Origin: Methylococcus sp. EFPC2 | GTDB lineage: Bacteria > Pseudomonadota > Gammaproteobacteria > Methylococcales > Methylococcaceae | DNA: 64,000 nt | Reading direction: 5' to 3' | Assembly (NCBI RefSeq): GCF_016925495.1 | Contig: NZ_CP070491.1 | Span: 2,232,001-2,296,000, forward strand | Shown here: positions 1 through 64,000 of the stretch, piece by piece | Numbering within the stretch: position 1 is the stretch's first letter | Layout: every line of letters starts with the position of its first letter | Notes under the pieces: model-generated | Databases searched by the model: none | What the model saw: only the letters and a program-made list of their open reading frames with translations | Told to the model about the DNA's origin: nothing | Made by a program: the position numbers and the translations under genes

Positions 1-39
1 CAAAGGGATAAACGTCCGAATTCTACGCCCTTCGCAAAA

Positions 40-1044
40 TCAAATCCGGTCCAGCGGGCTGACCACACCCTTACCGCCGCGATTGAGCACATGGGTATAT
101 ATCATCGTGGTGCTCACGTCCTTGTGGCCCAGCAGTTCCTAAACCGTACGGATATCGTAACCGGATTGCAGCAAGTGCGTAGCGAAGGAATGGCGCAACG
201 TATGGGTCGAAGCCGGTTTTGCGATGCCGGCCATACGGATGGCGCTCTTGATCGCGCGCTGTAACGCCTGCTCGTGCGTGTGATGCCGCCGTTCGACACC
301 GGAACGCGGATCGGTACTCAAGGATGCGGATGGAAATACCCAAAACCAGCCCCACTCCTTGCCCGCATTAGCATATTTCCGATCCAGCGCATCCGGCAGG
401 TAAACCCCAGGCAAATCGCGTTGACGATCCCGCTCCCACGTCAGGCGCACCTGCTGGAGATGAATTTTCAACTCGTCCAGCAAAGATGCAGGCAACATGG
501 TGACCCTGTCCTTGCCGCCTTTGCCATCCCGAATCAGGATTTCATGCCGCTCGAAGTCCATGTCCTTGACGCGCAGTCGGACACACTCCATCAACCGCAT
601 ACCGGTGCCGTAGAGCATCCGAGCCATCAACAGGTGCACCCCTTCCAAATGTGTCAGCAATCTGCCGACCTCGGCCTGCGCCAATACTGTCGGCAGGCGT
701 ATGGATTTCTTCGGACGCGTTAGGTTATCAAGCCAGGGCAATTCGACGGCCAAAACCTCCTTATACAAAAACAAAAGCGCCGATAAAGCCTGCTGGTGAG
801 TACTTGCCGACACCCGACCGGCATTGGCGAGATGGCTCAAAAACCCCTCGACTTCCACAGCCCCCATATCCTTCGGATGGCGTTTGCCGTGGAACAGGAT
901 GTAGCGCTTCGCCCACTGTACGTAGGCTTGTTCGGTGCGCAGGCTGAAATGTTTGGCACGAATGCGCTCGCGCATAATGTCCAAAAGCTTGGGGCTATTA
1001 CCTGCCGCGTTTGTCGACGGATATTCTGAAGACTTGTCGTTCAT
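40..1044 (-). pseudogene. intI: integron integrase with internal amber codon
   Basis: Tyrosine recombinase of the integron integrase family, which inserts and excises gene cassettes at attI and attC. The reading frame shows the core-binding domain (SLRTEQAYVQW), box I arginine (YGTGMRL), the IntI-specific insert (ALDRKYANAGKEWGWFWVF) and box II (HTLRHSFATHLL). Translation stops at a TAG (139-141) exactly where relatives have glutamine in RTVQxLLGH. The same frame then continues with ELLGH and the catalytic tyrosine motif TTMIYTH, ending with TGA at 40-42. The stop therefore removes the nucleophile, so the protein should be inactive unless the amber is suppressed. The start at 1044 gives about 334 codons, near the 337 of IntI1; an in-frame ATG at 1104 is also possible. 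It is transcribed away from the cassettes, as usual for integrons. Confidence 0.9.
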
Positions 1045-1190
1045 GCGTGCCATGTAAGCAGCCGTGTCGGCTACAAAGTATAGGCCATTCCAATTGACAG
1101 CCATTATTACACGGCGTAGCGTTCGGGCTTAGACGGCGCTTTGCCCGATCACTTAGAATTTCTTATACGGCAGATTGCCGTCTACTTTAC

Positions 1191-1197
1191 GTTATGT
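1191..1197 (+). other. attI/first-cassette crossover core (GTTATGT)
   Basis: The heptamer GTTATGT sits between the integrase gene and the first cassette ORF. It is the reverse complement of ACATAAC at 1802-1808, the left core of the first attC, which is the pairing expected of the two ends of one cassette. Recombination would fall between G1191 and T1192. The attI side is the approximately 90-bp non-coding stretch from 1105 to 1191; I cannot delimit the accessory integrase-binding sites. Confidence 0.7.
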
Positions 1198-1204
1198 TTA
1201 AATC

Positions 1205-1807
1205 ATGTCTGAACTGAAACAGCTCATTGAAGAGTACGGTGGAATCCAACCGCCTCATTTGGCCTTTTATATGGAATCGATCCGTTTTAGCAGTGAAGCT
1301 GCAATGAATTCCATCGATTATCTGGCGGACTTCATTAAAATGACTAATGAAACCAAAGGCCAATATGAAATGACTAGAGAACTCCAAACGATTATTTTGG
1401 ATCATCTCCAAAACATTTTGACGCATGCTGCCGCTTTATCTCGGTATTTCTGGCCTTCTAAACCGGGTAAAGATAGTCTTCATCAGAAACGAGCTGAAAC
1501 ATTAATGGCTGAGTTTGATTTAAACGATGACAGCCCATTAAAAAACAGAAGTCTTCGGAATCAGCTTGAGCACTTCGATGAAAATCTGGATAAGTATTTG
1601 TGGTCGAAGCCGTTAGTTGGATACGTTTTACCAGCTTATGTTGGAGGTGTTTTTGATAATGATGGTGTGCCCACGCATCTATTTCGTGCATTCTATATTG
1701 ATGTTGGCATATTCGAAACACTAGGTCAGCGATATGAAGTTCAACCCATTGTTGATGAGCTTTGTAAAATTCATGAGAAGTTTAACAGTGCTAACAATCA
1801 CACATAA
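1205..1807 (+). CDS. cassette-encoded protein of unknown function (HEPN-like motif)
   Basis: A 200-residue cytosolic protein with no signal peptide or membrane segment, encoded in the first integron cassette. I do not recognise a named family. The stretch around residues 119-126 (LRNQLEHFDE) contains R-x4-H, the form of the HEPN RNase motif, within a largely helical sequence rich in Leu, Glu and Asp. This makes a HEPN-type RNA-targeting or toxin-like role possible, but it is inference only. The gene is clearly AT-richer than the chromosomal genes further along, typical of cassette cargo. There is no good ribosome binding site in the 10 bases upstream. The TAA stop lies inside the left core of the attC, so the cassette is tightly packed. 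Confidence 0.75.
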   Translation: MSELKQLIEEYGGIQPPHLAFYMESIRFSSEAAMNSIDYLADFIKMTNETKGQYEMTRELQTIILDHLQNILTHAAALSRYFWPSKPGKDSLHQKRAETLMAEFDLNDDSPLKNRSLRNQLEHFDENLDKYLWSKPLVGYVLPAYVGGVFDNDGVPTHLFRAFYIDVGIFETLGQRYEVQPIVDELCKIHEKFNSANNHT

Positions 1808-1870
1808 CATGGCGCTCAAGCCGACCCGCTTCCGCTACGCTCCAGCGGTCGGCTTAGCTTCACGTTAGGC
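1802..1870 (+). repeat. attC recombination site of cassette 1
   Basis: A 69-bp site with left core ACATAAC (1802-1808), inner arms AAGCCGACC and GGTCGGCTT that pair perfectly, and right core GTTAGGC (1864-1870). The left core complements the cassette's own 5' core at 1191, while the right core begins the next cassette, exactly the integron logic. Length and imperfect-palindrome architecture fit the attC class. Confidence 0.92.
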
Positions 1871-1924
1871 ATTCAATTCTGTCTTGAAGCCGTTCTAATT
1901 TCTTAAGCTCCAAAGGAGAAAAAC

Positions 1925-2767
1925 ATGCGACCTTCTTCCATTATTGTTGGGTCTATGTTAGCCACAATATATTCAACCACAGCCCAAAGCTCTTATGTTT
2001 ATTCGGCTGTCGGCAGTTTTGAAACTAAAACGATAACAAACTCAAGCATGGATTCCAGAATAGTTGATGCTTATGCTGCTAGCGGATCTGGCACAACACT
2101 AGAGCCCAAAATATACGCTAAGGCGAAGTCTGATTTTGGGCTTAATGCTGCAAGGTCATTCACAAGCTTGAGTACCTCTGTATTACCTTATTTTGCCATT
2201 TCAATATGGTCTGACTTTTTTACCCCCGGCGATGTTGGTGGATGGGGCTTAGAACTGGACGAATACCCAACATACTATGTTTATATTCATGGAACCATAC
2301 AACCAGAGTTTAATCCAGATACTTATAATGGTTATTACGATGTCCACTACCTAGCGGTGCAAAGCCAGAATGAAATATCCAGTGAAGACTTTATCGCAAT
2401 GCTTACTAGGCAAGCATCGACTTCCAATGTGAGTGTAAAGTTTGATTTAACTATCGATTCCGATGTGATTCCCGGAGAATATATATACTCTCAACAATTT
2501 GGAGTGGATCCCGTCGCTTGCCCTAGCGAAAATAATTGTTTCGTCGGTCGCTATGTGACAAGTGGATTATTCGTAGTTGCTGGTTCTGGTTACGATATCG
2601 ACTTTTCCAATACTGTCAAATTTACGGTTCAGCCTCCTCCAGGAATCAACATAACATCACAATCTGGTGCCAATTATTCGGCATCGCCAGTTCCAATTCC
2701 AACTTCATTTTGGCTATTCGTTTCTGCCATGTCGGGATTGTCGGCATTTATGCGTAGAAAAAAGTGA
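1925..2767 (+). CDS. secreted PEP-CTERM-type protein in integron cassette 2
   Basis: A 280-residue exported protein. The N-terminus is a signal peptide (hydrophobic residues about 5-20). The C-terminus has a PEP-CTERM-like tripartite signal: a VPIPTSFWLF motif, a hydrophobic helix and the basic tail MRRKK. Such tails are processed by exosortase in cells that make exopolysaccharide. The middle is rich in Ser, Thr, Tyr and Asn, as in many extracellular PEP-CTERM proteins, and shows no recognisable enzyme motif. An AAGGAGA ribosome binding site lies about 8 bases before the ATG. Base composition is AT-rich compared with the host. The cassette begins at the GTTAGGC core (1864) and its matching attC lies 1.2 kb beyond the stop, with a transposase element in between. 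Confidence 0.8.
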   Translation: MRPSSIIVGSMLATIYSTTAQSSYVYSAVGSFETKTITNSSMDSRIVDAYAASGSGTTLEPKIYAKAKSDFGLNAARSFTSLSTSVLPYFAISIWSDFFTPGDVGGWGLELDEYPTYYVYIHGTIQPEFNPDTYNGYYDVHYLAVQSQNEISSEDFIAMLTRQASTSNVSVKFDLTIDSDVIPGEYIYSQQFGVDPVACPSENNCFVGRYVTSGLFVVAGSGYDIDFSNTVKFTVQPPPGINITSQSGANYSASPVPIPTSFWLFVSAMSGLSAFMRRKK

Positions 2768-2787
2768 GTTACCAATCCACGGAAGAC

Positions 2788-2925
2788 GCGGAAGACGGGG
2801 TCAGTCGCGGAAGACGGGGTCCGCAGAAGACGGGGTCAGTTCTAACCGCGGAAGACGGGGTCAGTTCTCACCGGAAGACGGGGTCAGTTCTCACCGGAAG
2901 ACGGGGTCAGTTCTAACATTCCAAC
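2788..2925. repeat. short tandem repeats, six copies of a GAAGACGGGGTC unit
   Basis: Six imperfect copies of a 16-25 bp unit containing GAAGACGGGGTC, most followed by AGTTCTAAC or AGTTCTCAC, run head to tail between the PEP-CTERM gene and the transposase gene. The last copy merges with the left inverted repeat of the transposase element, so the array looks like serial duplication of that element's end. Spacing is irregular and far too short for CRISPR. Confidence 0.85.
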
Positions 2926-3843
2926 ATTCCGGTCTATCCTTACGGCATGGCAAGACCCTTGAGACTGGAATACGCCGGTGCGCTGTACCATGTTACGGCG
3001 CGGGGCGATCGGCGGGAGGACATTTTCTTTCAGGATGAGGATCGAACCGAATTCTTATCGGTACTCGGTGAGGTGTGCGAGCGCTTCAATTGGGTCGTTC
3101 ATGCTTATTGCCAAATGACCAACCACTATCACCTATTGCTGGAGACGGTCGACGCCAACCTGTGGCGCGGCATGAGACAGTTGAATGGCGTCTACACGCA
3201 ACGGTTCAACCGACGGCACGGCTTGGTCGGGCATTTGTTCCAGGGACGCTACAAGGCCATTGTGGTTCAGAAGGATGCCTACTTGCTGGAGCTGGCCCGC
3301 TACGTGGTGTTAAATCCGGTACGGGCGCGGATGGTCCAGGACCCTGCCGAGTGGCCATGGAGCAGTTACCGGGCAGTCATCGGCAAAGCGTCGGTCCCGG
3401 ATTGGCTCGACAGCGAGTGGTTGCTAAGCCAGTTTGGCAGCGAGCGCCAGCCTGCAATCGCAGCTTATCGGCGGTTCGTGATGGCGGGGTTGGACCACCC
3501 TAGTCCGTTAGGCCGGGTTCGCCACCAGGTTTTGCTGGGGGATGATGCGTTTGTGGCCCGACATCAACACGACCAAGGGGACGATCGCCTGAGGGAGGTT
3601 TCCAAGGCCCATCGGCGGTCCGTTGCACTCGAACTCTCGGCTTACCAGGAACGCTACCCCGACCGCGCTGAGGCCATGGCCCGAGCCTATGGTTCGGGTG
3701 CGTACACCATGGCGGAGATTGGCAAGCATTTCGGCGTTCACTACATGACGGTGAGTCGCGCAGTCAAGGGCTTTGAAGTGCGCAGACGCCAACTGATGGA
3801 AGATCGGGATGAGTAGGAAATGTTGGAATGTTAGAACTGACCC
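2904..3843 (+). mobile_element. REP-associated tyrosine transposase element with 25-bp inverted ends
   Basis: A 940-bp segment bounded by perfect 25-bp inverted repeats (2904-2928, beginning GGGTCAGTTC, and 3819-3843) that encloses a single Y1/HUH transposase gene. It lies inside integron cassette 2, between the PEP-CTERM ORF and its attC. Classical IS200-type elements carry subterminal hairpins rather than long terminal inverted repeats; here the ends probably act as REP-like recognition sequences for the enclosed protein, which is inference. Confidence 0.75.
2947..3816 (+). CDS. REP-associated tyrosine transposase (RAYT, Y1/HUH family)
   Basis: A 289-residue single-strand DNA transposase of the Y1_Tnp/TnpA-REP type. 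It has the family start LEYAGALYHVTARGD (residues 7-21), the metal-binding HUH motif NHYHLL (59-64), and a GHLFQGRYKAI segment that carries the candidate catalytic tyrosine. The C-terminal extension (about 253-275, containing AEIGKHFGVHYMTVSRAV) reads as a helix-turn-helix. Such domesticated transposases cut and join REP sequences and are often single-copy. It appears intact. Base composition is closer to the host than to the cassette ORFs around it. It is flanked by inverted repeats and tandem half-repeats that are plausible substrates. Confidence 0.9.
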   Translation: MARPLRLEYAGALYHVTARGDRREDIFFQDEDRTEFLSVLGEVCERFNWVVHAYCQMTNHYHLLLETVDANLWRGMRQLNGVYTQRFNRRHGLVGHLFQGRYKAIVVQKDAYLLELARYVVLNPVRARMVQDPAEWPWSSYRAVIGKASVPDWLDSEWLLSQFGSERQPAIAAYRRFVMAGLDHPSPLGRVRHQVLLGDDAFVARHQHDQGDDRLREVSKAHRRSVALELSAYQERYPDRAEAMARAYGSGAYTMAEIGKHFGVHYMTVSRAVKGFEVRRRQLMEDRDE

Positions 3844-3886
3844 TTGACCCCATAGAGTTTCCGCTGCTACACCTCACTAGCAGGGC

Positions 3887-3964
3887 CATAGGATGCGCTG
3901 AGGAACGAAGCGCATCATTCGCGTTACTCGATTGATGTGCCTCCTTTCGTCGGCACATCCTATG
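3887..3964. repeat. REP-like double-hairpin element
   Basis: A 78-bp module whose outer ends are the 9-bp inverted repeat CATAGGATG / CATCCTATG. It contains two smaller hairpins: GATGCGC...GCGCATC (3893-3916) and GATGTGCC...GGCACATC (3934-3959). This nested cruciform resembles REP or BIME-type intergenic elements and lies just after the transposase element, so it may be a substrate or a MITE-like relic. Confidence 0.65.
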
Positions 3965-3978
3965 CGAACTATATCTTG

Positions 3979-4046
3979 GCCTAACAAGCTGTTCGAGCGG
4001 ACGCGGGCGATAAAGCCGCTCGCGCCGCTCAATGCTGGCGTTATAC
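3979..4046 (+). repeat. attC recombination site of cassette 2
   Basis: A 68-bp site with left core GCCTAAC (3979-3985) and right core GTTATAC (4040-4046). The inner arms GAGCGGACGCG and CGCGCCGCTC pair with one extrahelical A, the usual attC feature that sets strand choice. Its left core is the exact complement of GTTAGGC at 1864-1870. The whole stretch 1865-4040 is therefore formally one cassette that includes the transposase element. Confidence 0.9.
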
Positions 4047-4070
4047 ATAAGCTCATAAGCGGAGAGGCCT

Positions 4071-4883
4071 TTGAAATTCAGTCGGTTTGGCTCCGACGAT
4101 GGACGCATAGTGGTTTATTTCCATGGCGTCCCAGGCGCGCAGGACGAATGTAGCATTTTCGATCTGGAAGGAAAAAATCACGGCCTGACATTCGTTTGTT
4201 TGGACCGGTTTTCTGTCGATCCGTCTGTCAATGGGGAAGCGTATTACAGACTTCTGGCTACGGAAATTTCGAGGATAGCCTCCGGAAAACAAGTGGATGT
4301 CGTTGGATTCTCAATCGGTGCATTTATTGCGTTACAGACCATCCGTTACATGGCCAACGGCGTCGGAAACCTGCATTTGGTTTCCGCAGCTGCACCGCTG
4401 GAAACCGGCAATTATCTTGAAGCCATGGCGGGCAAACAGGTGTTCAAGTTGGCAAAAGCAGCACCCGCCTTGTTCGTTTTGTTGTCTTACTGGCAAGGAT
4501 TGCTGGCTTGGCTTTCTACCGATGCCTTGTTTCGCTTGTTGTTTGCCAGCGCAGTTGGCGAAGATAAGGTGTTGGCCACCGACAGTGAATTTCGAGCTGG
4601 CATCGCCGAAGTATTGAAGGCCTGTTTTGTTGGCCGCGCACGAGGCTACGCGAGAGACATTGGCCTTTATGTGCTGCCATGGGAATCGACGCTCGCCGAG
4701 GTATCCGTCACTACTCATATTTGGCACGGAGCCGATGATAACTGGTCTCCACCACTGATGGCTGAGTACTTGAAGTCAGCAATTCCTGGTTGCATTTCGG
4801 CCAAAATATTCAATGGACTGTCACATTATTCATGCCTGTACCGAGCGGCACCTGAAATATGCAGTCTATTAGGCAAGGCGTAA
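4071..4883 (+). CDS. alpha/beta hydrolase, cassette 3
   Basis: A 270-residue alpha/beta-hydrolase-fold protein. Visible landmarks are the oxyanion-type segment VVYFHGVPGA near residue 20, the nucleophile elbow GFSIG (serine near residue 84), the acid segment IWHGADDNW and the late histidine in LSHYS. A hydrophobic stretch around residues 130-155 is probably part of the cap domain. The substrate cannot be told from sequence. The start is TTG at 4071, preceded by GGAGAGG; no better in-frame start is closer to the fold. The gene starts 25 bases after the attC core of the preceding cassette, in the orientation normal for cassette cargo, so it is read as integron cassette 3. Confidence 0.85.
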   Translation: MKFSRFGSDDGRIVVYFHGVPGAQDECSIFDLEGKNHGLTFVCLDRFSVDPSVNGEAYYRLLATEISRIASGKQVDVVGFSIGAFIALQTIRYMANGVGNLHLVSAAAPLETGNYLEAMAGKQVFKLAKAAPALFVLLSYWQGLLAWLSTDALFRLLFASAVGEDKVLATDSEFRAGIAEVLKACFVGRARGYARDIGLYVLPWESTLAEVSVTTHIWHGADDNWSPPLMAEYLKSAIPGCISAKIFNGLSHYSCLYRAAPEICSLLGKA

Positions 4884-4940
4884 CATTGCGGTCGAGTGCG
4901 ACGCTCCTATCGTCGCGCTCTTCACCTCCAGGTAATGCGC
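4878..4940 (+). repeat. degenerate attC-like site after the hydrolase gene
   Basis: GCGTAAC overlaps the end of the hydrolase ORF and is followed by arms GAGTGCGACG / CGTCGCGCTC that form a near-perfect stem, and then by GTAATGC in place of a GTTRRRY core. The placement is right for the attC of cassette 3. However, the left core does not complement GTTATAC at 4040, so either the site has decayed or the cassette boundary has been rearranged. Confidence 0.45.
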
Positions 4941-4998
4941 TTCTACGCACGTCCTGTGAACGAAAGCGAAGCAAGTCTTTCGTGACTCGAATGCCTCA

Positions 4999-5490
4999 AT
5001 GCAACTCCACGTCATCGAAAGCGACTTACTCGTCCAACTCGTTGGGGCCATCGTCAACCCTTGGAACCGCAACATCATTCCCTGGTGGCGTCTTCTCACG
5101 CAGGGAATCTCTCGTGCCATCGAGCGCCAAGCAGGCACTCAGCCGTTTCGAGGGGTTGCGCGTCATGGAATCATCCCACTCGGCGAGGCTGTCCTCACTT
5201 CCCCAGGCCGACTTCCGTTTCGCGGCATCATTCACGGCGTGGGCATCAACATGCTCTGGCGGTCGTTCGCGTTTTCCGCTCGGCAGTCGGTTCGTAACGC
5301 CATGCGTATCGTCATCGAGCAGCAGTTTCGCTCCGTCGCCTTTCCACTCATCGGAGCTGGCTCAGGCGGCGGTTCACCCGAGCGCATCCAGGGCTTCATC
5401 ACCGCGGAGCTTTCAGCCGTACCTTTTGCCGGGAAGATTTATGTCGTCCCCTATTCCAACAACCGAAGCGCCCAACCATGCGCTGCATGA
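4999..5490 (+). CDS. macro-domain protein (ADP-ribose-binding type)
   Basis: A 163-residue single-domain protein of the macro (Appr-1-p processing) superfamily, which binds or hydrolyses ADP-ribose derivatives. Recognisable parts are the first loop (DLLVQ...GAIVNPWNRNIIPW, residues 9-30), a GEAVLTSPGRLPFRGIIHGVG segment holding the second strand and helix, and the signature FPLIGAGSGGGSPE (about 114-127). Close relatives are recurrent integron cargo. The catalytic Asn of MacroD-type hydrolases is represented by the N in VNPWN, but activity is not proven. The gene is probably cassette 4, lying between two weak attC-like sites. The start at 4999 is the first ATG before the conserved fold; I see no strong Shine-Dalgarno sequence. 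Confidence 0.8.
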   Translation: MQLHVIESDLLVQLVGAIVNPWNRNIIPWWRLLTQGISRAIERQAGTQPFRGVARHGIIPLGEAVLTSPGRLPFRGIIHGVGINMLWRSFAFSARQSVRNAMRIVIEQQFRSVAFPLIGAGSGGGSPERIQGFITAELSAVPFAGKIYVVPYSNNRSAQPCAA

Positions 5491-5595
5491 GCCGCTCCGG
5501 GCGTCACTGCCCATGCTTCCCACCCCCTTCGCGCCCAGCCGCCAATGCATACGCCGCGCCACCCTCCGCGGTTGCTGAGCTTACGGTCGTTGTAC
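5470..5595 (+). repeat. possible long attC of the macro-domain cassette
   Basis: The left core GCCCAAC (5470-5476) fits RYYYAAC and is followed by ATGCGCTGCATGAGCCGC. A right end reading GCTGAGCTTACGGTC and GTTGTAC (5589-5595) sits 126 bp away, within the attC size range. The arms pair only partly, so the assignment is tentative. Confidence 0.4.
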
Positions 5596-5633
5596 TGCCT
5601 ACCACTCACTCATATGAACAACAAGGTTTTGAA

Positions 5634-6026
5634 ATGAACGGCATAAAAATTGTGCTAGGGGCTCTCATATTCGTATGCTCGGTAAATGTGTTTGCTCTTG
5701 ATTGGCAGGACAGTCCCGAAGTGGATCCATTGTTTCGCAATGCAAGCGTAACGGGCACATTTATTCTTTACGACGTAACACAACATAGGTTGACTGGTCA
5801 CAATCATGAAAGGGCCTACACACAGTTCATCCCAGCTTCCACTTTTAAGGTTGCCAATACCCTCATTGGGTTGTCCGTCGGCGCCGTGAAGAGTATCGAT
5901 GAAATCCTCCCCTACGGCGGGAAACCTCAACGGGTAAAAGCATGGGAAAAAGACATGAGCTTGCGCGAGGCCATTGCCATGTCTAACGAGGCTGTAGAAA
6001 AACCCATTTTTCTACAGCCTCGTTAG
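5634..6026 (+). pseudogene. truncated class D (OXA-type) beta-lactamase
   Basis: The first roughly 120 residues are a clear class D serine beta-lactamase: a signal peptide (residues 1-22), the segment TGTFILYDV, and the active-site motif STFK (about residues 64-67) followed by VANTLIGL. The sequence stays canonical to MSNEAV, then runs into EKPIFLQPR and a stop. The SxV, YGN and KTG motifs and about half of the normal approximately 265 residues are absent, so no resistance activity is expected. The point of truncation is the left arm of a perfect inverted repeat, and the TAG stop lies in its right arm. It was probably once integron cargo, as OXA genes often are. Confidence 0.88.
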
Positions 6027-6028
6027 AC
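5981..6028. repeat. perfect 22-bp inverted repeat with 4-base loop
   Basis: 5981-6002 and 6007-6028 are exact reverse complements separated by CCCA. The left arm encodes the conserved OXA residues MSNEAV, so it is ancestral beta-lactamase sequence and the right arm is a mirrored copy. The outer heptamers are GTCTAAC and GTTAGAC, a perfect attC-style core pair, though 48 bp is below the usual attC minimum. The right arm does not end in a poly-T tract, so it is not a typical terminator. Confidence 0.85.
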
Positions 6029-6145
6029 TTCTTTACACAATCACCACTAGAAATCGTAATTTTTAATATTGTTCAAGCCATATGGGTGAGCAAGTTATTT
6101 TGCCCGCCCACCCTGCAAGATTTTTAACCCGGAAAATACGTAACG

Positions 6146-8260
6146 ATGAAGACCACGCATCACGGCGGCTGCCCTCACGATTGTCCCGACACCTGTTCTA
6201 TGATTTATCAAGTGGAAGACGGCAAATTAACCGGCGTCAAAGGCAATCCCGACCATCCTATGACACGCGGTGGGCTTTGCGTCAAATTGAAGGATTATGA
6301 AAAACGCCATTACCACCCAGACCGCCTCTTATACCCGATGCGTCGCAGCGGCCCGAAAGGCAGCAAACAGTTTACACGCATCAGTTGGGATGAGGCCTTG
6401 GATGAAATCGTCAGCCGCTGGCAAGCCATTATTGCTGAATACGGCCCACAAGCGATTGTGCCGTATAGTTATTTGGGCAACCAAGGTTTGGTGCATGGCC
6501 TGAATGGAGGCGATGCATTTTTCAACCGTTTAGGCGCAACCGTCACCGAACGCACCTTTTGCGGCGAAGGATCCAGCACTGCGTGGTTGTTGACAGTGGG
6601 GCCGACTGCCGGTGTTGACCCCGAAAGTTTCATCCATGCTAACTACATCATCATCTGGGCCTGTAATTCGGTCAGCACCAACTTACATCACTGGCATATC
6701 GTTAAAGAAGCCCAGAAGAAAGGCGCGAAACTAGTGGTAATTGACGCATATGCCTCCAAAACCGCAAAGGAGGCCGATTGGCATATCGCCCCCAAACCCG
6801 GCACCGACGGCGCATTGGCCATGGCGATGATCCATACCATTATCGAAGAAGGCTTGGTCGATCAGGATTATGTCGATAATTACACCATCGGTTTTGACGA
6901 GTTGAAAGAGCGCGCAAAAACCCGCGACGCTAAATGGGCAGAAGCTATCACCGGTATCCCCGCCGATACTATCCGCACTTTAGCGCGTGAATATGCCACG
7001 ACACAGCCAGCCGCAATCCGCCTAGGCGTGGCATTAGAACGCCATAAGGGCGGAGGGCAAGCCATTCGCGCCGTCAGTTGCCTGCCCGCGTTGACGGGCG
7101 CGTGGCAATATGTCGGCGGCGGCGCGTTGCAGTTTCCGGTTTGGGAGCATCCATATAAATTTGACGTGATCTGCCGACCTGATTTGATTCCCGAAGGCAC
7201 GCGCGTCATCAATGCCTTACAACTAGGCCGCGTCCTTACCAATGAGCCGCCCGCCGGCTCGCCGATCAAGTCGCTAATGTGCTGGAACGCCAACCCCGTC
7301 ACGCAAGCCCCGGAAACCGATAAAATTGTCCAAGGCTTGCTTAACGAAGACTTGTTCATGATATCGGCGGAACATTTCATTTCCGACACCGCCATGTATG
7401 CCGACATCCTGCTTCCCGCCGCGATGGGCGCGGAACAAGAAGACATAATTTTATCGTGGGGACATTTGTATCTGACTTACAACGCCAAATGCGTGGATGC
7501 CCCTGGTGAAGCGATTCCCAATAACGAAATCTTTCGCCGTTTGGCGGCGCGACTGGGTTTTCAGGAGGAAAATTTCCAATGGTCGGATAGCGAATGTCTC
7601 GAGCAGTATGTCGATTGGAGCGCTCCGGCATGTGTGGGTATTGATCTGGCATATCTGCGCGAACACGGTTTTGCGCGGCTGAAAGTCGGCACAAAGGACG
7701 ACCGCGCGCCGCATAAACAAGGCAATTTCCCGACCCCCTCTGGCAAATGCCAATTAAAATCCGAAGGCGCGATTAATTTCGTGCCTGGGCCATTCCGGCA
7801 GATGTATGGCGACTTCCAACCTGGTGAGCTACTTGATCCATTGCCGGATTATGTGCCATCCAGGGAATCTATCGCGACCAACCCTGAACTGGCGCAAAAA
7901 TACCCGTTAAGCATCATCTCGCCCAAAAGCCACGGCTTCCTGAATTCCTGTTACGCGAACATAGAACAGAAAATCAAAGGCCAAGGCGAACAGTTTGTGT
8001 TGATAAATTCGGTTGATGCCGAGGAACGCGGCATTAAAGACGGTGACAAAGTGCGGGTATTCAATGATCGGGGGGCATTTGAAGGCGATGCCCGTATCAC
8101 CGCCGACGTGAATGCGGGCTTAGTTGTCGCCACACTAGGCTATTGGCGGCAATTGAATACTGGTACGGTCAACAGTATCAGTTCGTCAGAGTTCGCCGGC
8201 ATGGGCAACGCGCCGTCGTTTTCTGACAATCTGGTACAAGTGGTGGCCGCGCATGCCTGA
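6146..8260 (+). CDS. molybdopterin-dependent oxidoreductase (cytosolic, [4Fe-4S])
   Basis: A 704-residue protein of the molybdopterin oxidoreductase (DMSO reductase) superfamily. The N-terminus carries the iron-sulfur ligands C9, C13, C17 (CPHDCPDTC) and C45 (GGLCVK). The three cofactor-binding regions follow, and the C-terminal molydop_binding domain spans about residues 580-700 (SPKSHGFLNS, VLINSVDAEERGIKDGD). There is no Tat signal, so it is cytoplasmic; the physiological substrate is unknown. No membrane or electron-transfer partner gene is adjacent, so it is probably a single-subunit enzyme of the YoaE/YyaE-like group. Base composition is noticeably lower in GC than the core genes downstream, which suggests lateral acquisition. 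The ATG at 6146 starts directly before the Cys cluster, as in relatives. Confidence 0.88.
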   Translation: MKTTHHGGCPHDCPDTCSMIYQVEDGKLTGVKGNPDHPMTRGGLCVKLKDYEKRHYHPDRLLYPMRRSGPKGSKQFTRISWDEALDEIVSRWQAIIAEYGPQAIVPYSYLGNQGLVHGLNGGDAFFNRLGATVTERTFCGEGSSTAWLLTVGPTAGVDPESFIHANYIIIWACNSVSTNLHHWHIVKEAQKKGAKLVVIDAYASKTAKEADWHIAPKPGTDGALAMAMIHTIIEEGLVDQDYVDNYTIGFDELKERAKTRDAKWAEAITGIPADTIRTLAREYATTQPAAIRLGVALERHKGGGQAIRAVSCLPALTGAWQYVGGGALQFPVWEHPYKFDVICRPDLIPEGTRVINALQLGRVLTNEPPAGSPIKSLMCWNANPVTQAPETDKIVQGLLNEDLFMISAEHFISDTAMYADILLPAAMGAEQEDIILSWGHLYLTYNAKCVDAPGEAIPNNEIFRRLAARLGFQEENFQWSDSECLEQYVDWSAPACVGIDLAYLREHGFARLKVGTKDDRAPHKQGNFPTPSGKCQLKSEGAINFVPGPFRQMYGDFQPGELLDPLPDYVPSRESIATNPELAQKYPLSIISPKSHGFLNSCYANIEQKIKGQGEQFVLINSVDAEERGIKDGDKVRVFNDRGAFEGDARITADVNAGLVVATLGYWRQLNTGTVNSISSSEFAGMGNAPSFSDNLVQVVAAHA

Positions 8261-8296
8261 AATTCTGAAACAACCAGGGGCAAGGCAAAGTTGAAT

Positions 8297-8382
8297 GCCT
8301 AACATCGCGATCAACCGGAACCCGGCCTATGGTTTCGGTCAGGCTCACCGCTGATCGGGTCCGGTTCTCCTCGAGGTTAAAG
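8297..8382 (+). repeat. attC-like imperfect palindrome after the molybdoenzyme gene
   Basis: It starts with GCCTAAC (8297-8303) and has arms AACCGGAACCCG and CGGGTCCGGTT that pair with a single extrahelical A. It ends near GTTAAAG (8376-8382), one base off GTTRRRY. The geometry resembles attC, but the outer cores do not complement each other well, so the link of the molybdoenzyme to the cassette array is only suggestive. Confidence 0.35.
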
Positions 8383-8754
8383 GTTACTGAGTTCCATGAG
8401 CTTCATTCAGGCAATTCGTTTCCAATATGACACCGCTGACGAAGTAGGGTAGGCAGCACTTTTCTGCCCGCCGGCTTTGATTCAAACAGTGGACAGACGA
8501 TGAAGCTGTTTGCCCACCCGGCTGAACAGCGTTGGGCGGCTATGTCCGGCGCGTGTCGGAGTGGCCCCATTCGACGTTTCATAGATATGTCGAATGGGGT
8601 ATCTATCCGCTAGATTGGGCCTATGTACAGGAGTTTGATAAGACTGTGGAAGAGCGTGTATGACTCCCATGCGGCGCAATACGGCTGACGCCTCGCGCGC
8701 TACATAAGAGAAAAGGGGTCACCCCTTAACCAGCCGATGTTCCGGACAAAAAAA
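8383..8754. other. non-coding stretch with interlocking inverted repeats
   Basis: No convincing gene is seen here. At 8565-8599 there is a perfect 11-bp inverted repeat (CCCCATTCGAC / GTCGAATGGGG), and a second pair, ATAGATA / TATCTAT, interlocks with it, giving a pseudoknot-like layout. The rest looks like decayed intergenic DNA at the end of the accessory region. Confidence 0.5.
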
Positions 8755-8787
8755 GACCGGGCCGGGATTGTTCATCCCGGCCCGGTC
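8755..8787 (-). terminator. intrinsic terminator of the metallo-beta-lactamase-fold gene
   Basis: A perfect 14-bp GC-rich stem (GACCGGGCCGGGAT and its complement) with a short loop. On the minus strand it is followed by a run of seven T residues, 48 bp past the stop codon at 8835. Confidence 0.9.
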
Positions 8788-8834
8788 GGCATAACGCGCC
8801 AGTCCCTGGCGCTCCTTCCCCTTCCCTATGAAAA

Positions 8835-10295
8835 CTAGTTAGCGGCCTGCTGTTCGCCCAAACCGATGTAAGCGCGCAGATCAGCCAGCGTGACCACGCG
8901 CGGGCCGTGCAGGGCGGCAATCTTGTCCACGCTCAGATTCAGCTTCTTGATGTTGTCGTAAAGATTCACGGAATACGGATTGGCCGGGGCCGGAGGCGGC
9001 ACATTGGCGGCGGTGGGCGTGTAAGCGTCGGCTTCCACCAGGATTTTCTCGTTCGGCAGATAGACCAGAACGAACGCATCGTTATGGCCGTTGCCGGCGA
9101 TGGAATGTATCTCGATGGGGCGCTTGCCGTCCGTCAGCACATGCTTGCCGGTAAAGCCTTCGAAGCGCGCGGCCTTTTTCGACTTCTCCAGACGATCCGG
9201 ATTCAAGCTGTGCGAGTGGGCCCACACTTTCTCGTAATAGGCCTGGTTCGGCTGGTGCGTCACGATGGTTGCACCTTCGTCGACGAAGGTGCGCAAACCG
9301 CCCGCGTGATCGAAGTGCGCATGGCTGTTGATCACAAAGTTGATCGGCTTGTTGGGAATGAGTTCCTTGGCCTTGGCGATGACGGCCTGCGAGCGTTCTT
9401 CGTTCAGTGGGGCTTCGATGATCGCGATGTGGTCGGCCTGTTCGATCGCCAAGCTATGATGCGTGCCGCCGGTCAGGTAATAAACGCCTTCCGCCAGTTT
9501 TTCGGAATTCACCACAACGGCGGGAGCCTTGGCGAGATCCTGCGGAACCTTGATGTCGACGCCTGGGTTCTTCCGCGCCGACGCCACATTGATGTCCAAC
9601 ACCGGGTATCCGCCCTGGTTGCGAACGATATGCGAGGGGAACTGGATGCCACCGAAATCCTTGTAATCGCTGAACTTGGTTTCCACCAGCGTGTCGCCGA
9701 GCACCGGATTGTCGATCCAGGTTCGCACCTTGATCACCTGGTTGTACGGGTTGATGGTGCCGACATAGCGGTACTTGCCGCCCACGTTGAAGGACACCTC
9801 CGTGTTACCCTCCACGGTCGTAGACGTCGCGTTGTTGGCCAACGCCGCTTTCAGGAAACCTTGCGGGGTGGCCCAGATTTCAGCCGCGCGTTCTTCGACG
9901 GCCGCCGGTTGGGCATTCGCCGCATTACCGGTGGTGGATTCGTTCCACGCCGTGCTGCCGCTGATGAACTGGTCACCGCGCTGCTCTACCGGTGCGGGAC
10001 GCAGGCGGTCGGGTTCGACGATCTGGCTGCGCACGTACTGCACCCGCGCGCTGGACGTGTCGTAGTTGATGTCGCTGATATAGCTCTTGACGTCGAACGC
10101 CGGCCATGCGGAATTCGGATTGGGCGCCTGACCGAACTGGAACCAGCGTCCGGTGCCCGAGAACTCGACGGATTTGATGTCGGAGACGCCCGCCGCCGCG
10201 GCCGCTTCCTGCAGACTCTGCGCGTGCAGCGAACCAGTGCCCAACGCAGACGCAACCGCCAGGCCGATGACCAAAGTATGTCTAGATTTACGCAT
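8835..10295 (-). CDS. secreted metallo-beta-lactamase-fold hydrolase
   Basis: A 486-residue protein whose C-terminal half (about residues 270-480) is a metallo-beta-lactamase fold with the zinc motif SHAHFDH (His325, His327, Asp329, His330) and a later GNGHNDAF histidine. Residues 1-25 are a signal peptide ending LHAQ, so it is periplasmic or secreted. The N-terminal region (about 30-260) resembles the outer-membrane-lipoprotein-like part of SoxH/MBL hydrolases and has no recognised motif. The ATG at 10295 is chosen because AAGGAGG lies 6 bases upstream and the signal peptide begins there; an upstream extension of the frame lacks support. It is monocistronic with its own terminator. The substrate cannot be inferred. 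Confidence 0.85.
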   Translation of the reverse strand: MRKSRHTLVIGLAVASALGTGSLHAQSLQEAAAAAGVSDIKSVEFSGTGRWFQFGQAPNPNSAWPAFDVKSYISDINYDTSSARVQYVRSQIVEPDRLRPAPVEQRGDQFISGSTAWNESTTGNAANAQPAAVEERAAEIWATPQGFLKAALANNATSTTVEGNTEVSFNVGGKYRYVGTINPYNQVIKVRTWIDNPVLGDTLVETKFSDYKDFGGIQFPSHIVRNQGGYPVLDINVASARKNPGVDIKVPQDLAKAPAVVVNSEKLAEGVYYLTGGTHHSLAIEQADHIAIIEAPLNEERSQAVIAKAKELIPNKPINFVINSHAHFDHAGGLRTFVDEGATIVTHQPNQAYYEKVWAHSHSLNPDRLEKSKKAARFEGFTGKHVLTDGKRPIEIHSIAGNGHNDAFVLVYLPNEKILVEADAYTPTAANVPPPAPANPYSVNLYDNIKKLNLSVDKIAALHGPRVVTLADLRAYIGLGEQQAAN

Positions 10296-10583
10296 GTAGC
10301 CTCCTTGGGCTTTCCAGGTAGTGAGGAATACGGAATACCGAACACCTGGAGAGCAAGAGGCATACCAGTCAAGCCTTGACGAGGCGGTACTCGCCAATCG
10401 GCGGTTTTTACTGGCTGTAAGGGATCGGCCGATACTTCGGCCCGGCCATACAGACCCTTTCGAGTGTTGCATGGCCAACAGCGCTGTTTCGCGACTGCAT
10501 GCCACGAAGCAAGCCGTCTGTCCAGAGAGGAAGGGCTGAAAACGATAGCCCATGACCCTGAGGCGCCGGGCCCTGGCGCAATA

Positions 10584-11435
10584 TTACCGCTTCACCAGCG
10601 CGCCCGGATGACGTATGACCATGAAATACGCACCGCCCCGCCTCGATACCCAGCCCCGCAATTCGAGGCTCAGGCCGACATAGCTCTGCAGAGGCGGAAA
10701 CGAGCGGACGTTCTGCTTCGGAATATGCGCCTCGAAGCCGGACTCGAAATGAAGTATGTAAAGACTTTTTCGCTCGTCCACCCCGAGAGCCTTGCCAACC
10801 AAGCGCTGCCACCCGTCCAAGCCGCCGAAATCCAGGCCCGCCATGGTTTTGGCCCGGTATTCGGGCAGCGCCCACAAACCTTTCTTGTCGCGCTCGGCGC
10901 GCGCTTCGGCGGACAGCATGTCGTCCACATATTTCAGATTCGGTGGGTAGATATCGGTGGTGGCGTAGCCTTGCTCCACCAGGAGCCGGTTGACATGCTC
11001 GCCGTCCGCGGTGAACACATGGGCCAGCTTGCGGCCATAGTGGTCCTGAAATTCGGTATCCTGCTCCAGCCGCACCCGGCGGCCCTCCAGTTCGCGCTTG
11101 AGCCAGGCCTTCGCGGCCTCTCCGCCCGCTTCTTCCTGCTTGCGACCGCCAGCGACCTCGGGCGTATTGATCCCCAGCAGACGAACCTTGTCGCCGTTTT
11201 CCAGCAGGACCGTGTCGCCGTCGTAAACTTTTTGCACGCGGACATAAGTGCCCGCGGCAGTCCGGGCTGGAGGCTCGATCTGCAGCCTTTCCGAGCCGGG
11301 CACCGGGCGGTCGGAGAAGTGGGTGCGCCCCTGATCGTCTCGCCAGCGGTAAACCTCCCCGCAGGCCGACGTGACCAGCGACATCAGGATCATCAAGGCG
11401 GCCGCGCGGGCGCCGCCACGTAAAATCAAGGGCAT
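10584..11435 (-). CDS. secreted thermonuclease-like protein with DUF4124 region
   Basis: A 283-residue exported protein. The signal sequence ends in LVTSACG, compatible with a lipobox. It is followed by a DUF4124-like segment (VYRWRDDQGRTHFSDRPV, about 28-45) that is common on envelope proteins. Residues about 65-195 are a staphylococcal-nuclease (SNase) fold: VYDGDTVLLENGDKVRLLGI with the calcium-site aspartates, NTPE, and the catalytic arginine region HYGRKLAHVF. It would cleave nucleic acid phosphodiesters outside the cytoplasm. The C-terminal 80 residues are unassigned. The gene is followed downstream by the divergently organised promoter region of the metallo-beta-lactamase-fold gene, and I see no operon partner. 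Confidence 0.85.
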   Translation of the reverse strand: MPLILRGGARAAALMILMSLVTSACGEVYRWRDDQGRTHFSDRPVPGSERLQIEPPARTAAGTYVRVQKVYDGDTVLLENGDKVRLLGINTPEVAGGRKQEEAGGEAAKAWLKRELEGRRVRLEQDTEFQDHYGRKLAHVFTADGEHVNRLLVEQGYATTDIYPPNLKYVDDMLSAEARAERDKKGLWALPEYRAKTMAGLDFGGLDGWQRLVGKALGVDERKSLYILHFESGFEAHIPKQNVRSFPPLQSYVGLSLELRGWVSRRGGAYFMVIRHPGALVKR

Positions 11436-11593
11436 CTCGATTCCTTATCGGCATGAGGCCCAGGCGTGACTCGGGTTGCCGGGCTGGGGCTCGCATGAAA
11501 GAATAAACGGGCAGCAAGGTCGGCCTTGCCTCGTCGGAGCGGACCCTGGGTCCCGCACGTTCAGCCTCTCACTTTCAATCACAAGGTATAAAA

Positions 11594-12055
11594 ATGACCA
11601 GAGCCGTTTGGCTGCGCTCTTTCATGGGCGCACTTCTGGCCGTCAGCCTAATAGGATGCGCTATGGGAAACCCGGAAGAAAACAAGAAACAGGGCGAAGC
11701 CTTTCTCGCCGAAAACGCCCACAAGCCGGGCATCGTCACCACGCCCTCGGGGCTGCAGTATGAGATCCTGCAGGAAGGCACGGGCAACCAGCCGACGGCG
11801 AGCGACAATGTCACCGTCAACTATAAAGGCTCGTTCATCACCGGCGGCGAATTCGACAGCGGCGAGGGTATCAGCTTTCCGCTGAGCGGCGTGATTCCCG
11901 GCTGGACCGAAGGCGTGCAACTCATGAAGGAAGGCGCCAAATACCGCTTCTTCATCCCCTCGCAACTGGCCTACGGCGAGAACGGCGCCGGCCGGGTGAT
12001 TCCTCCCAATTCGGCCCTGATCTTCGAGGTCGAATTGACCAAGGTGAACCGCTGA
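11594..12055 (+). CDS. FKBP-type peptidyl-prolyl isomerase lipoprotein
   Basis: A 153-residue lipoprotein (lipobox SLIGC, Cys22) with one FKBP domain covering about residues 50-152. Typical elements are [31 protein letters not shown], a [20 protein letters not shown] segment and a [22 protein letters not shown] ending. It catalyses proline isomerisation in proteins folding in the envelope. The FKBP dimerisation helix found in Mip/FkpA is mostly missing, so it is a minimal form. The ferredoxin-like gene begins 5 bases after its stop, so the two are probably cotranscribed with the downstream lipid-transport genes. Confidence 0.9.
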
Positions 12056-12059
12056 AGCC

Positions 12060-12437
12060 ATGGGCGACGGCGACGACGAACTGGCCAAAGCCGCCGAGTC
12101 CCTGGGACTCGGCGGCATCCGCCGGCACATTTTTCTCTGCTGCGATCAAACCAAACCCAAGTGCTGCGACAAGGAAGCCGGCCTGGAAGCCTGGGATTAC
12201 CTCAAGCGCCGCATCAAGGAACTCAAGCTGGAAGGGCATACCGGTCTCTTTCGTAGCAAGGCCAACTGCCTGCAGGTCTGTTTGCGCGGACCGGTGGCCG
12301 TGGTCTATCCGGAAGGCGTGTGGTACCACTCCTGCACGCCGGAAGCCCTGGAGCGCATACTCCAGGAGCATTTAATCGGCGGCAAGCCGGTCGAAGAATT
12401 TTTGATACCCAAGCCCCCGGCAGCCCCGCTGCCATGA
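12060..12437 (+). CDS. thioredoxin-like [2Fe-2S] ferredoxin
   Basis: A 125-residue protein of the thioredoxin-fold [2Fe-2S] ferredoxin family. The ligand pattern is visible as [14 protein letters not shown] (about 23-36), then [24 protein letters not shown] (about 66-89), which supply the two pairs of cysteines. The final extension [14 protein letters not shown] is typical of this group. It probably acts in electron transfer; the partner is unknown. It sits between an FKBP gene and an Mla-type permease and overlaps the permease start by an ATGA junction, so the genes are translationally coupled although no functional link is evident. Confidence 0.88.
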
Positions 12438-13561
12438 CCCCTCCCGCCATCGACATCGGCCGATCCGGCGACCGCCTGGAGGTAAGGCTGTCCGGCGACT
12501 GGGTACAAGGGCAGAAGCCGCCGACCGTCGAACCGCTACTGAAAGTCCTGGACGAACCCGGCCCCACGCGCGAACTGGCTTTCGACAGCCGCGCGCTGGA
12601 CTCATGGGATAGCCGGCTGCTGACCTGGCTGCTCAAGCTCGAAGCCGCCTGCCTGGCCCGCAACATCGCACTGAATGGCGAGGGATTGCCGGAAGGCGTG
12701 CGCGGCCTCTTGGCGCTGGCCCATGCGGTGCCGGAAAGGGCCGGGGCACGCCGAGAAATCAAAAAGGTCGGCGTCGTGGAACTGCTGGGCCGGCAGGCCC
12801 TGGCCCTGCGCGACGACGCGCTGGCCATCACCGCCTTCATCGGCGAGAACATCCTGGCCTGGCTGCGCTTCTTCACCGGCCGGGCACGCTACCGCAAGTC
12901 GGACTTCTGGATTTTCGTCCAGGACTGCGGCGCCCAGGCCCTGCCCATCGTGACCCTGATCTCGCTGCTGGTCGGCATGATACTGGCCTTCGTCGGCGCC
13001 GTTCAGCTGCGCATGTTCGGGGCGCAGGTCTACATCGCCGACCTGGTGGGCTTGGGCATGTCGCGGGAAATGGGCGCCATGATGACCGGCATCATCATGG
13101 CCGGCCGCACCGGTGCGGCCTACGCTGCGCAACTGGGCAGCATGCAGGTCAACAGCGAAATCGACGCCCTCAAGACCCTGGGGCTGGCCCCCATGGATTT
13201 CCTGGTGCTGCCGCGCATGTTGGCGCTCATCTTGATGATGCCGCTGCTATGCCTGTACGCCGATCTCATGGGCATCCTGGGCGGTGCCTTGGTCAGCGTC
13301 GGCATGTTCGACATCACCCCGCTGGAGTATTTCATCCACACCCGCGAGCGGCTGGACCTGGACGATTTCGCCATCGGAGTATTCAAGTGCGCGGTGTTCG
13401 GCGTGCTGGTCGCCAGCGCCGGCTGCATGCGCGGCATGCAATGCGGGCGCAGCGCCTCGGCGGTAGGCGACGCGGCCACCTCGGCCGTCGTGACGGGCAT
13501 CGTCTTCATCGTGGTCTCCGACGCGCTCATCACGCTCATCATCACCGCCTTGAAGATCTGA
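12434..13561 (+). CDS. MlaE-type ABC permease with N-terminal STAS-like domain
   Basis: The 375-residue integral-membrane subunit of a phospholipid or hydrophobic-substrate ABC transporter (MlaE/YrbE family). Residues 1-110 form a STAS-like soluble domain. The permease domain follows with about five to six transmembrane helices and family signatures such as [36 protein letters not shown]-like sequence and the EIDALKTLG loop. Inner-membrane MlaE dimers work with an ATPase and an MCE protein to move lipids between membranes. The start at 12434 overlaps the stop of the ferredoxin gene (ATGA); longer starts would intrude into that gene. It leads the four-gene transporter operon 12434-15932. Confidence 0.9.
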
Positions 13562-13565
13562 GGCC

Positions 13566-14342
13566 ATGAGCAGGGATATCCACATCGCCGTGACCGGCCT
13601 GACCATGGCCTACGGCGATTTCATCATCCAGCGCGACCTGAGCTTCCAGGTCAAGCGCGGCGACATCTTCATCATCATGGGCGGCAGCGGCTGCGGCAAG
13701 AGCACCCTGCTGCGCCATCTGATCGGCCTGCAGCAGCCTGCGGCCGGCGACATTTATTACGAGAACGAAAACTTCTGGCGCGCCGACGAAAAATCGCGGC
13801 AGGCGCGCATGCGCCGCATGGGTGTCCTGTACCAGAGCGGCGCCTTGTGGAGCTCGATGACCCTGGCCGAAAACGTCGCCCTGCCGCTGGCCGAGTACAG
13901 CGGGCTCAGCCGCCAGGAAATCGATGAGGTCGTCTCCCTCAAGTTGGCTCTGGTCGGCCTGGCCGGCTTCGAGAATTACTACCCCTCGGAGATCAGCGGC
14001 GGCATGCAGAAGCGCGCCGGCCTCGCGCGCGCCATGGCCCTGGACCCGGACATCCTGTTTTTCGACGAACCCTCGGCCGGGCTGGACCCGATCAGCTCGC
14101 GCCTGCTCGACGACCTCATCCTGCATCTGCGCGACAGCCTGGGCAGCACGGTGGTCGTGGTGACGCACGAATTGGCCAGCATCTTCGCCATCGGCAATAA
14201 TTCGGTCTTTCTCGACGCCGACAGCAAAACCATGATCGCCTCCGGACACCCCCAGCACCTGCTCGCCGAGTGCGAACACCCGACCGTGCGCCGGTTCCTG
14301 ATGCGGGGCGAAGAGGCTAACGGCTCCCCCAACCTGACATGA
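13566..14342 (+). CDS. ABC transporter ATP-binding protein (MlaF-type)
   Basis: The 258-residue ATPase of the Mla-type transporter. Walker A is GGSGCGKST (about residues 38-46), the Q-loop is in VLYQSGALWSSMTLAENV, the signature is ISGGMQKRAGLARA and Walker B is DILFFDEPSAGLDPIS, followed by the switch histidine in VVVTHELASI. It starts 4 bases after the permease stop and overlaps the MCE gene by an ATGA junction, so subunits are made in fixed proportion. It powers retrograde or anterograde lipid movement through the permease; the direction cannot be told from sequence. Confidence 0.93.
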   Translation: MSRDIHIAVTGLTMAYGDFIIQRDLSFQVKRGDIFIIMGGSGCGKSTLLRHLIGLQQPAAGDIYYENENFWRADEKSRQARMRRMGVLYQSGALWSSMTLAENVALPLAEYSGLSRQEIDEVVSLKLALVGLAGFENYYPSEISGGMQKRAGLARAMALDPDILFFDEPSAGLDPISSRLLDDLILHLRDSLGSTVVVVTHELASIFAIGNNSVFLDADSKTMIASGHPQHLLAECEHPTVRRFLMRGEEANGSPNLT

Positions 14343-15331
14343 ACAAGCAAGTCAATCCTGTCCTGATCGGCGGCTTCGTCCTCGGCGCCGTCGCCCTGGC
14401 CATCGCCGGCATCATGGTGTTCGCCAGCGGCGTCTTCACGCCGGTGTTGAAGAACATCATCTATTTCGACGGCTCCATCAACGGCCTCAATATCGGCGCG
14501 CCCGTCAAGCTCAAGGGCGTGACCGTCGGCAAGGTCGACGACATCCTGGTGGTGTTCGACGCGGAGGGCGGCCGCATCATGACGCCGGTCATCATCGAAT
14601 TCGAACCGCAAAAATTTTACAACCTGGAAGGCCGTGAGGTCGCCACCGGGCACCCGACCGACACCAAGAGGCTGATCGAGCGCGGGTTGCGCGCCCAATT
14701 GCAGCTCCAGAGTCTGGTCACGGGCCAGTTGTTCGTGGAGGTCAACTTCCGTCCCGAGACTCCGATCCGGCTGATCGCCGGCGAAAACGCCGTTTATCCG
14801 GAAATCCCCAGCATTCCTTCGCCCAAGGAACAGATCGAGAACACCATCGACGAGGTGGTCGCCACGGTACGCAAGATTCCGCTGGAAGAAACCATGCATG
14901 CCATCCTCGAAAGCATCATGACCGTGGAAAGGCTGCTCAAGTCGCCGGAAATCACCTCCAGCCTGGCCACCATGGACCACACCTTGAAAGACCTGCAGCA
15001 TCTGGTCCACCATCTGGACGAGAAAATCGACCCGCTGAGCAAAGACTTGCAGGGCACCCTGGGCGCGAGCCGCCAGTTGATCCAGAACGTCAACGGGCGG
15101 GTCGACCCGCTGTCGACCGAGGTGCAGAGCGCGCTCAAGGCCACCGCCTCGGCCATGCAGCAGGCCCGCACGACACTGGCGACGGTCGATCAGGCGACCA
15201 CGCCCAACGCCAGCCTGGACTATGCCTTGCGCGATCTGAGCACGGCGGCGAACTCCTTGCGCGTGCTGGCCGACTTCCTGCAACGCCACCCGGACGCCCT
15301 GCTTTACGGCAAAACGCCGGAGGGGAACTGA
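14339..15331 (+). CDS. MCE-domain lipid-binding protein (MlaD/PqiB-like)
   Basis: A 330-residue periplasmic protein anchored by one N-terminal helix (about residues 8-30). The MCE domain spans about 38-130 (DGSINGLNIGAPVKLKGVTVG and a GQLFVEVNF strand). It is followed by a long, mostly helical Leu- and Thr-rich tail (about 160-310) that resembles the coiled segment of MCE proteins such as PqiB or LetB. MCE proteins form hexameric rings that carry lipids across the periplasm. It is cotranscribed between the ATPase and a lipoprotein gene. The single MCE domain makes it MlaD-like, while the long tail is longer than in E. coli MlaD. Confidence 0.88.
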   Translation: MNKQVNPVLIGGFVLGAVALAIAGIMVFASGVFTPVLKNIIYFDGSINGLNIGAPVKLKGVTVGKVDDILVVFDAEGGRIMTPVIIEFEPQKFYNLEGREVATGHPTDTKRLIERGLRAQLQLQSLVTGQLFVEVNFRPETPIRLIAGENAVYPEIPSIPSPKEQIENTIDEVVATVRKIPLEETMHAILESIMTVERLLKSPEITSSLATMDHTLKDLQHLVHHLDEKIDPLSKDLQGTLGASRQLIQNVNGRVDPLSTEVQSALKATASAMQQARTTLATVDQATTPNASLDYALRDLSTAANSLRVLADFLQRHPDALLYGKTPEGN

Positions 15332-15335
15332 AACC

Positions 15336-15932
15336 ATGTTCAAGCTCTACGCCTGCGTCGTCTGCCTGCTAAGCGCCACGCTACTCGCAGCCTGCTCGCC
15401 CAAGACCCATCCGGCCCAGTTTTACCGGCTCGAACCCCTGGGCGCCGCACCGGCTCCGATAACAAGCGACAAGCCGCTACGGGTGATAGGCCTGGGTCCC
15501 GTGCGCATACCCGCTTATCTGGACCGCCCGCAAATCGTCACCGGGGCCGCGGGCAACCGCATGAACCTCGACGAATACCACCGCTGGGCCGAGCCCTTGC
15601 GCGACACCGTGGGCTCCGTGCTCGGAGAGAATCTGTCGGCCCGCGTGCCGGGCGCCCATCTGGTCGTGTTCCCCTGGAATCGGGCGATTACCCCCGACTA
15701 CCAGATCGAAATCGACTTCAGCCGTTTTCACGTGAACGACGAAGGCGTCGCCGAACTTTGGGCCAACTGGAGCATACTCAGAAACAACAAGCCGCTGCTG
15801 CTCCAGACATCCCGCATCGCCCTACCCGCCTCGGGACGCGACGCCGAGGCGCTGGTAGCCGCGCAAAACCGCACTCTGGCCCAGTTCAGCGAAGAACTCG
15901 CACTGGCCTTGAGTAAGTTGCCGATCGAATAA
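15336..15932 (+). CDS. ABC-type transport auxiliary lipoprotein (PqiC-like)
   Basis: A 198-residue lipoprotein with lipobox LLAAC (Cys near 20). The core matches the PqiC/DUF330-type auxiliary family: FYRLEPL near the mature N-terminus, a central VIGLGPVRIPAYLDRPQIV segment, and a RWAEPLRDTV motif. In E. coli, PqiC is an outer-membrane lipoprotein joined to an MCE tunnel. It lies 4 bases after the MCE gene and closes the transporter operon, so it probably docks the MCE assembly at the outer membrane. Confidence 0.87.
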   Translation: MFKLYACVVCLLSATLLAACSPKTHPAQFYRLEPLGAAPAPITSDKPLRVIGLGPVRIPAYLDRPQIVTGAAGNRMNLDEYHRWAEPLRDTVGSVLGENLSARVPGAHLVVFPWNRAITPDYQIEIDFSRFHVNDEGVAELWANWSILRNNKPLLLQTSRIALPASGRDAEALVAAQNRTLAQFSEELALALSKLPIE

Positions 15933-15966
15933 CCAAAATCTAGCCAACCCGCCACAGGTGCATGCC

Positions 15967-16602
15967 ATGAAAACCCGACTGACCTCCTACGCGACCGTCC
16001 TGCTCCTGCTCGCCTCTCCCGTTTTCGCCGCCGAGCCCGCCAAGGACGCTCTGCCGGTGATACCGGACAGCACGGAAAAGAAAATTCTCGGCCACATGCA
16101 GGAAGCCAACCTGCAAAAACTGCAGGGCTGGCCGGGCATGATCTTTTATTGCCCCAGCGAAGAAAGCGCCATCCCCGCCGTCAAGCAAATCTGCACCGAC
16201 GCTTACGCCAAGCTGGAAGCGCTGTCGGTACAAAACGGCGTGAAATTCAACAAGGCCCGCAACGCCAACGACGTGGCCCTGCTGCCCCACCTGACCGGGC
16301 GCCTGAAACTGCTGATCGAACTGACCCCGACCGAAGCCAGCGCGCAGCCGGCCGCCATTGCCGCGCGCGTCTCCGTGCTGGCGCATTACACCAACGCCAT
16401 CAACCGTTACGCCGACCTGAACCAGGACGAGAGCCAGACCAAACATCCGCTCAACGTACCGCAGCATGTCGACGCCATTCTGTGGGAAACCAGCCTGGTA
16501 CGCGCCGGCGCCAGCCTGGACGCCCTCTCCAAGCCGGTTGCCGACGGACTGGCGGCAGGCCTGGAACAGTTCTTCGCCGATTACGCCAAGGCCAACAAAT
16601 AA
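15967..16602 (+). CDS. periplasmic protein of unknown function
   Basis: A roughly 211-residue exported protein with a signal peptide ending SPVFA. The mature part is soluble, mixed alpha-helical and carries two cysteines (FYCPSEE and QICTDAY) that could form a disulfide. I do not recognise a family. It follows the transporter operon by 34 bases and precedes a lytic transglycosylase gene by 25 bases, so it may be cotranscribed with them. The ATG at 15967 is preferred over 15958 because the charged MKTR start fits a signal peptide. Confidence 0.7.
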   Translation: MKTRLTSYATVLLLLASPVFAAEPAKDALPVIPDSTEKKILGHMQEANLQKLQGWPGMIFYCPSEESAIPAVKQICTDAYAKLEALSVQNGVKFNKARNANDVALLPHLTGRLKLLIELTPTEASAQPAAIAARVSVLAHYTNAINRYADLNQDESQTKHPLNVPQHVDAILWETSLVRAGASLDALSKPVADGLAAGLEQFFADYAKANK

Positions 16603-16627
16603 GCCCTAGGCACGGGTCGCCGCGCCG

Positions 16628-17716
16628 ATGAGCAAGGCACCGCTCACGCCTGACGGTCAGGCCCCGAAACCGCGCCCCCGGCGGGCCACCGCCAGGAAAG
16701 CACCCAAACGCAAGGCCGCAGCGCAAAATCCGACAGCGGACGTCTCGGCCCGCCGGAAACTGGCCTTGCTGGCTGCGGAGGGCCTGGCGCTATGCATCGC
16801 GGCTTTGGTGACCATCCTCTCGACGCTGGGCCGCGCCGCCGAACACTTCGGCGGCACCGGGTTCTGGTCCAGCCTGTTACCCTTCGCGCTCGCCGTGCTG
16901 GGGCTGGGTCTGATACACGCCTTGTTCCTATGGCTGTGGCTGCACGCGCGCGGCTGGCTGTCCACACGGGCGATCTTCTGGCCGGCCTCGGCGGCCCTGG
17001 CCATCGCCCTGGTTGCCGGCGGCTACGGCTGCCGTAACGAATTCGCCCACGAATTGGGTGCCTTGCGCACCCTGGTCGGCGGTGTACAGGAAGCCGAGCG
17101 CAACACCGTCGCCCACCAGGTCTACGCGGCCTATCGCCGGACCGATCTGGCGCAGATGCAGAAGATGATGGCGCGGGCGGAGCCCTTTCTCCCGGCCATA
17201 CACGAAGCCGCCGGCATCTACCGGGTGGACGAGGAGGTGCTGGTCGGCGTGGCGGCCGCCGAATCGTCCTTCCTGCCGCGCGACAGCCGGGACGGCGGAC
17301 GCGGTCTGTTCCAGATCACCGCGCCGCCCAAATCCGCGGCCGCACAGGCACGCCAGCGCCTCGGCGTGGCCGAGCTGAACCTGGCCGATGCGCGGCACAA
17401 CGCCCACGTGGCAGCCGCCACCTTGAATCTCTATTTGCAGGAGATGCGCGGCGATTTGTTCCTGGGTCTTCTGGCCTACAACATCGGCCCGCAGAACGGC
17501 GGCCTGCTCTCCATCATGAAGCAATACGGCGCCCGCGATTTCGCCACCATCCAGCCCTATCTGCAAAACCTGCCCAGGGATTACCCCATACGGGTGCTCA
17601 GCGCCGCCCTCGCCTACCGGCTCTGGCACGGCGAGGGCAAACTGCCGCGTTACGAAGAAGGCGACAACGCCTTGCACATCCAGCGGCTGGGCATACCGGG
17701 AATGGCGGCCGGCTGA
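16628..17716 (+). CDS. membrane-anchored lytic transglycosylase (SLT domain)
   Basis: A 362-residue protein with a basic, Pro/Ala-rich N-terminal tail (1-42), three hydrophobic helices (about 45-130) and a C-terminal SLT lysozyme-like domain. Key sequence is VGVAAAESSFLPRDSRDGGRGLFQIT, in which the glutamate of AAAESSF is the expected catalytic acid. LLAYNIGPQNGG follows as the later motif. It would cleave the peptidoglycan glycan strand near the inner membrane, releasing anhydro-muropeptides. The membrane segment in front of the SLT domain is less common than a plain signal peptide or lipobox. It is the last gene of this rightward run. Confidence 0.88.
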   Translation: MSKAPLTPDGQAPKPRPRRATARKAPKRKAAAQNPTADVSARRKLALLAAEGLALCIAALVTILSTLGRAAEHFGGTGFWSSLLPFALAVLGLGLIHALFLWLWLHARGWLSTRAIFWPASAALAIALVAGGYGCRNEFAHELGALRTLVGGVQEAERNTVAHQVYAAYRRTDLAQMQKMMARAEPFLPAIHEAAGIYRVDEEVLVGVAAAESSFLPRDSRDGGRGLFQITAPPKSAAAQARQRLGVAELNLADARHNAHVAAATLNLYLQEMRGDLFLGLLAYNIGPQNGGLLSIMKQYGARDFATIQPYLQNLPRDYPIRVLSAALAYRLWHGEGKLPRYEEGDNALHIQRLGIPGMAAG

Positions 17717-18032
17717 AGCTTACCGCCCACAATCGGCAGTTTCCCTAGCAACAACGCTGCTCATAGCCTGCTGATATATCAGCAGAGCCCATCGCATCCC
17801 GCCGCATCGACCGGTCCAACCCAACTTCAGCGTTCGCACCGGCGGACGATTGCACCGCTATTTCTACGCCTGAAAATGCTATTTCGGCCTCCGGCCGTGC
17901 ACGAGCCATGACCGCAGCCGGAGGCCCGATAGTTGCTATGGAATCTGCCTGTATCCCGACCGGCCACGCGTACGCCTCCCTCGCGTCGAGGCCGGGTGGA
18001 TTTTCGTTATCTGTCTATTTAGGAGCGTGCTC
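17717..18032. promoter_or_regulatory. intergenic region with an 18-bp palindrome
   Basis: 316 bp without a gene upstream of the 18033-21998 run. It contains the perfect palindrome CTGCTGATATATCAGCAG (17768-17785), which looks like an operator, and a 10-bp inverted repeat GGCCTCCGGC / GCCGGAGGCC (17886-17926). A regulator cannot be assigned. The Shine-Dalgarno AGGAG of the first gene lies at 18020-18024. Confidence 0.55.
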
Positions 18033-18455
18033 ATGTCCACGAAAAGCAAGCTGGTCCTTGGCCTTGCCCTGGCCGGATTTCTCGGCGCCACCGTGCCCGC
18101 CAACGCCCATCACGCGTTTTCCGCGGAATTCGACGCCGAGCAGCCCATCGAGCTGAAAGGCACGGTAACCAAGCTGGAACTGGTCAACCCGCATAGCTGG
18201 CTGTATCTGGACGTCGCGCAACCCGACGGCAGCGTCGCCAACTGGGGCTTCGAATTCGGCGCGCCCTTCAGCCTGAAAGAGAAGGGCGTGACCAAGGCCA
18301 CCCTGCCGGTTGGCAGCCAGGTCAGCATCCAGGGCTACCGCGCCAAGAACGGCAAGAACTTCGGCTACGCCGTGACCACCGTTCTGGCCGACGGCCGCGC
18401 GGTCAAGACCGGCGGCGCCCAGGACGCGCCGGGCTCCCAGGCAGCCGCGCAGTAA
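18033..18455 (+). CDS. DUF6152-type secreted protein
   Basis: A 140-residue exported protein with a signal peptide (residues 1-25, ending VPANAHH). The mature part starts with HHAFSAEFDAEQPIELKGTV and contains NPHSWLYLDV and a W-G-F-E-F-G strand, the pattern of the DUF6152 family. The fold looks like an OB-type beta barrel, but the function is unknown. The AGGAG ribosome binding site is 8 bases before the ATG at 18033, which is preferred over an earlier GTG. It is the first gene of a run with two further secreted proteins and two membrane proteins. Confidence 0.8.
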   Translation: MSTKSKLVLGLALAGFLGATVPANAHHAFSAEFDAEQPIELKGTVTKLELVNPHSWLYLDVAQPDGSVANWGFEFGAPFSLKEKGVTKATLPVGSQVSIQGYRAKNGKNFGYAVTTVLADGRAVKTGGAQDAPGSQAAAQ

Positions 18456-18474
18456 GGCCCGAGGAGACCCCGGC

Positions 18475-19275
18475 TTGAACACTTCCGTGAAGCAACCATC
18501 GTCCCGCTTCCGCCGCCTGGGCGTCGCCGTCGTCCTGGCGGCCGGCGCCCTGGGGCTGTCGAGTGCCGTCCAGGCGGCAGCGGGTAAGATTCCGCGCCTG
18601 GCCAACGGCAAGCCGGACTTTTCCGGCATCTGGCAGACCACCAGCGCCGCCGATTATGACCTGGAGCCGCATGCCAACCGCAAGGATGCCCCGCCCTTCG
18701 CAGGCGCCGTAGAAGGCGGCACCATCCCCTATCTGCCCAAGGCCCTGGAGCAGAAGAAGAAAAATTTCGCGGCCCGCGCCACCGACGATCCTGCCCTCAA
18801 GGGCTACACGCTGGGCGTGCCGCGCGGCATCTACTATCCGGAGCCTTTCCAGATCTTCCAGCGTAAGCAGGACTTGACCCAGGTCTTCCAGTTCGGCCAT
18901 TCGGTGCGGACTATCTACACCAACGAGACCGATCACCCCAAGGATCCCTACGATTGGTGGCTGGGCGATTCGCGCGGCCATTGGGAAGGCGACACCCTGG
19001 TGGTGGACGCCCGCTTCTTCAACGACAAGACCTGGTTCGACCGCGCCGGCAACTTCCACAGCGACCAACTGCACGTGGTCGAGCGCTGGACCTATCTCGA
19101 TCCCAACACCATCGAATACAAGGCGACCGTCGAGGACCCGCAGGTGTTCAGCCGGCCGTGGAACGTCGGCGTGATTCTGTACCGCCACCGCGAAAAAGAC
19201 TTCCAGTTGATCGAGGACTACCGGTTCACCCTGGACTACGACGAACACTACCCGCCGAAGCCGCCCGCCCAATAA
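18475..19275 (+). CDS. secreted protein, paralogue 1 (GDSRGHWEG motif)
   Basis: A 266-residue exported protein beginning at TTG (18475), with GAGGAG 9 bases upstream and a signal peptide ending VQAA. The mature start GKIPRLANGKPDFSGIWQT is followed by a long beta-rich domain whose centre holds WLGDSRGHWEGDTLVVDARFFN. I recognise this motif as shared with the next gene, but neither has a firm function. Similar genes occur in DUF6152 neighbourhoods. The downstream gene starts 14 bases after the stop. Confidence 0.72.
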   Translation: MNTSVKQPSSRFRRLGVAVVLAAGALGLSSAVQAAAGKIPRLANGKPDFSGIWQTTSAADYDLEPHANRKDAPPFAGAVEGGTIPYLPKALEQKKKNFAARATDDPALKGYTLGVPRGIYYPEPFQIFQRKQDLTQVFQFGHSVRTIYTNETDHPKDPYDWWLGDSRGHWEGDTLVVDARFFNDKTWFDRAGNFHSDQLHVVERWTYLDPNTIEYKATVEDPQVFSRPWNVGVILYRHREKDFQLIEDYRFTLDYDEHYPPKPPAQ

Positions 19276-19289
19276 GCCAAGAGGACTTT

Positions 19290-20333
19290 ATGACTAAGCA
19301 TGAGCAAGCCCGGCTGCTTTCCGGGCTGGTTGTTTCGGCACTGGCGCTGGCGCCTTTAACGGGCATGGCGGCGGACGAGCCCAAGGCCAAGCCGGTCGAG
19401 ACCGCGCCCGCCCCGCAACCGCAGGCCCAGACACCGCGCGAGCCGCGTATCGGCGGACCGGGCATCGAGCAGGAACGGCATTTCGACAAGATCGCAGCCG
19501 GGCGTTGGACCGGCCCGAAACTGCCCGACGGCCAGCCCGACGTGCAGGGCCATTGGTCCAACACTATCGCCAACCACAACAATTTCACCGATCCGCAGGG
19601 CGGCATCCCCAACGATCCCGCACCGAACCGTCGGGCCAAGGGCCCGCGCGAAGAACGGGCGCCCAGCCGGGTGAGCGATCCCGGCGACGGCCAGGTGCCT
19701 TTCCAGCCCTGGGCGGCGGAGAAGGTGAAGGAATTCCAGGTCGGCTTCCACAATCCGACCCAGCCGGAATATATCGAGCCCCTGGCGCGCTGCGCCCCGG
19801 GCGGCGTGCCCAAGTCGTTGTACTGGCACGGCTACGAGATCAGCCAGTATCCGGGCTACGTGGTATTCCAGTTCAATTCAGGCACCCGCATCATCCACCT
19901 GGACGGCAAGCCGCACCTGCCCGAGAACATCAAGTTGTGGAATGGCGATTCGCGCGGCCACTGGGAAGGCAACACCCTGGTGGTGGACGTGACCAACCAC
20001 AACGGCAAGGCCTTGTTCGGCCGCTCCGGCGAATTCATCAGCGAAAACGGCCACATCCAGGAACGCTACACCTTCAGCAACGACGGGGCCCGCTACGTCT
20101 ACGAGGCGACCCTGACCGACCCGACCGTCTATACGCGACCGTTCACCGTGACCATCCCGGCGCGCAAGTGGACGGCCAAGGACAAGCCCAACGGCTGGCA
20201 TTTCGAAGTCGAACCGGCCAACTACGTGGGCAAGGCGCCACTGAAGGAACCCGTGCTCGACCGCTACGAGCGCGTCTGCGCCGAAAACAACGGCGGCTTC
20301 GGGCTGGTGGCGGCGGAACAGGGAAAGAAATAA
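19290..20333 (+). CDS. secreted protein, paralogue 2 (GDSRGHWEG motif)
   Basis: A 347-residue exported protein with a signal peptide (residues 1-27) and a Pro/Gln/Ala-rich linker. It then repeats the same domain as its upstream neighbour: KLPDGQPDVQGHWSN early and WNGDSRGHWEGNTLVVDVTN centrally. The two probably arose by duplication. It carries an extra approximately 60-residue segment and a single conserved Cys near ERVCAENNGG. The real start is ATG 19290; a longer open frame upstream only overlaps the paralogue out of frame. A strong hairpin (20341-20371) follows the stop, so the transcript may be attenuated before the membrane genes. Confidence 0.72.
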   Translation: MTKHEQARLLSGLVVSALALAPLTGMAADEPKAKPVETAPAPQPQAQTPREPRIGGPGIEQERHFDKIAAGRWTGPKLPDGQPDVQGHWSNTIANHNNFTDPQGGIPNDPAPNRRAKGPREERAPSRVSDPGDGQVPFQPWAAEKVKEFQVGFHNPTQPEYIEPLARCAPGGVPKSLYWHGYEISQYPGYVVFQFNSGTRIIHLDGKPHLPENIKLWNGDSRGHWEGNTLVVDVTNHNGKALFGRSGEFISENGHIQERYTFSNDGARYVYEATLTDPTVYTRPFTVTIPARKWTAKDKPNGWHFEVEPANYVGKAPLKEPVLDRYERVCAENNGGFGLVAAEQGKK

Positions 20334-20340
20334 GCCGTAG

Positions 20341-20371
20341 GGCGGGCAAACGGCCTTTTCGTTTGCCCGCC
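20341..20371 (+). terminator. hairpin after the secreted paralogues
   Basis: A perfect 12-bp stem (GGCGGGCAAACG / CGTTTGCCCGCC) with a GCCTTTT loop, 8 bases after the stop. No poly-T follows, so it may be an RNA-stabilising or partial terminator. Confidence 0.55.
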
Positions 20372-20428
20372 GACACCCGGTGGGCAGATGCAGCCTGCTC
20401 ACGAAATCAATCGTGCAATTTCACTATC

Positions 20429-20926
20429 ATGTCCCTGACTGAATTCGCACTAACCCTCAACGACTCGGCCCTGGGGACCGCCCTGCGGGAGTCGGTCTAC
20501 GCCTTTCCCATCGTCGAGGGCCTGCATCTGATAGGCCTGGCTTTGTCGGTGGGGCTGCTGGTCTTTGTCGATCTGCGCCTGCTCGGCCTTTTCCTCAAAC
20601 AGCTGCCGGTCGAGCATATCCTGCGCCCGCTGCGGCCCTGGCTGCTGGGTGGCTTCGCGGTAACGCTGACGACCGGCGTGCTGCTGTTCCTCGCCGGCGC
20701 GGCCAAGATCGTCCTGCTGCCCGTGTTTTTCTACAAGCTGGGCTTCATCGCCCTGGCCGGCTTCAACGCCTGGTGGTTCGAACGGCGCTGGGGACGCCGG
20801 GTCAACGACTGGGGCCGGCTGGCCAAGCTCCCGGCCGGGGTGCGTTTCGCCGGCCTGGCCTCGCTGCTGTTGTGGAGTCTGGTGGTCATCACGGGTCGCT
20901 TGATTCCCTATATGAGCTACGAATGA
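20429..20926 (+). CDS. DUF6644-type membrane protein
   Basis: A 165-residue inner-membrane protein with four hydrophobic helices (about residues 25-50, 70-95, 98-118 and 140-160). The conserved start ALNDSALGTALRES-like sequence, YAFPIVEGLHLIGLALSVG and the ending ITGRLIPYMSYE fit the DUF6644 group. It probably binds a cofactor, since relatives place histidines in helices, but only His34 (EGLHLI) is clear here. The ATG at 20429 is chosen over the long upstream frame, which is the shadow of the preceding gene. It is followed 7 bases later by a second membrane gene. Confidence 0.75.
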   Translation: MSLTEFALTLNDSALGTALRESVYAFPIVEGLHLIGLALSVGLLVFVDLRLLGLFLKQLPVEHILRPLRPWLLGGFAVTLTTGVLLFLAGAAKIVLLPVFFYKLGFIALAGFNAWWFERRWGRRVNDWGRLAKLPAGVRFAGLASLLLWSLVVITGRLIPYMSYE

Positions 20927-20933
20927 GGCGGCC

Positions 20934-21407
20934 GTGAGTACTTTGGAGTTTTTTCAACAGGTTCAGGCCAGTCCGTTCAGCAAACACATCGGCCACTTGA
21001 ATCATTTGTTCGGCGCCACCCTGGAGTTGGCGCACATCTTAGGGATGCTGCTGGTGCTCTCTCCCGTCGTGCTGGTGGGCCTGCGCCTGCTGAACCTGGG
21101 CTTGCGCCGGGCCTCGCTGCCCGAACTGGTTCGGGCGACCTCCAAGCTGATCTGGGTGGGGCTGGGCCTGCTGGCCGTCTCCGGCACGCTGATCCTGATT
21201 CCCGCCGCCACCAGCTATTACCCCAACAGCTTCCTCTGGTACAAGTTCATCCTGCTGGGACTGGCCCTGCTGGTCCACCTGACCCTGTACCGTGCAATCA
21301 CCCGCTCGGAATATCCCAACCGTCTGCTGGCCGGATTCACCAGCGTTCTTGCCTTGGGGCTATGGTTCGGCGTCGCTTTCGCCGGCCGATTCATCGGATT
21401 TTTTTAA
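20934..21407 (+). CDS. second DUF6644-like membrane protein
   Basis: A 157-residue membrane protein with four transmembrane segments starting at GTG (20934). The sequence HIGHLNHLFGATLELAHILGML near the N-terminus places two or three histidines in or near the first helix, consistent with heme or quinone contact, though this is speculative. It resembles the preceding protein in size and topology, so the pair may form a heterodimer. It sits between that gene and a CxxCH lipoprotein gene, suggesting an electron-transfer role for the run 18033-21998. Confidence 0.68.
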   Translation: MSTLEFFQQVQASPFSKHIGHLNHLFGATLELAHILGMLLVLSPVVLVGLRLLNLGLRRASLPELVRATSKLIWVGLGLLAVSGTLILIPAATSYYPNSFLWYKFILLGLALLVHLTLYRAITRSEYPNRLLAGFTSVLALGLWFGVAFAGRFIGFF

Positions 21408-21452
21408 GCCGCGGCCGAACTACCCTCCAGTCCCGAAACCGAAGGAAACCGC

Positions 21453-21998
21453 TTGAGAACCTCAGCGCTCATACCCGCCGCCCTCGCCGTCATTTTTTTG
21501 CAGGCTTGCACGCTGACCGTCCGCGATGGCAACCCTTACAAGCCGACCGCCACGCTGCAGGAGATCATGACTTCCATCATCGATCCCAACATCGATTACG
21601 TGTGGAACTCCGTATCCACCGTCAGCACGGCGCAAGGCACGGAAGAGCGCCAGCCACGGACGGACGAAGACTGGAATGCGGTCAGGCAGCACGCGTTGAC
21701 CGTGGTCGAGGCCAGCAATCTGCTGCTGGTCAAGGGCCGGGCGGTGGCCAGGAAAGGCGCCAACACCTCGTCGGGCGGTGCCGAGCTACATCCCGAGGAC
21801 ATCGAAAAAGCCATCGCCGCCCAGCGGGCGGATTTCGTGAAACGCACGGACGAATTCCATGACGCCGCCCTGCGCCTCATCGCCGCCATAGACCGGAAGA
21901 ATGCCGACGAACTGGTCGAAGCCGGAGGCGCCGTCGAACACGCCTGCGAGCAATGCCATAGCCAATTCTGGTACCCGAACGACAAAAAGCCCAAATAG
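21453..21998 (+). CDS. lipoprotein with a C-terminal CxxCH heme motif
   Basis: A 181-residue lipoprotein starting at TTG (21453) with AAGGAA upstream. The lipobox is LQACT (Cys near 19). The body is helical, and a single c-type heme motif CEQCH lies near residue 169, close to the C-terminus. This matches the layout of small four-helix c-type cytochromes (cytochrome c'/c556-like), where the heme motif is C-terminal. It ends the 18033-21998 run and would be an envelope electron carrier. The partner proteins are presumably the two membrane proteins upstream. Confidence 0.75.
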   Translation: MRTSALIPAALAVIFLQACTLTVRDGNPYKPTATLQEIMTSIIDPNIDYVWNSVSTVSTAQGTEERQPRTDEDWNAVRQHALTVVEASNLLLVKGRAVARKGANTSSGGAELHPEDIEKAIAAQRADFVKRTDEFHDAALRLIAAIDRKNADELVEAGGAVEHACEQCHSQFWYPNDKKPK

Positions 21999-22068
21999 AA
22001 GCGACGCTTGGGTACACCCGGACCGCCGGCAAATACGATGCATATTAACCCGGCCCAAATATGTCATA

Positions 22069-22119
22069 GTGGGAGCGGCCTTCAGGCCGCGATCTTCGCG
22101 GGCTAAAGCCCGCTCCCAC
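22069..22119. repeat. REP-type repeat with paired hairpins
   Basis: Outer 9-bp inverted ends (GTGGGAGCG / CGCTCCCAC) enclose two internal hairpins (GCGGCCTTCAGGCCGC and GCGGGCTAAAGCCCGC). This is the common bacterial REP/BIME structure. It lies between two convergent genes. Confidence 0.85.
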
Positions 22120-22151
22120 AAATAAATATTTAGGGCCGGGAATAGGCCGAA

Positions 22152-22877
22152 TCAGTCATCGCCCGCCCTGACGTCACGATGGCACACACGTGGAAACAGC
22201 AACGCGTTTTCCAGAAAGATGTGATGCATCAAATTGGTTTCCAGCTCTTCCAGCGCCCGATAAACGGACCGGAATGTCGAAGACACGTCGTCGGGAAGCG
22301 CGTAATCGGCAGTCAGCTCGCGCATCTTCTTCAGCCGTTCCCCTAGCCGCTTGTGCTCCGCCTCGTTCTGACAGATCACATCGTCGATGGACGCGAAGCC
22401 GGCGAGCGGCGATAGGCGTGCTCCGCACGCCTGTTTATCGAGCGCCTTGATATAAGGCAGCAGAAACTGCTCTTCCTTGAGCAGGTGTGCTTCGAGCATC
22501 GCGCTCAGTTCCACGAAACACTCGCCCACGGCTTTAACTTCCGCGTGGGCGGCGCCGTGTGCTTTGATCACCTTGGCGAGCAGGGTTTCGATGAGTGGCA
22601 GTTTGGCGCGGGTAAACGCGTGGTGTCGACCGGCGATGAATCCCGCCTGCTCAGTGAGCGTGCGCTCCGATACGCACGGATGATCCTGTCCATCCTGCCG
22701 GAGCCGGGCAAGCGCCGTAACGACCTCGGCCAGATCGCGATTGGCCCTGCGGCAGGCCTGCGCCAGCGTATGTTCGTCGTCGCAGTCCTCATTCAGATGA
22801 TAAGCCTCCAGCAGCCTTGCGGCCGCGGGACTGGATAAGGCGATTTCTCCCAGACTCATTGCCGTGCTGATCGACAT
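22152..22877 (-). CDS. ytfE: RIC/YtfE-type di-iron repair protein
   Basis: A 241-residue protein of the YtfE/ScdA/DnrN family, which restores iron-sulfur clusters damaged by nitric oxide or oxidants. The C-terminal four-helix bundle holds the di-iron ligands: RHHAFTRAKLP (about 84-94), EAHLLKEEQFLLPY, QNEAEHKRLGE and NLMHHIFLENALLFPRV. The ScdA_N region is present (LLEAYHLNEDC...LAQACRRANRDL), but the usual adjacent cysteine pair is only DCDD, so the short domain may be altered. It is the last gene of a three-gene operon with a ferredoxin reductase and a truncated hemoglobin, opposite nsrR, which fits nitrosative stress. Confidence 0.88.
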   Translation of the reverse strand: MSISTAMSLGEIALSSPAAARLLEAYHLNEDCDDEHTLAQACRRANRDLAEVVTALARLRQDGQDHPCVSERTLTEQAGFIAGRHHAFTRAKLPLIETLLAKVIKAHGAAHAEVKAVGECFVELSAMLEAHLLKEEQFLLPYIKALDKQACGARLSPLAGFASIDDVICQNEAEHKRLGERLKKMRELTADYALPDDVSSTFRSVYRALEELETNLMHHIFLENALLFPRVCHRDVRAGDD

Positions 22878-22901
22878 GGCAATGTCCCTGCGGATGGCCG
22901 A

Positions 22902-23876
22902 TCAGGACGATAGGCTGACGTTGAACGCATCGGCATAAATGTCTTTCATCGATGCGCCGGCCAGGAATGCGTTCTTTTTGGCCGACTTGACCATTTCAGG
23001 ATGGCCGCAAAGATACATGCGCCAGTTCTTGAGATTGGGCACGTGCCGCAGGGCCACTTCATGGGCCCGCCCTTTGGCGTACTGATGCGGGACGTCCTCG
23101 CCGGAAAGGCAAGGGACGTAGTCAAAATTGGAATATTGCTTAACCAAATCGTTCAGTTCGCCGACCAGGTAGAGTCCGCTCCGGTCACGGCTACCGTGAA
23201 ACAGGCGGATGGGTCCGCTATGGCCGTGGTGCAAGGCGTCGCGGATGATGCCATAAAGGGGCGCAAGGCCGGAGCCGGTGCCTATCAGTATCAGGCCTTG
23301 CTCCGGATTGCCGGGCACGTAAAAGCAGTCGCCGGCGGGGCCGCGTATCTCCACGGTCTGGCCGACACGCAATTGCTCGTGTATCCATCCGCTGACCCGG
23401 CCGTTCGGCAGACGGCGGACATGCAGATGTATATGATCGTCCTCGTGCGGTACGCTGGCGATCGAATAGGCGCGGACCAGGCCGGTGTCGCGGGCCAGGT
23501 TGATGAATTGCCCGGGCCGGTATTCGATCGGGGCGTGGGACTCCAGCACCACCTGCATGATATCGCCGTTCAGCAATTCCAGCTTCTTGACGGTGGCGGG
23601 AAGTGCGGCCTGTTCGTCATCCGGCAGGGCGACCTCGAGATCTTCCGTGGGATGGCAAACACAAGCCAGGAAATAGTTCTGCAGCTTGAGGCTGTCTTTG
23701 AGGCCTATTTGCGCGGACTCCGGCGGCACGCCGCGGGTTGCACGCATCAAACAGGTCTGACAGGCTCCGCTACGGCAGGAAAAAGGGACAGGCACGCCGC
23801 GGCCGGTGAGGCCATCCAGCACGGATAGCTGCTCGCCCAGGGGAAAACAATCTTTTGCGTACGTGATATTCACCAT
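22902..23876 (-). CDS. ferredoxin-FAD/NAD(P)H oxidoreductase
   Basis: A 324-residue two-part electron-transfer protein. Residues 1-90 are a plant-type [2Fe-2S] ferredoxin (CRSGACQTCLM and the later Cys in FLACVCHP). Residues about 95-320 are a FAD/NAD-binding reductase (RAYSIAS for the flavin, GTGSGLAPLYGIIRD for the nucleotide, YLCGHPEMV near the end). It resembles the reductase components of oxygenases and of CDP-glucoseen reductases. Because it lies 31 bases after the hemoglobin gene and before ytfE, it is probably the electron donor that keeps the hemoglobin reduced for NO dioxygenation. That pairing is inference. Confidence 0.9.
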   Translation of the reverse strand: MVNITYAKDCFPLGEQLSVLDGLTGRGVPVPFSCRSGACQTCLMRATRGVPPESAQIGLKDSLKLQNYFLACVCHPTEDLEVALPDDEQAALPATVKKLELLNGDIMQVVLESHAPIEYRPGQFINLARDTGLVRAYSIASVPHEDDHIHLHVRRLPNGRVSGWIHEQLRVGQTVEIRGPAGDCFYVPGNPEQGLILIGTGSGLAPLYGIIRDALHHGHSGPIRLFHGSRDRSGLYLVGELNDLVKQYSNFDYVPCLSGEDVPHQYAKGRAHEVALRHVPNLKNWRMYLCGHPEMVKSAKKNAFLAGASMKDIYADAFNVSLSS

Positions 23877-23907
23877 GACGGCATGCCTGTCCGAGCGAGG
23901 GAGATGG

Positions 23908-24312
23908 TTAACGGCCCAGCACGTCGTTGCGCGTGCTTTCGGCGATGCCGGCTACTTGAGCGATCAGGTTTTCCGGTACTTTCAATTCGCGCAAGGTGGC
24001 ACCGAGGTCCTCGATGACCGCGTCGAAGTGCGAGTCGTTCAAACCTTGGGCGACCAGTTGAGCGTGGCCACGGCGCATGTCGAGGCCGGTGTAATTGTGC
24101 GGGCCGCCGAACGCCATGGTCAGGAAAGCCTTCTGCTTCGCGGCCTGTTTGTCCATGTCCACGCCTTCGAAGAAGCGGCTAATGCGGCCATCGGTGAGTA
24201 CCTTGCGGTAGAAGATATCGACTGCGGCATTCACCGCGGCTTCGCCACCCAGTTTTGCGTACAGGGAGTCGTGTGTTTGTTCCCACCAAGTAGCCAGGCT
24301 CTTTTCAGTCAT
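23908..24312 (-). CDS. truncated hemoglobin (group I)
   Basis: A 134-residue truncated hemoglobin. Markers are LYAKLGGEAAVNAAVDIFYRKVL (containing the B10 tyrosine), RISRFFEGVDM, and the proximal histidine in MRRGHAQLVAQGLN. Such proteins bind O2 and NO, and the oxy form can convert NO to nitrate. The start is ATG 24312, with GAGAGGA upstream; the longer open frame is not supported. It heads the operon 24312-22152, which also includes a ferredoxin reductase and ytfE. An NsrR-like operator (24376-24398) sits upstream, so expression should rise when NO inactivates NsrR. Confidence 0.9.
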   Translation of the reverse strand: MTEKSLATWWEQTHDSLYAKLGGEAAVNAAVDIFYRKVLTDGRISRFFEGVDMDKQAAKQKAFLTMAFGGPHNYTGLDMRRGHAQLVAQGLNDSHFDAVIEDLGATLRELKVPENLIAQVAGIAESTRNDVLGR

Positions 24313-24375
24313 GTTTTTATCCTCTCGGATCGTATGCGTCAACACTGAACACCGTCTGCTCATGGCAAGCGCCTA

Positions 24376-24398
24376 AAGAAGCATTGAAAATGAATGTT
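24376..24398 (-). promoter_or_regulatory. NsrR-type operator upstream of the hemoglobin operon
   Basis: AAGAAGCATT followed by GAAAATGAATGTT closely follows the NsrR consensus AAGATGCATTT-N-AAATGCATCTT, with only a few mismatches. It lies about 64 bp before the start of the truncated-hemoglobin gene, a promoter-proximal position. Confidence 0.75.
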
Positions 24399-24461
24399 AG
24401 TAGTCGATACAAAAGCTGTCAAGTTAAAAATAGTGACCTATATTCATCGTTGACAGATTTA

Positions 24462-24484
24462 AAGATGTAAATAAAATGCAGCTA
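24462..24484 (+). promoter_or_regulatory. NsrR-type operator overlapping the nsrR start codon
   Basis: AAGATGTAAATAAAATGCAG, followed by CTA, matches the NsrR consensus in the left half and core. The nsrR ATG (24476) lies inside the site, suggesting autorepression. Confidence 0.7.
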
Positions 24485-24925
24485 ACGCAATTTACTGACT
24501 ATTCGCTGAGAGTATTGATCTATCTGGCGCGCAACCCCGAAGCGGGACCCGCCACCGTGCCGGAGATCGCGGCGTATCACGGCATATCGCGGAACCACCT
24601 GGTGAAGGTGGTCAACAACCTGGCGAATCAAGGATTCATTCTGACCAGCCGGGGCAAGGGCGGCGGCATGCGCTTGGCCCGACCGGCGCACATGATAGGC
24701 GTGGGCGAAGTCGTCCGACTGACCGAACCGCACATGAACATCGTGGAGTGCTTCGATCCGAAGGCGAATGCCTGCACCATCACGCGCGGCTGCTTTCTCA
24801 CGGGTATCCTGTACGAGGCGCGGCGGGCGTTCATGAGCACGCTGGACAAATACACCCTGGCCGATGCGGCTCAGGTCGGCATCCCTGGGACATTGCGCGG
24901 CGGACCGGGCGAGCGGCCCGCCTAG
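24476..24925 (+). CDS. nsrR: nitric-oxide-sensing repressor NsrR (Rrf2 family)
   Basis: A 149-residue Rrf2-family regulator. The winged helix starts directly at the N-terminus (MQLTQFTDYSLRVLIYLA) with recognition region HGISRNHLVKVVNNLANQGFI, and the three cluster cysteines lie in the loop VECFDPKANACTITRGCFL. NsrR carries a [4Fe-4S] or [2Fe-2S] cluster that NO destroys, which lifts repression. The gene is divergent from the hemoglobin operon, and operator-like sequences occur at both promoters. A C-terminal tail rich in Gly, Pro and Arg adds about 15 residues. I place it firmly as NsrR rather than IscR because the Cys spacing and the RGKGGGMRL wing match NsrR. Confidence 0.92.
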   Translation: MQLTQFTDYSLRVLIYLARNPEAGPATVPEIAAYHGISRNHLVKVVNNLANQGFILTSRGKGGGMRLARPAHMIGVGEVVRLTEPHMNIVECFDPKANACTITRGCFLTGILYEARRAFMSTLDKYTLADAAQVGIPGTLRGGPGERPA

Positions 24926-25003
24926 CATTCCGTATTCCGTCACGCGCGGTCGACACAGCTCGGGCCACTCCGGCGCCGGCGATCCGCGAGTCTAAATTTC
25001 CCA

Positions 25004-26260
25004 TCACCGGGCGGCCTTGTGGACAGGGTTGCGGGACCTTCGGGCGGTGGACGGCGAGTCGGTCGATACGGGGGGTACGCTGCAAGCGTCATCCCCCGTA
25101 TCGCTTTGCGGCACCACGTTCGCCAGGATGATTTCCTGCGCCTTGCGCTCCGCGGCGACGAGCTCGTCGGCAAAGATGTCGGTTCCATATTCCTGGGTGG
25201 AGGTGCTCGCCAGCGAGACATCCACGGACTGGCCGGGTTCGCTGACGTGGATGGATGTCACGGTGGACAGTCCGGGGCGTAAAGGTCTTTGCCGGACTTC
25301 CGCCTGATCCAACGCGATGCGCACCGGCACGCGCTGAACGATGTGGATGAAATTGCCGGTGGCGTTATCCGGCGGCAGCAACGCATACACGCTGCCGGTT
25401 CCAGGGTTCACCCCCTCCACCGTACCGTGAAAAATCCGCTCCTTGCCATAAACGTCGACGAGCACGCGCGCCGCTTGTCCCGGCCGCACATGCTGCAACT
25501 CGGTCTCGCGCAGATTGGCTTCCACCCACAGGTGGTCCAAGGGCACCACCATCATGAGCGGATCGCCGGGATGAACCCGGTCCCCGACCTGGACCTTGCG
25601 GGAAGCCACGTAACCGGAAACCGGCGCTCGGATCTGCTGGCGGAGCAGTTCCAGATAGGCGTTGACGAATTGCTGTTTGGCCGCTTCGACCTCGGGATGA
25701 TCCACCCGGCGGGTCCCGCCCACCCGCGACTCCACGGCCCGCAGATCAGCTTCCGCCTCCCGCTGCTCGGCTTCGAGCGCCTGCATCTGGTCTTCGGCAT
25801 TTTGCAAGACCTGTTCGGACACCGAACCGCTGGGTATCGCCTGCCGAAAGCGGCTCACGTCGTGCCGCACTTTCGCGAGCTGTGCGGAGCGGGCGGCCAC
25901 TTTCTGGCAAAGTTGCTGGCGCGTGGCGAACAGCGCGCCCAGCCCGCGTACCGTCCGTCCCAGCTCACCCTCGCGCTGGCCCAGCGTGGCGAGGGCGCGA
26001 TGCTCGTCCAGCCTGACCAGCAGGTCGCCCTTGTTCACATGCCGGGTTTCTTCGGTCAAAACCTGAGTGACGATGCCGGTGGCATCCGCGTCCACCGGCA
26101 GGAGGTTGCCGGTCACGAAGGCGTTGTCGGTCACCACCCAAAACCGGGCGTGTAGCCACCAATAAGCGGCATAGGCCAAGGCGCTGGCGAGCACCAGAAA
26201 AGCGGCGAGCCGCAAACGACGGTTGCGCCGGGCGCGGAGGGTCTTGGGATAAGTCTTCAT
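25004..26260 (-). CDS. HlyD/EmrA-type periplasmic adaptor
   Basis: A 418-residue membrane-fusion protein of a tripartite efflux pump. It has a short basic N-terminus, one inner-membrane helix (about 15-38), a lipoyl/barrel-sandwich domain (PVDADATGIVTQVLTEETRHVNKGDLLVRLD), a long coiled hairpin (about 90-190) and a second half-motif (APVSGYVASRKVQVGDRVHPGDPLMMVV). The beta-barrel region follows, then a Ser/Thr- and Arg-rich tail unusual for EmrA. It pairs with the MFS transporter at 27816 and the outer-membrane factor at 26311, and is the last gene of that operon, 50 bp behind the outer-membrane factor. Confidence 0.9.
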   Translation of the reverse strand: MKTYPKTLRARRNRRLRLAAFLVLASALAYAAYWWLHARFWVVTDNAFVTGNLLPVDADATGIVTQVLTEETRHVNKGDLLVRLDEHRALATLGQREGELGRTVRGLGALFATRQQLCQKVAARSAQLAKVRHDVSRFRQAIPSGSVSEQVLQNAEDQMQALEAEQREAEADLRAVESRVGGTRRVDHPEVEAAKQQFVNAYLELLRQQIRAPVSGYVASRKVQVGDRVHPGDPLMMVVPLDHLWVEANLRETELQHVRPGQAARVLVDVYGKERIFHGTVEGVNPGTGSVYALLPPDNATGNFIHIVQRVPVRIALDQAEVRQRPLRPGLSTVTSIHVSEPGQSVDVSLASTSTQEYGTDIFADELVAAERKAQEIILANVVPQSDTGDDACSVPPVSTDSPSTARRSRNPVHKAAR

Positions 26261-26310
26261 CGAGGTGCGGGATGTCTTCCTGGCCTACGGTTTGAGGTGG
26301 CGAGCCTGCC

Positions 26311-27819
26311 CTATTCCGGCGGATTCGACGGGCGGACACCGTCGGCACCGCTCGTATACCCGCCCCCCAAGGCTTCGATGAGATCGGCCATGGCCAGGAA
26401 TTGATCGGTTTCCAGGGTCTTCAAGGCATATTCCTGGCTGAGGACGGAATGGCGGCGGCTCAACACCGCTCGCCGGTCGTCCAGACCGCTGCGCAAGCGC
26501 TCCTGAGCCAGATCGAAGGCCGCACGCTGGGCGGCCAGCAGGCGGTTTTGCGCTTCGACGCCGAGGCGGGCCTGTCGCCAGTTGTCCAGGCTGTCGGCGA
26601 CCTCCCGCACGGCTTGCAACAAGGTCTGGTTGTAGGACTCCACCGCGCCGTCGTATTCCGCCCGCTGCGCCGACAGCTCTCCGCGCAGCCGTCCGCCTTC
26701 GAACAGGGGCAAACGCAATCCCGGCGCCACCCCGTAGGCGAAACTGGAGCCCGAGAACAAAATGTTGGCCAGGGAACTCGCTCCCTTGGTCATGCGCAAG
26801 GCGCTCAGCCCGACGAAAGCGGTCAGATCGACGGTCGGAAAAAAACTGGCCTTGGCGACCTTGATCCGTTGCGCCGCCGCCTCGGCCCGGTGCAGGGCCG
26901 CGGCCAGATCCGGGCGGTGGGCGAGCAAACCGAGCGGCAACGTCGTCGGCAGTGGAATCCGCTCCGGCAGACTCACCTGATCGACGAACAGATCCTGCGT
27001 CGCATCCGGACCCTGTCCCACCAGGCGGGCCAGCAGGTTGCGTTGCAGATTCAGATGATCCTGGACGCCGGCTTCGCGCTCGTTGACCGCTTCCAGTTCG
27101 GAGCTGACCTGCTTCACCGGATCGGCGGCATCCAGACCCAGCGCAAAGCGCGTTTCGACCACTTGCAGCCATTCGCGCTGCAGCGCCGCCTGAGCCCGGA
27201 TCAGATCGAGTTGCTGCCGCAACGCCACCCCGCGGAAGTAGGCTCTGGCAATCGCGGCGGTCAATTGCAGCCTCACTTCGGCCTGCTCCGCCTCTTCGGC
27301 TGCCGCCTCGCCCAGCGCGGCGTCCAGCGCGGCGCGGTGTTTACCCCAGAAATCGAATTGATAGCGCAGGCTCAAGGGCGTTACGAAAGCCGCAACGATG
27401 TCCGCCCCGCGCAACGCGACGTTGTAGCCATGCTCGGAAAACCGCGCCGTTTCCACGCCGGCGGCCGCGTCGAGGAAGGGCAGCAGCCGTGCGCCTTCCA
27501 CGCGGGCCAAAGCTTGCGCCTGACGCAGGCGGGCAGCGGCAAGCTTCAAGCCGGGATTGTCCCGTAGCGCTATGTCCGCGAGGCGGTCGAGCTCGGCGCT
27601 GCCGAACTGCCGCCACCAGCGGTCCCGGGGCCAGAGCCCCGACGGGCTCAGCGCCTCCCCTTGGCGCGCCTGTGCAAGCGTATCGCTCAGTCCCTGGGGA
27701 TGAGCGAAGTCGGCGCGCCTCCCTTCGTCGGGCATCCAGGCGCAACCGGCGACCCACAGCAGGGCCGTCAGGACCAGTCCAGGCCATGCCCGTCGCCGAG
27801 CCAAGGGCGAAACGCTCAT
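26311..27819 (-). CDS. outer-membrane efflux lipoprotein (TolC/NodT family)
   Basis: A 502-residue outer-membrane factor. The lipobox is LWVAGC (Cys near 25). Two OEP repeats follow (about 60-270 and 275-480), including the family segments LADIALRDNPGLKLAAARLRQAQA, RPDLAAALHRAEAAAQRIKVAKASFFPTVDLTAFVGL and DQFLAMADLIEALGGGY at the end. It forms the exit duct of the tripartite pump. The ATG at 27819 overlaps the MFS stop (ATGA); the longer upstream frame only shadows the MFS gene. It is transcribed after the MFS gene and before the adaptor. Confidence 0.92.
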   Translation of the reverse strand: MSVSPLARRRAWPGLVLTALLWVAGCAWMPDEGRRADFAHPQGLSDTLAQARQGEALSPSGLWPRDRWWRQFGSAELDRLADIALRDNPGLKLAAARLRQAQALARVEGARLLPFLDAAAGVETARFSEHGYNVALRGADIVAAFVTPLSLRYQFDFWGKHRAALDAALGEAAAEEAEQAEVRLQLTAAIARAYFRGVALRQQLDLIRAQAALQREWLQVVETRFALGLDAADPVKQVSSELEAVNEREAGVQDHLNLQRNLLARLVGQGPDATQDLFVDQVSLPERIPLPTTLPLGLLAHRPDLAAALHRAEAAAQRIKVAKASFFPTVDLTAFVGLSALRMTKGASSLANILFSGSSFAYGVAPGLRLPLFEGGRLRGELSAQRAEYDGAVESYNQTLLQAVREVADSLDNWRQARLGVEAQNRLLAAQRAAFDLAQERLRSGLDDRRAVLSRRHSVLSQEYALKTLETDQFLAMADLIEALGGGYTSGADGVRPSNPPE

Positions 27820-29411
27820 GGCTCCTCCATCAGTTCTTCGACGCGGATTTCGTTCAAATCCTCCGCCATGCTCGGATGCAGCGGCCGGTGGGTGGCATGG
27901 GCCAACCAGACGAGGGCCGCCAGGCCGAGGAACAGATAACTTGCCAGCAGGAACGCGTCGTTCAACGCCAGTATGCCGGCCTGTTGCCTGATCAGAGCCC
28001 CCAGCTTGGCCGTGGCGCTCCCGGCGTCGAGGCCGGCATTTTCCAGCCGCGCGGAGGCCTGCTGCAGCAAGTCGAGCGAGGCAAACCGCCGCCCCCCGAA
28101 ATGATCCGCCAGATCGAGCTGGTGGAAAGGACTGCGCCGAAACAGCACCACCCCTTGCAAGGTGATGCCGAAAGCACCGGCGGCAATACGCAGCAGCGCG
28201 ACCGCTTCGGCGGCGCGCATCACCGGGGTTCCCGACAGTCCATGCAGCGTCAGCGCGGTGAGGGGAGTGAAGAACGAACCCAGGAAGAAGCCGAGCAGCA
28301 GCATGGGCCAGACGATTTGATCGAAGGACTCGGCGGCATCGAACAAGCCTATCCATCGGAAGGTAAAGGCGAATCCCAACAGGTTGAGACAGGCGAACAG
28401 GCGGGCGTCCACGCCCTTGATCAGTTCATGCATGACGGCGATCACCGGCGCCGCCAACAGAAACATGGACAGAAACAACAGGCCCGCCAGATAGGAGGTA
28501 TATCCCAACAACAATTGCAGTTGGACGATGAACAGCGAAAGCAGGCCTTGTATCCCCAGGAATCCCACGGTGAGACAAATCGTGCCGATGGCAAAATTGC
28601 GATGGGCGAACAGGCGGACATCGAATGCCGGGTGGCGTTCGCCCTGCTCCCAGATGACCAGACAGGGCAGCGCCACGATGACGGCGATGAATACGCCGCG
28701 AAGAAAGAGCGAATCCAGCCAGTCGAAATCGTTGCCTTGATTCAGCAGGGTCTGGACGCCACCGAGGATCAGGCTCAACAGCATGAAGCCGACGAAATCG
28801 AAGCGGGTGTAGCGGCGCCGGCATCCCCGGCCATACAGCAAGGATCCGGTGACGCCGGCGATGCCCAAGGCACACACGATGTTCAGGCCGAACAAATGGC
28901 GCCAACCGAGCTCGTCGGCTATCCACCCGCCCACCAGGCAGCCGACCGTGAACGGCGTGAGGGTGAACATGCCCCACACCCCCAGCCCCACCGACTTGAG
29001 CCGGTCCGGATATTCCTGCAAGAGCAGGGCCTGCCCGATGGGCAGGGTAATGCCGCCGGCAAAGCCCAGGAATATGCGCGCCGGCAGAAACAGCCAGAGG
29101 GTCTCGCTGATGGCGCACAGGTAGGAGGCCACGGCATAGGCGACGAAAGCGGTCGCCAGGACAGGATAATCCCCCCACCGCCCGGACATCCAGCGGGCGA
29201 TGGGAAAAGCCAGCGCCAGGCCGATCATGAAATCCGTCTGCGCCCAGGTGCCCAGACTCGGCGCAACCCCTCCCAGGTCGCCCGCCACATGCGGCATCAA
29301 CGCGATATAGGAGCCGGCGTTGAACAGCACGATCATGTGCCCCAGGCCCAGCGCCAGGTTGAACAGGACGAAGCGCCAGCCGCGCAGGCGTTTGGAATAA
29401 GCGATCGTCAC
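27816..29411 (-). CDS. MFS multidrug transporter (EmrB/DHA2, 14-TMS type)
   Basis: A 531-residue major-facilitator transporter with about 14 hydrophobic helices. Family traits are the WMSGRWGDYPVLATAF loop after helix 2 and an ARIFLGFAGGITLPIGQALL segment (motif C-like region). EmrB-type proteins export lipophilic compounds together with an EmrA adaptor and a TolC-like duct, and both are encoded next to it. It starts with GTG at 29411, overlapping the lipoprotein stop by GTGA, and ends overlapping the outer-membrane factor start, so the four proteins are translationally coupled. The substrate is unknown. Confidence 0.9.
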   Translation of the reverse strand: MTIAYSKRLRGWRFVLFNLALGLGHMIVLFNAGSYIALMPHVAGDLGGVAPSLGTWAQTDFMIGLALAFPIARWMSGRWGDYPVLATAFVAYAVASYLCAISETLWLFLPARIFLGFAGGITLPIGQALLLQEYPDRLKSVGLGVWGMFTLTPFTVGCLVGGWIADELGWRHLFGLNIVCALGIAGVTGSLLYGRGCRRRYTRFDFVGFMLLSLILGGVQTLLNQGNDFDWLDSLFLRGVFIAVIVALPCLVIWEQGERHPAFDVRLFAHRNFAIGTICLTVGFLGIQGLLSLFIVQLQLLLGYTSYLAGLLFLSMFLLAAPVIAVMHELIKGVDARLFACLNLLGFAFTFRWIGLFDAAESFDQIVWPMLLLGFFLGSFFTPLTALTLHGLSGTPVMRAAEAVALLRIAAGAFGITLQGVVLFRRSPFHQLDLADHFGGRRFASLDLLQQASARLENAGLDAGSATAKLGALIRQQAGILALNDAFLLASYLFLGLAALVWLAHATHRPLHPSMAEDLNEIRVEELMEEP

Positions 29412-30292
29412 CGAGCCGCAACCCCGGCGGCCGAAGCGGTGCGCATTCCGAACGATACACCGGAGGCAGCGGCCGCCTTGGTCGGCGACAGCCCGAGATC
29501 GGCCAGCGCGCGCCTCATGAGCCCCGCACCGGCCTCGGCGACGACTTGCTTGAACTTTTCGGCCTCGTGATCGAGCAGGGCTTCCGCCGAGTCCTCGACC
29601 GGAAACGCCTCGGCTTCCGTCCTGCCGATGACGCGCCCGGTGACGGGATCGATCAGCTTGACCAGCACTTGCAGCGGGATCTGGCCGTAAAAAATCCGGT
29701 AGGTTCCGACGCCCACCTCCAGCACGGCATCGACCCGCCCCGTGACTCGCGAGCCATAGTCGGCGGGCGAAACGTCCCGGTTGTACCACTGTCGGATGGA
29801 CTCCTGCCAACGGGCCAGATCGGCGGTATCCCCGGCCGGATTTATCGGCAAGCTGTAATACTGGTCGCTGGCAACGGCCTCGAAACCGGCTACGCGCAAA
29901 CGGGCGACCGCCGCCGCGGCCAGCACGGAAGCCGGCGACCACGCATCCTCGTGCGACGCGGCGGGCTCCAGGCCTGAGGAACGGTCCATCCGCATGGGCA
30001 GCGCTTCCTTCACGATGTCATTTGAGCTTACCAGGCCGGAAATGAGCACGCCGCCCGGGCTCCGGTACAGCTTGGGCTCGAGAAACAGCTCGGTTTGTAG
30101 GTTATCGTCCTGCCTGTGTATAGGCAGCCGGGTCGTTATCGTATCCGGTGTGACTTCCAGCGGCGGCGATTCGACCGGCACCACGAGCAGGGTGCGCACC
30201 TGGCTCAGGTGGGAAGCCGACGGCTTGAGTGGCCCCGCGAGGCAGGCGCTCAGGCCGAAGAGGAGAACAAGCAGTACGCAAGGTAGTTTCAT
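29408..30292 (-). CDS. lipoprotein of unknown function heading the efflux operon
   Basis: A 294-residue lipoprotein (lipobox LSAC, Cys17) with no motif I recognise. The mature part is a mixed alpha/beta domain of about 230 residues containing RTLLVVPVESPPLEV, TGRVDAVLEVGVGTYRI and LLDHEAEKFKQVVAEAG. The overall look is like envelope lipoproteins that bind to pump or secretion components. It is the first gene of the operon 30292-25004 and overlaps the MFS gene by GTGA, so a role in pump assembly or regulation is plausible. A sigma-54-type promoter lies about 105 bp upstream. Confidence 0.7.
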   Translation of the reverse strand: MKLPCVLLVLLFGLSACLAGPLKPSASHLSQVRTLLVVPVESPPLEVTPDTITTRLPIHRQDDNLQTELFLEPKLYRSPGGVLISGLVSSNDIVKEALPMRMDRSSGLEPAASHEDAWSPASVLAAAAVARLRVAGFEAVASDQYYSLPINPAGDTADLARWQESIRQWYNRDVSPADYGSRVTGRVDAVLEVGVGTYRIFYGQIPLQVLVKLIDPVTGRVIGRTEAEAFPVEDSAEALLDHEAEKFKQVVAEAGAGLMRRALADLGLSPTKAAAASGVSFGMRTASAAGVAAR

Positions 30293-30410
30293 GTGGGCTT
30301 GGCGACCGTGGCCCCTCGTTTTTGTTATCGGCGGTCATAGCGGCTGGCATGCGACCGGTTTTTCGTGCCCGTCCGGCGTCATCACGAACGTCCCTTCTCG
30401 CCTGAGACGG

Positions 30411-30426
30411 AGCAATACCGATGCCA
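30411..30426 (-). promoter_or_regulatory. sigma-54-type promoter for the efflux operon
   Basis: On the minus strand the sequence reads TGGCATCGGTATTGCT: the -24 GG and -12 GC are spaced 12 bases apart and the flanks TGGCA...TTGCT match the consensus. It points toward the lipoprotein gene (start 30292), and norR, a sigma-54 activator gene, is transcribed divergently. Confidence 0.65.
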
Positions 30427-30479
30427 GCGAATAACAATATATAAATCAATAGGTTGAAAAACACTGTTTGCCCGATGTC

Positions 30480-30490
30480 GTCGAAATGAC
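30480..30490. promoter_or_regulatory. candidate NorR-binding site (GTCGAAATGAC)
   Basis: It fits the NorR core GT-N7-AC and is embedded in a larger 8-bp inverted repeat (CCGATGTC / GACATCGG, 30472-30495). It lies about 55-70 bp upstream of the sigma-54 promoter of the efflux operon, a reasonable enhancer position. Confidence 0.5.
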
Positions 30491-30603
30491 ATCGGCTCGA
30501 TATTAAATGATGGCCAAGCTTCGCCCTTTGCCCTTAAATATCGGGCTTTACCAAGCGACATGGTCGGAAATAACCGGCGATCAGGCGGGCACACATGGCC
30601 GTT

Positions 30604-30634
30604 GTCCTTACGACAACCCCGCTGTCATATTGAT
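30604..30634. promoter_or_regulatory. pair of candidate NorR-binding sites
   Basis: GTCCTTACGAC (30604-30614), inside the inverted repeat GTTGTC / GACAAC, and GTCATATTGAT (30624-30634, one mismatch to GT-N7-AC) have starts 20 bp apart, just ahead of norR. With 30480 they make three sites, the number known for NorR enhancers in E. coli. Confidence 0.45.
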
Positions 30635-30648
30635 TACGTTTTTCGAGC

Positions 30649-32211
30649 ATGAGTGAAGCATTGAGCATGAACATGACCGGAACGGCCGTACTCGAAGCGG
30701 TGTTGAGCCTGACCGCGAATCTTTCCATGAAAGAGCGCACCGAGGGATTTCTGGAGATTTTCGCCAAGATCACCGGCAATCACGCCTGCGCCCTGTTGCG
30801 TTATCAGGACGGCGTCCTGGTGCCGGTGGCCACGCGGGGCCTTTCCCCCGAAGTCATGGGACGCACGTTTCATCCCGTCGAGCACCCACGGCTGGCGGCC
30901 TTCCTCGAATCGAGAACGCCGGTCCGCTTCGCGCCCGACGATCCCAGGCCGGACCCTTATGACGCCCTCCTGCTGGATGATGCCGGCGGCAATCTGTCGG
31001 TCCATTCCTGCATGGGCTGCAGCCTTTACAACGAAAACACCTTGTTCGGAGTACTCACGGCGGACGCGCGCGAACCGGGGGTGTTCGACGGCCTCAACGA
31101 CCGCATATTTCAGACCTTCGCGGCCATCGCCACCGTTGCGCTGCGTTATGAAACCTTCATCAGCGCGCTGGAGAACCTGGCGCAACATCGCGGACGGGTG
31201 ACCAGCGAACTGGTGAACGAAGCCTTGCAACGCGGCGGCCGGATACTGGGCGAAAGTCCGGGGGTACGGGAGCTGATGCGCAACATCGACATCGTCGCCC
31301 GCTCCGATCTGACGGTTCTGGTGATGGGCGAAACCGGCGTCGGCAAGGAAGTCGTCACCCGTCTCATCCACGCGCAATCGCTACGGACCGACCAGCCGCT
31401 GGTGTACGTGAATTGCGCGGCGCTCCCGGAAACCCTGGCCGAGAGCGAGCTGTTCGGACATGTCCGCGGCGCTTTCACCGGTGCCAGTGCCGACCGGGCC
31501 GGAAAATTCGAGTTGGCGGAAGGCGGCACCCTATTTCTGGATGAAGTGGGCGAGTTGCCGCTTGCGATACAGGCCAAGCTGCTGCGCGCCCTGCAGTTCG
31601 GCGAGATCCAGCGGCTCGGCTCGGATAAGAGCCATCGCGCCAACGTGCGCATCATCGCCGCGACCAACCGGGAACTCGCGGAAGAAGTGAAAGCCGGGCG
31701 ATTTCGGGCCGACCTTTACCACCGGCTCAGCGTGTTCCCTTTGAATGTGCCGCCGTTACGGGAGCGGCTCACGGATGTCGCGCCGCTGGCCGGCTACTTC
31801 CTCGACCAGGCCCGCATACGTCTCGGTCTGGAGCGGGTAAACCTGGCGCCCGCGACCATAAAGGCATTGAACGATTATTCCTGGCCCGGCAACGTGCGCG
31901 AACTGGAGCACGTCATCCTCCGCGCCGCGCTGCGCGCCTCTGCGGACCGTGGACGGTCGCTGAGTTTGCAGCCCGACGATCTGGATATCGCTCCGGAAGC
32001 CTCGAAAATCGCGACCGCTACGGCGAGCCACGCGGTGGATACGTCGCTCGCGAATGCGGTGGACGAGTTTCAGCGCAAGCTGATCCTCGCAACCCTGCAC
32101 GATAGCGGCAACCGGTGGGCCGAAACCGCGCGCCGCCTGGGCCTCGACCGGGGCAATCTGCATCGCCTCGCCAAGCGCCTGGGCATCAAACAAGCGGTAC
32201 GTATCGTCTGA
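30649..32211 (+). CDS. norR: NorR-type nitric-oxide-responsive sigma-54 activator
   Basis: A 520-residue enhancer-binding protein. The N-terminal GAF domain (about 10-170) carries HACALLRYQDGVLVPVATRGLS and PRPDPYDALLLDD, close to the NO-sensing GAF of NorR. The AAA+ domain (about 200-430) has Walker A GETGVGKE and the sigma-54 contact loop GAFTGA. The C-terminal helix-turn-helix is WAETARRLGLDRGNLHRLAKRLGI. The non-heme iron in the GAF domain binds NO and frees the AAA+ domain to activate sigma-54 promoters. No norVW or norB genes are adjacent; instead it faces an efflux operon with a sigma-54-like promoter. The start at 30649 is preferred; 30661 and 30667 are alternatives. Confidence 0.9.
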   Translation: MSEALSMNMTGTAVLEAVLSLTANLSMKERTEGFLEIFAKITGNHACALLRYQDGVLVPVATRGLSPEVMGRTFHPVEHPRLAAFLESRTPVRFAPDDPRPDPYDALLLDDAGGNLSVHSCMGCSLYNENTLFGVLTADAREPGVFDGLNDRIFQTFAAIATVALRYETFISALENLAQHRGRVTSELVNEALQRGGRILGESPGVRELMRNIDIVARSDLTVLVMGETGVGKEVVTRLIHAQSLRTDQPLVYVNCAALPETLAESELFGHVRGAFTGASADRAGKFELAEGGTLFLDEVGELPLAIQAKLLRALQFGEIQRLGSDKSHRANVRIIAATNRELAEEVKAGRFRADLYHRLSVFPLNVPPLRERLTDVAPLAGYFLDQARIRLGLERVNLAPATIKALNDYSWPGNVRELEHVILRAALRASADRGRSLSLQPDDLDIAPEASKIATATASHAVDTSLANAVDEFQRKLILATLHDSGNRWAETARRLGLDRGNLHRLAKRLGIKQAVRIV

Positions 32212-32222
32212 AGGCTTAAACC

Positions 32223-33176
32223 ATGCGCGCAGTTTGGCTAGAACGACAAAAACTCTTCCCTCGGGACGATCTGCCGCCGCCCCGCATGGACGACGGCGAA
32301 GCCTTGCTACGGGTTCGCTTGGCCGGTATCTGCGGCACCGACCTCCAACTCCTGCGCGGCTATTACCCCTATGCCGGCATCCCCGGACACGAATTCGTCG
32401 GCGAGGTCGTCGAGGCATCCGATGAGTCCTGGATCGGACGGCGGGTCGTCGGCGACATCAACGTCGCCTGCGGGCAGTGCCCAGCTTGCCGAAGCGACCG
32501 GGCCCGCCATTGCGAACGGCGCAGCGTGCTCGGTATCCGCGACCGGGCGGGAGCCTTCGCCGAATACCTCACGCTGCCCCTGGACAACCTGCACCGGGTG
32601 CCCGACAACGTGCCGGACGAGGCAGCCGTTTTCGCCGAGCCCCTGGCCGCGGCGCTGGAAATTCAGGAGCAGACCCCGATTCATCCCGGCGACCGCGTGC
32701 TGGTGGTCGGCGCCGGACGGCTGGGCCAGCTGATCGCGCAAACCCTGGCCTTGACCGGCTGCGACTTGCGCGTCGTCGCGCGGCATAGCCGGCAACGCGA
32801 AATTCTCGCGTTGTCCGGCATATCGACCGTTATGGAAAGCGAAGTGGCATCGCGGCAGTTCGACATAGTCGTCGAGGCCAGCGGTTCGCCAACCGGCTTC
32901 GAACTGGCGCGCCGGGCCGTTCGGCCCCAGGGAACATTGATACTGAAATCGACCTATGCCGGTGAGCTAACGCTGAACTTGTCCTCACTGGTGGTCGACG
33001 AGTTGACCCTGGTGGGTTCGCGCTGCGGCCCCATCGATGCGGCATTGCGGCTGCTGGGAAAACAGGCGGTCGACCCGGCCCCGCTGATCGAATGCCGATA
33101 TCCCTTGAGCGCCGCCTTGGCGGCATTCGAGCACGCCGCCCGGCCCGGCGTGCTCAAGGTGCTGCTGGAACCGTAA
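32223..33176 (+). CDS. zinc-type alcohol dehydrogenase-like (MDR) protein
   Basis: A 317-residue medium-chain dehydrogenase/reductase. The catalytic-zinc region is present (AGICGTDLQLLRGYYPYAGI, PGHEFVGEV), and the structural-zinc cysteines occur as CGQCPACRSDRARHC. The nucleotide motif is VLVVGAGRLGQLIAQ (about 160-174). It would oxidise or reduce a small alcohol or polyol with NAD(P). The ATG at 32223 is 11 bases after the norR stop, so it may be cotranscribed with norR, but nothing ties it functionally to NO. It is somewhat shorter than the usual 340-350 residues. Confidence 0.85.
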   Translation: MRAVWLERQKLFPRDDLPPPRMDDGEALLRVRLAGICGTDLQLLRGYYPYAGIPGHEFVGEVVEASDESWIGRRVVGDINVACGQCPACRSDRARHCERRSVLGIRDRAGAFAEYLTLPLDNLHRVPDNVPDEAAVFAEPLAAALEIQEQTPIHPGDRVLVVGAGRLGQLIAQTLALTGCDLRVVARHSRQREILALSGISTVMESEVASRQFDIVVEASGSPTGFELARRAVRPQGTLILKSTYAGELTLNLSSLVVDELTLVGSRCGPIDAALRLLGKQAVDPAPLIECRYPLSAALAAFEHAARPGVLKVLLEP

Positions 33177-33263
33177 TCCCCTACAAATCCTCGCGTTGTA
33201 CGATACTGCCGCTGCCCCTACCATCGAAGTCTCAATACCGACAACCTTCATAACAGAGGAATT

Positions 33264-33776
33264 ATGCGCAGCTTACTGTTGACCATCGCCGCCTCCACCT
33301 TCGGGGCACTCTCGCAACCCGTCCTGGCTTCCGAGCTCAAGGTGGAAGTTCTAAAGCTGGACTCGACCGGCACCGGCGCCTCCCTGGGTTACGTGTCCAT
33401 CGCCGAAGGCGACCAGGGCCTGGTGTTCAAACCGGCGCTCAACGGCCTGGCTCCCGGCCTGCACGGCTTTCATGTGCACGAACTGCCCAATTGCGCGTCC
33501 GGGGAGAAGGACGGCAAGACGGTTGCCGGCCTGGCCGCCGGCAATCACTTCGACCCCGCCGCCACGGGCCGCCATGCGGGACCGGCCGGCGACGGCCACC
33601 TGGGCGATTTACCGGTACTGAGCGTAAGTGACGACGGCAGCGCCAGTGACGCGGTGACAGCGCCCCGCTTGAAACTCGCGGATGTCCAGGGTAAGTCCCT
33701 GATCATCCATGCGGAAAACGACAACTACGCCGACAAGCTGGGCGGCGCCCGCATCGCTTGCGGAGTGATACGCTAA
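33264..33776 (+). CDS. sodC: periplasmic Cu/Zn superoxide dismutase
   Basis: A 170-residue SodC. The signal peptide ends PVLAS. The copper and zinc ligands are visible in HGFHVHELPNC, AGNHFDPAATGRHAGPAGDGHLGDLP and LIIHAENDNYADK, and the disulfide uses the Cys of PNC and the Cys of ACGVI. It dismutates superoxide in the periplasm. The late Lys replacing the usual Pro after NYAD is a minor variation. GAGGAATT precedes the ATG. The convergent thiE gene is separated by a perfect hairpin. Confidence 0.93.
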   Translation: MRSLLLTIAASTFGALSQPVLASELKVEVLKLDSTGTGASLGYVSIAEGDQGLVFKPALNGLAPGLHGFHVHELPNCASGEKDGKTVAGLAAGNHFDPAATGRHAGPAGDGHLGDLPVLSVSDDGSASDAVTAPRLKLADVQGKSLIIHAENDNYADKLGGARIACGVIR

Positions 33777-33792
33777 AGGTTTCCGTCCCTAC

Positions 33793-33821
33793 GAGCCCCG
33801 CCGTGTAGCGCGGCGGGGCTC
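33793..33821. terminator. bidirectional hairpin between sodC and thiE
   Basis: A perfect 11-bp GC-rich stem (GAGCCCCGCCG / CGGCGGGGCTC) with a 7-base loop between convergent genes. No strong T-tract is present, so it may work as a weak bidirectional terminator. Confidence 0.6.
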
Positions 33822-33849
33822 TCTCCGCCGCCGTGCGACCCGGCGGACG

Positions 33850-34506
33850 TCATGCACCCCGGGCCGACCGGCGCCCAGTCTCCAATGCAAACAGCGGCAG
33901 AAATCGCTCGGCCGCGATTCGGGGATCATCTGCGCCGAAAACGGCATCGATGACTGCCAGCAGACCGGCTCCGGCTTCCAGCAACGCTCCGCCGTTGGCC
34001 GGCGTAATGCCGCCGATGGCCACAATGGGTAAATTCAGCCTCAGCCTCGCCGCACGCAGGGTTTCGAGACGGGCCAGGGGAGCACCGGGCTTGCTGAGGG
34101 ACGGAAAGAAGCGGCCGAAAGCGACGTAGCTCGCACCTTCGCGCTCCGCTTCGATAGCCCTGTCGACGGAGTCGTAACACGAGACCCCCAGGATCGCACC
34201 GGCCCCCAGGCGGGCTCGGGCGGCGGCGAGCGAACCGTCGTCCCGGCCCAGATGTACGCCGTCCGCACCGATCTCGGCGGCCAGTTCCACGTCGTCGTTA
34301 ATGATGAGCGGAACCCCGGCGGCGCGGCATGCGTCCAGCACCAATCGAGCTTCGGTGAGACGGTCGCGGGGCGTTTTCACCCGGTATTGGATCACCGCCG
34401 CCCCACCCCGCAGGGCGTCACGCACGGACGCGACCAATTCTTCCGGGGTGTTGTGCTTATCGGCCGTGATCGCGTAGAGGCCGCGGGTGGGAAATATCGT
34501 GTGCAT
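33850..34506 (-). CDS. thiE: thiamine-phosphate synthase
   Basis: A 218-residue ThiE (TIM barrel) that joins HMP-pyrophosphate and thiazole phosphate to give thiamine monophosphate. Visible motifs: GLYAITADKHN, GGAAVIQYRVKT, the loop INDDVELAAEIGADGVHLGRDD, GVSCYDSVDRA, YVAFGRFFPSLSKP and VAIGGITPANGG for the phosphate site. The ATG at 34506 is chosen since the fold starts there; an upstream in-frame ATG adds 10 residues. No other thi gene is adjacent, and I see no TPP riboswitch in the 90 bases upstream. Confidence 0.92.
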   Translation of the reverse strand: MHTIFPTRGLYAITADKHNTPEELVASVRDALRGGAAVIQYRVKTPRDRLTEARLVLDACRAAGVPLIINDDVELAAEIGADGVHLGRDDGSLAAARARLGAGAILGVSCYDSVDRAIEAEREGASYVAFGRFFPSLSKPGAPLARLETLRAARLRLNLPIVAIGGITPANGGALLEAGAGLLAVIDAVFGADDPRIAAERFLPLFALETGRRSARGA

Positions 34507-34596
34507 GGGAACTCGTTCGGCGGAAAGAGCGGGCACGGCCGCAGCCTGCCCGTCGAAACGGGCCTATTTCAGCACGAATCCGCCGCGACGAGCAGA

Positions 34597-35928
34597 TCAG
34601 GCGTACAGGCTAAGCAGTCCCTGGTGCACCCGCAGGCGCGTCGTGACGGCCGAGCTGCCTTCATCAGCCGATCCGGAAACAAAGCCGTCCCGGCCGGGAT
34701 AAGGCGTTTCCGACCGGCCCGAACCGGTATTCTGCTGTCCGAAGGCGAATTGAGCGGCGCGCGGGTCGCGCTGATCGCCGGGATTGTACTGGCTGACGCC
34801 GACGTCCCGCACATCGAGTTGTTGGGCACCCAGCATTTCACGCAATTTGGGCAGGGCCGACTCCACCGCATCGCGCACCGCCGACTGGTGCGTCAGGAAT
34901 TGGACGCTGGTCTGCTGGTCCTGGTTCAGCTCGATGCGCACCTCCAAGGGGCCGAGATGCGCCGGGTTGAGCTTCAGCTCCGCGGACTGCCTCCCCTGCC
35001 CCACCATCCACAACACCCGATCTCCCAGGTCCTCAGACCAGGACGGATGCGCCATCGGGCGCTCCAGGCCGGGAGGGCTCTCCGCTCCCGCGGCACGCGA
35101 CGACGCGACCTGAATCTGGGGATTGAATGCGACGGAAGCCGCCCCTGCGCCGGGTTGCGCCGTCTCGTTGACCTGCCGCGCCATGATCTGCTGGAAGCCA
35201 TAGTCCTCCCCGGACGATACGCTCGGCTCCTTGCCATCGAGGGATAGCGTCCCGCCCTGCTCCGCTTGCACCTCATTCCGCAGGCCCGCGTCCTGTGCGG
35301 CACCGGCCTGCGCCACGGGAGACTCCTGGGCGGAAGCCCTTGTGCTCGCTTGAGCCGCCATTTTTTCGCCACGATTCAGCATGTCGAGCACGGCATAGGC
35401 CAAGTTTCCCGCATCGGCGTGCTCGTATTCGTCGGTCGCCGCCTGAGCCTTCGCCGCTAGATCGCCACCGCCGGCGGCAGACGACGCCAAAGCCGCTGCA
35501 CCTTCACCACCGACCGGCTGGGCGGACACCGTGGTTTGCGGGGCGTTGATGAACTGCGCCAGCCACTCCGCCATACCGGCCAAGGAGGCAGGATCGGTCG
35601 GGGCGAGTTCACCAACCGTCGATGCATCCGGCAAGCTTTTGCCGTCGCCGACGGCTTCCTTGCCGTCCTGCGCCGTCCGGGCCGCGCCGTTCAACAGGTT
35701 TTTCAACTGGTCCATAATGGCCGAGAGCAAATCTTCCGGGGTCTCCGAACCGCTGCCATCGGGCACAGCCGGGGCCGTATCCGCCGCCCCCGGCTCGCCA
35801 CCCAAGCCTTGCAGTTGCTGCAACAGGGCACGCAGAAAGGCCTGTGGATCCGCGCCAGCCTGTGCGCCCCCCAAGCCTGACGACCCGACCGGAGCGGCCG
35901 GCAATAATGTCGCAATTTCTGTACTCAT
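34597..35928 (-). CDS. FliK-like flagellar hook-length control protein (orphan)
   Basis: A 443-residue protein whose C-terminal part (about 300-400) holds the Flg_hook (FliK C-terminal) signature LNPAHLGPLEVRIEL followed by VQFLTHQSAVRDAVESALPKLREML. The rest is Ala/Gly/Ser/Gln-rich, low-complexity and probably disordered, as in FliK molecular rulers. FliK switches the flagellar exporter from hook to filament subunits. No other flagellar gene is present within 20 kb on either side, so this is either a detached fliK or a protein that uses the fold for another secretion system. The start at 35928 is the only reasonable one. Confidence 0.8.
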   Translation of the reverse strand: MSTEIATLLPAAPVGSSGLGGAQAGADPQAFLRALLQQLQGLGGEPGAADTAPAVPDGSGSETPEDLLSAIMDQLKNLLNGAARTAQDGKEAVGDGKSLPDASTVGELAPTDPASLAGMAEWLAQFINAPQTTVSAQPVGGEGAAALASSAAGGGDLAAKAQAATDEYEHADAGNLAYAVLDMLNRGEKMAAQASTRASAQESPVAQAGAAQDAGLRNEVQAEQGGTLSLDGKEPSVSSGEDYGFQQIMARQVNETAQPGAGAASVAFNPQIQVASSRAAGAESPPGLERPMAHPSWSEDLGDRVLWMVGQGRQSAELKLNPAHLGPLEVRIELNQDQQTSVQFLTHQSAVRDAVESALPKLREMLGAQQLDVRDVGVSQYNPGDQRDPRAAQFAFGQQNTGSGRSETPYPGRDGFVSGSADEGSSAVTTRLRVHQGLLSLYA

Positions 35929-36070
35929 GAGCTGAACTCCCCAACGCTACTACCTCAGGACAAGCAGGATTGATGCCTTTCCCCGTCCACGGCCTACGCC
36001 GCCCCGTCGCCCATTGGTCTGGCGCTTGGCGGCGGATACAATGTCGACTTTGCGACACCTAGCCCACTCC

Positions 36071-37120
<1,050 letters not shown>

Positions 37121-37142
37121 GTCGGCCGAGGAAGTCGCCGGA

Positions 37143-37625
37143 ATGAATCAGCTCTTAGCCATCGCCGCCGGAGGCTCCGCAGGCGCCCTCGCGCGCTACT
37201 GGGTGGCGAACGGCGTCTACGCCTGGCTGGGCCGCGACTTTCCCTATGGCACGCTGCTGGTCAATGTTTCGGGCTGTTTGTTGATGGGCTTGCTGAGCGA
37301 ACTGGCCACCCAGCGCTTCGCCCTGAGCGGCGAATTCCGCGCCGCCGTGCTCATCGGTTTCCTGGGCGCTTACACGACCTTCTCGACCTTCGCCCTGGAA
37401 ACCCTGAACCTGTTCGAACAGGGCAGCTTTTTCAAGGTGTTGCTGAACGTGACCCTCAGCGTTCTGCTCTGCCTCGCCGCCGTCTGGCTGGGCGCCGTCG
37501 TGGGTCGGCGTCTGTTCGCCGGCGGCCTGGGGCTGACGCTGGAAGCCGGCATTTCCTGGCCCTGGGCGGCGGCGGGCGTGGCGCTCGCCTTCCTCGCCGG
37601 GCTGTGGCTGGGCCGGCAAATCTAA
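37143..37625 (+). CDS. crcB: fluoride ion channel CrcB/Fluc
   Basis: A 160-residue four-helix membrane protein of the CrcB (Fluc) family that lets fluoride leave the cell. The N-terminal AAGGSAGALARYWVANGV is followed by GTLLVNVSGCLLMGLLSE (the conserved GTxxVNxxG motif), GFLGAYTTFSTFALET with the gating phenylalanines, and a last hydrophobic segment about 30 residues longer than the typical approximately 125-residue protein. It is 22 bases downstream of mtnA. No fluoride riboswitch can fit in that spacer. Confidence 0.92.
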   Translation: MNQLLAIAAGGSAGALARYWVANGVYAWLGRDFPYGTLLVNVSGCLLMGLLSELATQRFALSGEFRAAVLIGFLGAYTTFSTFALETLNLFEQGSFFKVLLNVTLSVLLCLAAVWLGAVVGRRLFAGGLGLTLEAGISWPWAAAGVALAFLAGLWLGRQI

Positions 37626-38933
<1,308 letters not shown>

Positions 38934-39057
38934 TCCCCCCACACCGCGCTGATGAACGGTGCCGGCCGGTCTACGCAGTAGACGGCGAAAACCGGGGGTC
39001 ATCGCCCGTTACTATCGCTAAGCAAACGATTTTTTTCTAACTCACAGGGAATTACGC

Positions 39058-40389
39058 ATGAAAGTCACCGTATTCGGTTCCGGTTATGTCGGTTTGGTCA
39101 CAGGCGCCTGTCTGGCGGAGGTTGGCAACGACGTGGTCTGCGTCGATATCGACCAGGGCAAGATCGACCGCCTCAACCAGGGCGAGATCCCGATCCACGA
39201 ACCCGGCCTGGATGCCGTCGTCGAACGCAACCGGGCGGCCAAGCGCCTGCATTTCACCACCGACGTCGCCACCGGCGTGGCGCACGGTTTGTTCCAGTTC
39301 ATCGCGGTCGGCACCCCGCCCGACGAGGACGGCTCGGCCGATTTGCAATACGTGCTGGCGGTGGCCAAAAGCATCGCCGAACACCAACAGGACTATCGCG
39401 TGGTGGTGAACAAGTCCACCGTGCCGGTCGGCACCGCCGACAAGGTGCGCGATGCCATCAAGGCGCGCCAGGCCGAATTGGGCAAGAACATCGAATTCGA
39501 CGTGGTCTCCAACCCCGAATTCCTCAAGGAAGGCGCCGCCATTGAAGACTTCATGAAACCCGACCGCATCGTGGTGGGCACCGACAATCCGCGCACCACC
39601 GAGTTGCTGCGCGCGCTCTATGCGCCCTTCAACCGCAACCACGACCGCCTGGTGTGCATGGACATCCGCTCCTCCGAGCTGACCAAATACGCCGCCAACG
39701 CCATGCTGGCCACCAAGATCAGCTTCATGAACGAACTGGCCAACCTGGCCGAGCGGCTGGGCGCCGACATCGAAAAGGTGCGCGTGGGCATCGGCTCCGA
39801 TCCCCGCATCGGCTACCACTTCATCTACCCCGGCTGCGGCTACGGCGGCTCCTGCTTCCCCAAGGACGTCAAGGCCTTGGAACGCATCGCCCGTGAAGTG
39901 GATTACCAGGCCGAACTGTTGCAGGCGGTCGAGTCGGTCAACGACCGGCAGAAATTCAAGGTGTTCGAGCAGATCAACACCCACTTCAAGGGCGACCTGA
40001 AGGGCAAGACCATCGCCCTCTGGGGCCTGGCTTTCAAGCCCAATACCGACGATATGCGCGAAGCGCCCAGCCGGGTGCTGATCGAAGCCTTATGGGCGGC
40101 GGGGGCGAAAGTGCGGGCCTATGATCCGGTCGCACAGGAAGAGGCCCATCGCATCTACGGCGAGCGCCCGGATTTCGCTCTGGCCGCAAGCGCCGAAGAC
40201 GCCTTGCAAGGCGCCGACGCCCTGGCCGTGGTGACCGAATGGAATGTGTTCCGCAGCCCGGATTTCGGGCAGATCAAGGCGGCCTTGAAAGAGCCCGCCA
40301 TTTTCGACGGGCGCAATCTCTACGATCCCCGGCAGTTGAAGGAACTCGGCTTCCACCATTACGCCATCGGGCGGGTGCAGCGGAACTGA
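39058..40389 (+). CDS. ugd: UDP-glucose 6-dehydrogenase
   Basis: A 443-residue NAD-dependent enzyme oxidising UDP-glucose to UDP-glucuronate, a precursor for exopolysaccharide or lipid A modification. The N-terminal Rossmann motif is [20 protein letters not shown]. The catalytic cysteine is in [10 protein letters not shown] (about residue 266), and the C-terminal UDP-binding domain contains [20 protein letters not shown]. The length and all active-site segments are normal. It is monocistronic, with a perfect hairpin just after the stop shared with convergent zwf. Confidence 0.96.
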
Positions 40390-40395
40390 GTTAGC

Positions 40396-40427
40396 GTACT
40401 CGGGCCGGCCGGACCCGGCCCGAGTAC
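40396..40427. terminator. bidirectional hairpin between ugd and zwf
   Basis: A perfect 13-bp inverted repeat (GTACTCGGGCCGG / CCGGCCCGAGTAC) with a 6-base loop between convergent genes. T-runs are absent. Confidence 0.65.
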
Positions 40428-40438
40428 CCGCCTCTGGA

Positions 40439-41926
40439 TCAGCAGCCGTCGAGCGCCATGGAGTTGCGCCAACACTGATCCTCCCGCTCGAACAAGCGGT
40501 TCGCCTCCACCGGCCCCCAGGTACCCGCGGGGTAGGTCTGGATGAAATCCCGCTCCATGGCCCACACTTTCAGCATCGGGTCCACCACCCGCCACGCCCA
40601 GGTGACCTCGTCGGAACGCAGGTACTGGGAATGGTCGCCCTCGATCACGTCCAGCAGCAAGGTTTCATAGGCATCCAGCTTGTAGTCGCAGCCTTCCGGC
40701 GTGCAGGTGCTGGCGTCCAGCTGCGTGGTGCGCGTCCGCATGCCGATGCCCGGCTCGCGGATCTGCACCTCGGCGCGTATGCACTGCTCCGGCTGTATGC
40801 CTAATAGCAGCCAGTTCTGCGGAATATCGTGGATGGGCGTCTCGCGGAACAACTGCTGCGGCGGATGCTTGAAGCGGATGGCGATATGCGAACCGTGGCG
40901 CGCCATGCGCTTGCCGGTGCGCAGATAAAAAGGCACGTTGCGCCAGCGCCAATTGTCGATGTAAAGCTTCATGGCGGCATAGGTTTCGGTGGTGCTGTGA
41001 GCCGGTATGTCCGCCTCTTCCAGATAGCCCGGAACCGACTGGCCGCCGATGTGTCCGCGTCCGTACTGGGCGCGGAAAGCGTGGGCGTGTACGGCGTTCT
41101 TGGGGATGGGGCGTATGGACTTGAGCACCTTCACCTTCTCGTCGCGTATGGATTCGGCATCCAGATTGGGCGGCGGCTCCATCGCGACCAGCGCGAGCAT
41201 CTGCATCAGATGGCTTTGTATCATGTCGCGCAAGGCCCCGGCACCCTCGTAAAAGCTAGCCCTGTCCTCGATGCCGGCCGACTCGCAGTGCGTGATCTGC
41301 ACGTGATCGATGAAATTCCTGTTCCACAGGGGCTCCAGCATGATGTTGGCGAAACGGAACAGAAACACGTTCTGCACCGTTTCCTTGCCCAGATAATGGT
41401 CGATGCGGAACAACTGGTGTTCGTCGAAATCCCGGCGCAAGCCGTGATCCAGGCTCTCGGCGTCCTCGAGGTCGTAGCCGAACGGCTTTTCGATCACCAG
41501 CCGGCGCCAGCCGCCTGACTCCTGATTCAAACCCACCGCCGCCAACGATCGCGCCACGCCCTTGTATTCCGCCGGCGGCAAGGACAGATAAAAAACCTGA
41601 TTGGACGGAAATTCCGCCGTGGTCTCCAGCGTATTCCGCAATTGTTCGAACGATGCCGGCTCGGCAATGTCGCCTTTGAAATAATGCAGGCGCGCGAGAA
41701 ATTGAGGCAGGCTCTGGCTATCGACGAGCTTTGCCGCAGGCTCCAGCCACTTGCCGACTTCCTTGCGCCAGGAATCCGTAGTCCAATCCTTGCGGCCGAC
41801 GCACAGGATGACCAGTCCCTTGGGCAACTGACCCGCGACATCCAGGTTGAACAGGGATGGCAGCAGTTTGGTGCGCGACAGATGACCGGTGGAACCAAAG
41901 ATCACGAATACGCAGGAATCGAGCAT
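40439..41926 (-). CDS. zwf: glucose-6-phosphate 1-dehydrogenase
   Basis: A 495-residue G6PD, the NADP-linked entry into the oxidative pentose phosphate and Entner-Doudoroff routes. The N-terminal nucleotide motif is VIFGSTGHLSRTKLLPSLFN, with unusual Ser/His in place of the common Ala/Asp. The conserved substrate motif RIDHYLGKETVQN (about 175-187) includes the catalytic His region, and the EKPFG segment is present. The length is normal. It overlaps nothing and lies convergent to ugd. No gnd, edd or eda gene is adjacent. Confidence 0.95.
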   Translation of the reverse strand: MLDSCVFVIFGSTGHLSRTKLLPSLFNLDVAGQLPKGLVILCVGRKDWTTDSWRKEVGKWLEPAAKLVDSQSLPQFLARLHYFKGDIAEPASFEQLRNTLETTAEFPSNQVFYLSLPPAEYKGVARSLAAVGLNQESGGWRRLVIEKPFGYDLEDAESLDHGLRRDFDEHQLFRIDHYLGKETVQNVFLFRFANIMLEPLWNRNFIDHVQITHCESAGIEDRASFYEGAGALRDMIQSHLMQMLALVAMEPPPNLDAESIRDEKVKVLKSIRPIPKNAVHAHAFRAQYGRGHIGGQSVPGYLEEADIPAHSTTETYAAMKLYIDNWRWRNVPFYLRTGKRMARHGSHIAIRFKHPPQQLFRETPIHDIPQNWLLLGIQPEQCIRAEVQIREPGIGMRTRTTQLDASTCTPEGCDYKLDAYETLLLDVIEGDHSQYLRSDEVTWAWRVVDPMLKVWAMERDFIQTYPAGTWGPVEANRLFEREDQCWRNSMALDGC

Positions 41927-42034
41927 GGCGGCTTTCCCCTGGATTGGGTGTGGTGGAAAATGCGCTCTCAGGCCAACGGTGCGGAGACCATCCCGGACGC
42001 CCGGCCCCTCGGTTATTGTCGATAAGGTAGGCGA

Positions 42035-42631
42035 ATGAGCGAAGAAAGACTAGATCGCGCCCTGAGCATGATAGATCAGGCCAACGGGGAAGACCCGGAA
42101 CGGGAAAACTGGCAAGGACAGGATTACCCCAGGGCGCTGCTGTACGGGCTGCGGATGTCGGCCTGGCTGGAAAAACTGACACCGGAGCCGAACGACGCGC
42201 AGCGCATAGCGGCCCGGGCCCAGCATATCCGCCGCTGGACTGTGCCGCGCGACAGCTATCCGGCGACGCGGGAAGGTTATCTGCAATGGCGTAGTTTTCT
42301 TTATCGTTTCCATGCCGAACAGGCCGCCGCTATCGCGCACGAAAACGGCTACCCCGAAAGCGTGGTTGCGGCGGTGAAGAAAATGGTCGGCAAGCAAGGC
42401 ATCAAGCAGGATGCCGAGGTGCAGCTTATCGAAGACGTCGCATGCCTGGTATTCCTGGAACATTATTTCCCCGATTTCGCCGAAGGCTATGACGAAGAAA
42501 AGCTGATCGGCATCGTGCGCAAAACCTGGCGCAAGATGTCCGATCAGGCCCGGCAAGCCGCCCTGCAACTGAGTTTGCCGGAAACGCTGACGGGCGTCGT
42601 CGGCAAGGCGCTCGAGGAAACTGCTCAATAA
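42035..42631 (+). CDS. DUF4202-family protein
   Basis: A 198-residue soluble protein matching the DUF4202 family in length and key sequence: RALSMIDQANGEDP at the start, RAQHIRRWTVPRDSYPATREGYLQWR in the middle and EDVACLVFLEHYFPDF later. The pattern of His and Asp residues (AQHIRRW, LIEDVACLVFLEHY) resembles HD-type metal centres, so a phosphohydrolase role is possible but unproven. Its stop overlaps the start of the CDF transporter gene by one base, so the two are probably cotranscribed. Confidence 0.85.
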   Translation: MSEERLDRALSMIDQANGEDPERENWQGQDYPRALLYGLRMSAWLEKLTPEPNDAQRIAARAQHIRRWTVPRDSYPATREGYLQWRSFLYRFHAEQAAAIAHENGYPESVVAAVKKMVGKQGIKQDAEVQLIEDVACLVFLEHYFPDFAEGYDEEKLIGIVRKTWRKMSDQARQAALQLSLPETLTGVVGKALEETAQ

Positions 42632-43668
42632 TGCCCTTTTGGAAAACCTCCCCTAAACGGCGCGACGACACGGAAATAGCCATCGACTCCTCATCAGCCG
42701 GTCGTAATCACTTGGCGCGCTATGCGTGCCTGTCCATCACGGCCGCGCTGATCACCATGGCGTTGAAAACCTGGGCCTGGTGGCTCACCGGATCCGTCGG
42801 ACTGCTCTCCGACGCGATGGAGTCCCTGGTGAATCTGGTCGCCGCCCTGATGGCCCTGATCATGCTGCTGGTGGCGGCCCGCCCACCCGACGACCAGCAT
42901 CATTACGGCCATGGCAAGGCGGAGTATTTTTCCAGTGGCCTGGAAGGCGCTCTGATCATCGTGGCCGCCGCCGGCATCGCCGTCACGGCCTGGGATCGCT
43001 GGCAACACCCGCGGCCCTTGCAGGCGCTGGACGTCGGCCTGGCATGGTCCGCGCTGGCGGCACTGGTCAACCTTGGGGTGGCGTTGATTTTGTTACGCGT
43101 GGGCAAACGCTACGGCTCGATCAGCCTGGAAGCCGACGCCAAACACCTGCTGACGGACGTGTGGACATCGGCAGGCGTGCTGGCCGCATTGGGGGCGGTC
43201 TTATACACCGGCCGCTTATGGCTGGATCCGGTCATCGCCGGCTTGGTGGCGCTCAACATCGTGTGGTCCGGCCTGCAACTGATATACCGCTCCGCATCCG
43301 GACTGCTGGACGCCACGCTACCCGCGGAAGAGAACCGGCGCATAGATGCCGTCATCGCGCGCTACCGGGAACGGGGCGTGGTGTTTCACGACCTGCGCAC
43401 CCGCCAGTCCGGGATGCAGCGCTTCATGACCGTGCACGTGCTGGTTCCCGGCGCGATGTCCGTACAGCAAGGCCACGATCTGGTCGAAACGATAGAAGCG
43501 GAGATCCGCCAAACGGTTCCCGGCATCCAAATCATCAGCCATCTGGAACCGCTTGAAGATCCGGCCTCCTTCGTTCATGGCCGGCCCGAGCACGCCGTCG
43601 ACGTCGGCAGGCTGACGCTGGAGCAGGCGCCGAAACCCGACACGCGGGCCGACGACTTTATCCGGTGA
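42631..43668 (+). CDS. cation diffusion facilitator transporter
   Basis: A 345-residue CDF-family metal exporter with six transmembrane helices in the first 215 residues. Metal-site segments are GLLSDAMESLVNLVAALMAL on helix 2 and LEADAKHLLTDVWTSAGVLAA on helix 5, together with the conserved loop HHYGHGKAEYFSSGLEG. A C-terminal cytoplasmic ferredoxin-like domain covers about 225-315. It probably exports Zn, Fe or another divalent cation by proton exchange. Its last 11 bp overlap the convergent potassium-channel gene. Confidence 0.92.
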   Translation: MPFWKTSPKRRDDTEIAIDSSSAGRNHLARYACLSITAALITMALKTWAWWLTGSVGLLSDAMESLVNLVAALMALIMLLVAARPPDDQHHYGHGKAEYFSSGLEGALIIVAAAGIAVTAWDRWQHPRPLQALDVGLAWSALAALVNLGVALILLRVGKRYGSISLEADAKHLLTDVWTSAGVLAALGAVLYTGRLWLDPVIAGLVALNIVWSGLQLIYRSASGLLDATLPAEENRRIDAVIARYRERGVVFHDLRTRQSGMQRFMTVHVLVPGAMSVQQGHDLVETIEAEIRQTVPGIQIISHLEPLEDPASFVHGRPEHAVDVGRLTLEQAPKPDTRADDFIR

Positions 43669-44680
43669 TCAGTTGTTCGAGCGCCTCGAGCTGCGCCAGG
43701 GTGCCCAAAGCCAGCAACTGATCGCCGGTCTCCAGCACCAGCGCGACATCGGGATTGGGCAGCACTTGGCTACCCCGCAAAACGACCAGCACATTGGCAC
43801 CGGTGCGGGTGCGGGCATCCAGCTCCGCCAGACTGCGACCCACGGCCTGGGCCCCGGAATGCACCTTGATGCCCTCCAGGCTCAGGGACTCGTCGCCACG
43901 CTTGATGACCGTATCGAAAAAATCGATGACGGTCGGGCTCAAGATCAAATGAGCGAGACGCCGGCCGCCTATCGCATAGGGACTGATGGCGCGGTTCGCG
44001 CCCGCGCGCATCAGCTTGGGGATGCTGGATTCGTCTACCGCGCGGGACACGATATACAAATCCGACTTCAACACGCGCGCCGAAAGCACTATGTAAAGGT
44101 TATTGGCATCCTCACCGGTCGTGACGATCAGGCCATTGGCCCGGCGGATGCCGGCACGTTCCAGGCTTTCGTCCTGCGTCGCATCGCCCGAAATGAACAG
44201 GAAGCCGTGCTGATGGGCGTAGTGGTGGGAATCGCCGCTCGGATCAACGATCACGAATGGCACCTTGGCTTCGTACAGTTCCCAGGCCGCCTGCTTGCCT
44301 ACGCGGCCGAGCCCGGCGATGACGATGTGTTCCTGCAACTTGTCGATTTCTCGTTGCATCTTTTTTTCCCCCATGGGATCGAGCAGCCGCCGGCTCACCA
44401 AGTAATCCATCACCACGGTCCAACTGTAAAAAACGCCTCCAACTCCGGTCAACCCCACCAGCATGGTGAAAATGCGGCCTTGGCTGTCCAGACGGATGAC
44501 TTCGCCATAACCGATGGTGGTTATGGTGATGACTGTCATGTAGAGGGCATCGAGCACGGTCGCGCCTTGCTGGCGCCCCAGCCATGTATAGCCGGCCGTG
44601 CCGATGACGATTACGGCCACGACCAGTCCGACGGGCAACAACAGACGCATGCGAAGAGAGCGGGCGGTATCGGACGTCAT
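43658..44680 (-). CDS. two-helix potassium channel with RCK/TrkA domain
   Basis: A 340-residue channel. Helix 1 is at about 12-33, the pore loop with filter TTIGYGE at about 52-58, and helix 2 at about 68-92. A cytoplasmic RCK_N domain (VIAGLGRVGKQAAWELYEAKVPFVIVD, about 113-235) and RCK_C domain (about 255-338) follow. It is MthK/Kch-like: ligand binding by the RCK ring gates the K+ pore. The filter has Glu where most channels have Asp after GYG. The ATG at 44680 is chosen because the longer frame adds an unsupported 11 residues. Confidence 0.9.
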   Translation of the reverse strand: MTSDTARSLRMRLLLPVGLVVAVIVIGTAGYTWLGRQQGATVLDALYMTVITITTIGYGEVIRLDSQGRIFTMLVGLTGVGGVFYSWTVVMDYLVSRRLLDPMGEKKMQREIDKLQEHIVIAGLGRVGKQAAWELYEAKVPFVIVDPSGDSHHYAHQHGFLFISGDATQDESLERAGIRRANGLIVTTGEDANNLYIVLSARVLKSDLYIVSRAVDESSIPKLMRAGANRAISPYAIGGRRLAHLILSPTVIDFFDTVIKRGDESLSLEGIKVHSGAQAVGRSLAELDARTRTGANVLVVLRGSQVLPNPDVALVLETGDQLLALGTLAQLEALEQLITG

Positions 44681-44773
44681 GGCTACGGCTCCCTTCGTCT
44701 CGTGGCGGTACAAACAGAGGAAAGCCTAGTGGCGATATAATGGCCGCTCACGCAGCCACAGTACGAGCCTCTC

Positions 44774-45085
44774 ATGTCTCAATTCGACAACGTCAGCGTT
44801 ATCAAGAAAGCCAATGTTTACTTCGACGGGAAATGCGTCAGCCACACGATAGGATTCCCGGACGGCAGTCGCAAATCGGTAGGGGTGATTTTGCCTTCCC
44901 TACTGACCTTCAACACCGCAGCGCCGGAGATCATGGAGATCGTCGGAGGAAGCTGCAATGTGAAGCTGGCGGGAGAAGAAGAATGGAAAACCTACGGCGA
45001 GGGCGATAACTTCCAGGCTCCCGCCGATAGCCGATTCGACATCGAAACTCTGGAAACCCTGCACTACGTTTGCCACTTCGGCTGA
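44774..45085 (+). CDS. ppnP: pyrimidine/purine nucleoside phosphorylase
   Basis: A 103-residue cupin-like protein of the PpnP (YaiE, DUF1255) family, which phosphorolyses several nucleosides to base and ribose 1-phosphate. The sequence [39 protein letters not shown], the centre [32 protein letters not shown] and the end YVCHFG match the family from end to end. It is single, divergent from the channel gene and convergent with rsfS across a hairpin. Confidence 0.92.
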
Positions 45086-45100
45086 GTGCTCGGACCGAAG

Positions 45101-45130
45101 CCGTATCCCGGCGGGCGAAACGGGATACGG
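45101..45130. terminator. hairpin between ppnP and rsfS
   Basis: A perfect 10-bp inverted repeat (CCGTATCCCG / CGGGATACGG) with a 10-base loop between convergent genes. Confidence 0.6.
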
Positions 45131-45139
45131 CCGGAGCCG

Positions 45140-45499
45140 TCAGGCGGCGGCGTCCTGCGGGGGGCCGGATTCCCGATAATCGCCTTGCCAGAGCTTCTCC
45201 AACTGATAAAACTCGCGTATCTGCGGTTTCATCACATGGACGATGACATCGCCCAAATCGACCAGAACCCATTCTCCCGCGGCCTGCCCTTCGATACCCA
45301 AGGGCTGAACGCCGTGATCCTTGCTCTTCTCGGCCACCTGGTCGGCCAATGAACGGGCATGCCGGTCGGAGTTTCCGCTGGCTATCACCATATAATCGGC
45401 GATGCTGGTTTTTCCCCTGACATCGATCACCCGTATATCTACCCCCTTGCCGTCGTCCAGGATGGACGATACCAAGGCCAATAGTTCATCACTCTGCAT
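45140..45499 (-). CDS. rsfS: ribosomal silencing factor RsfS
   Basis: A 119-residue RsfS (Iojap family) protein. Signature segments are DDGKGVDIRVIDVRGKTSIADYMVIASGNSDRHARSLADQV and, in the second half, WVLVDLGDVIVHVM. It binds ribosomal protein uL14 and keeps subunits apart in slow growth. Partners nadD and rlmH, common neighbours, are not next to it here; upstream is a nucleotidyltransferase-like gene of a different cluster. Confidence 0.94.
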   Translation of the reverse strand: MQSDELLALVSSILDDGKGVDIRVIDVRGKTSIADYMVIASGNSDRHARSLADQVAEKSKDHGVQPLGIEGQAAGEWVLVDLGDVIVHVMKPQIREFYQLEKLWQGDYRESGPPQDAAA

Positions 45500-45574
45500 G
45501 TTTACGTTACTTGCCTATCTAAAAAATTGGTAAAAAACGAGTCGGCCGGCACCACCGGGTAGTCTCGGAACCCG

Positions 45575-46639
45575 TCAATGCGATGCGTAGGCCTTGGTCC
45601 AAAGATGCCGAACCAGCAAAATGAAAGGCATTTTGAGCCAGTGGGAGCGCAGGAACAAGAACCCGCGCGCCAGGTTGCTCAGCCCAGAAACTTCCGGAGC
45701 AAAGGCCGCCAGGAACACTGCGTTCATGAACCGCGCCCATGCCACCGGCGGCCCAAAGCGGTCGCAGGCCCGCAAGACCTCCTCAGGTATCGGCGTATTC
45801 AAGGCCGCATGCACCCCGTGCAAGGCATAATACAGTATGCGACCAAGGTTGAGCTCCTCTGCGCGCCTGAGCAAGCGGTCGTAATAACCGGGGGTTTCCG
45901 CTGCAAACTGACGCAGTAATAAGTCCAAGTCGGACAAATCGCGCAAGGCGCGTTCGCATTCGCCGCTTGTAAATAAATGGGTCGCGCTATGCAGGACCAG
46001 ATCCTCCGCCCCCAGGATACGAAAGCGCGAATCCGGCAGCGGACGACTCTCCTCAAATAATCGTCCGGCCACCAATTGGATACGCCCGGTCACCGGCAGC
46101 AGCGTATGATGCACATCGACCTCGACCCACCTGTCCGGATGCCGGAGGGGCGGTATCTCATGCATCCAATCCCGGTAATAGCGTTCATCATATTCGCTCA
46201 AAGCGCCGGATACCCAACCTGCCGCCTTGAGTGCATTTTCGGCTTCGTCGATGTGGGTACGCGGGACCAGGATGTCAACATCGGCGAAATCCCTCCCGCG
46301 GCCGACCTGGAGTCCGCCCTGCAAGTAGGCAGCGCCCTTGAGCAAGATCACGGGAAACGGGCACTCACCAAGCACTCTGTGCAGACGGTCTAGCTCCCAA
46401 GCCGCGACTCTTTGTTGGGCGCCGACCTGGACCTCCGCGCCCGTCATGTGCAGCCTCACCTGATCGGGCAAATCCTCCCAGATACCCACGTCATGAGCCA
46501 GTGCCCCCAGCCTGGCGAGCAGGCGTGTGGAACGGGCCAAAGGCAACAAGACATCCCATTCCCTCAGGGTCAGCGATTCCATGGAGACTGGAGCGTATAG
46601 GATCTGCCGGAGCAAACTGTAAGGCGTCGCCAGGGTCAC
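45575..46639 (-). CDS. nucleotidyltransferase-like protein (NTP_transf_5 type)
   Basis: A 354-residue protein whose centre (about 100-160) reads ILLKGAAYLQGGLQVGRGRDFADVDILVP, the GGxxL/R...DxD motif of the uncharacterised nucleotidyltransferase family PF14907. Relatives accompany peptide- or lasso-like biosynthesis clusters and HprK-related kinases. A long helical C-terminal part (about 210-340) follows. It starts at GTG (46639), overlapping the HprK-like stop by GTGA, so it belongs to the cluster 48523-45575. Its substrate is unknown; by analogy it may nucleotidylate or modify a carrier or exported peptide. Confidence 0.8.
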   Translation of the reverse strand: MTLATPYSLLRQILYAPVSMESLTLREWDVLLPLARSTRLLARLGALAHDVGIWEDLPDQVRLHMTGAEVQVGAQQRVAAWELDRLHRVLGECPFPVILLKGAAYLQGGLQVGRGRDFADVDILVPRTHIDEAENALKAAGWVSGALSEYDERYYRDWMHEIPPLRHPDRWVEVDVHHTLLPVTGRIQLVAGRLFEESRPLPDSRFRILGAEDLVLHSATHLFTSGECERALRDLSDLDLLLRQFAAETPGYYDRLLRRAEELNLGRILYYALHGVHAALNTPIPEEVLRACDRFGPPVAWARFMNAVFLAAFAPEVSGLSNLARGFLFLRSHWLKMPFILLVRHLWTKAYASH

Positions 46640-47547
46640 TCTCCCCGCTCCAGGTCGGCCAATGCCGACAACGCATCGTCGAGGCACCCGAACTCCAGCG
46701 AATAACACGCGCACCGCCGAATCAGCCCGGCGACGGTGCGAAATCCAGCTTCGCCTAACAACTCGTAATTGAATGAGTTATTGGCAAGCCGGAGGAACGA
46801 CCGTGCTTTAGGATAGGGCTGCAGAGTCAATGATGCGCCCTCCCGGAAACGAGGGAAGACTATCCATGCCGGCATGGCTTTCTCGCGCATCCGAGCGACC
46901 GAATTCGCGTCTGCCCTCAAGTGAGCGACCGTGCCTTTGCGGGTCTTAGGGAAGGAGGGACCGAGCGGAGCAAGCGGAAACCGCTCCCGTATCACATCGA
47001 TCGAGCGATTTTTCAATGCCACCGGTCGGGGCTGGGGAACGAGAGCGAGATCATCCCTATCGACCATCCCGAACTCGTCCGACAGCAAACGCCAGCCGCT
47101 TAGCGTCAAAGCGGCACAGAGCGTGCTTTTTCCAGACCCCGGATGAGCGGGCAACAATAATACGCGGCCGTTCTTTTCAAGAACCGCGGAATGCAGCAGC
47201 AGGAAGCGATGGGCGAGATGAGCGATAGACCAATTCAAGCCCCATTCGAACATGGGTGCCGCGTGATCGGCGGGAAAGGGATCGAATAGGGCCTGTCCGT
47301 CGCGAGCAAAAACGACTTGGGGCTTTATCCAACCGCGTAACCCCTGGGGCCGGGTAATACCCAGATGAAAGTCCGCGAAGACGCCATCTGGCTCGACGGG
47401 GTAACGTCCGTAGAAAAAAAACAGCGCAGCCGCAAAGGAGCTCGAATTACTTTTCAGGCGGGCAGAAAAAGCGCCTATGTGTAAAACCAGCCCACCTTTA
47501 CTCAGCAAGAAGGCCAGTTCACGTTCGGAGAACCGATCAAGCGTCAT
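46636..47547 (-). CDS. HprK-related kinase
   Basis: A 303-residue protein resembling the HPr kinase/phosphorylase catalytic fold. Residues about 135-150 hold the Walker A-like LLPAHPGSGKSTLCAALTLSG, with RLLSDEFGMVDRDDLALVP following as a Walker B-like region. True HprK needs an HPr serine-46 partner and carries an extra N-terminal domain; this protein belongs to the HprK-related kinase A group seen with a PqqD-like protein and a nucleotidyltransferase. It overlaps the PqqD-like frame by 11 bases. The substrate is unknown, possibly a serine or threonine on the exported protein upstream. Confidence 0.82.
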   Translation of the reverse strand: MTLDRFSERELAFLLSKGGLVLHIGAFSARLKSNSSSFAAALFFFYGRYPVEPDGVFADFHLGITRPQGLRGWIKPQVVFARDGQALFDPFPADHAAPMFEWGLNWSIAHLAHRFLLLHSAVLEKNGRVLLLPAHPGSGKSTLCAALTLSGWRLLSDEFGMVDRDDLALVPQPRPVALKNRSIDVIRERFPLAPLGPSFPKTRKGTVAHLRADANSVARMREKAMPAWIVFPRFREGASLTLQPYPKARSFLRLANNSFNYELLGEAGFRTVAGLIRRCACYSLEFGCLDDALSALADLERGE

Positions 47548-47827
47548 GCGCTACCGGTTCGACCAGCGCCAGAGACTCGAACTCATGCATTAAACGGATT
47601 ATCGTTTGACTATCGACCGTCTCCCCGCCACAGACCTCGTTCAACAGGCCGCTTAAGGCATCGACCGACAAACTTCGAGCTTGCAAACTACGCAGCGCTT
47701 CCGTTGCCAAGGCATTGAGGAGGTGGGTCTGGGAAGTTCGAGTGTCGAAAAGAACCCATTCATCGCCCCATGATTCCCACAGAAAAACTGCGGCCGACGC
47801 ATCCGGGGCTTTCCAGAGAGTATCCAG
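47537..47827 (-). CDS. PqqD-like peptide chaperone without a standard start
   Basis: A 96-residue frame not bounded by ATG, GTG or TTG. Its sequence FLWESWGDEWVLFDTRTSQT, then HLLNALATEALRSL and a terminal LMHEFESLALVEP, is a clear PqqD/RRE-type winged fold, of the kind that binds leader peptides in RiPP pathways. The HPr-rel-A type member normally sits directly before an HprK-related kinase, as here. The first candidate start is CTG at 47827, ten bases after the TAG of the upstream gene and in the same frame. Either CTG initiation, or read-through of that single amber codon to give a fusion, would explain it. Confidence 0.75.
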   Translation of the reverse strand: MDTLWKAPDASAAVFLWESWGDEWVLFDTRTSQTHLLNALATEALRSLQARSLSVDALSGLLNEVCGGETVDSQTIIRLMHEFESLALVEPVAHDA

Positions 47828-47836
47828 ATAGCGTGC

Positions 47837-48523
47837 CTAGCTGATAGAGCACCAACAGGATTCGGAAATCGCCGAAGCACCTCCCGTCGTAAATACTACG
47901 TACCCCACCTGTTTAGTAGTGCCGTCTTCCGTCGTTTGGGGCGTACCCGCAGAGTCCGTCACCACGAGACCGTCGGCGCTCGCAGGTGCCGGGGTCTCGG
48001 GCAGCAAATACTTTAGTCCACTGCTGCCATCGACATAATAGCCCGAGACCCTCTCCGAACCCGTGGGATAGCGGACTTCCACAGGGGAAGTCGAAGTCTG
48101 TGTGAATTTTTCCTGTACGCCTACGGAGGTTACGAATCCCCACCAGACCAAGGAATCCGGCGGCGTCTGACTCTGGTAGACCTCAATATCTACGGCATCC
48201 GTATCTATCTCCCAGCCTCCACCTCCACCCGAGCTACGTGCTCGCAGCTTCTTCAATTTTGTCCACTTGATGGGGACACGCAGATAGGAGTCGCCCCCAA
48301 CCTTAACACTCGGTGGCGTTTGGAGGGCTTGCGTCTGGCTAGCCTGAACGCAACCGTCGGCGCTACTCGCAGCCAAAGCAGCACCGCTGCGCAGCGTTAC
48401 TATCATCGGCAACACCGCCGCCGAGCCTTTCAGTAGGGTACGTCGGCGTGTATCGGCTTTTTCTAGGCCCACTACCTGCTCGCCTTCCTGACAGTCTGGG
48501 TTCTGATCTGCGGCGCTGTTCAT
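47837..48523 (-). CDS. Tat-type exported protein with Cys-rich C-terminus
   Basis: A 228-residue protein with a twin-arginine-like signal (RRRTLLKGSAAVLPMIVTLRSGAALA, about 26-51 with the preceding Arg). The mature part contains a beta-rich central segment with KWTKLKKLRARSSGGGGGW and a Ser/Thr- and Gly-rich tail that ends SCWCSIS. The final Cys-x-Cys pair and its neighbours resemble a modification site. Its gene leads directly into the PqqD-like, HprK-like and nucleotidyltransferase-like genes, so it is the best candidate substrate of that set. I do not recognise a named family. Confidence 0.75.
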   Translation of the reverse strand: MNSAADQNPDCQEGEQVVGLEKADTRRRTLLKGSAAVLPMIVTLRSGAALAASSADGCVQASQTQALQTPPSVKVGGDSYLRVPIKWTKLKKLRARSSGGGGGWEIDTDAVDIEVYQSQTPPDSLVWWGFVTSVGVQEKFTQTSTSPVEVRYPTGSERVSGYYVDGSSGLKYLLPETPAPASADGLVVTDSAGTPQTTEDGTTKQVGYVVFTTGGASAISESCWCSIS

Positions 48524-48753
48524 GAGTTCGACCTCTGACTTTGGTGTCCGTACATTACGTTGCGTACTTTACGATAATACGAAGCCAATGAATCTCCTTT
48601 CATCTGCAACATCTCAATCTTACATAATTGCCTTTAGCAATGCACTTCTAATGCCATAAAAAAAACTACATTAAATACAAGGCACTGAAAACGGCGATAG
48701 GAGGCAATGTAAAAAAAACCGACATCCTCATCGATTACGTCAGGATACGATAA

Positions 48754-49509
48754 TTATTGGGCGCCCTTGCCTAACAGACCGAGCGCAAATTTGATCGGAA
48801 TCGCGTAACTGATCCCGCTGGGCTTTGCCAGCAGGTTCTCCTTGGTTTCCTGTACGAAGACCTTGTTTATGATACCCACCACGACGCCTGTGCGGGGGTC
48901 GTATAAGGGGCTTCCGCTATTGCCCGGATAAGCGGTCGCGTCTAGCTGGAATACGTCGTACGGCGCATTCAGCCGGCTCAGCATTTTCCCGTTGAGTTGA
49001 CGCATCTGTTGAACAGGAATGGCCACCGGGGTAATGGCAGAGATGATGCCGCGATGGGTGACTGGATGCAGCCCCAGTACCACACCGATAGGGTAACCCG
49101 TAAACGCATAGGTCTCCCCCTCCCTGACCTTATCGGAATCCCCCAACGCCAAGGGCGGCAAGCGAGGACCACCGATCTTCAGCAAAGCGATATCGTGGAC
49201 TTCGTCGCTGGCGACATGCGTCGCCAGCCTTATCTTTTCCTCCCCGCCCTCGCGCACAAACACGGCGATGCTTTCGAATCTTGCCGCGTCGAGCGTCTTG
49301 GGCAGCACATGGGCATTGGTGAGGACATGTTGCCCGTCCCCCACCGCGAAACCCGTACCGGCGAAGTTAACGGGCGGACTGCGTGTTTTCTGAAATGTAC
49401 CCACGCCCACAACGCTTGGCTTGCTACGCGCCACGGTATCCGGCAATTCGTCGGCGCTGCCACCCAGCGCCCAAACCAGACCCAGCACACCCAGCCACGA
49501 GCGTCGCAT
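48754..49509 (-). CDS. trypsin-like serine protease (S1 fold)
   Basis: A 251-residue secreted serine protease with a signal peptide (1-19). The triad is visible: His in LTNAHVLP (about 65-72), Asp in HDIALLKIG and Ser in AYPGNSGSPLYD (about 195-206). The sequence lacks a PDZ domain, so it is a simpler trypsin-like peptidase than DegP. It sits upstream of the exported-protein cluster and downstream of ppiD on the same strand; a 230-bp AT-rich gap separates it from the cluster, so cotranscription is doubtful. It may process envelope proteins, possibly including the neighbouring one. Confidence 0.85.
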   Translation of the reverse strand: MRRSWLGVLGLVWALGGSADELPDTVARSKPSVVGVGTFQKTRSPPVNFAGTGFAVGDGQHVLTNAHVLPKTLDAARFESIAVFVREGGEEKIRLATHVASDEVHDIALLKIGGPRLPPLALGDSDKVREGETYAFTGYPIGVVLGLHPVTHRGIISAITPVAIPVQQMRQLNGKMLSRLNAPYDVFQLDATAYPGNSGSPLYDPRTGVVVGIINKVFVQETKENLLAKPSGISYAIPIKFALGLLGKGAQ

Positions 49510-49554
49510 ACGCCCGCCTAGCTCCGCAAGCGGGCAACGCCGTTGCCCATGGAT

Positions 49555-51438
49555 TTATTGTTGCGGTTTGACATACACATCACCTTGAGCCCGTAACTGC
49601 TGGAGATACGCAGTCAACTCGATTTGCCCAAGGTTTTTGAACAAAAAGTCACGCGCCAAGGACAGCTCCTTGGGATCGACCTTCTCGCTGGAGCCCTCAG
49701 AAACGGAAAGCAATCGATATACAACCGGGCTTCCGTCTTCGACCGACACGATACCCGGAAGCGCATCAGCGCCAGCGCCTTGGCGTGCGGATGGCGCTTG
49801 AAAAACCGCCTTTACCAAAACGGGCGAAAGCTTGCTCTCCACTCTGCCAACAACGCCCGAGTTGATGACATTTAAACCTAAGTGCTTGGACGCATCGGCC
49901 AGAGACTTACCCTGTTTGACCTCGTCAACGATTTGCGTTGCCCGCTTGCGGGCTTCCTCGCGGGAAGCCTCTTCCCGCATGCGAGCCACGATCGCTTGCT
50001 TCACTTCGGCCAACGGCTTGTCGGATGCAGGCTGATGTTCTTTGACACGCAACAGATAAACTTTGTCGCTGCCTACCTCGACGGGCTCGCTGTTCCGGCC
50101 ATTCAACACATCCGCCCCAAAACTGGCCTTGCGCACGGCCTCCTCGGCTGCGATCCCTTCACCCTGTTCTCGGGTGAAGAAACCCGTTTCTTGGATATTC
50201 AAATTCAACGCCTTGGCCGCCGCTTCCAAACTGTCGGGATGCTCAAAGCCCTGTTCGGTCAGCTTTTGACCCAATTCGTAGAACTTGTTTTCCGCTGCAG
50301 TGCGCTGAAAACTCTTAATCAACTCCGCACGCGTTTCCTCGAAGCTCCGTACTTTCGGTACGTCAATCTCGGTGACTTTGATCAAATGGTACCCAAAAGA
50401 TGTCTTCACCGGCTCAGACACTTCGCCTTTAGCCAGCTTAAACGCCGCATCCGAGAATGCCGGCTCCATGCCCTCTTTGGACATCAACCCGAGATCGCCG
50501 CCCTTCTCTGCTGAAATCGTATCGTTAGAAAACTGCTTGGCGAGCTTGGCGAAATCTTCACCAGCCAGCGCGCGCTGCCTCACCTGAGCGATTTTTTCCA
50601 GCGCAGACTTGTCCTCGTCGGGTTTGCTTGCATCGACTGCCAACAGTATGTGGCTAATCTTCCGCTTCTCGACCGCGGTCAGCTGATTTTTCTGCTCCTC
50701 ATACAACGCCGTCAACTCTTCCTCAGTCGGTTTTATGTCCTTGCCGACATCATCGAGAGTGATAGCAATATATTGAATCGCTACCCGTTCCGGGCTCTGA
50801 AAAGAAGCGATATTGTTGCGGTAATAGGTCTCGATTTGTTGATCGCTAAATTGGCCTTCGTATTTTTTCAGCGGCACGGTCACATAGTCGAACACGCGCT
50901 GCTGGTTACGCAAACGATAAAAATCGTCAATTTGCTTTTGTGTGACAAAGGCCGTATCCGACAGACCACGCTGATACTGCTCCAGGGTCAGAGTCCTGCG
51001 AATCTGCGCGATGAACTGGGTTGGATTCATACCCTGAGAACTAAGCATGAGCTTATACTTTTCCTTGTCAAACTTTCCCTCCGTCTGAAAATAGGGCAAC
51101 GTTTGCACAAATCCGCGCACATCCTCATCGCCGATCGCCAAGCCTTTATCCTCAGCGCTGTGGACGACCAGTTCATCTCGGATGAGACGCTCCAAGGATT
51201 CGCGTTTAAGCTCCGCCTCGTCGAACTGACCAAGGCCCACCAAGCTAGATAGACTCTGTTCATAGACGCGATTGACGTCGCGCTCGAATATTTCGCTACC
51301 AGCCACCACTGCCATAGGCTGTTCCTTGCCGGTATCAATGTAATTCTGTATACCCCAAAGTGCGAACGGCACGCCTATCATGATGAGCATGACCCAGGCG
51401 AAAATCCCATGTGCTTTATCGCGTATCGCTTGCAGCAT
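49555..51438 (-). CDS. ppiD: periplasmic folding chaperone PpiD
   Basis: A 627-residue membrane-anchored parvulin/SurA-type chaperone. One helix (about 12-32) anchors it in the inner membrane; the SurA_N chaperone region spans about 40-180. A rotamase (parvulin) domain covers about 265-360 (ISHILLAVDA...LARQFSNDTISAEKGGDLGLMSKEGMEPAF-like sequence), and a C-terminal domain follows to 620. It helps outer-membrane proteins emerging from the Sec machinery. The ATG at 51438 is chosen because the transmembrane anchor starts right after it. It follows the hupB and tRNA genes in the usual enterobacterial order. Confidence 0.95.
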   Translation of the reverse strand: MLQAIRDKAHGIFAWVMLIMIGVPFALWGIQNYIDTGKEQPMAVVAGSEIFERDVNRVYEQSLSSLVGLGQFDEAELKRESLERLIRDELVVHSAEDKGLAIGDEDVRGFVQTLPYFQTEGKFDKEKYKLMLSSQGMNPTQFIAQIRRTLTLEQYQRGLSDTAFVTQKQIDDFYRLRNQQRVFDYVTVPLKKYEGQFSDQQIETYYRNNIASFQSPERVAIQYIAITLDDVGKDIKPTEEELTALYEEQKNQLTAVEKRKISHILLAVDASKPDEDKSALEKIAQVRQRALAGEDFAKLAKQFSNDTISAEKGGDLGLMSKEGMEPAFSDAAFKLAKGEVSEPVKTSFGYHLIKVTEIDVPKVRSFEETRAELIKSFQRTAAENKFYELGQKLTEQGFEHPDSLEAAAKALNLNIQETGFFTREQGEGIAAEEAVRKASFGADVLNGRNSEPVEVGSDKVYLLRVKEHQPASDKPLAEVKQAIVARMREEASREEARKRATQIVDEVKQGKSLADASKHLGLNVINSGVVGRVESKLSPVLVKAVFQAPSARQGAGADALPGIVSVEDGSPVVYRLLSVSEGSSEKVDPKELSLARDFLFKNLGQIELTAYLQQLRAQGDVYVKPQQ

Positions 51439-51495
51439 ATCTGAAGAACCTTTACGGGTAAGTGTATCTAAGTGATAGGGATTTCTTTCGAACAC

Positions 51496-51529
51496 AAAAA
51501 ACCCCGCGACACAGGTCGCGGGGTTTTTT
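51496..51529. terminator. bidirectional intrinsic terminator between tRNA-Asp and ppiD
   Basis: A perfect 15-bp stem with A-rich and T-rich flanks (AAAAAACCCCGCGAC / GTCGCGGGGTTTTTT), so it works in either direction. On the minus strand it closes the tRNA transcript. Confidence 0.9.
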
Positions 51530-51533
51530 AATT

Positions 51534-51610
51534 TGGCGGAGCGGACGGGGCTCGAACCCGCGACCCCCGGCGTGACAGGCCGGTATTCTGACCAACTGAA
51601 CTACCGCTCC
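51534..51610 (-). tRNA. tRNA-Asp (anticodon GTC)
   Basis: A 77-nt cloverleaf including encoded CCA. The acceptor stem starts GGAGCGG, the anticodon stem-loop is CGGCCTGTCACGCCG, and the T-loop is GGGTTCGAGCC. It is on the minus strand upstream of ppiD, five bases from tRNA-Val. Confidence 0.95.
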
Positions 51611-51615
51611 AAAAT

Positions 51616-51691
51616 TGGTGGGTGCTGTAGGGATCGAACCTACGACCCTCGCCTTGTAAGGGCGATGCTCTCCCAGCTGAGCTAAGCACCC
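51616..51691 (-). tRNA. tRNA-Val (anticodon TAC)
   Basis: A 76-nt cloverleaf with encoded CCA. The acceptor start is GGGTGCT, the anticodon region is CGCCCTTACAAGGCG and the T-loop is TAGGTTCGATCCCTA. It lies between hupB and tRNA-Asp. Confidence 0.95.
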
Positions 51692-51717
51692 AAGTCGACC
51701 ATCCCTGACTTGTCCGA

Positions 51718-51990
51718 TTAGTTTACTTCATCTTTCAGCGCTTTACCAGCTTTAAATGAAGGAATTTTTGCAGCCTTAATAGTGATGCTATTTCCGGTTT
51801 GCGGATTGCGCCCCTGTCGCTCCGCACGTTCTTTTACTCCAAACGAGCCAAATCCCACCAAGGACACGGTCTCTCCTTTTTTCAAGGCGCCAGTAACAGC
51901 AGCGATAAACCCATCCAGCGCCCGCCCTGCGTCTGCCTTGGTCAGGTCCGCCGATTCTGCGATCGCTTCTATAAGTTCTGCCTTATTCAT
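51718..51990 (-). CDS. hupB: DNA-binding protein HU
   Basis: A 90-residue histone-like HU subunit. The sequence is typical throughout: [29 protein letters not shown], the arm [21 protein letters not shown] and the end [13 protein letters not shown]. It bends DNA and organises the nucleoid. It lies directly after lon and before the two tRNA genes, the classic lon-hupB-ppiD arrangement that supports the HU-beta name. Confidence 0.96.
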
Positions 51991-52249
51991 TCATTCCACC
52001 TATCGATCTGTGTGTGTTTTGGAGTTGTGTCGATATCTTACGAGATACAGTCCGCGCCACCATCCCGGCCCTGCCAGAAACAATGTGCCAGCCAATTTAG
52101 CAGTTGACCAAAACCGCTGTCAAGGCGCTGAGCGCCTTGATTTCCGGGCATTTGAGCGGTACTCCACAGTTGATGATACGCCTCTCGTGCGACGAGGGCA
52201 TTCGGGATTCCGCCGGCAGAGTTAGCCCCGCCTAAGCGGTGGGTATCGC

Positions 52250-54679
52250 CTAATGGGCCACTAAGGCCGTCGGCGGGTTTCCAGAAATGGCTGCGTGCTC
52301 GGCACCTTTCGCGCCTGAAGCCGTTTCTAGCGGTTCCGGCATACGCTGAAGTGCGTGCGCCAGCACTTCGTCTATCCAGCGGACCGGAACAATCTCCAGA
52401 TCTTGCTTGATGTTTTTGGGGATTTCATTCAAGTCCTTCTCGTTATCTCGAGGAATCAATACCTTACGTATTCCGCCACGGTGAGCGGCTAATAGCTTTT
52501 CCTTCAGGCCGCCGATAGGCAAAACCTCGCCTCGCAGCGTGATTTCCCCGGTCATCGCCACTTCGGAGCGAACAGGAATACCGGAGAGCGTCGACACCAG
52601 AGCCGTACACATACCGATACCCGCGCTAGGACCATCCTTGGGCGTCGCCCCCTCCGGCACGTGAATATGCACATCGTGCTTCTGGTAAAATGCGGGGTCT
52701 ATACCCAACTTCTCCGCCCGAGTCCTTGCCACCGTCATCGCGGTGTGAATGGACTCCTGCATCACCTCGCCGAGTTTGCCCGTGTAGGTTTGTTTGCCCG
52801 AGCCCGGCATAATGACCGCCTCTATTGTTAGCAATTCGCCCCCGACTTCCGTCCAGGCTAAACCAGTCACCTGCCCGACCTGATCGTTCTCCTCGGCTCT
52901 GCCGTAACGGAAACGTTGCACTCCCAGATATTGATCCAGGTTTTTGTGATTGACCGTAACCTTACGCGTACTGGCCTTAAGCAACAGATTCTTGACAACT
53001 TTGCGGCAGATCTTGGCGATCTCCCGTTCGAGTGAGCGGACCCCGGCCTCGCGTGTGTAATACCGGATGATGTCACGTATCGCCGTTTCGGTGATCTGTA
53101 TTTCGTGCTCTTTCAAGCCATTGTTCTTGACCTGCTTGGGAACAAGGTACCGCAAGGCGATGTTGATCTTTTCATCTTCCGTGTAGCCCGCGATGCGGAT
53201 AACCTCCATGCGATCTAGCAAGGGCGCGGGAATGTTCATCGTGTTGGCCGTGGCAACAAACATGACCTCCGACAAATCGAAATCCACTTCGAGGTAATGG
53301 TCGTTGAAGGTGTGGTTTTGCTCCGGATCCAGCACTTCAAGCAGCGCCGACGCCGGGTCGCCGCGAAAATCCATGGCCATTTTGTCGATTTCATCGAGCA
53401 TGAACATGGGGTTACGGGTCTTTACCTTGGACAAGTTTTGCAGGATCTTGCCCGGCATAGAACCGATATAGGTCCGGCGGTGCCCGCGTATTTCCGCTTC
53501 GTCGCGCACGCCGCCCAATGCCATGCGGACATATTTTCGGTTGGTCGCTCGCGCGATGGACTGCCCCAGCGACGTTTTGCCGACACCCGGCGGCCCCACG
53601 AGGCATAGTATGGGGCCCTTCATCTTGCGCACGCGCTGCTGTACGGCGAGGTATTCCAGGATACGCTCCTTCACCTTCTCCAGGCCGTAGTGCTCTTCTT
53701 CGAGTATGGTTTCCGCTTTCCGGATATCGTGGCTGACCTTGGTGCGTTTCTTCCACGGCACGTTCACCATCCAGTCGATATAGTTGCGCACCACCGTCGC
53801 CTCCGCAGACATCGGCGACATCAGGCGCAGTTTGTTCAATTCCGCCTCGGCTTTCGTGCGCGCGGCGTCCGGCATGCCGGACTTTTCGATCTTGCGAGCG
53901 AGTTCCTCCACCTCGTTGGGCACATCATCCATTTCGCCCAACTCCTTCTGAATCGCTTTCATCTGTTCATTCAGATAGTACTCGCGCTGATTCTTTTCCA
54001 TCTGCTGCTTCACCCGGCCGCGGATACGCTTTTCCATTTCCAGCATATCCACTTCGCCTTCCATGAACGTCATGAGACGTTCCAACCGAGCAGCGATATC
54101 AGCCATTTCGATGATGGCCTGCTTGTCCTCGATCTTGATGGTCATGTGGGCGGCGATGGTGTCGGCCAACCGGCTCGGATCGTCGATCCCCGCTAGCGAA
54201 TTCAATACTTCCGGCGGTATCCGTTTATTCAGCTTGACGTACTGATCGAAGGAATTGATCGCGGTCCTCGAGAGAACCTCGACCTCCTGGTCGGACAAGG
54301 AAAGCTCATCGTGTAGAGGCGAAACGGAAGCCATGAAATGCTTGCCTTCCATTACGTAGCGCTGTACCCGCGTCCGCTGTTCGCCTTCTACCAATACCTT
54401 GACCGTTCCATCCGGCAATTTGAGCAATTGCAGGATGTTCGACAAGGTACCCACTTCATACAGGTCATCGAAGCTCGGCTCGTCGATATCGGCATCTCTT
54501 TGTGCGACCAACAGTATCTGCTTATGCTCGCGCATGGCATCGTCCAGCGCCTGGATCGACTTCTCCCGCCCGACGAATAACGGTATCACCATGTGGGGAT
54601 ACACAACGACATCTCGCAGAGGCAATACCGGGACCAGTTTTTCCAACTGCGCCGGATTTTCGTTTGTTTCGCTATTCAT
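52250..54679 (-). CDS. lon: ATP-dependent protease Lon
   Basis: An 809-residue LonA protease. The N-terminal substrate-binding region ([21 protein letters not shown]) is followed by the AAA+ module with Walker [12 protein letters not shown] (about 355-365) and the Walker B-like [10 protein letters not shown]. The C-terminal protease domain has the serine in KDGPSAGI and the catalytic lysine downstream. It degrades misfolded and regulatory proteins. A sigma-32-like promoter (54713-54742) is visible upstream. It is part of the tig-clpP-clpX-lon-hupB block. Confidence 0.97.
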
Positions 54680-54712
54680 AAATGACCTGTGGGTCGAGGA
54701 TACGACTTCTTC

Positions 54713-54742
54713 TATATGGGCGATCGAAGCTCAAAATACAAG
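54713..54742 (-). promoter_or_regulatory. sigma-32-like heat-shock promoter of lon
   Basis: On the minus strand CTTGTAT is followed after 14 bases by GCCCATATA, close to the heat-shock consensus (CTTGAAA / CCCCATNTA). It would place the transcription start about 25-30 bases before the lon ATG, in line with lon being a heat-shock gene in relatives. Confidence 0.5.
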
Positions 54743-54920
54743 GGGAGGCGAAAGAAATCCGTTCCCTCTAACGAAGCTGAAGTAGTTCGGCCGGCGGGAT
54801 CAAGGCCGGGCCCGGAAATGGAGGACTAAGAGCGAGCCGGCGGAACGACGGCTCATGTAACGATGTTTGCCGGGTAGGCATGCACCCCGACCGTTGCGGC
54901 CGGGGTTTAAACCTACGAAA

Positions 54921-56192
54921 TCACTCGCCTGCCGCCAGCTGCTTTTCGCTTTTGTAGATGAGGAGAGGCTCTCCCTCTCCCCGGATGACTTTATCGTCGA
55001 TGACGACCTTGGAGATATGCTCACTGGACGGCAGCTCATACATGGTGTCCAGCAAGGCGTGTTCGAGTATGGTGCGCAGACCACGGGCGCCGGTCTTACG
55101 CTCCATGGCCCGCTTGGCGATGGAACCCAAGGCATCCTCGCGTATTTCGAGGTCGCAGCCTTCCATTTCGAACAGCTTCTTGTACTGTTTAACCAAGGCG
55201 TTTTTGGGCTCCGTCAGGATTTTGACCAATGCTGCCTGATCGAGCTCTTCCAGCGTTGCCACCACGGGCAAGCGGCCGACGAACTCGGGTATCAGCCCAT
55301 AACGGATCAGATCCTCCGCCTCCACCTCGGCCAAGATCTCGCCGACGTTTTTGCTTTCATCCTTGCTTTTGACTTCGGCCGAAAAACCGATGCCGCCCTT
55401 CTCCGAACGGGAGCGGATGATCTTGTCCAATCCCGCGAACGCCCCGCCGCAAATGAACAGTATGTTGGCCGTATTGACCTGCAAGAACTCCTGCTGGGGG
55501 TGTTTGCGGCCGCCTTGCGGCGGAACCGAAGCGACCGTGCCCTCGATCAGCTTCAACAATGCCTGCTGCACACCCTCGCCCGACACGTCGCGGGTGATCG
55601 ACGGATTATCGGATTTACGCGAAATCTTATCGATCTCGTCGATGTAGACGATGCCGGATTCGGCCTTCTCGACATCGTAATCGCATTTCTGCAGGATTTT
55701 CTGGATGATGTTTTCGACGTCCTCGCCGACATAGCCGGCTTCCGTCAGCGTCGTCGCATCCGCGATGGTGAAAGGCACATCCAGCAGGCGCGCAAGCGTT
55801 TCGGCCAGCAGCGTTTTTCCGGAGCCGGTCGGGCCTATGAGCAGTATATTGCTCTTGGCCAGTTCCACGTCGTTCTTGCGATTCTGCGCCCGCAACCGCT
55901 TGTAATGGTTGTAGACCGCGACCGCCAGCGTCCGTTTGGCCTTTTCCTGGCCGATGACGTACTCGTCGAGGACCTCCTTGATCTCCTTGGGCTTCGGCAG
56001 CCTGTCCGAGCCGGCGGCCATCGTATCCTGCAATTCCTCGCGTATGATGTCGTTACAGAGCTCGACACATTCGTCACACACGAACACGGCAGGCCCTGCA
56101 ATCAGCTTGCGTACTTCATGCTGACTCTTGCCGCAAAACGAACAGTAGAGGAGCTTGCCGCTCCCGTCTTTGCTATTTTTTTCGTCACTCAT
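54921..56192 (-). CDS. clpX: ClpX ATPase subunit of ClpXP
   Basis: A 423-residue unfoldase. The N-terminal zinc-binding domain has CSFCGK and [12 protein letters not shown]+ motifs are Walker A GPTGSGKT (about 119-126), Walker [11 protein letters not shown] and the pore loop region GYVGEDVEN. The IGF loop that docks ClpP is not obvious in my reading. It recognises tagged substrates and feeds ClpP, encoded just upstream. The gap to lon is about 240 bp. Confidence 0.97.
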
Positions 56193-56274
56193 TGCTATCC
56201 TCCTGCCGCTCGCGGCTGCCGCACGATGTAACCTGCGGCTCAGTGGATGTAAAGTACCTCCGGCGGAGGAAGCC

Positions 56275-56895
56275 TCAAGCCGATGCCGGCTGCCGGTTTG
56301 CCAGTACTTTATCGATTAGACCATACTGAGCCGCTTCCTCACCACTCATGAAGTTGTCACGGTCGGTGTCGACCTGGATTTTTTCCAGCGGCTGGCCGGT
56401 ATGGTGAGCCAACACGCGATTCAGTTTTTCGCGAATGGACAGGATTTCCTTGGCGTGAATGGCGATATCGCTGGCCTGTCCCTGAAACCCACCCAAGGGC
56501 TGGTGGATCATCACGCGGGAATGGGGCAGACAGTAACGCTTGCCCGCAGCGCCACCGGTCAGCAACAGCGCGCCCATGCTGGCGGCCTGGCCGATACACA
56601 GCGTGCTGACATCGGGCTTGATGAATTGCATGGTGTCGTAGATCGCCATCCCCGCCGTGACTACGCCGCCGGGCGAGTTGATGTACAAATGGATGTCCTT
56701 GTCGGGGTTCTCCGACTCCAGAAACAACATCTGTGCAATCACCAGATTGGCCATGTAGTCTTCGACCGGACCGACCAAAAAAATGACCCGTTCCTTGAGC
56801 AGGCGCGAATATATGTCGAATGCGCGTTCGCCACGCGCCGACTGCTCGATAACGATAGGTACCAAGCCGGTCGCTTGAGTTTCGAAAGTGTTCAT
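56275..56895 (-). CDS. clpP: ClpP protease subunit
   Basis: A 206-residue serine protease of the ClpXP and ClpAP complexes. The triad segments are [14 protein letters not shown] (Ser near residue 107), MIHQPLGG (His near 132) and [10 protein letters not shown] (Asp). The propeptide start ALIPIVIEQ-like sequence appears as [25 protein letters not shown]. The length fits. It lies 82 bp before clpX in the direction of transcription and 35 bp after tig. Confidence 0.97.
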
Positions 56896-56930
56896 CTGCT
56901 CGCTTATCGGTAGAGGGTGGATACGAATCG

Positions 56931-58247
56931 CTAGCTCGCGGCCTGAGCGGCAGCCTGCATCAAGTCGCTAAAAGCGATTTGCGTCTCTTCCACTTTAGCC
57001 TTGGCCAGCACGACATCGACCAGTTGGTCTTCCAGCACCAGGCTCTGCACATTGCGCAATTGCTCGGGCGTATTGTAGTACCACTGGACCACCTGCTCGG
57101 GGCTCTCGTAGCTCGCCGCGATGTCCTCGACCGCCTCGCGCACGCGCGCCTGATCGACAGTCAGCTTCTCCGACTCGATCAGCTTGTTGAGGAGCAGGCC
57201 AAGCGCCACTCTACGCCGTGCGATGGGCTCGTAGTAGGCCCTCAGGGAGGTCTCATCGAGCGCCTGCTTCTGCTTTTGGGCAGACTCCCGCTGGGGCTGC
57301 GACAAGTGCTCGATTTCCTGATCGATTAAGACTTTCGGCAAGGCGATGCTGGTATTGCGTTCATACAAGACCTCCATCACCGAAGATTTGGTCCGTGCCT
57401 TGAGCGAGCGATTCATTTCGCGCGTCATGTTCTCGCGGATATCCGAGCGGAACGCATCCACATCGCCGTCCTCTATGCCGAAGGACCTTACGAATTCGCC
57501 ATCGAGTTCCGGCAGAACCTTTTCTTCGACCTTGCCGACTTCGACCTCGAAGCGGGCCGTCTTGCCGGCTAATTTTTCGGCGGAATAATCCGACGGGAAC
57601 TCGATCTCGAAATTGAGGTTAGCTCCGGCGCTCACGCCGATCAGCTTGTCCTCGAACCCCGGGATCAACATGTTCGAGCCCAACTCCACAGGCAGATTTT
57701 CCACCTTGCCGTTGGTGAAGTTTTCTTCGCCCAGCAAGCCCTCGAAACTGATGGTGACGCGATCGGCCTTGACGGCGGGGCGCTCGGCGACTTGCCAGGT
57801 GGCACGCTGATCGCGCAGGCGCTGTATCATGGCCTCGACATCCTGATCGGCCACCTCGGACGCATAACGTTTGACCTCCAGGGCTTCGAGCGGCATAGGC
57901 ACGAACTCCGGCATGACCTCGAAATCGGCCACATAGCTCAAGCCCTCGCCTTCTTCGGCGCTGGCGGAACTAATCGTCGGGCCCCCGGCCGGAATCAGCT
58001 TCTCGTTGCGTACCGCCTCGTTGAAGCTGGACTGAATCAGATCCGACAACACTTCGTCGCGCACACCCGGCCCATAGCGTTTTTCGATCAGGCTGCGGGG
58101 CACCTTCCCAGGCCTGAAGCCGTCGATTTTCACCTTGCCCGCCAAGGATTTCAGTCGCTTAGCGACCTGCTCGCGAATTTTTTCCTCGGGGACCTGTACG
58201 GTCATCTTCCTATTCAACTCGGATGTCGATTCGACGGAAACCTGCAT
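56931..58247 (-). CDS. tig: trigger factor chaperone
   Basis: A 438-residue ribosome-associated chaperone and prolyl isomerase. The N-terminal ribosome-binding signature is [17 protein letters not shown] (about 42-58). The FKBP-like PPIase domain covers about 160-245 ([14 protein letters not shown]...[20 protein letters not shown]), and a long helical C-terminal arm follows. It meets nascent chains at the exit tunnel. It is the first gene of the tig-clpP-clpX-lon block and lies downstream of a tRNA-Leu gene on the same strand. Confidence 0.96.
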
Positions 58248-58400
58248 TTTACAACCTCAAGATATTGGTTTTTCGGTCAATGGAAAGGGGGAAGCGCGAC
58301 GCGCCTGAACCGGAACACTCGAATCGATCGCCCGCTGGGGCCATCATCGAAATGCGGTCGGGGATTCGATTAGAATTCGGTCACAAAAATCATAGGAAAT

Positions 58401-58485
58401 TGGTGCGAATGGAGAGACTCGAACTCTCACGGGTTGCCCCACTGGAACCTAAATCCAGCGCGTATACCAGTTTCGCCACATTCGC
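58401..58485 (-). tRNA. tRNA-Leu (anticodon TAG)
   Basis: An 85-nt tRNA with encoded CCA and a long variable arm. The acceptor starts GCGAATGT, the anticodon region is CTGGATTTAGGTTCCAG and the T-loop is GAGTTCGAGTCTC. The long extra arm fits leucine. It lies upstream of tig on the minus strand. Confidence 0.93.
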
Positions 58486-58575
58486 AGATTGGGCAATTTC
58501 GGGCGATTATATCCCACTCGCATAAAATTGCCGACGTCCGCTGGACTGACGCCTCATCACAATTATAAAAAGCCA

Positions 58576-59493
58576 GTGCCCATTTTTCATCCCTTGCTCG
58601 CTCGCCTTCCATTTACCCTGCTGATCGCCCTTATCCCGCTTGCCTACCTGCTGGCCTGCGCAATCACGGCGGGTCTGCTGGCGCCGTTCCTACCGGCGCC
58701 ACTCCGTGGCCTCATCAATTTCGACACCCTGGTCCATCGGGGCGGCGAAGTGATTTTGATCTTGGGTCTGTTTCCGCTAGCGAAGCGCCTGCCCTTGGGA
58801 GCGCCGGACATTGGCCTGCCCGGCAGCCGCCACGTGCTGTGGCGACAGGTTCGGCGAGCCTTTCTCTGGGGATGCCTGATGATGGGCGTACATTTCGTGC
58901 TCATCATGGGCATCGAGGCACGCCGCATAGACCCGCAAAAGCTTGAGCTCCTGCGTTTAGCCAGGCTTGCGTTCAAAGGACTGCTCATCGGCATCGTAGT
59001 CGCCTCCATCGAGGAACCACTTTTTAGAGGCGTCCTGTTCGGTGGCTTGGTGAGCAGGATCGGTCGCCTCGGCGCCGTCTTGGTTTCGTCGTTCTATTTT
59101 GCGGCCCTGCACTTTCTGGACAGTGATCTGCGACCGACATGGGAGAATGTGGGATGGGACAGCGGACTTCGGATGATCATCGATGCGTTCAGCCACATCC
59201 CGCTCGCCGCGCCGGACGGCTTTCTCGCGCTTTTCGCGGCAGGCTCATTGCTCGCCTGCATCAGAATATGGCGCCCCTTGGGGCTCGGTTACTGCATGGG
59301 CCTGCACATGGGCTGGGTCTTCGTCATCAAGACGTTCAAGCCCTTCACTTACAACGGCACTGCGCTGATTCCCGGGCTGACCAGCCGTTACGACGGCATC
59401 ATCGGCTACCTTTCGGCCGCTTGGACGGCGGCGCTGATCGTGCTCGTTCTGGCCATGGCATTCCGGGCGAAAACCGCTCAAGAGGCATCATGA
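58576..59493 (+). CDS. CPBP-family intramembrane metalloprotease
   Basis: A 305-residue membrane protein with about eight hydrophobic helices and the CPBP (Abi/CAAX protease) motifs: SIEEPLFRGVLFG (motif 1, EExxxR), FAALHFLDSD (motif 2, His) and LHMGWVFVI (motif 3). These are the likely metal-binding residues of Rce1-type intramembrane proteases. The GTG start at 58576 (sequence PIFHPLLARLPFTLL) is chosen because any earlier start would run into the tRNA. Its last 16 bp overlap the convergent cupin gene. The target protein is unknown. Confidence 0.85.
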   Translation: MPIFHPLLARLPFTLLIALIPLAYLLACAITAGLLAPFLPAPLRGLINFDTLVHRGGEVILILGLFPLAKRLPLGAPDIGLPGSRHVLWRQVRRAFLWGCLMMGVHFVLIMGIEARRIDPQKLELLRLARLAFKGLLIGIVVASIEEPLFRGVLFGGLVSRIGRLGAVLVSSFYFAALHFLDSDLRPTWENVGWDSGLRMIIDAFSHIPLAAPDGFLALFAAGSLLACIRIWRPLGLGYCMGLHMGWVFVIKTFKPFTYNGTALIPGLTSRYDGIIGYLSAAWTAALIVLVLAMAFRAKTAQEAS

Positions 59494-59807
59494 TGCAAGG
59501 CCAGCCAGATCGTGTCGCACTCGGGGTCGGTCCATTCGACTCTATGGCGCCTATGCGCGGGAAGGTGGACATAATCGCCGGCCGCCAGCTCGATGAGCTC
59601 GTCCCGCCCCTCGATGCGTAAGCGTGCCGCGCCCCTCAGAAGCAACACCCACTCGGCCATGTCCTGATCGTACCACTCGCCCGCCGGCGTCACATGCCCG
59701 CGCGAGACGATGCGTTCCAGACGCAAGCCCCGCTTCTGCAGCAACGTGTCGAACGCCTCGGCAGACCGGTCAGGAGGCAGATCGCGATACAGGTTACCGA
59801 GACGCAC
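59478..59807 (-). CDS. small cupin-domain protein
   Basis: A 109-residue single-domain cupin. Typical pieces: RIVSRGHVTPAGEWYDQDMAEWVLLLRGAARLRI and LAAGDYVHLPAHRRHRVEWTD, with His residues positioned as metal ligands in the second motif. Relatives of this length begin with a sequence like NLxxDLP, so GTG 59807 (VRLGNLYRDLP) is preferred; an ATG at 59855 is possible but overlaps the upstream small gene by 62 bp. Function is unknown. Confidence 0.8.
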   Translation of the reverse strand: MRLGNLYRDLPPDRSAEAFDTLLQKRGLRLERIVSRGHVTPAGEWYDQDMAEWVLLLRGAARLRIEGRDELIELAAGDYVHLPAHRRHRVEWTDPECDTIWLALHHDAS

Positions 59808-60009
59808 CCGCCCGGCCCCCGATGCCGGCGAGCCTTTTCCATTGGGCGCCCGCATTCGGGGCGCTCATCGGAAAAGGCTCGCCAGCCTTATGTTTGGTTT
59901 TACGGGTATAGCCCTTGCGGTCCGCGAAAACGACGGACCGGTTGAACTTCTTCGCATGCTTGGCGACGGGATTAGGCCGCGACCCAAGGGGCGGCATGGC
60001 TTTCTTCAT
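59794..60009 (-). CDS. small basic protein (DUF7230-like)
   Basis: A 71-residue, Lys/Arg-rich protein (start MKKAMPPLGSRPNPVAKHAK) with the pattern PNPVAKHxxxFNRSVVFADRKGYTRKTKHKAGE of the small DUF7230 group. It is too basic and short for an enzyme; it could bind nucleic acid or ribosomes. The function is unknown. It overlaps the start of the cupin gene by 14 bp and lies just downstream of the TatD-like gene, so the three genes on this strand may be cotranscribed. Confidence 0.68.
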   Translation of the reverse strand: MKKAMPPLGSRPNPVAKHAKKFNRSVVFADRKGYTRKTKHKAGEPFPMSAPNAGAQWKRLAGIGGRAGASR

Positions 60010-60022
60010 CAGGGTTCTCCGT

Positions 60023-60697
60023 TCATAAAATGCCCGATGGTAGGGCAAAAAAGCGCGTGAAATTTCGATACATATGTTCTTTCAACTCATCCAACGGCAG
60101 GCCGCGCAAGTTCGCCGCCGCTTCATAAACCGAGACGATACATAGGCCCGAGTCGTCGGTTTCCAGCAACAGCCGATCCAACGCCAAGGCCGATACGAGT
60201 GCCGCGGCATTGGAGCGCGGATTCAACAGCGCAGGGCCCAGCGACAGATAGAACCCCTGCCTCAGCAGTTCGGCCGCAATCTGCGCGTTGCCATTATACC
60301 CGTGCACCAACAAGGGGACGGTCACTTTGAGCGCCTTGCTAAGCCGTACCAATTCCCCGTAGGCGCGTACGCAATGGACGATCAAGGGCTTGCCTACCTC
60401 CTCCGCCAGCCGCACCTGAGGTATGAACAAGGCCTCCTGTTCCGCGGGAAACCCGGCGCGCAGTCTATCCAGCCCGCACTCGCCTATTGCGACGACACGT
60501 TCATGCACCGCCAGCGCCCGCAATCGATCCACGAGCTCATCCGACACGTCGACCTCGCCCGCTTTCCAAGGGTGGATGCCAACCGAGTACATCCCCTCGT
60601 CCTCCGGCTGCACACCCAACTCGCCCCAACCAAGATTCACGACGGTCGGAAAACCCTCATCCGACCGCCGGTGGCTGTGCGCGTCAAGGTAATTCAC
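60023..60697 (-). CDS. TatD-family metal-dependent hydrolase
   Basis: A 224-residue amidohydrolase-type TIM barrel of the TatD family (DNase or RNase-like). Metal-ligand segments are YLDAHSHRR (residues 3-11), YSVGIHPW, AIGECGLDRL, LIVHCVRAYGE, LLVHGYNGN and LLLETDDSG. It is shorter than the usual 260 residues, so a helix or two is missing. GTG 60697 is chosen because AGGTGAG lies upstream and the fold starts there; ATG at 60724 or 60715 is possible. It probably precedes the small basic protein gene in one transcript. Confidence 0.85.
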   Translation of the reverse strand: MNYLDAHSHRRSDEGFPTVVNLGWGELGVQPEDEGMYSVGIHPWKAGEVDVSDELVDRLRALAVHERVVAIGECGLDRLRAGFPAEQEALFIPQVRLAEEVGKPLIVHCVRAYGELVRLSKALKVTVPLLVHGYNGNAQIAAELLRQGFYLSLGPALLNPRSNAAALVSALALDRLLLETDDSGLCIVSVYEAAANLRGLPLDELKEHMYRNFTRFFALPSGIL

Positions 60698-60868
60698 GGT
60701 CTCACCTGCCTTCATGCTGCTCATCTTCGAATTCGGTTCACGCAGGCAAAAACCCCAGGTCATAGCAAAAAGCTGCGACAGGCCTCTAGACTAGCCCACC
60801 ATAAGGAGGATGACCCCGCCTTCGGCGTGGCTCATCACGGCCCGACCCCCAAGCCCGAGGAGGTACAC

Positions 60869-61798
60869 ATGTCATCGCCATCCGACCTTCGCTTCGAACA
60901 AATCCACATCGACGCCGCGCGCAACGCCACCGACGATTTCAATCCCTTTCATGACCCGAGAAAATGCGGCGCCATACGCCACAATCCATACTCCGGCCCC
61001 ATAGCGCTGGGGTTCCAGCTTGAGGGCTTGATCGAATATCTCATCGGGCAACACCGGGAAGCCAACGCAGAAGCTGCCTACATCCAGGAGCACGACCTGC
61101 GCTACAGCAACTATCAGTTGAATTTCGTCGACGCCCTGTTACCCGGGCAAACCTTCTCCGTTGAGATCAAGCCATCCATTGCGAAATCCGATCCAGCCGG
61201 CCTGTCCAACCGCGTCATCATCCGCCGGCAGGACCGCTCCCTGCTATTGATGGGCTACAAGCGCGAATCCCGTGAGCCGCTATTTTTGCCGGATTTGGAC
61301 GCGTCCGCCTTCCCCGAGGTCACTCAGGCGCCGGATCGGGAATATCTGCCGGGCACGGATTATTTTCTCAAACGCAAATTTTTCACCACCGCCAACGCCA
61401 AGAACCTGCTTGCCGGATCGCTCGCCGACCAGGGGCATTATTTCGACGAATTGGAAGACAAGATACGCTTCCCCGAAATGTATCCCTGCGCACTGATCTC
61501 CTGTGCTTTGCTGGAACACGCGATGAACGAGGGGCACGACTTTTATACCAATCCCATGGTTTACACGGCACACAATATCTCCGTCGACCGGCTACTAGCG
61601 GCCACTATGCGCAGCAATGACAGGCTGGCCATGCTGGTACAGGGTCCGATGACCATCGACGCCGAACAGCAGGGCCTGGGCAAAGCCGAAGTTCCGCTGC
61701 AGCGTTATCGCTGCCTGGGCCTCGTACGGGAGCAGCAGGTGTTGTACCGGGCGGAAGTGTACTTGGCACCCTTGTCGGCCATCGCGGCCTCCCAATAA
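60869..61798 (+). CDS. hot-dog/MaoC-like protein of unknown function
   Basis: A 309-residue soluble protein. Near the N-terminus NATDDFNPFHDPRKC and GPIALGFQLEG resemble the MaoC hydration motif (D-x4-H region with the following G-x-P/A). The second half (about 170-305) looks like another hot-dog unit with TNPMVYTAHNISVDRLLAA. The overall pattern recalls the DUF3581 group, and I suspect a CoA- or acyl-carrier-linked role. The ATG at 60869 has a strong GAGGAGG site 6 bases upstream. No neighbour informs its function. Confidence 0.72.
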   Translation: MSSPSDLRFEQIHIDAARNATDDFNPFHDPRKCGAIRHNPYSGPIALGFQLEGLIEYLIGQHREANAEAAYIQEHDLRYSNYQLNFVDALLPGQTFSVEIKPSIAKSDPAGLSNRVIIRRQDRSLLLMGYKRESREPLFLPDLDASAFPEVTQAPDREYLPGTDYFLKRKFFTTANAKNLLAGSLADQGHYFDELEDKIRFPEMYPCALISCALLEHAMNEGHDFYTNPMVYTAHNISVDRLLAATMRSNDRLAMLVQGPMTIDAEQQGLGKAEVPLQRYRCLGLVREQQVLYRAEVYLAPLSAIAASQ

Positions 61799-61839
61799 GC
61801 CCCGCGATAGCCCGCCGAAAACGTGCTTGCATAATTGAG

Positions 61840-61851
61840 ACGACCGGTCAT
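61840..61851. promoter_or_regulatory. TetR-type operator upstream of the regulator gene
   Basis: The near-palindrome ACGACCGGTCAT lies 14 bases before the regulator start. The same core, ACGACCGGTCGT, recurs at 62490-62501, so both are probably bound by the encoded TetR protein. Confidence 0.7.
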
Positions 61852-61864
61852 ATTATGATGCCCC

Positions 61865-62461
61865 ATGCGCAAAATCACGACCAGACAGACCAACAAGGAA
61901 AAAATACTCGACCAAGGCGTCGTCCTGCTGATGCAGAGGGGTTATCACGGCACCGGTTTGCAGGACATCCTGCAGAGCGTCGGGGTGCCGAAAGGCTCTT
62001 TTTACAATTACTTCGGCAGCAAGGAAGATTTCGGCGCCGAGGTCGTCAGGCACTACATAGAACCCTTCATCCAACAATTGGACCGCCACCTCCAACGTCG
62101 GGAACTGACCGGGGCCGAGGCGCTGGACGCTTATTTCGGCGAGCTTATCGAAGAGGCGGAGCGGCGAAACTACCTGGGCGGCTGCCTGCTCGGCAATCTG
62201 ATCGGCGAAATTGGAGACACCAGCGAAACTTGCCGGCTTTCCCTGAGCGCCGCCCTGCACCGCTACCTGGACAAGATCGGGGAAGCTATCAGCCGGGGCC
62301 AGCAGGAAGGCAGCTTTCGTCAGGACAAGAGCGCGGGGGAACTGGCGGACATGCTGGTCAACGCCTGGCAAGGCGCCTTGTTGCGCATGAAAATCGAGCA
62401 ATCCGTCCAACCCTTGGAGGACTGTTGCCTGCTGTTTCTGAAAGACTATTTCAAGGCTTGA
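61865..62461 (+). CDS. TetR/AcrR-family repressor
   Basis: A 198-residue TetR-family regulator. The helix-turn-helix region is LMQRGYHGTGLQDILQSVGVPKGSFYNYFGSKEDFGAEVV (about 22-61). The C-terminal ligand-binding domain contains two or three cysteines (GGCLLGN, CRLSLS, DCCLLFL) that may sense an electrophile or thiol-reactive compound, as in AcuR/NemR-type proteins. A palindromic operator lies before its own gene and another in front of the neighbouring DUF4242 gene, so it is probably autorepressing and controls the DUF4242-mtoX side. Confidence 0.87.
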   Translation: MRKITTRQTNKEKILDQGVVLLMQRGYHGTGLQDILQSVGVPKGSFYNYFGSKEDFGAEVVRHYIEPFIQQLDRHLQRRELTGAEALDAYFGELIEEAERRNYLGGCLLGNLIGEIGDTSETCRLSLSAALHRYLDKIGEAISRGQQEGSFRQDKSAGELADMLVNAWQGALLRMKIEQSVQPLEDCCLLFLKDYFKA

Positions 62462-62489
62462 ACAGCGATCAGCCTGGCTTCTTTTAAAG

Positions 62490-62501
62490 ACGACCGGTCG
62501 T
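62490..62501. promoter_or_regulatory. TetR-type operator upstream of the DUF4242 gene
   Basis: A perfect 12-bp palindrome ACGACCGGTCGT, 43 bp before the ATG at 62544. It matches the operator at 61840 in 11 of 12 positions. Confidence 0.75.
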
Positions 62502-62543
62502 ATTCGCATTGGAACCTATCCCCCTAGAATGAGGAGCCCCACC

Positions 62544-62819
62544 ATGCCAAAGTACATCATCGAACGTGAAATTCCCGGCGCGGGACAACTGTCCCGTGAA
62601 AACCTGCAGGCCGTCTCGCAAACTTCCTGCAGCGTGCTCAGGAATCTCGGTCCCGAGATTCAATGGATAGAAAGCTATGTCACGGACGACAAGATCTACT
62701 GCGTGTACATCGCCCCCAATGAAGCCATCATACGGGAGCACGCAGAACAGGGAGGATTCCCGGCGAACAGCATCCGCCCGGTCCGCTCGCGCATCGACCC
62801 CACCACGGCGGAATCCTGA
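62544..62819 (+). CDS. DUF4242-family protein
   Basis: A 91-residue small protein matching the DUF4242 (SCO4226-like, ferredoxin-fold) family: MPKYIIEREIPGAGQLS at the start, IQWIESYVTDDKIYCVYIAPN in the centre and REHAEQGGFPANSI near the end. SCO4226 binds nickel, but the metal ligands cannot be verified here. It is preceded by GAGGAG and a TetR-type operator and is followed 44 bases later by the methanethiol-oxidase gene, so they may share a transcript. Confidence 0.85.
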   Translation: MPKYIIEREIPGAGQLSRENLQAVSQTSCSVLRNLGPEIQWIESYVTDDKIYCVYIAPNEAIIREHAEQGGFPANSIRPVRSRIDPTTAES

Positions 62820-62863
62820 CGGGCGGAAAGCCCCGACAAAAAATGAAGCGAGGTTATGCGACC

Positions 62864-64000
62864 ATGACAAACAAAAAACATAGCATTAGGGCACTCCTGT
62901 CCGGCTGCGCCATGACCCTGGCGGTCGGCGCATTGACTCTACCGACAGGAGTGCAAGCCGACGAGACCTGCGCCTCGCCCTACATGAAGAAGATCACCGG
63001 CCAGGAAGACTACGTCTATGTCTGGACCCTGGGTGCCGAAGGCGTGGGCGACGAACAGGACAAACTGGTCACCGTCGACGTGAACCCGAAATCGGGAAAA
63101 TACGGCAAGATCGTCAGCACCCTGTCGGTGGGCGGACGCAACGAGGCGCATCATTCCGATTTCACCGACGACCGCCAATACCTCTGGGCCGGCGGCCTGG
63201 ATACCAGCAAGATCTTCGTCTTCGACGTCAAGTCCGACCCGGCCAAGCCCAAGCTGGTGCGCACCATCACCGACTTCGTCGCCAAGAGCGGCGGCGTGGT
63301 GGGCCCGCACACCATCTATGCCCTGCCCGGCCGCATGATCATCACCGGCCTTTCCAACAACAAGGATCACGGCGGCCGCACCGCCCTGGTCGAATACAGC
63401 AACGAAGGCGGCTACATCGCCACCCACTGGATACCCACCGACGGCGACCTGCGCGGCGCCATCAAGACCGGCAAATACGCCGACGGCTACGACTACGACG
63501 TGCGCGCCCTGCCCCGCAAAAACCTGCTGGTCACGTCCTCATTCACCGGCTGGAACAACTACATGATGGATTTCGGCAAGATGCTGACCGATGCCGAGGC
63601 CATGAAGCATTTCGGCAACACCGTGGTGACCTGGGATCTGCACACCAAACAGCCCAAGAAGGTCTTCGACGTACCCGGCGCCCCGCTGGAAATCCGCTGC
63701 GCCTGGGGCGAGACGCACAACTACTGCTTCACCACCACGGCGCTCACCTCCAAGATCTGGCTGATCTACGAAGACGACAAGGGCGAATGGCAAGCCAAGG
63801 CCGTGGCCGACATCGGCGACCCGTCCAAGGTGCCGCTGCCGGTCGACATCTCCATCTCCAACGACGACAAGCTGCTGTGGGTCAATACCTTCATGGACGG
63901 CAACACCCGCGCCTTCGACATCTCCAACCCGCACGCGCCCAAACAGGTTTACGAGAAGCACATTGGCGCCCAGGTCAACATGGTGTCGTCGAGCTGGGAC
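62864..64000 (+). CDS. mtoX: methanethiol oxidase / SBP56-family protein (5' part)
   Basis: The gene runs off the window, giving the first 379 residues of a roughly 430-residue protein. It has a signal peptide ending GVQA, so it is periplasmic. The sequence carries SBP56 family features: DETCASPY, a beta-propeller body with HHSDFTDDRQYLWAGGLDTSKIFVFDV, GPHTIYALPGRMIITGLSN, and DVRALPRKNLLVTSSFTGWNNYM. This family includes the copper-dependent methanethiol oxidase that yields formaldehyde, sulfide and hydrogen peroxide. The start at 62864 is used; an in-frame ATG at 62843 is possible. It lies downstream of the DUF4242 gene, under likely TetR control. Confidence 0.87.
   Translation, partial: MTNKKHSIRALLSGCAMTLAVGALTLPTGVQADETCASPYMKKITGQEDYVYVWTLGAEGVGDEQDKLVTVDVNPKSGKYGKIVSTLSVGGRNEAHHSDFTDDRQYLWAGGLDTSKIFVFDVKSDPAKPKLVRTITDFVAKSGGVVGPHTIYALPGRMIITGLSNNKDHGGRTALVEYSNEGGYIATHWIPTDGDLRGAIKTGKYADGYDYDVRALPRKNLLVTSSFTGWNNYMMDFGKMLTDAEAMKHFGNTVVTWDLHTKQPKKVFDVPGAPLEIRCAWGETHNYCFTTTALTSKIWLIYEDDKGEWQAKAVADIGDPSKVPLPVDISISNDDKLLWVNTFMDGNTRAFDISNPHAPKQVYEKHIGAQVNMVSSSWD

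Follow-up and report, generated by a model that had tools for sequence, protein, structure and literature searches.

A Tat-type protein with a conserved leader as the likely substrate or partner of the HPr-rel-A kinase, PqqD-type protein and nucleotidyltransferase in Methylococcus sp. EFPC2

A four-gene operon of Methylococcus sp. EFPC2 encodes a Tat-type exported protein together with a PqqD-type protein, an HprK-related kinase and a nucleotidyltransferase, and the co-occurrence of the exported protein with the kinase indicates that it is likely the substrate or partner of the system, as a rule one per genome. We consider it probable that the system carries out a dedicated modification, in which the Tat protein is bound by the PqqD-type protein, phosphorylated and decorated by the nucleotidyltransferase in the cytoplasm, and then exported by Tat. 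The operon lies in the window, i.e. the whole stretch of 64,000 nucleotides that was analyzed (contig NZ_CP070491.1, positions 2,232,001 to 2,296,000), in which an ORF survey placed all four genes on the minus strand inside 45575-48523. The order on this strand is the Tat-type protein (228 aa; 47837..48523), the PqqD-type protein, the kinase and the nucleotidyltransferase, with gene ends that overlap or touch: the Tat gene stops with TAG at 47837-47839 and the PqqD frame comes next, the ATG of the kinase at 47547 overlaps the PqqD stop, and the GTG of the nucleotidyltransferase at 46639 overlaps the kinase stop. Between 42.0 and 52.0 kb lie genes for DUF4202, cation efflux, a TrkA channel, Ppnp, RsfS, the system itself, a trypsin-like protease, a PpiD/SurA-like protein and HU; none of them is a radical SAM or cyclase gene. 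An earlier note made from the sequence alone had called the four linked minus-strand genes and the absence of radical SAM and cyclase genes from the cluster; the coordinates and the family matches above cut-off of kinase, PqqD-type protein and nucleotidyltransferase confirm the former, and the survey of the neighborhood bears out the latter.

The kinase (303 aa; 46636..47547, minus strand) matched the model HprK_rel_A (TIGR04352) with 386.4 bits at a cut-off of 200; its match to ScmC was weak (26 bits, cut-off 125). His119, the P-loop Lys140, Asp157 and Glu158 are invariant in the kinase family and align to the catalytic residues of HPr kinases, which are its best solved relatives by sequence, with marginal E-values. 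The predicted model (pLDDT 94.7) shows a two-lobed PEPCK-like fold; its match to PEPCK covers 283 of its 303 residues at Z 16.4 and rmsd 4.7, and HPr kinases are weaker structural matches (Foldseek). Although HPr kinase/phosphorylase and PEPCK share the P-loop and the H-K-D-(D/E) residues with the window's kinase, its identity to PEPCK is ~12% and its proposed substrate is a Tat-exported protein. In a comparison with the His-Lys-Asp-Asp motif of lasso-type C-terminal serine kinases (PMC9266682), the invariant residues are H119, K140 and D157, with Glu158 at the fourth position. The nucleotidyltransferase (354 aa, GTG start; 45575..46639, minus strand) matched NTP_transf_5 (PF14907) with 172 bits at a cut-off of 31.2, and its LKG...GR...D120-x-D122...D175 motifs recur in 111-112 of the 112 relatives aligned. 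Given that the catalytic residues are kept in both proteins, kinase and nucleotidyltransferase both look active. A PF14907 nucleotidyltransferase lies beside kinase and PqqD in 111 of 113 loci; at the other two (L041 and L112), kinase, PqqD and substrate are present and the nucleotidyltransferase was not detected in the fetched stretch, so that these are possible variants without it.

The PqqD-type protein (about 96 aa; 47537..47827, minus strand), a putative leader-binding protein, matched PqqD_rel_X (TIGR04353) over profile positions 1-73 of 74 with 37.8 bits at a cut-off of 35, the translation being taken upstream of TTG. Sequence searches found no solved structural relatives of this protein or of the nucleotidyltransferase. 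The PqqD frame carries no ATG, GTG or TTG ahead of the conserved block and its first TTG is at 47710. As a start at this TTG would truncate the PqqD domain, translation most likely begins at the CTG at 47827 or by stop-restart from the Tat gene. An annotation that starts PqqD at TTG 47710 loses half of the domain. The lack of a standard start codon, together with a PqqD frame that continues the Tat gene in frame past a single TAG (47537-47839, minus strand), would also suit readthrough of this codon, which in this genome would fuse PqqD to the Tat protein. We rejected this reading as highly improbable, since the frame relation of the two genes is mixed among relatives, most of which have their own ATG, GTG or TTG start for PqqD at the equivalent place.

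Searches of Pfam and NCBIfam gave the Tat-type protein no match above cut-off, and the same holds for relatives from other classes; as a query against plasmids the protein gave no match, and its AlphaFold2 model was uninformative (pLDDT 41, six rows). The leader RRRTLLKGSAAVLPMIVTLRSGAALA (residues 26-51; 48371..48448, minus strand) harbors the twin arginines, a P-[VIM]-x-x-T-L-x-S block and an Ala-x-Ala site. The arginines stand at positions 26 to 28 (Arg26-Arg27-Arg28), and the leader scored 11.3 bits with Pfam TAT_signal, below the cut-off of 22.7; TatC is present in the genome (236 bits), and the Tat pathway moves folded proteins. A leader profile built from 107 relatives found the Tat protein as its sole strong match in the window's genome (2.4e-12; next best E 0.78), and the same SRRxFxKxG..PVxxTLxSxx leader is common to all three substrate classes. 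Since the ordinary Tat signals of the same genomes went unmatched, the leader holds more information than targeting to Tat requires. Conservation merely as an ordinary Tat signal was rejected, as the profile singles out one protein in each genome and passes over the other Tat signals.

To characterize the partnership of the Tat gene and the kinase, we collected kinase loci from related and named genomes, which amounted to 113 after removal of duplicates. A protein matching the leader profile lies within the locus at 105 of them, some of the rest being cut by contig ends. Among 101 relatives, the kinase scored above cut-off in 38 and a strong leader match was found in 39, exactly one in each; the match was present in 37 of the 38 kinase genomes vs 2 of the 63 others (Fisher p 5e-24). 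The three mismatches between the two sets are all at contig ends: in the genome with the kinase only (G049) about 80 bases of contig are left on the upstream side of the kinase, and in the two with the leader only (G061 and G064) the Tat gene reaches the contig end. In two genomes (G002 and G013) the kinase and the Tat gene are not linked; the Tat gene is nevertheless present, and its product finishes with SCWASL and a few more residues. When 398 genomes from across the phylum were sampled and compared by hand, 38 of 39 leader matches below 5e-5 fell in kinase genomes; 23 kinase genomes of this sample were without a match below 5e-5, with only 17 candidates scored per genome, and direct inspection of 29 newly fetched kinase loci revealed a leader protein beside the kinase in 25. 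The co-occurrence of the Tat gene with the other three genes, on which the earlier note had staked its proposal, thus holds in 37 shared genomes and also where the genes are unlinked; being far beyond chance, it indicates that the Tat protein is the likely substrate or partner of the system. At three betaproteobacterial-type loci (L091, L115 and L121) there are two Tat substrates, or another kinase/nucleotidyltransferase set follows in tandem.

Inspection of leader, tail and serine features assigned the substrates, most of which are 140-300 aa long, to three classes. Class I (35 proteins, the window's included) has a C-terminal Cys-Trp-type tail: the motif [ST]-C-[WYLA]-x-S-[FLIV] is present in 35/35 proteins from several orders, 5-20 residues from the C-terminus, with Trp in 28 and Phe in 21. 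In the window's protein the tail is SCWCSIS (residues 222-228; 47840..47860, minus strand). The C-x-C of this tail had been considered as a conserved mark, which we rejected: its second Cys sits at a position that varies among class I tails, and C-x-x-S is kept instead. One natural class I substrate (L178, minus strand 904-1153) is only 82 aa long, with a mature part of ~20 residues, TQCDTATASCLDSFNGL, indicating that the leader and about 20 residues suffice and offering a convenient minimal model. Class II (86 proteins) carries C-x-x-S-G-x-x-S-G-N-x-S just after the signal; 98% of its members have the Cys, 99% the first Ser and 100% the second (RR in 97-98%). The 9 proteins of class III terminate in AI(L/V)SS.SA.S, a tail rich in Ser and with no Cys. 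Given that class III is without the Cys-Trp tail and class II has its serine pair at the N-terminal side, a single universal acceptor site is unsupported.

The kinases segregate with these classes. On a tree of 80 kinases, made with FastTree on a subsample and with one class nested in another, the three classes require 2 changes, which is the minimum, whereas shuffled assignments required 29.9 on average and none of 200 was as low. Sedimenticola and family f8 each appear in both main kinase clades, and in class III the kinases of Accumulibacter cluster with those from relatives of the window's family. As hosts are thus mixed in the tree, the kinase tracks the substrate more closely than it tracks the host.

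The exact coincidence of the conserved block with the Tat signal region raises the question of whether the PqqD-type protein serves as a proofreading chaperone for Tat, with kinase and nucleotidyltransferase regulating this protein or export and the Tat protein being escorted with its tail unmodified. Dedicated signal-binding chaperones are established for Tat redox enzymes. Such escort would leave the conserved SCWxS tail unexplained, as well as a kinase phylogeny that follows substrate class, and Pfam and NCBIfam searches recognized no cofactor-binding domain in the substrate; we regard it as improbable. The proposed modification of the Tat protein has also to be weighed against a RiPP pathway that releases a short, secreted, bioactive C-terminal peptide, for which the large mature domain would be the carrier and a neighboring protease the maturase. 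The presence of a PqqD-type protein and the 82-aa precursor of L178 agree with this, as does a secreted trypsin-like (HtrA-related) serine protease that is often a neighbor and in the window is encoded at 48754..49509 on the minus strand (PF13365, 95 bits). This protease, however, is near the system in 33 of the 113 loci only, there is one substrate per genome, and substrates are mostly far longer than a short peptide (140-300 aa, as noted), those of class II with conserved internal features, all of which makes a peptide product an improbable outcome too. Where present, the protease lies upstream or downstream and on either strand, and its His67, Asp106 and Ser198 are kept in 33/33; its recurrence with an intact triad suggests that it may be part of the system as a possible processing or quality-control partner.

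Returning to the modification that we favor, the Tat-type protein would be made with its long N-terminal leader, which the PqqD-type protein would bind so as to hand the protein to the HprK/PEPCK-type kinase for phosphorylation of a hydroxyl, in class I most likely that of the serine of the C-terminal SCWxS tail. The nucleotidyltransferase would next link a group derived from a nucleotide or a sugar to this phosphate, as proposed for PsmN in pseudomycoidin. Because ATP or NTP is needed, both steps would take place in the cytoplasm and precede export; the folded, modified protein would leave by Tat, its leader would be removed, and the neighboring trypsin-like protease may trim or police the exported product. 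If so, the use of Tat is explained by a modification that needs cytoplasmic ATP or NTP before export, and the conserved leader and SCWxS tail make the pathway directly testable with all steps in one operon. A more specific reading, in which whole Tat-exported proteins bear a phosphodiester-linked nucleotide or sugar on the SCWxS serine, possibly for anchoring to exopolysaccharide, and form an undescribed leader-guided class, we put forward only tentatively, as less likely to be right than wrong.

A chemical precedent comes from lasso peptides. PadeK phosphorylates the C-terminal serine of a lasso precursor, and in pseudomycoidin PsmK phosphorylates and PsmN is needed for the addition of one or two hexoses to the phosphorylated serine (PMC9266682). 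Lasso clusters repeatedly combine an HPr kinase, PqqD and a nucleotidyltransferase, and in them it is the PqqD-like B1 that binds the leader (PMC7533575). The lasso tailoring trio (B1, PadeK/ThcoK/PsmK and PsmN) and the window's operon comprise the same three protein types, and the window's substrate, like the lasso precursors on whose C-terminal serine the kinase acts, has a conserved serine near its C-terminus. Unlike the short lasso precursors, the window's substrate is a 228-aa protein of Tat type (one relative being 82 aa). The transglutaminase-like leader peptidase B2 (PF13471) had no match in the whole genome, and we rejected a lasso pathway proper on this ground; no asparagine synthetase-like lasso cyclase is encoded between 42 and 52 kb. 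PqqD radical SAM RiPP pathways, including SynChlorMet with its kinase-like ScmC, have a PqqD-type protein in common with the operon but differ in having a radical SAM protein, for which no gene lies near the operon.

TIGR04352 and TIGR04353 are NCBIfam models of an 'HPr-rel-A system', and we found no papers that name this system or its models. The window's operon corresponds to it, with kinase and PqqD-type protein passing the curated cut-offs and a PF14907 nucleotidyltransferase adjacent. The phospho- or nucleotidyl-type pathway put forward in the earlier note stands in part: it fits the intact active sites of kinase and nucleotidyltransferase, whereas the gene set is not new, as NCBIfam names it and lasso clusters share its enzyme types. 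For HPr-rel-A we found a name without function or substrate, to which the Tat partner, leader and tail are added here. As far as we found, the new content is thus the substrate, the leader and the tail of a system already named and undescribed, and a trio named without function gains a likely substrate with a leader signature as well as a candidate acceptor site. If the proposed modification is correct, lasso-type kinase and nucleotidyltransferase chemistry is extended to whole exported proteins.

The genomes that carry the system may point to the cell surface. XrtA was found in 32 of 40 system genomes vs 9 of 61 others (p 6e-11, a statistic that ignores shared ancestry of the genomes), and XrtA polysaccharide export, chain-length, glycosyltransferase and PrsT genes adjoin the system in many loci; we found no literature linking the HPr-rel-A system with exosortases. 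Like the window's protein, PEP-CTERM/exosortase substrates are exported, bear a short conserved C-terminal signature and occur in similar genomes. The SCWxS tail, however, has no transmembrane stretch or basic cluster and is a different signal. The modification might tether the exported protein to an XrtA/PEP-CTERM-type polysaccharide, which would complement, and not contradict, the modification before export that we favor. Besides the missing correction for ancestry, eight system genomes have no XrtA above cut-off and in the window's genome no exosortase is beside the system, so that, in spite of the association with XrtA and its polysaccharide genes, we hold tethering to be rather unlikely. 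The window's genome has three exosortase genes (G000:C1 952505, 34026 and 2192103), one of them an XrtA above cut-off. A role of the system at the cell surface is a reasonable guess, and if true would link the system to exopolysaccharide-forming bacteria.
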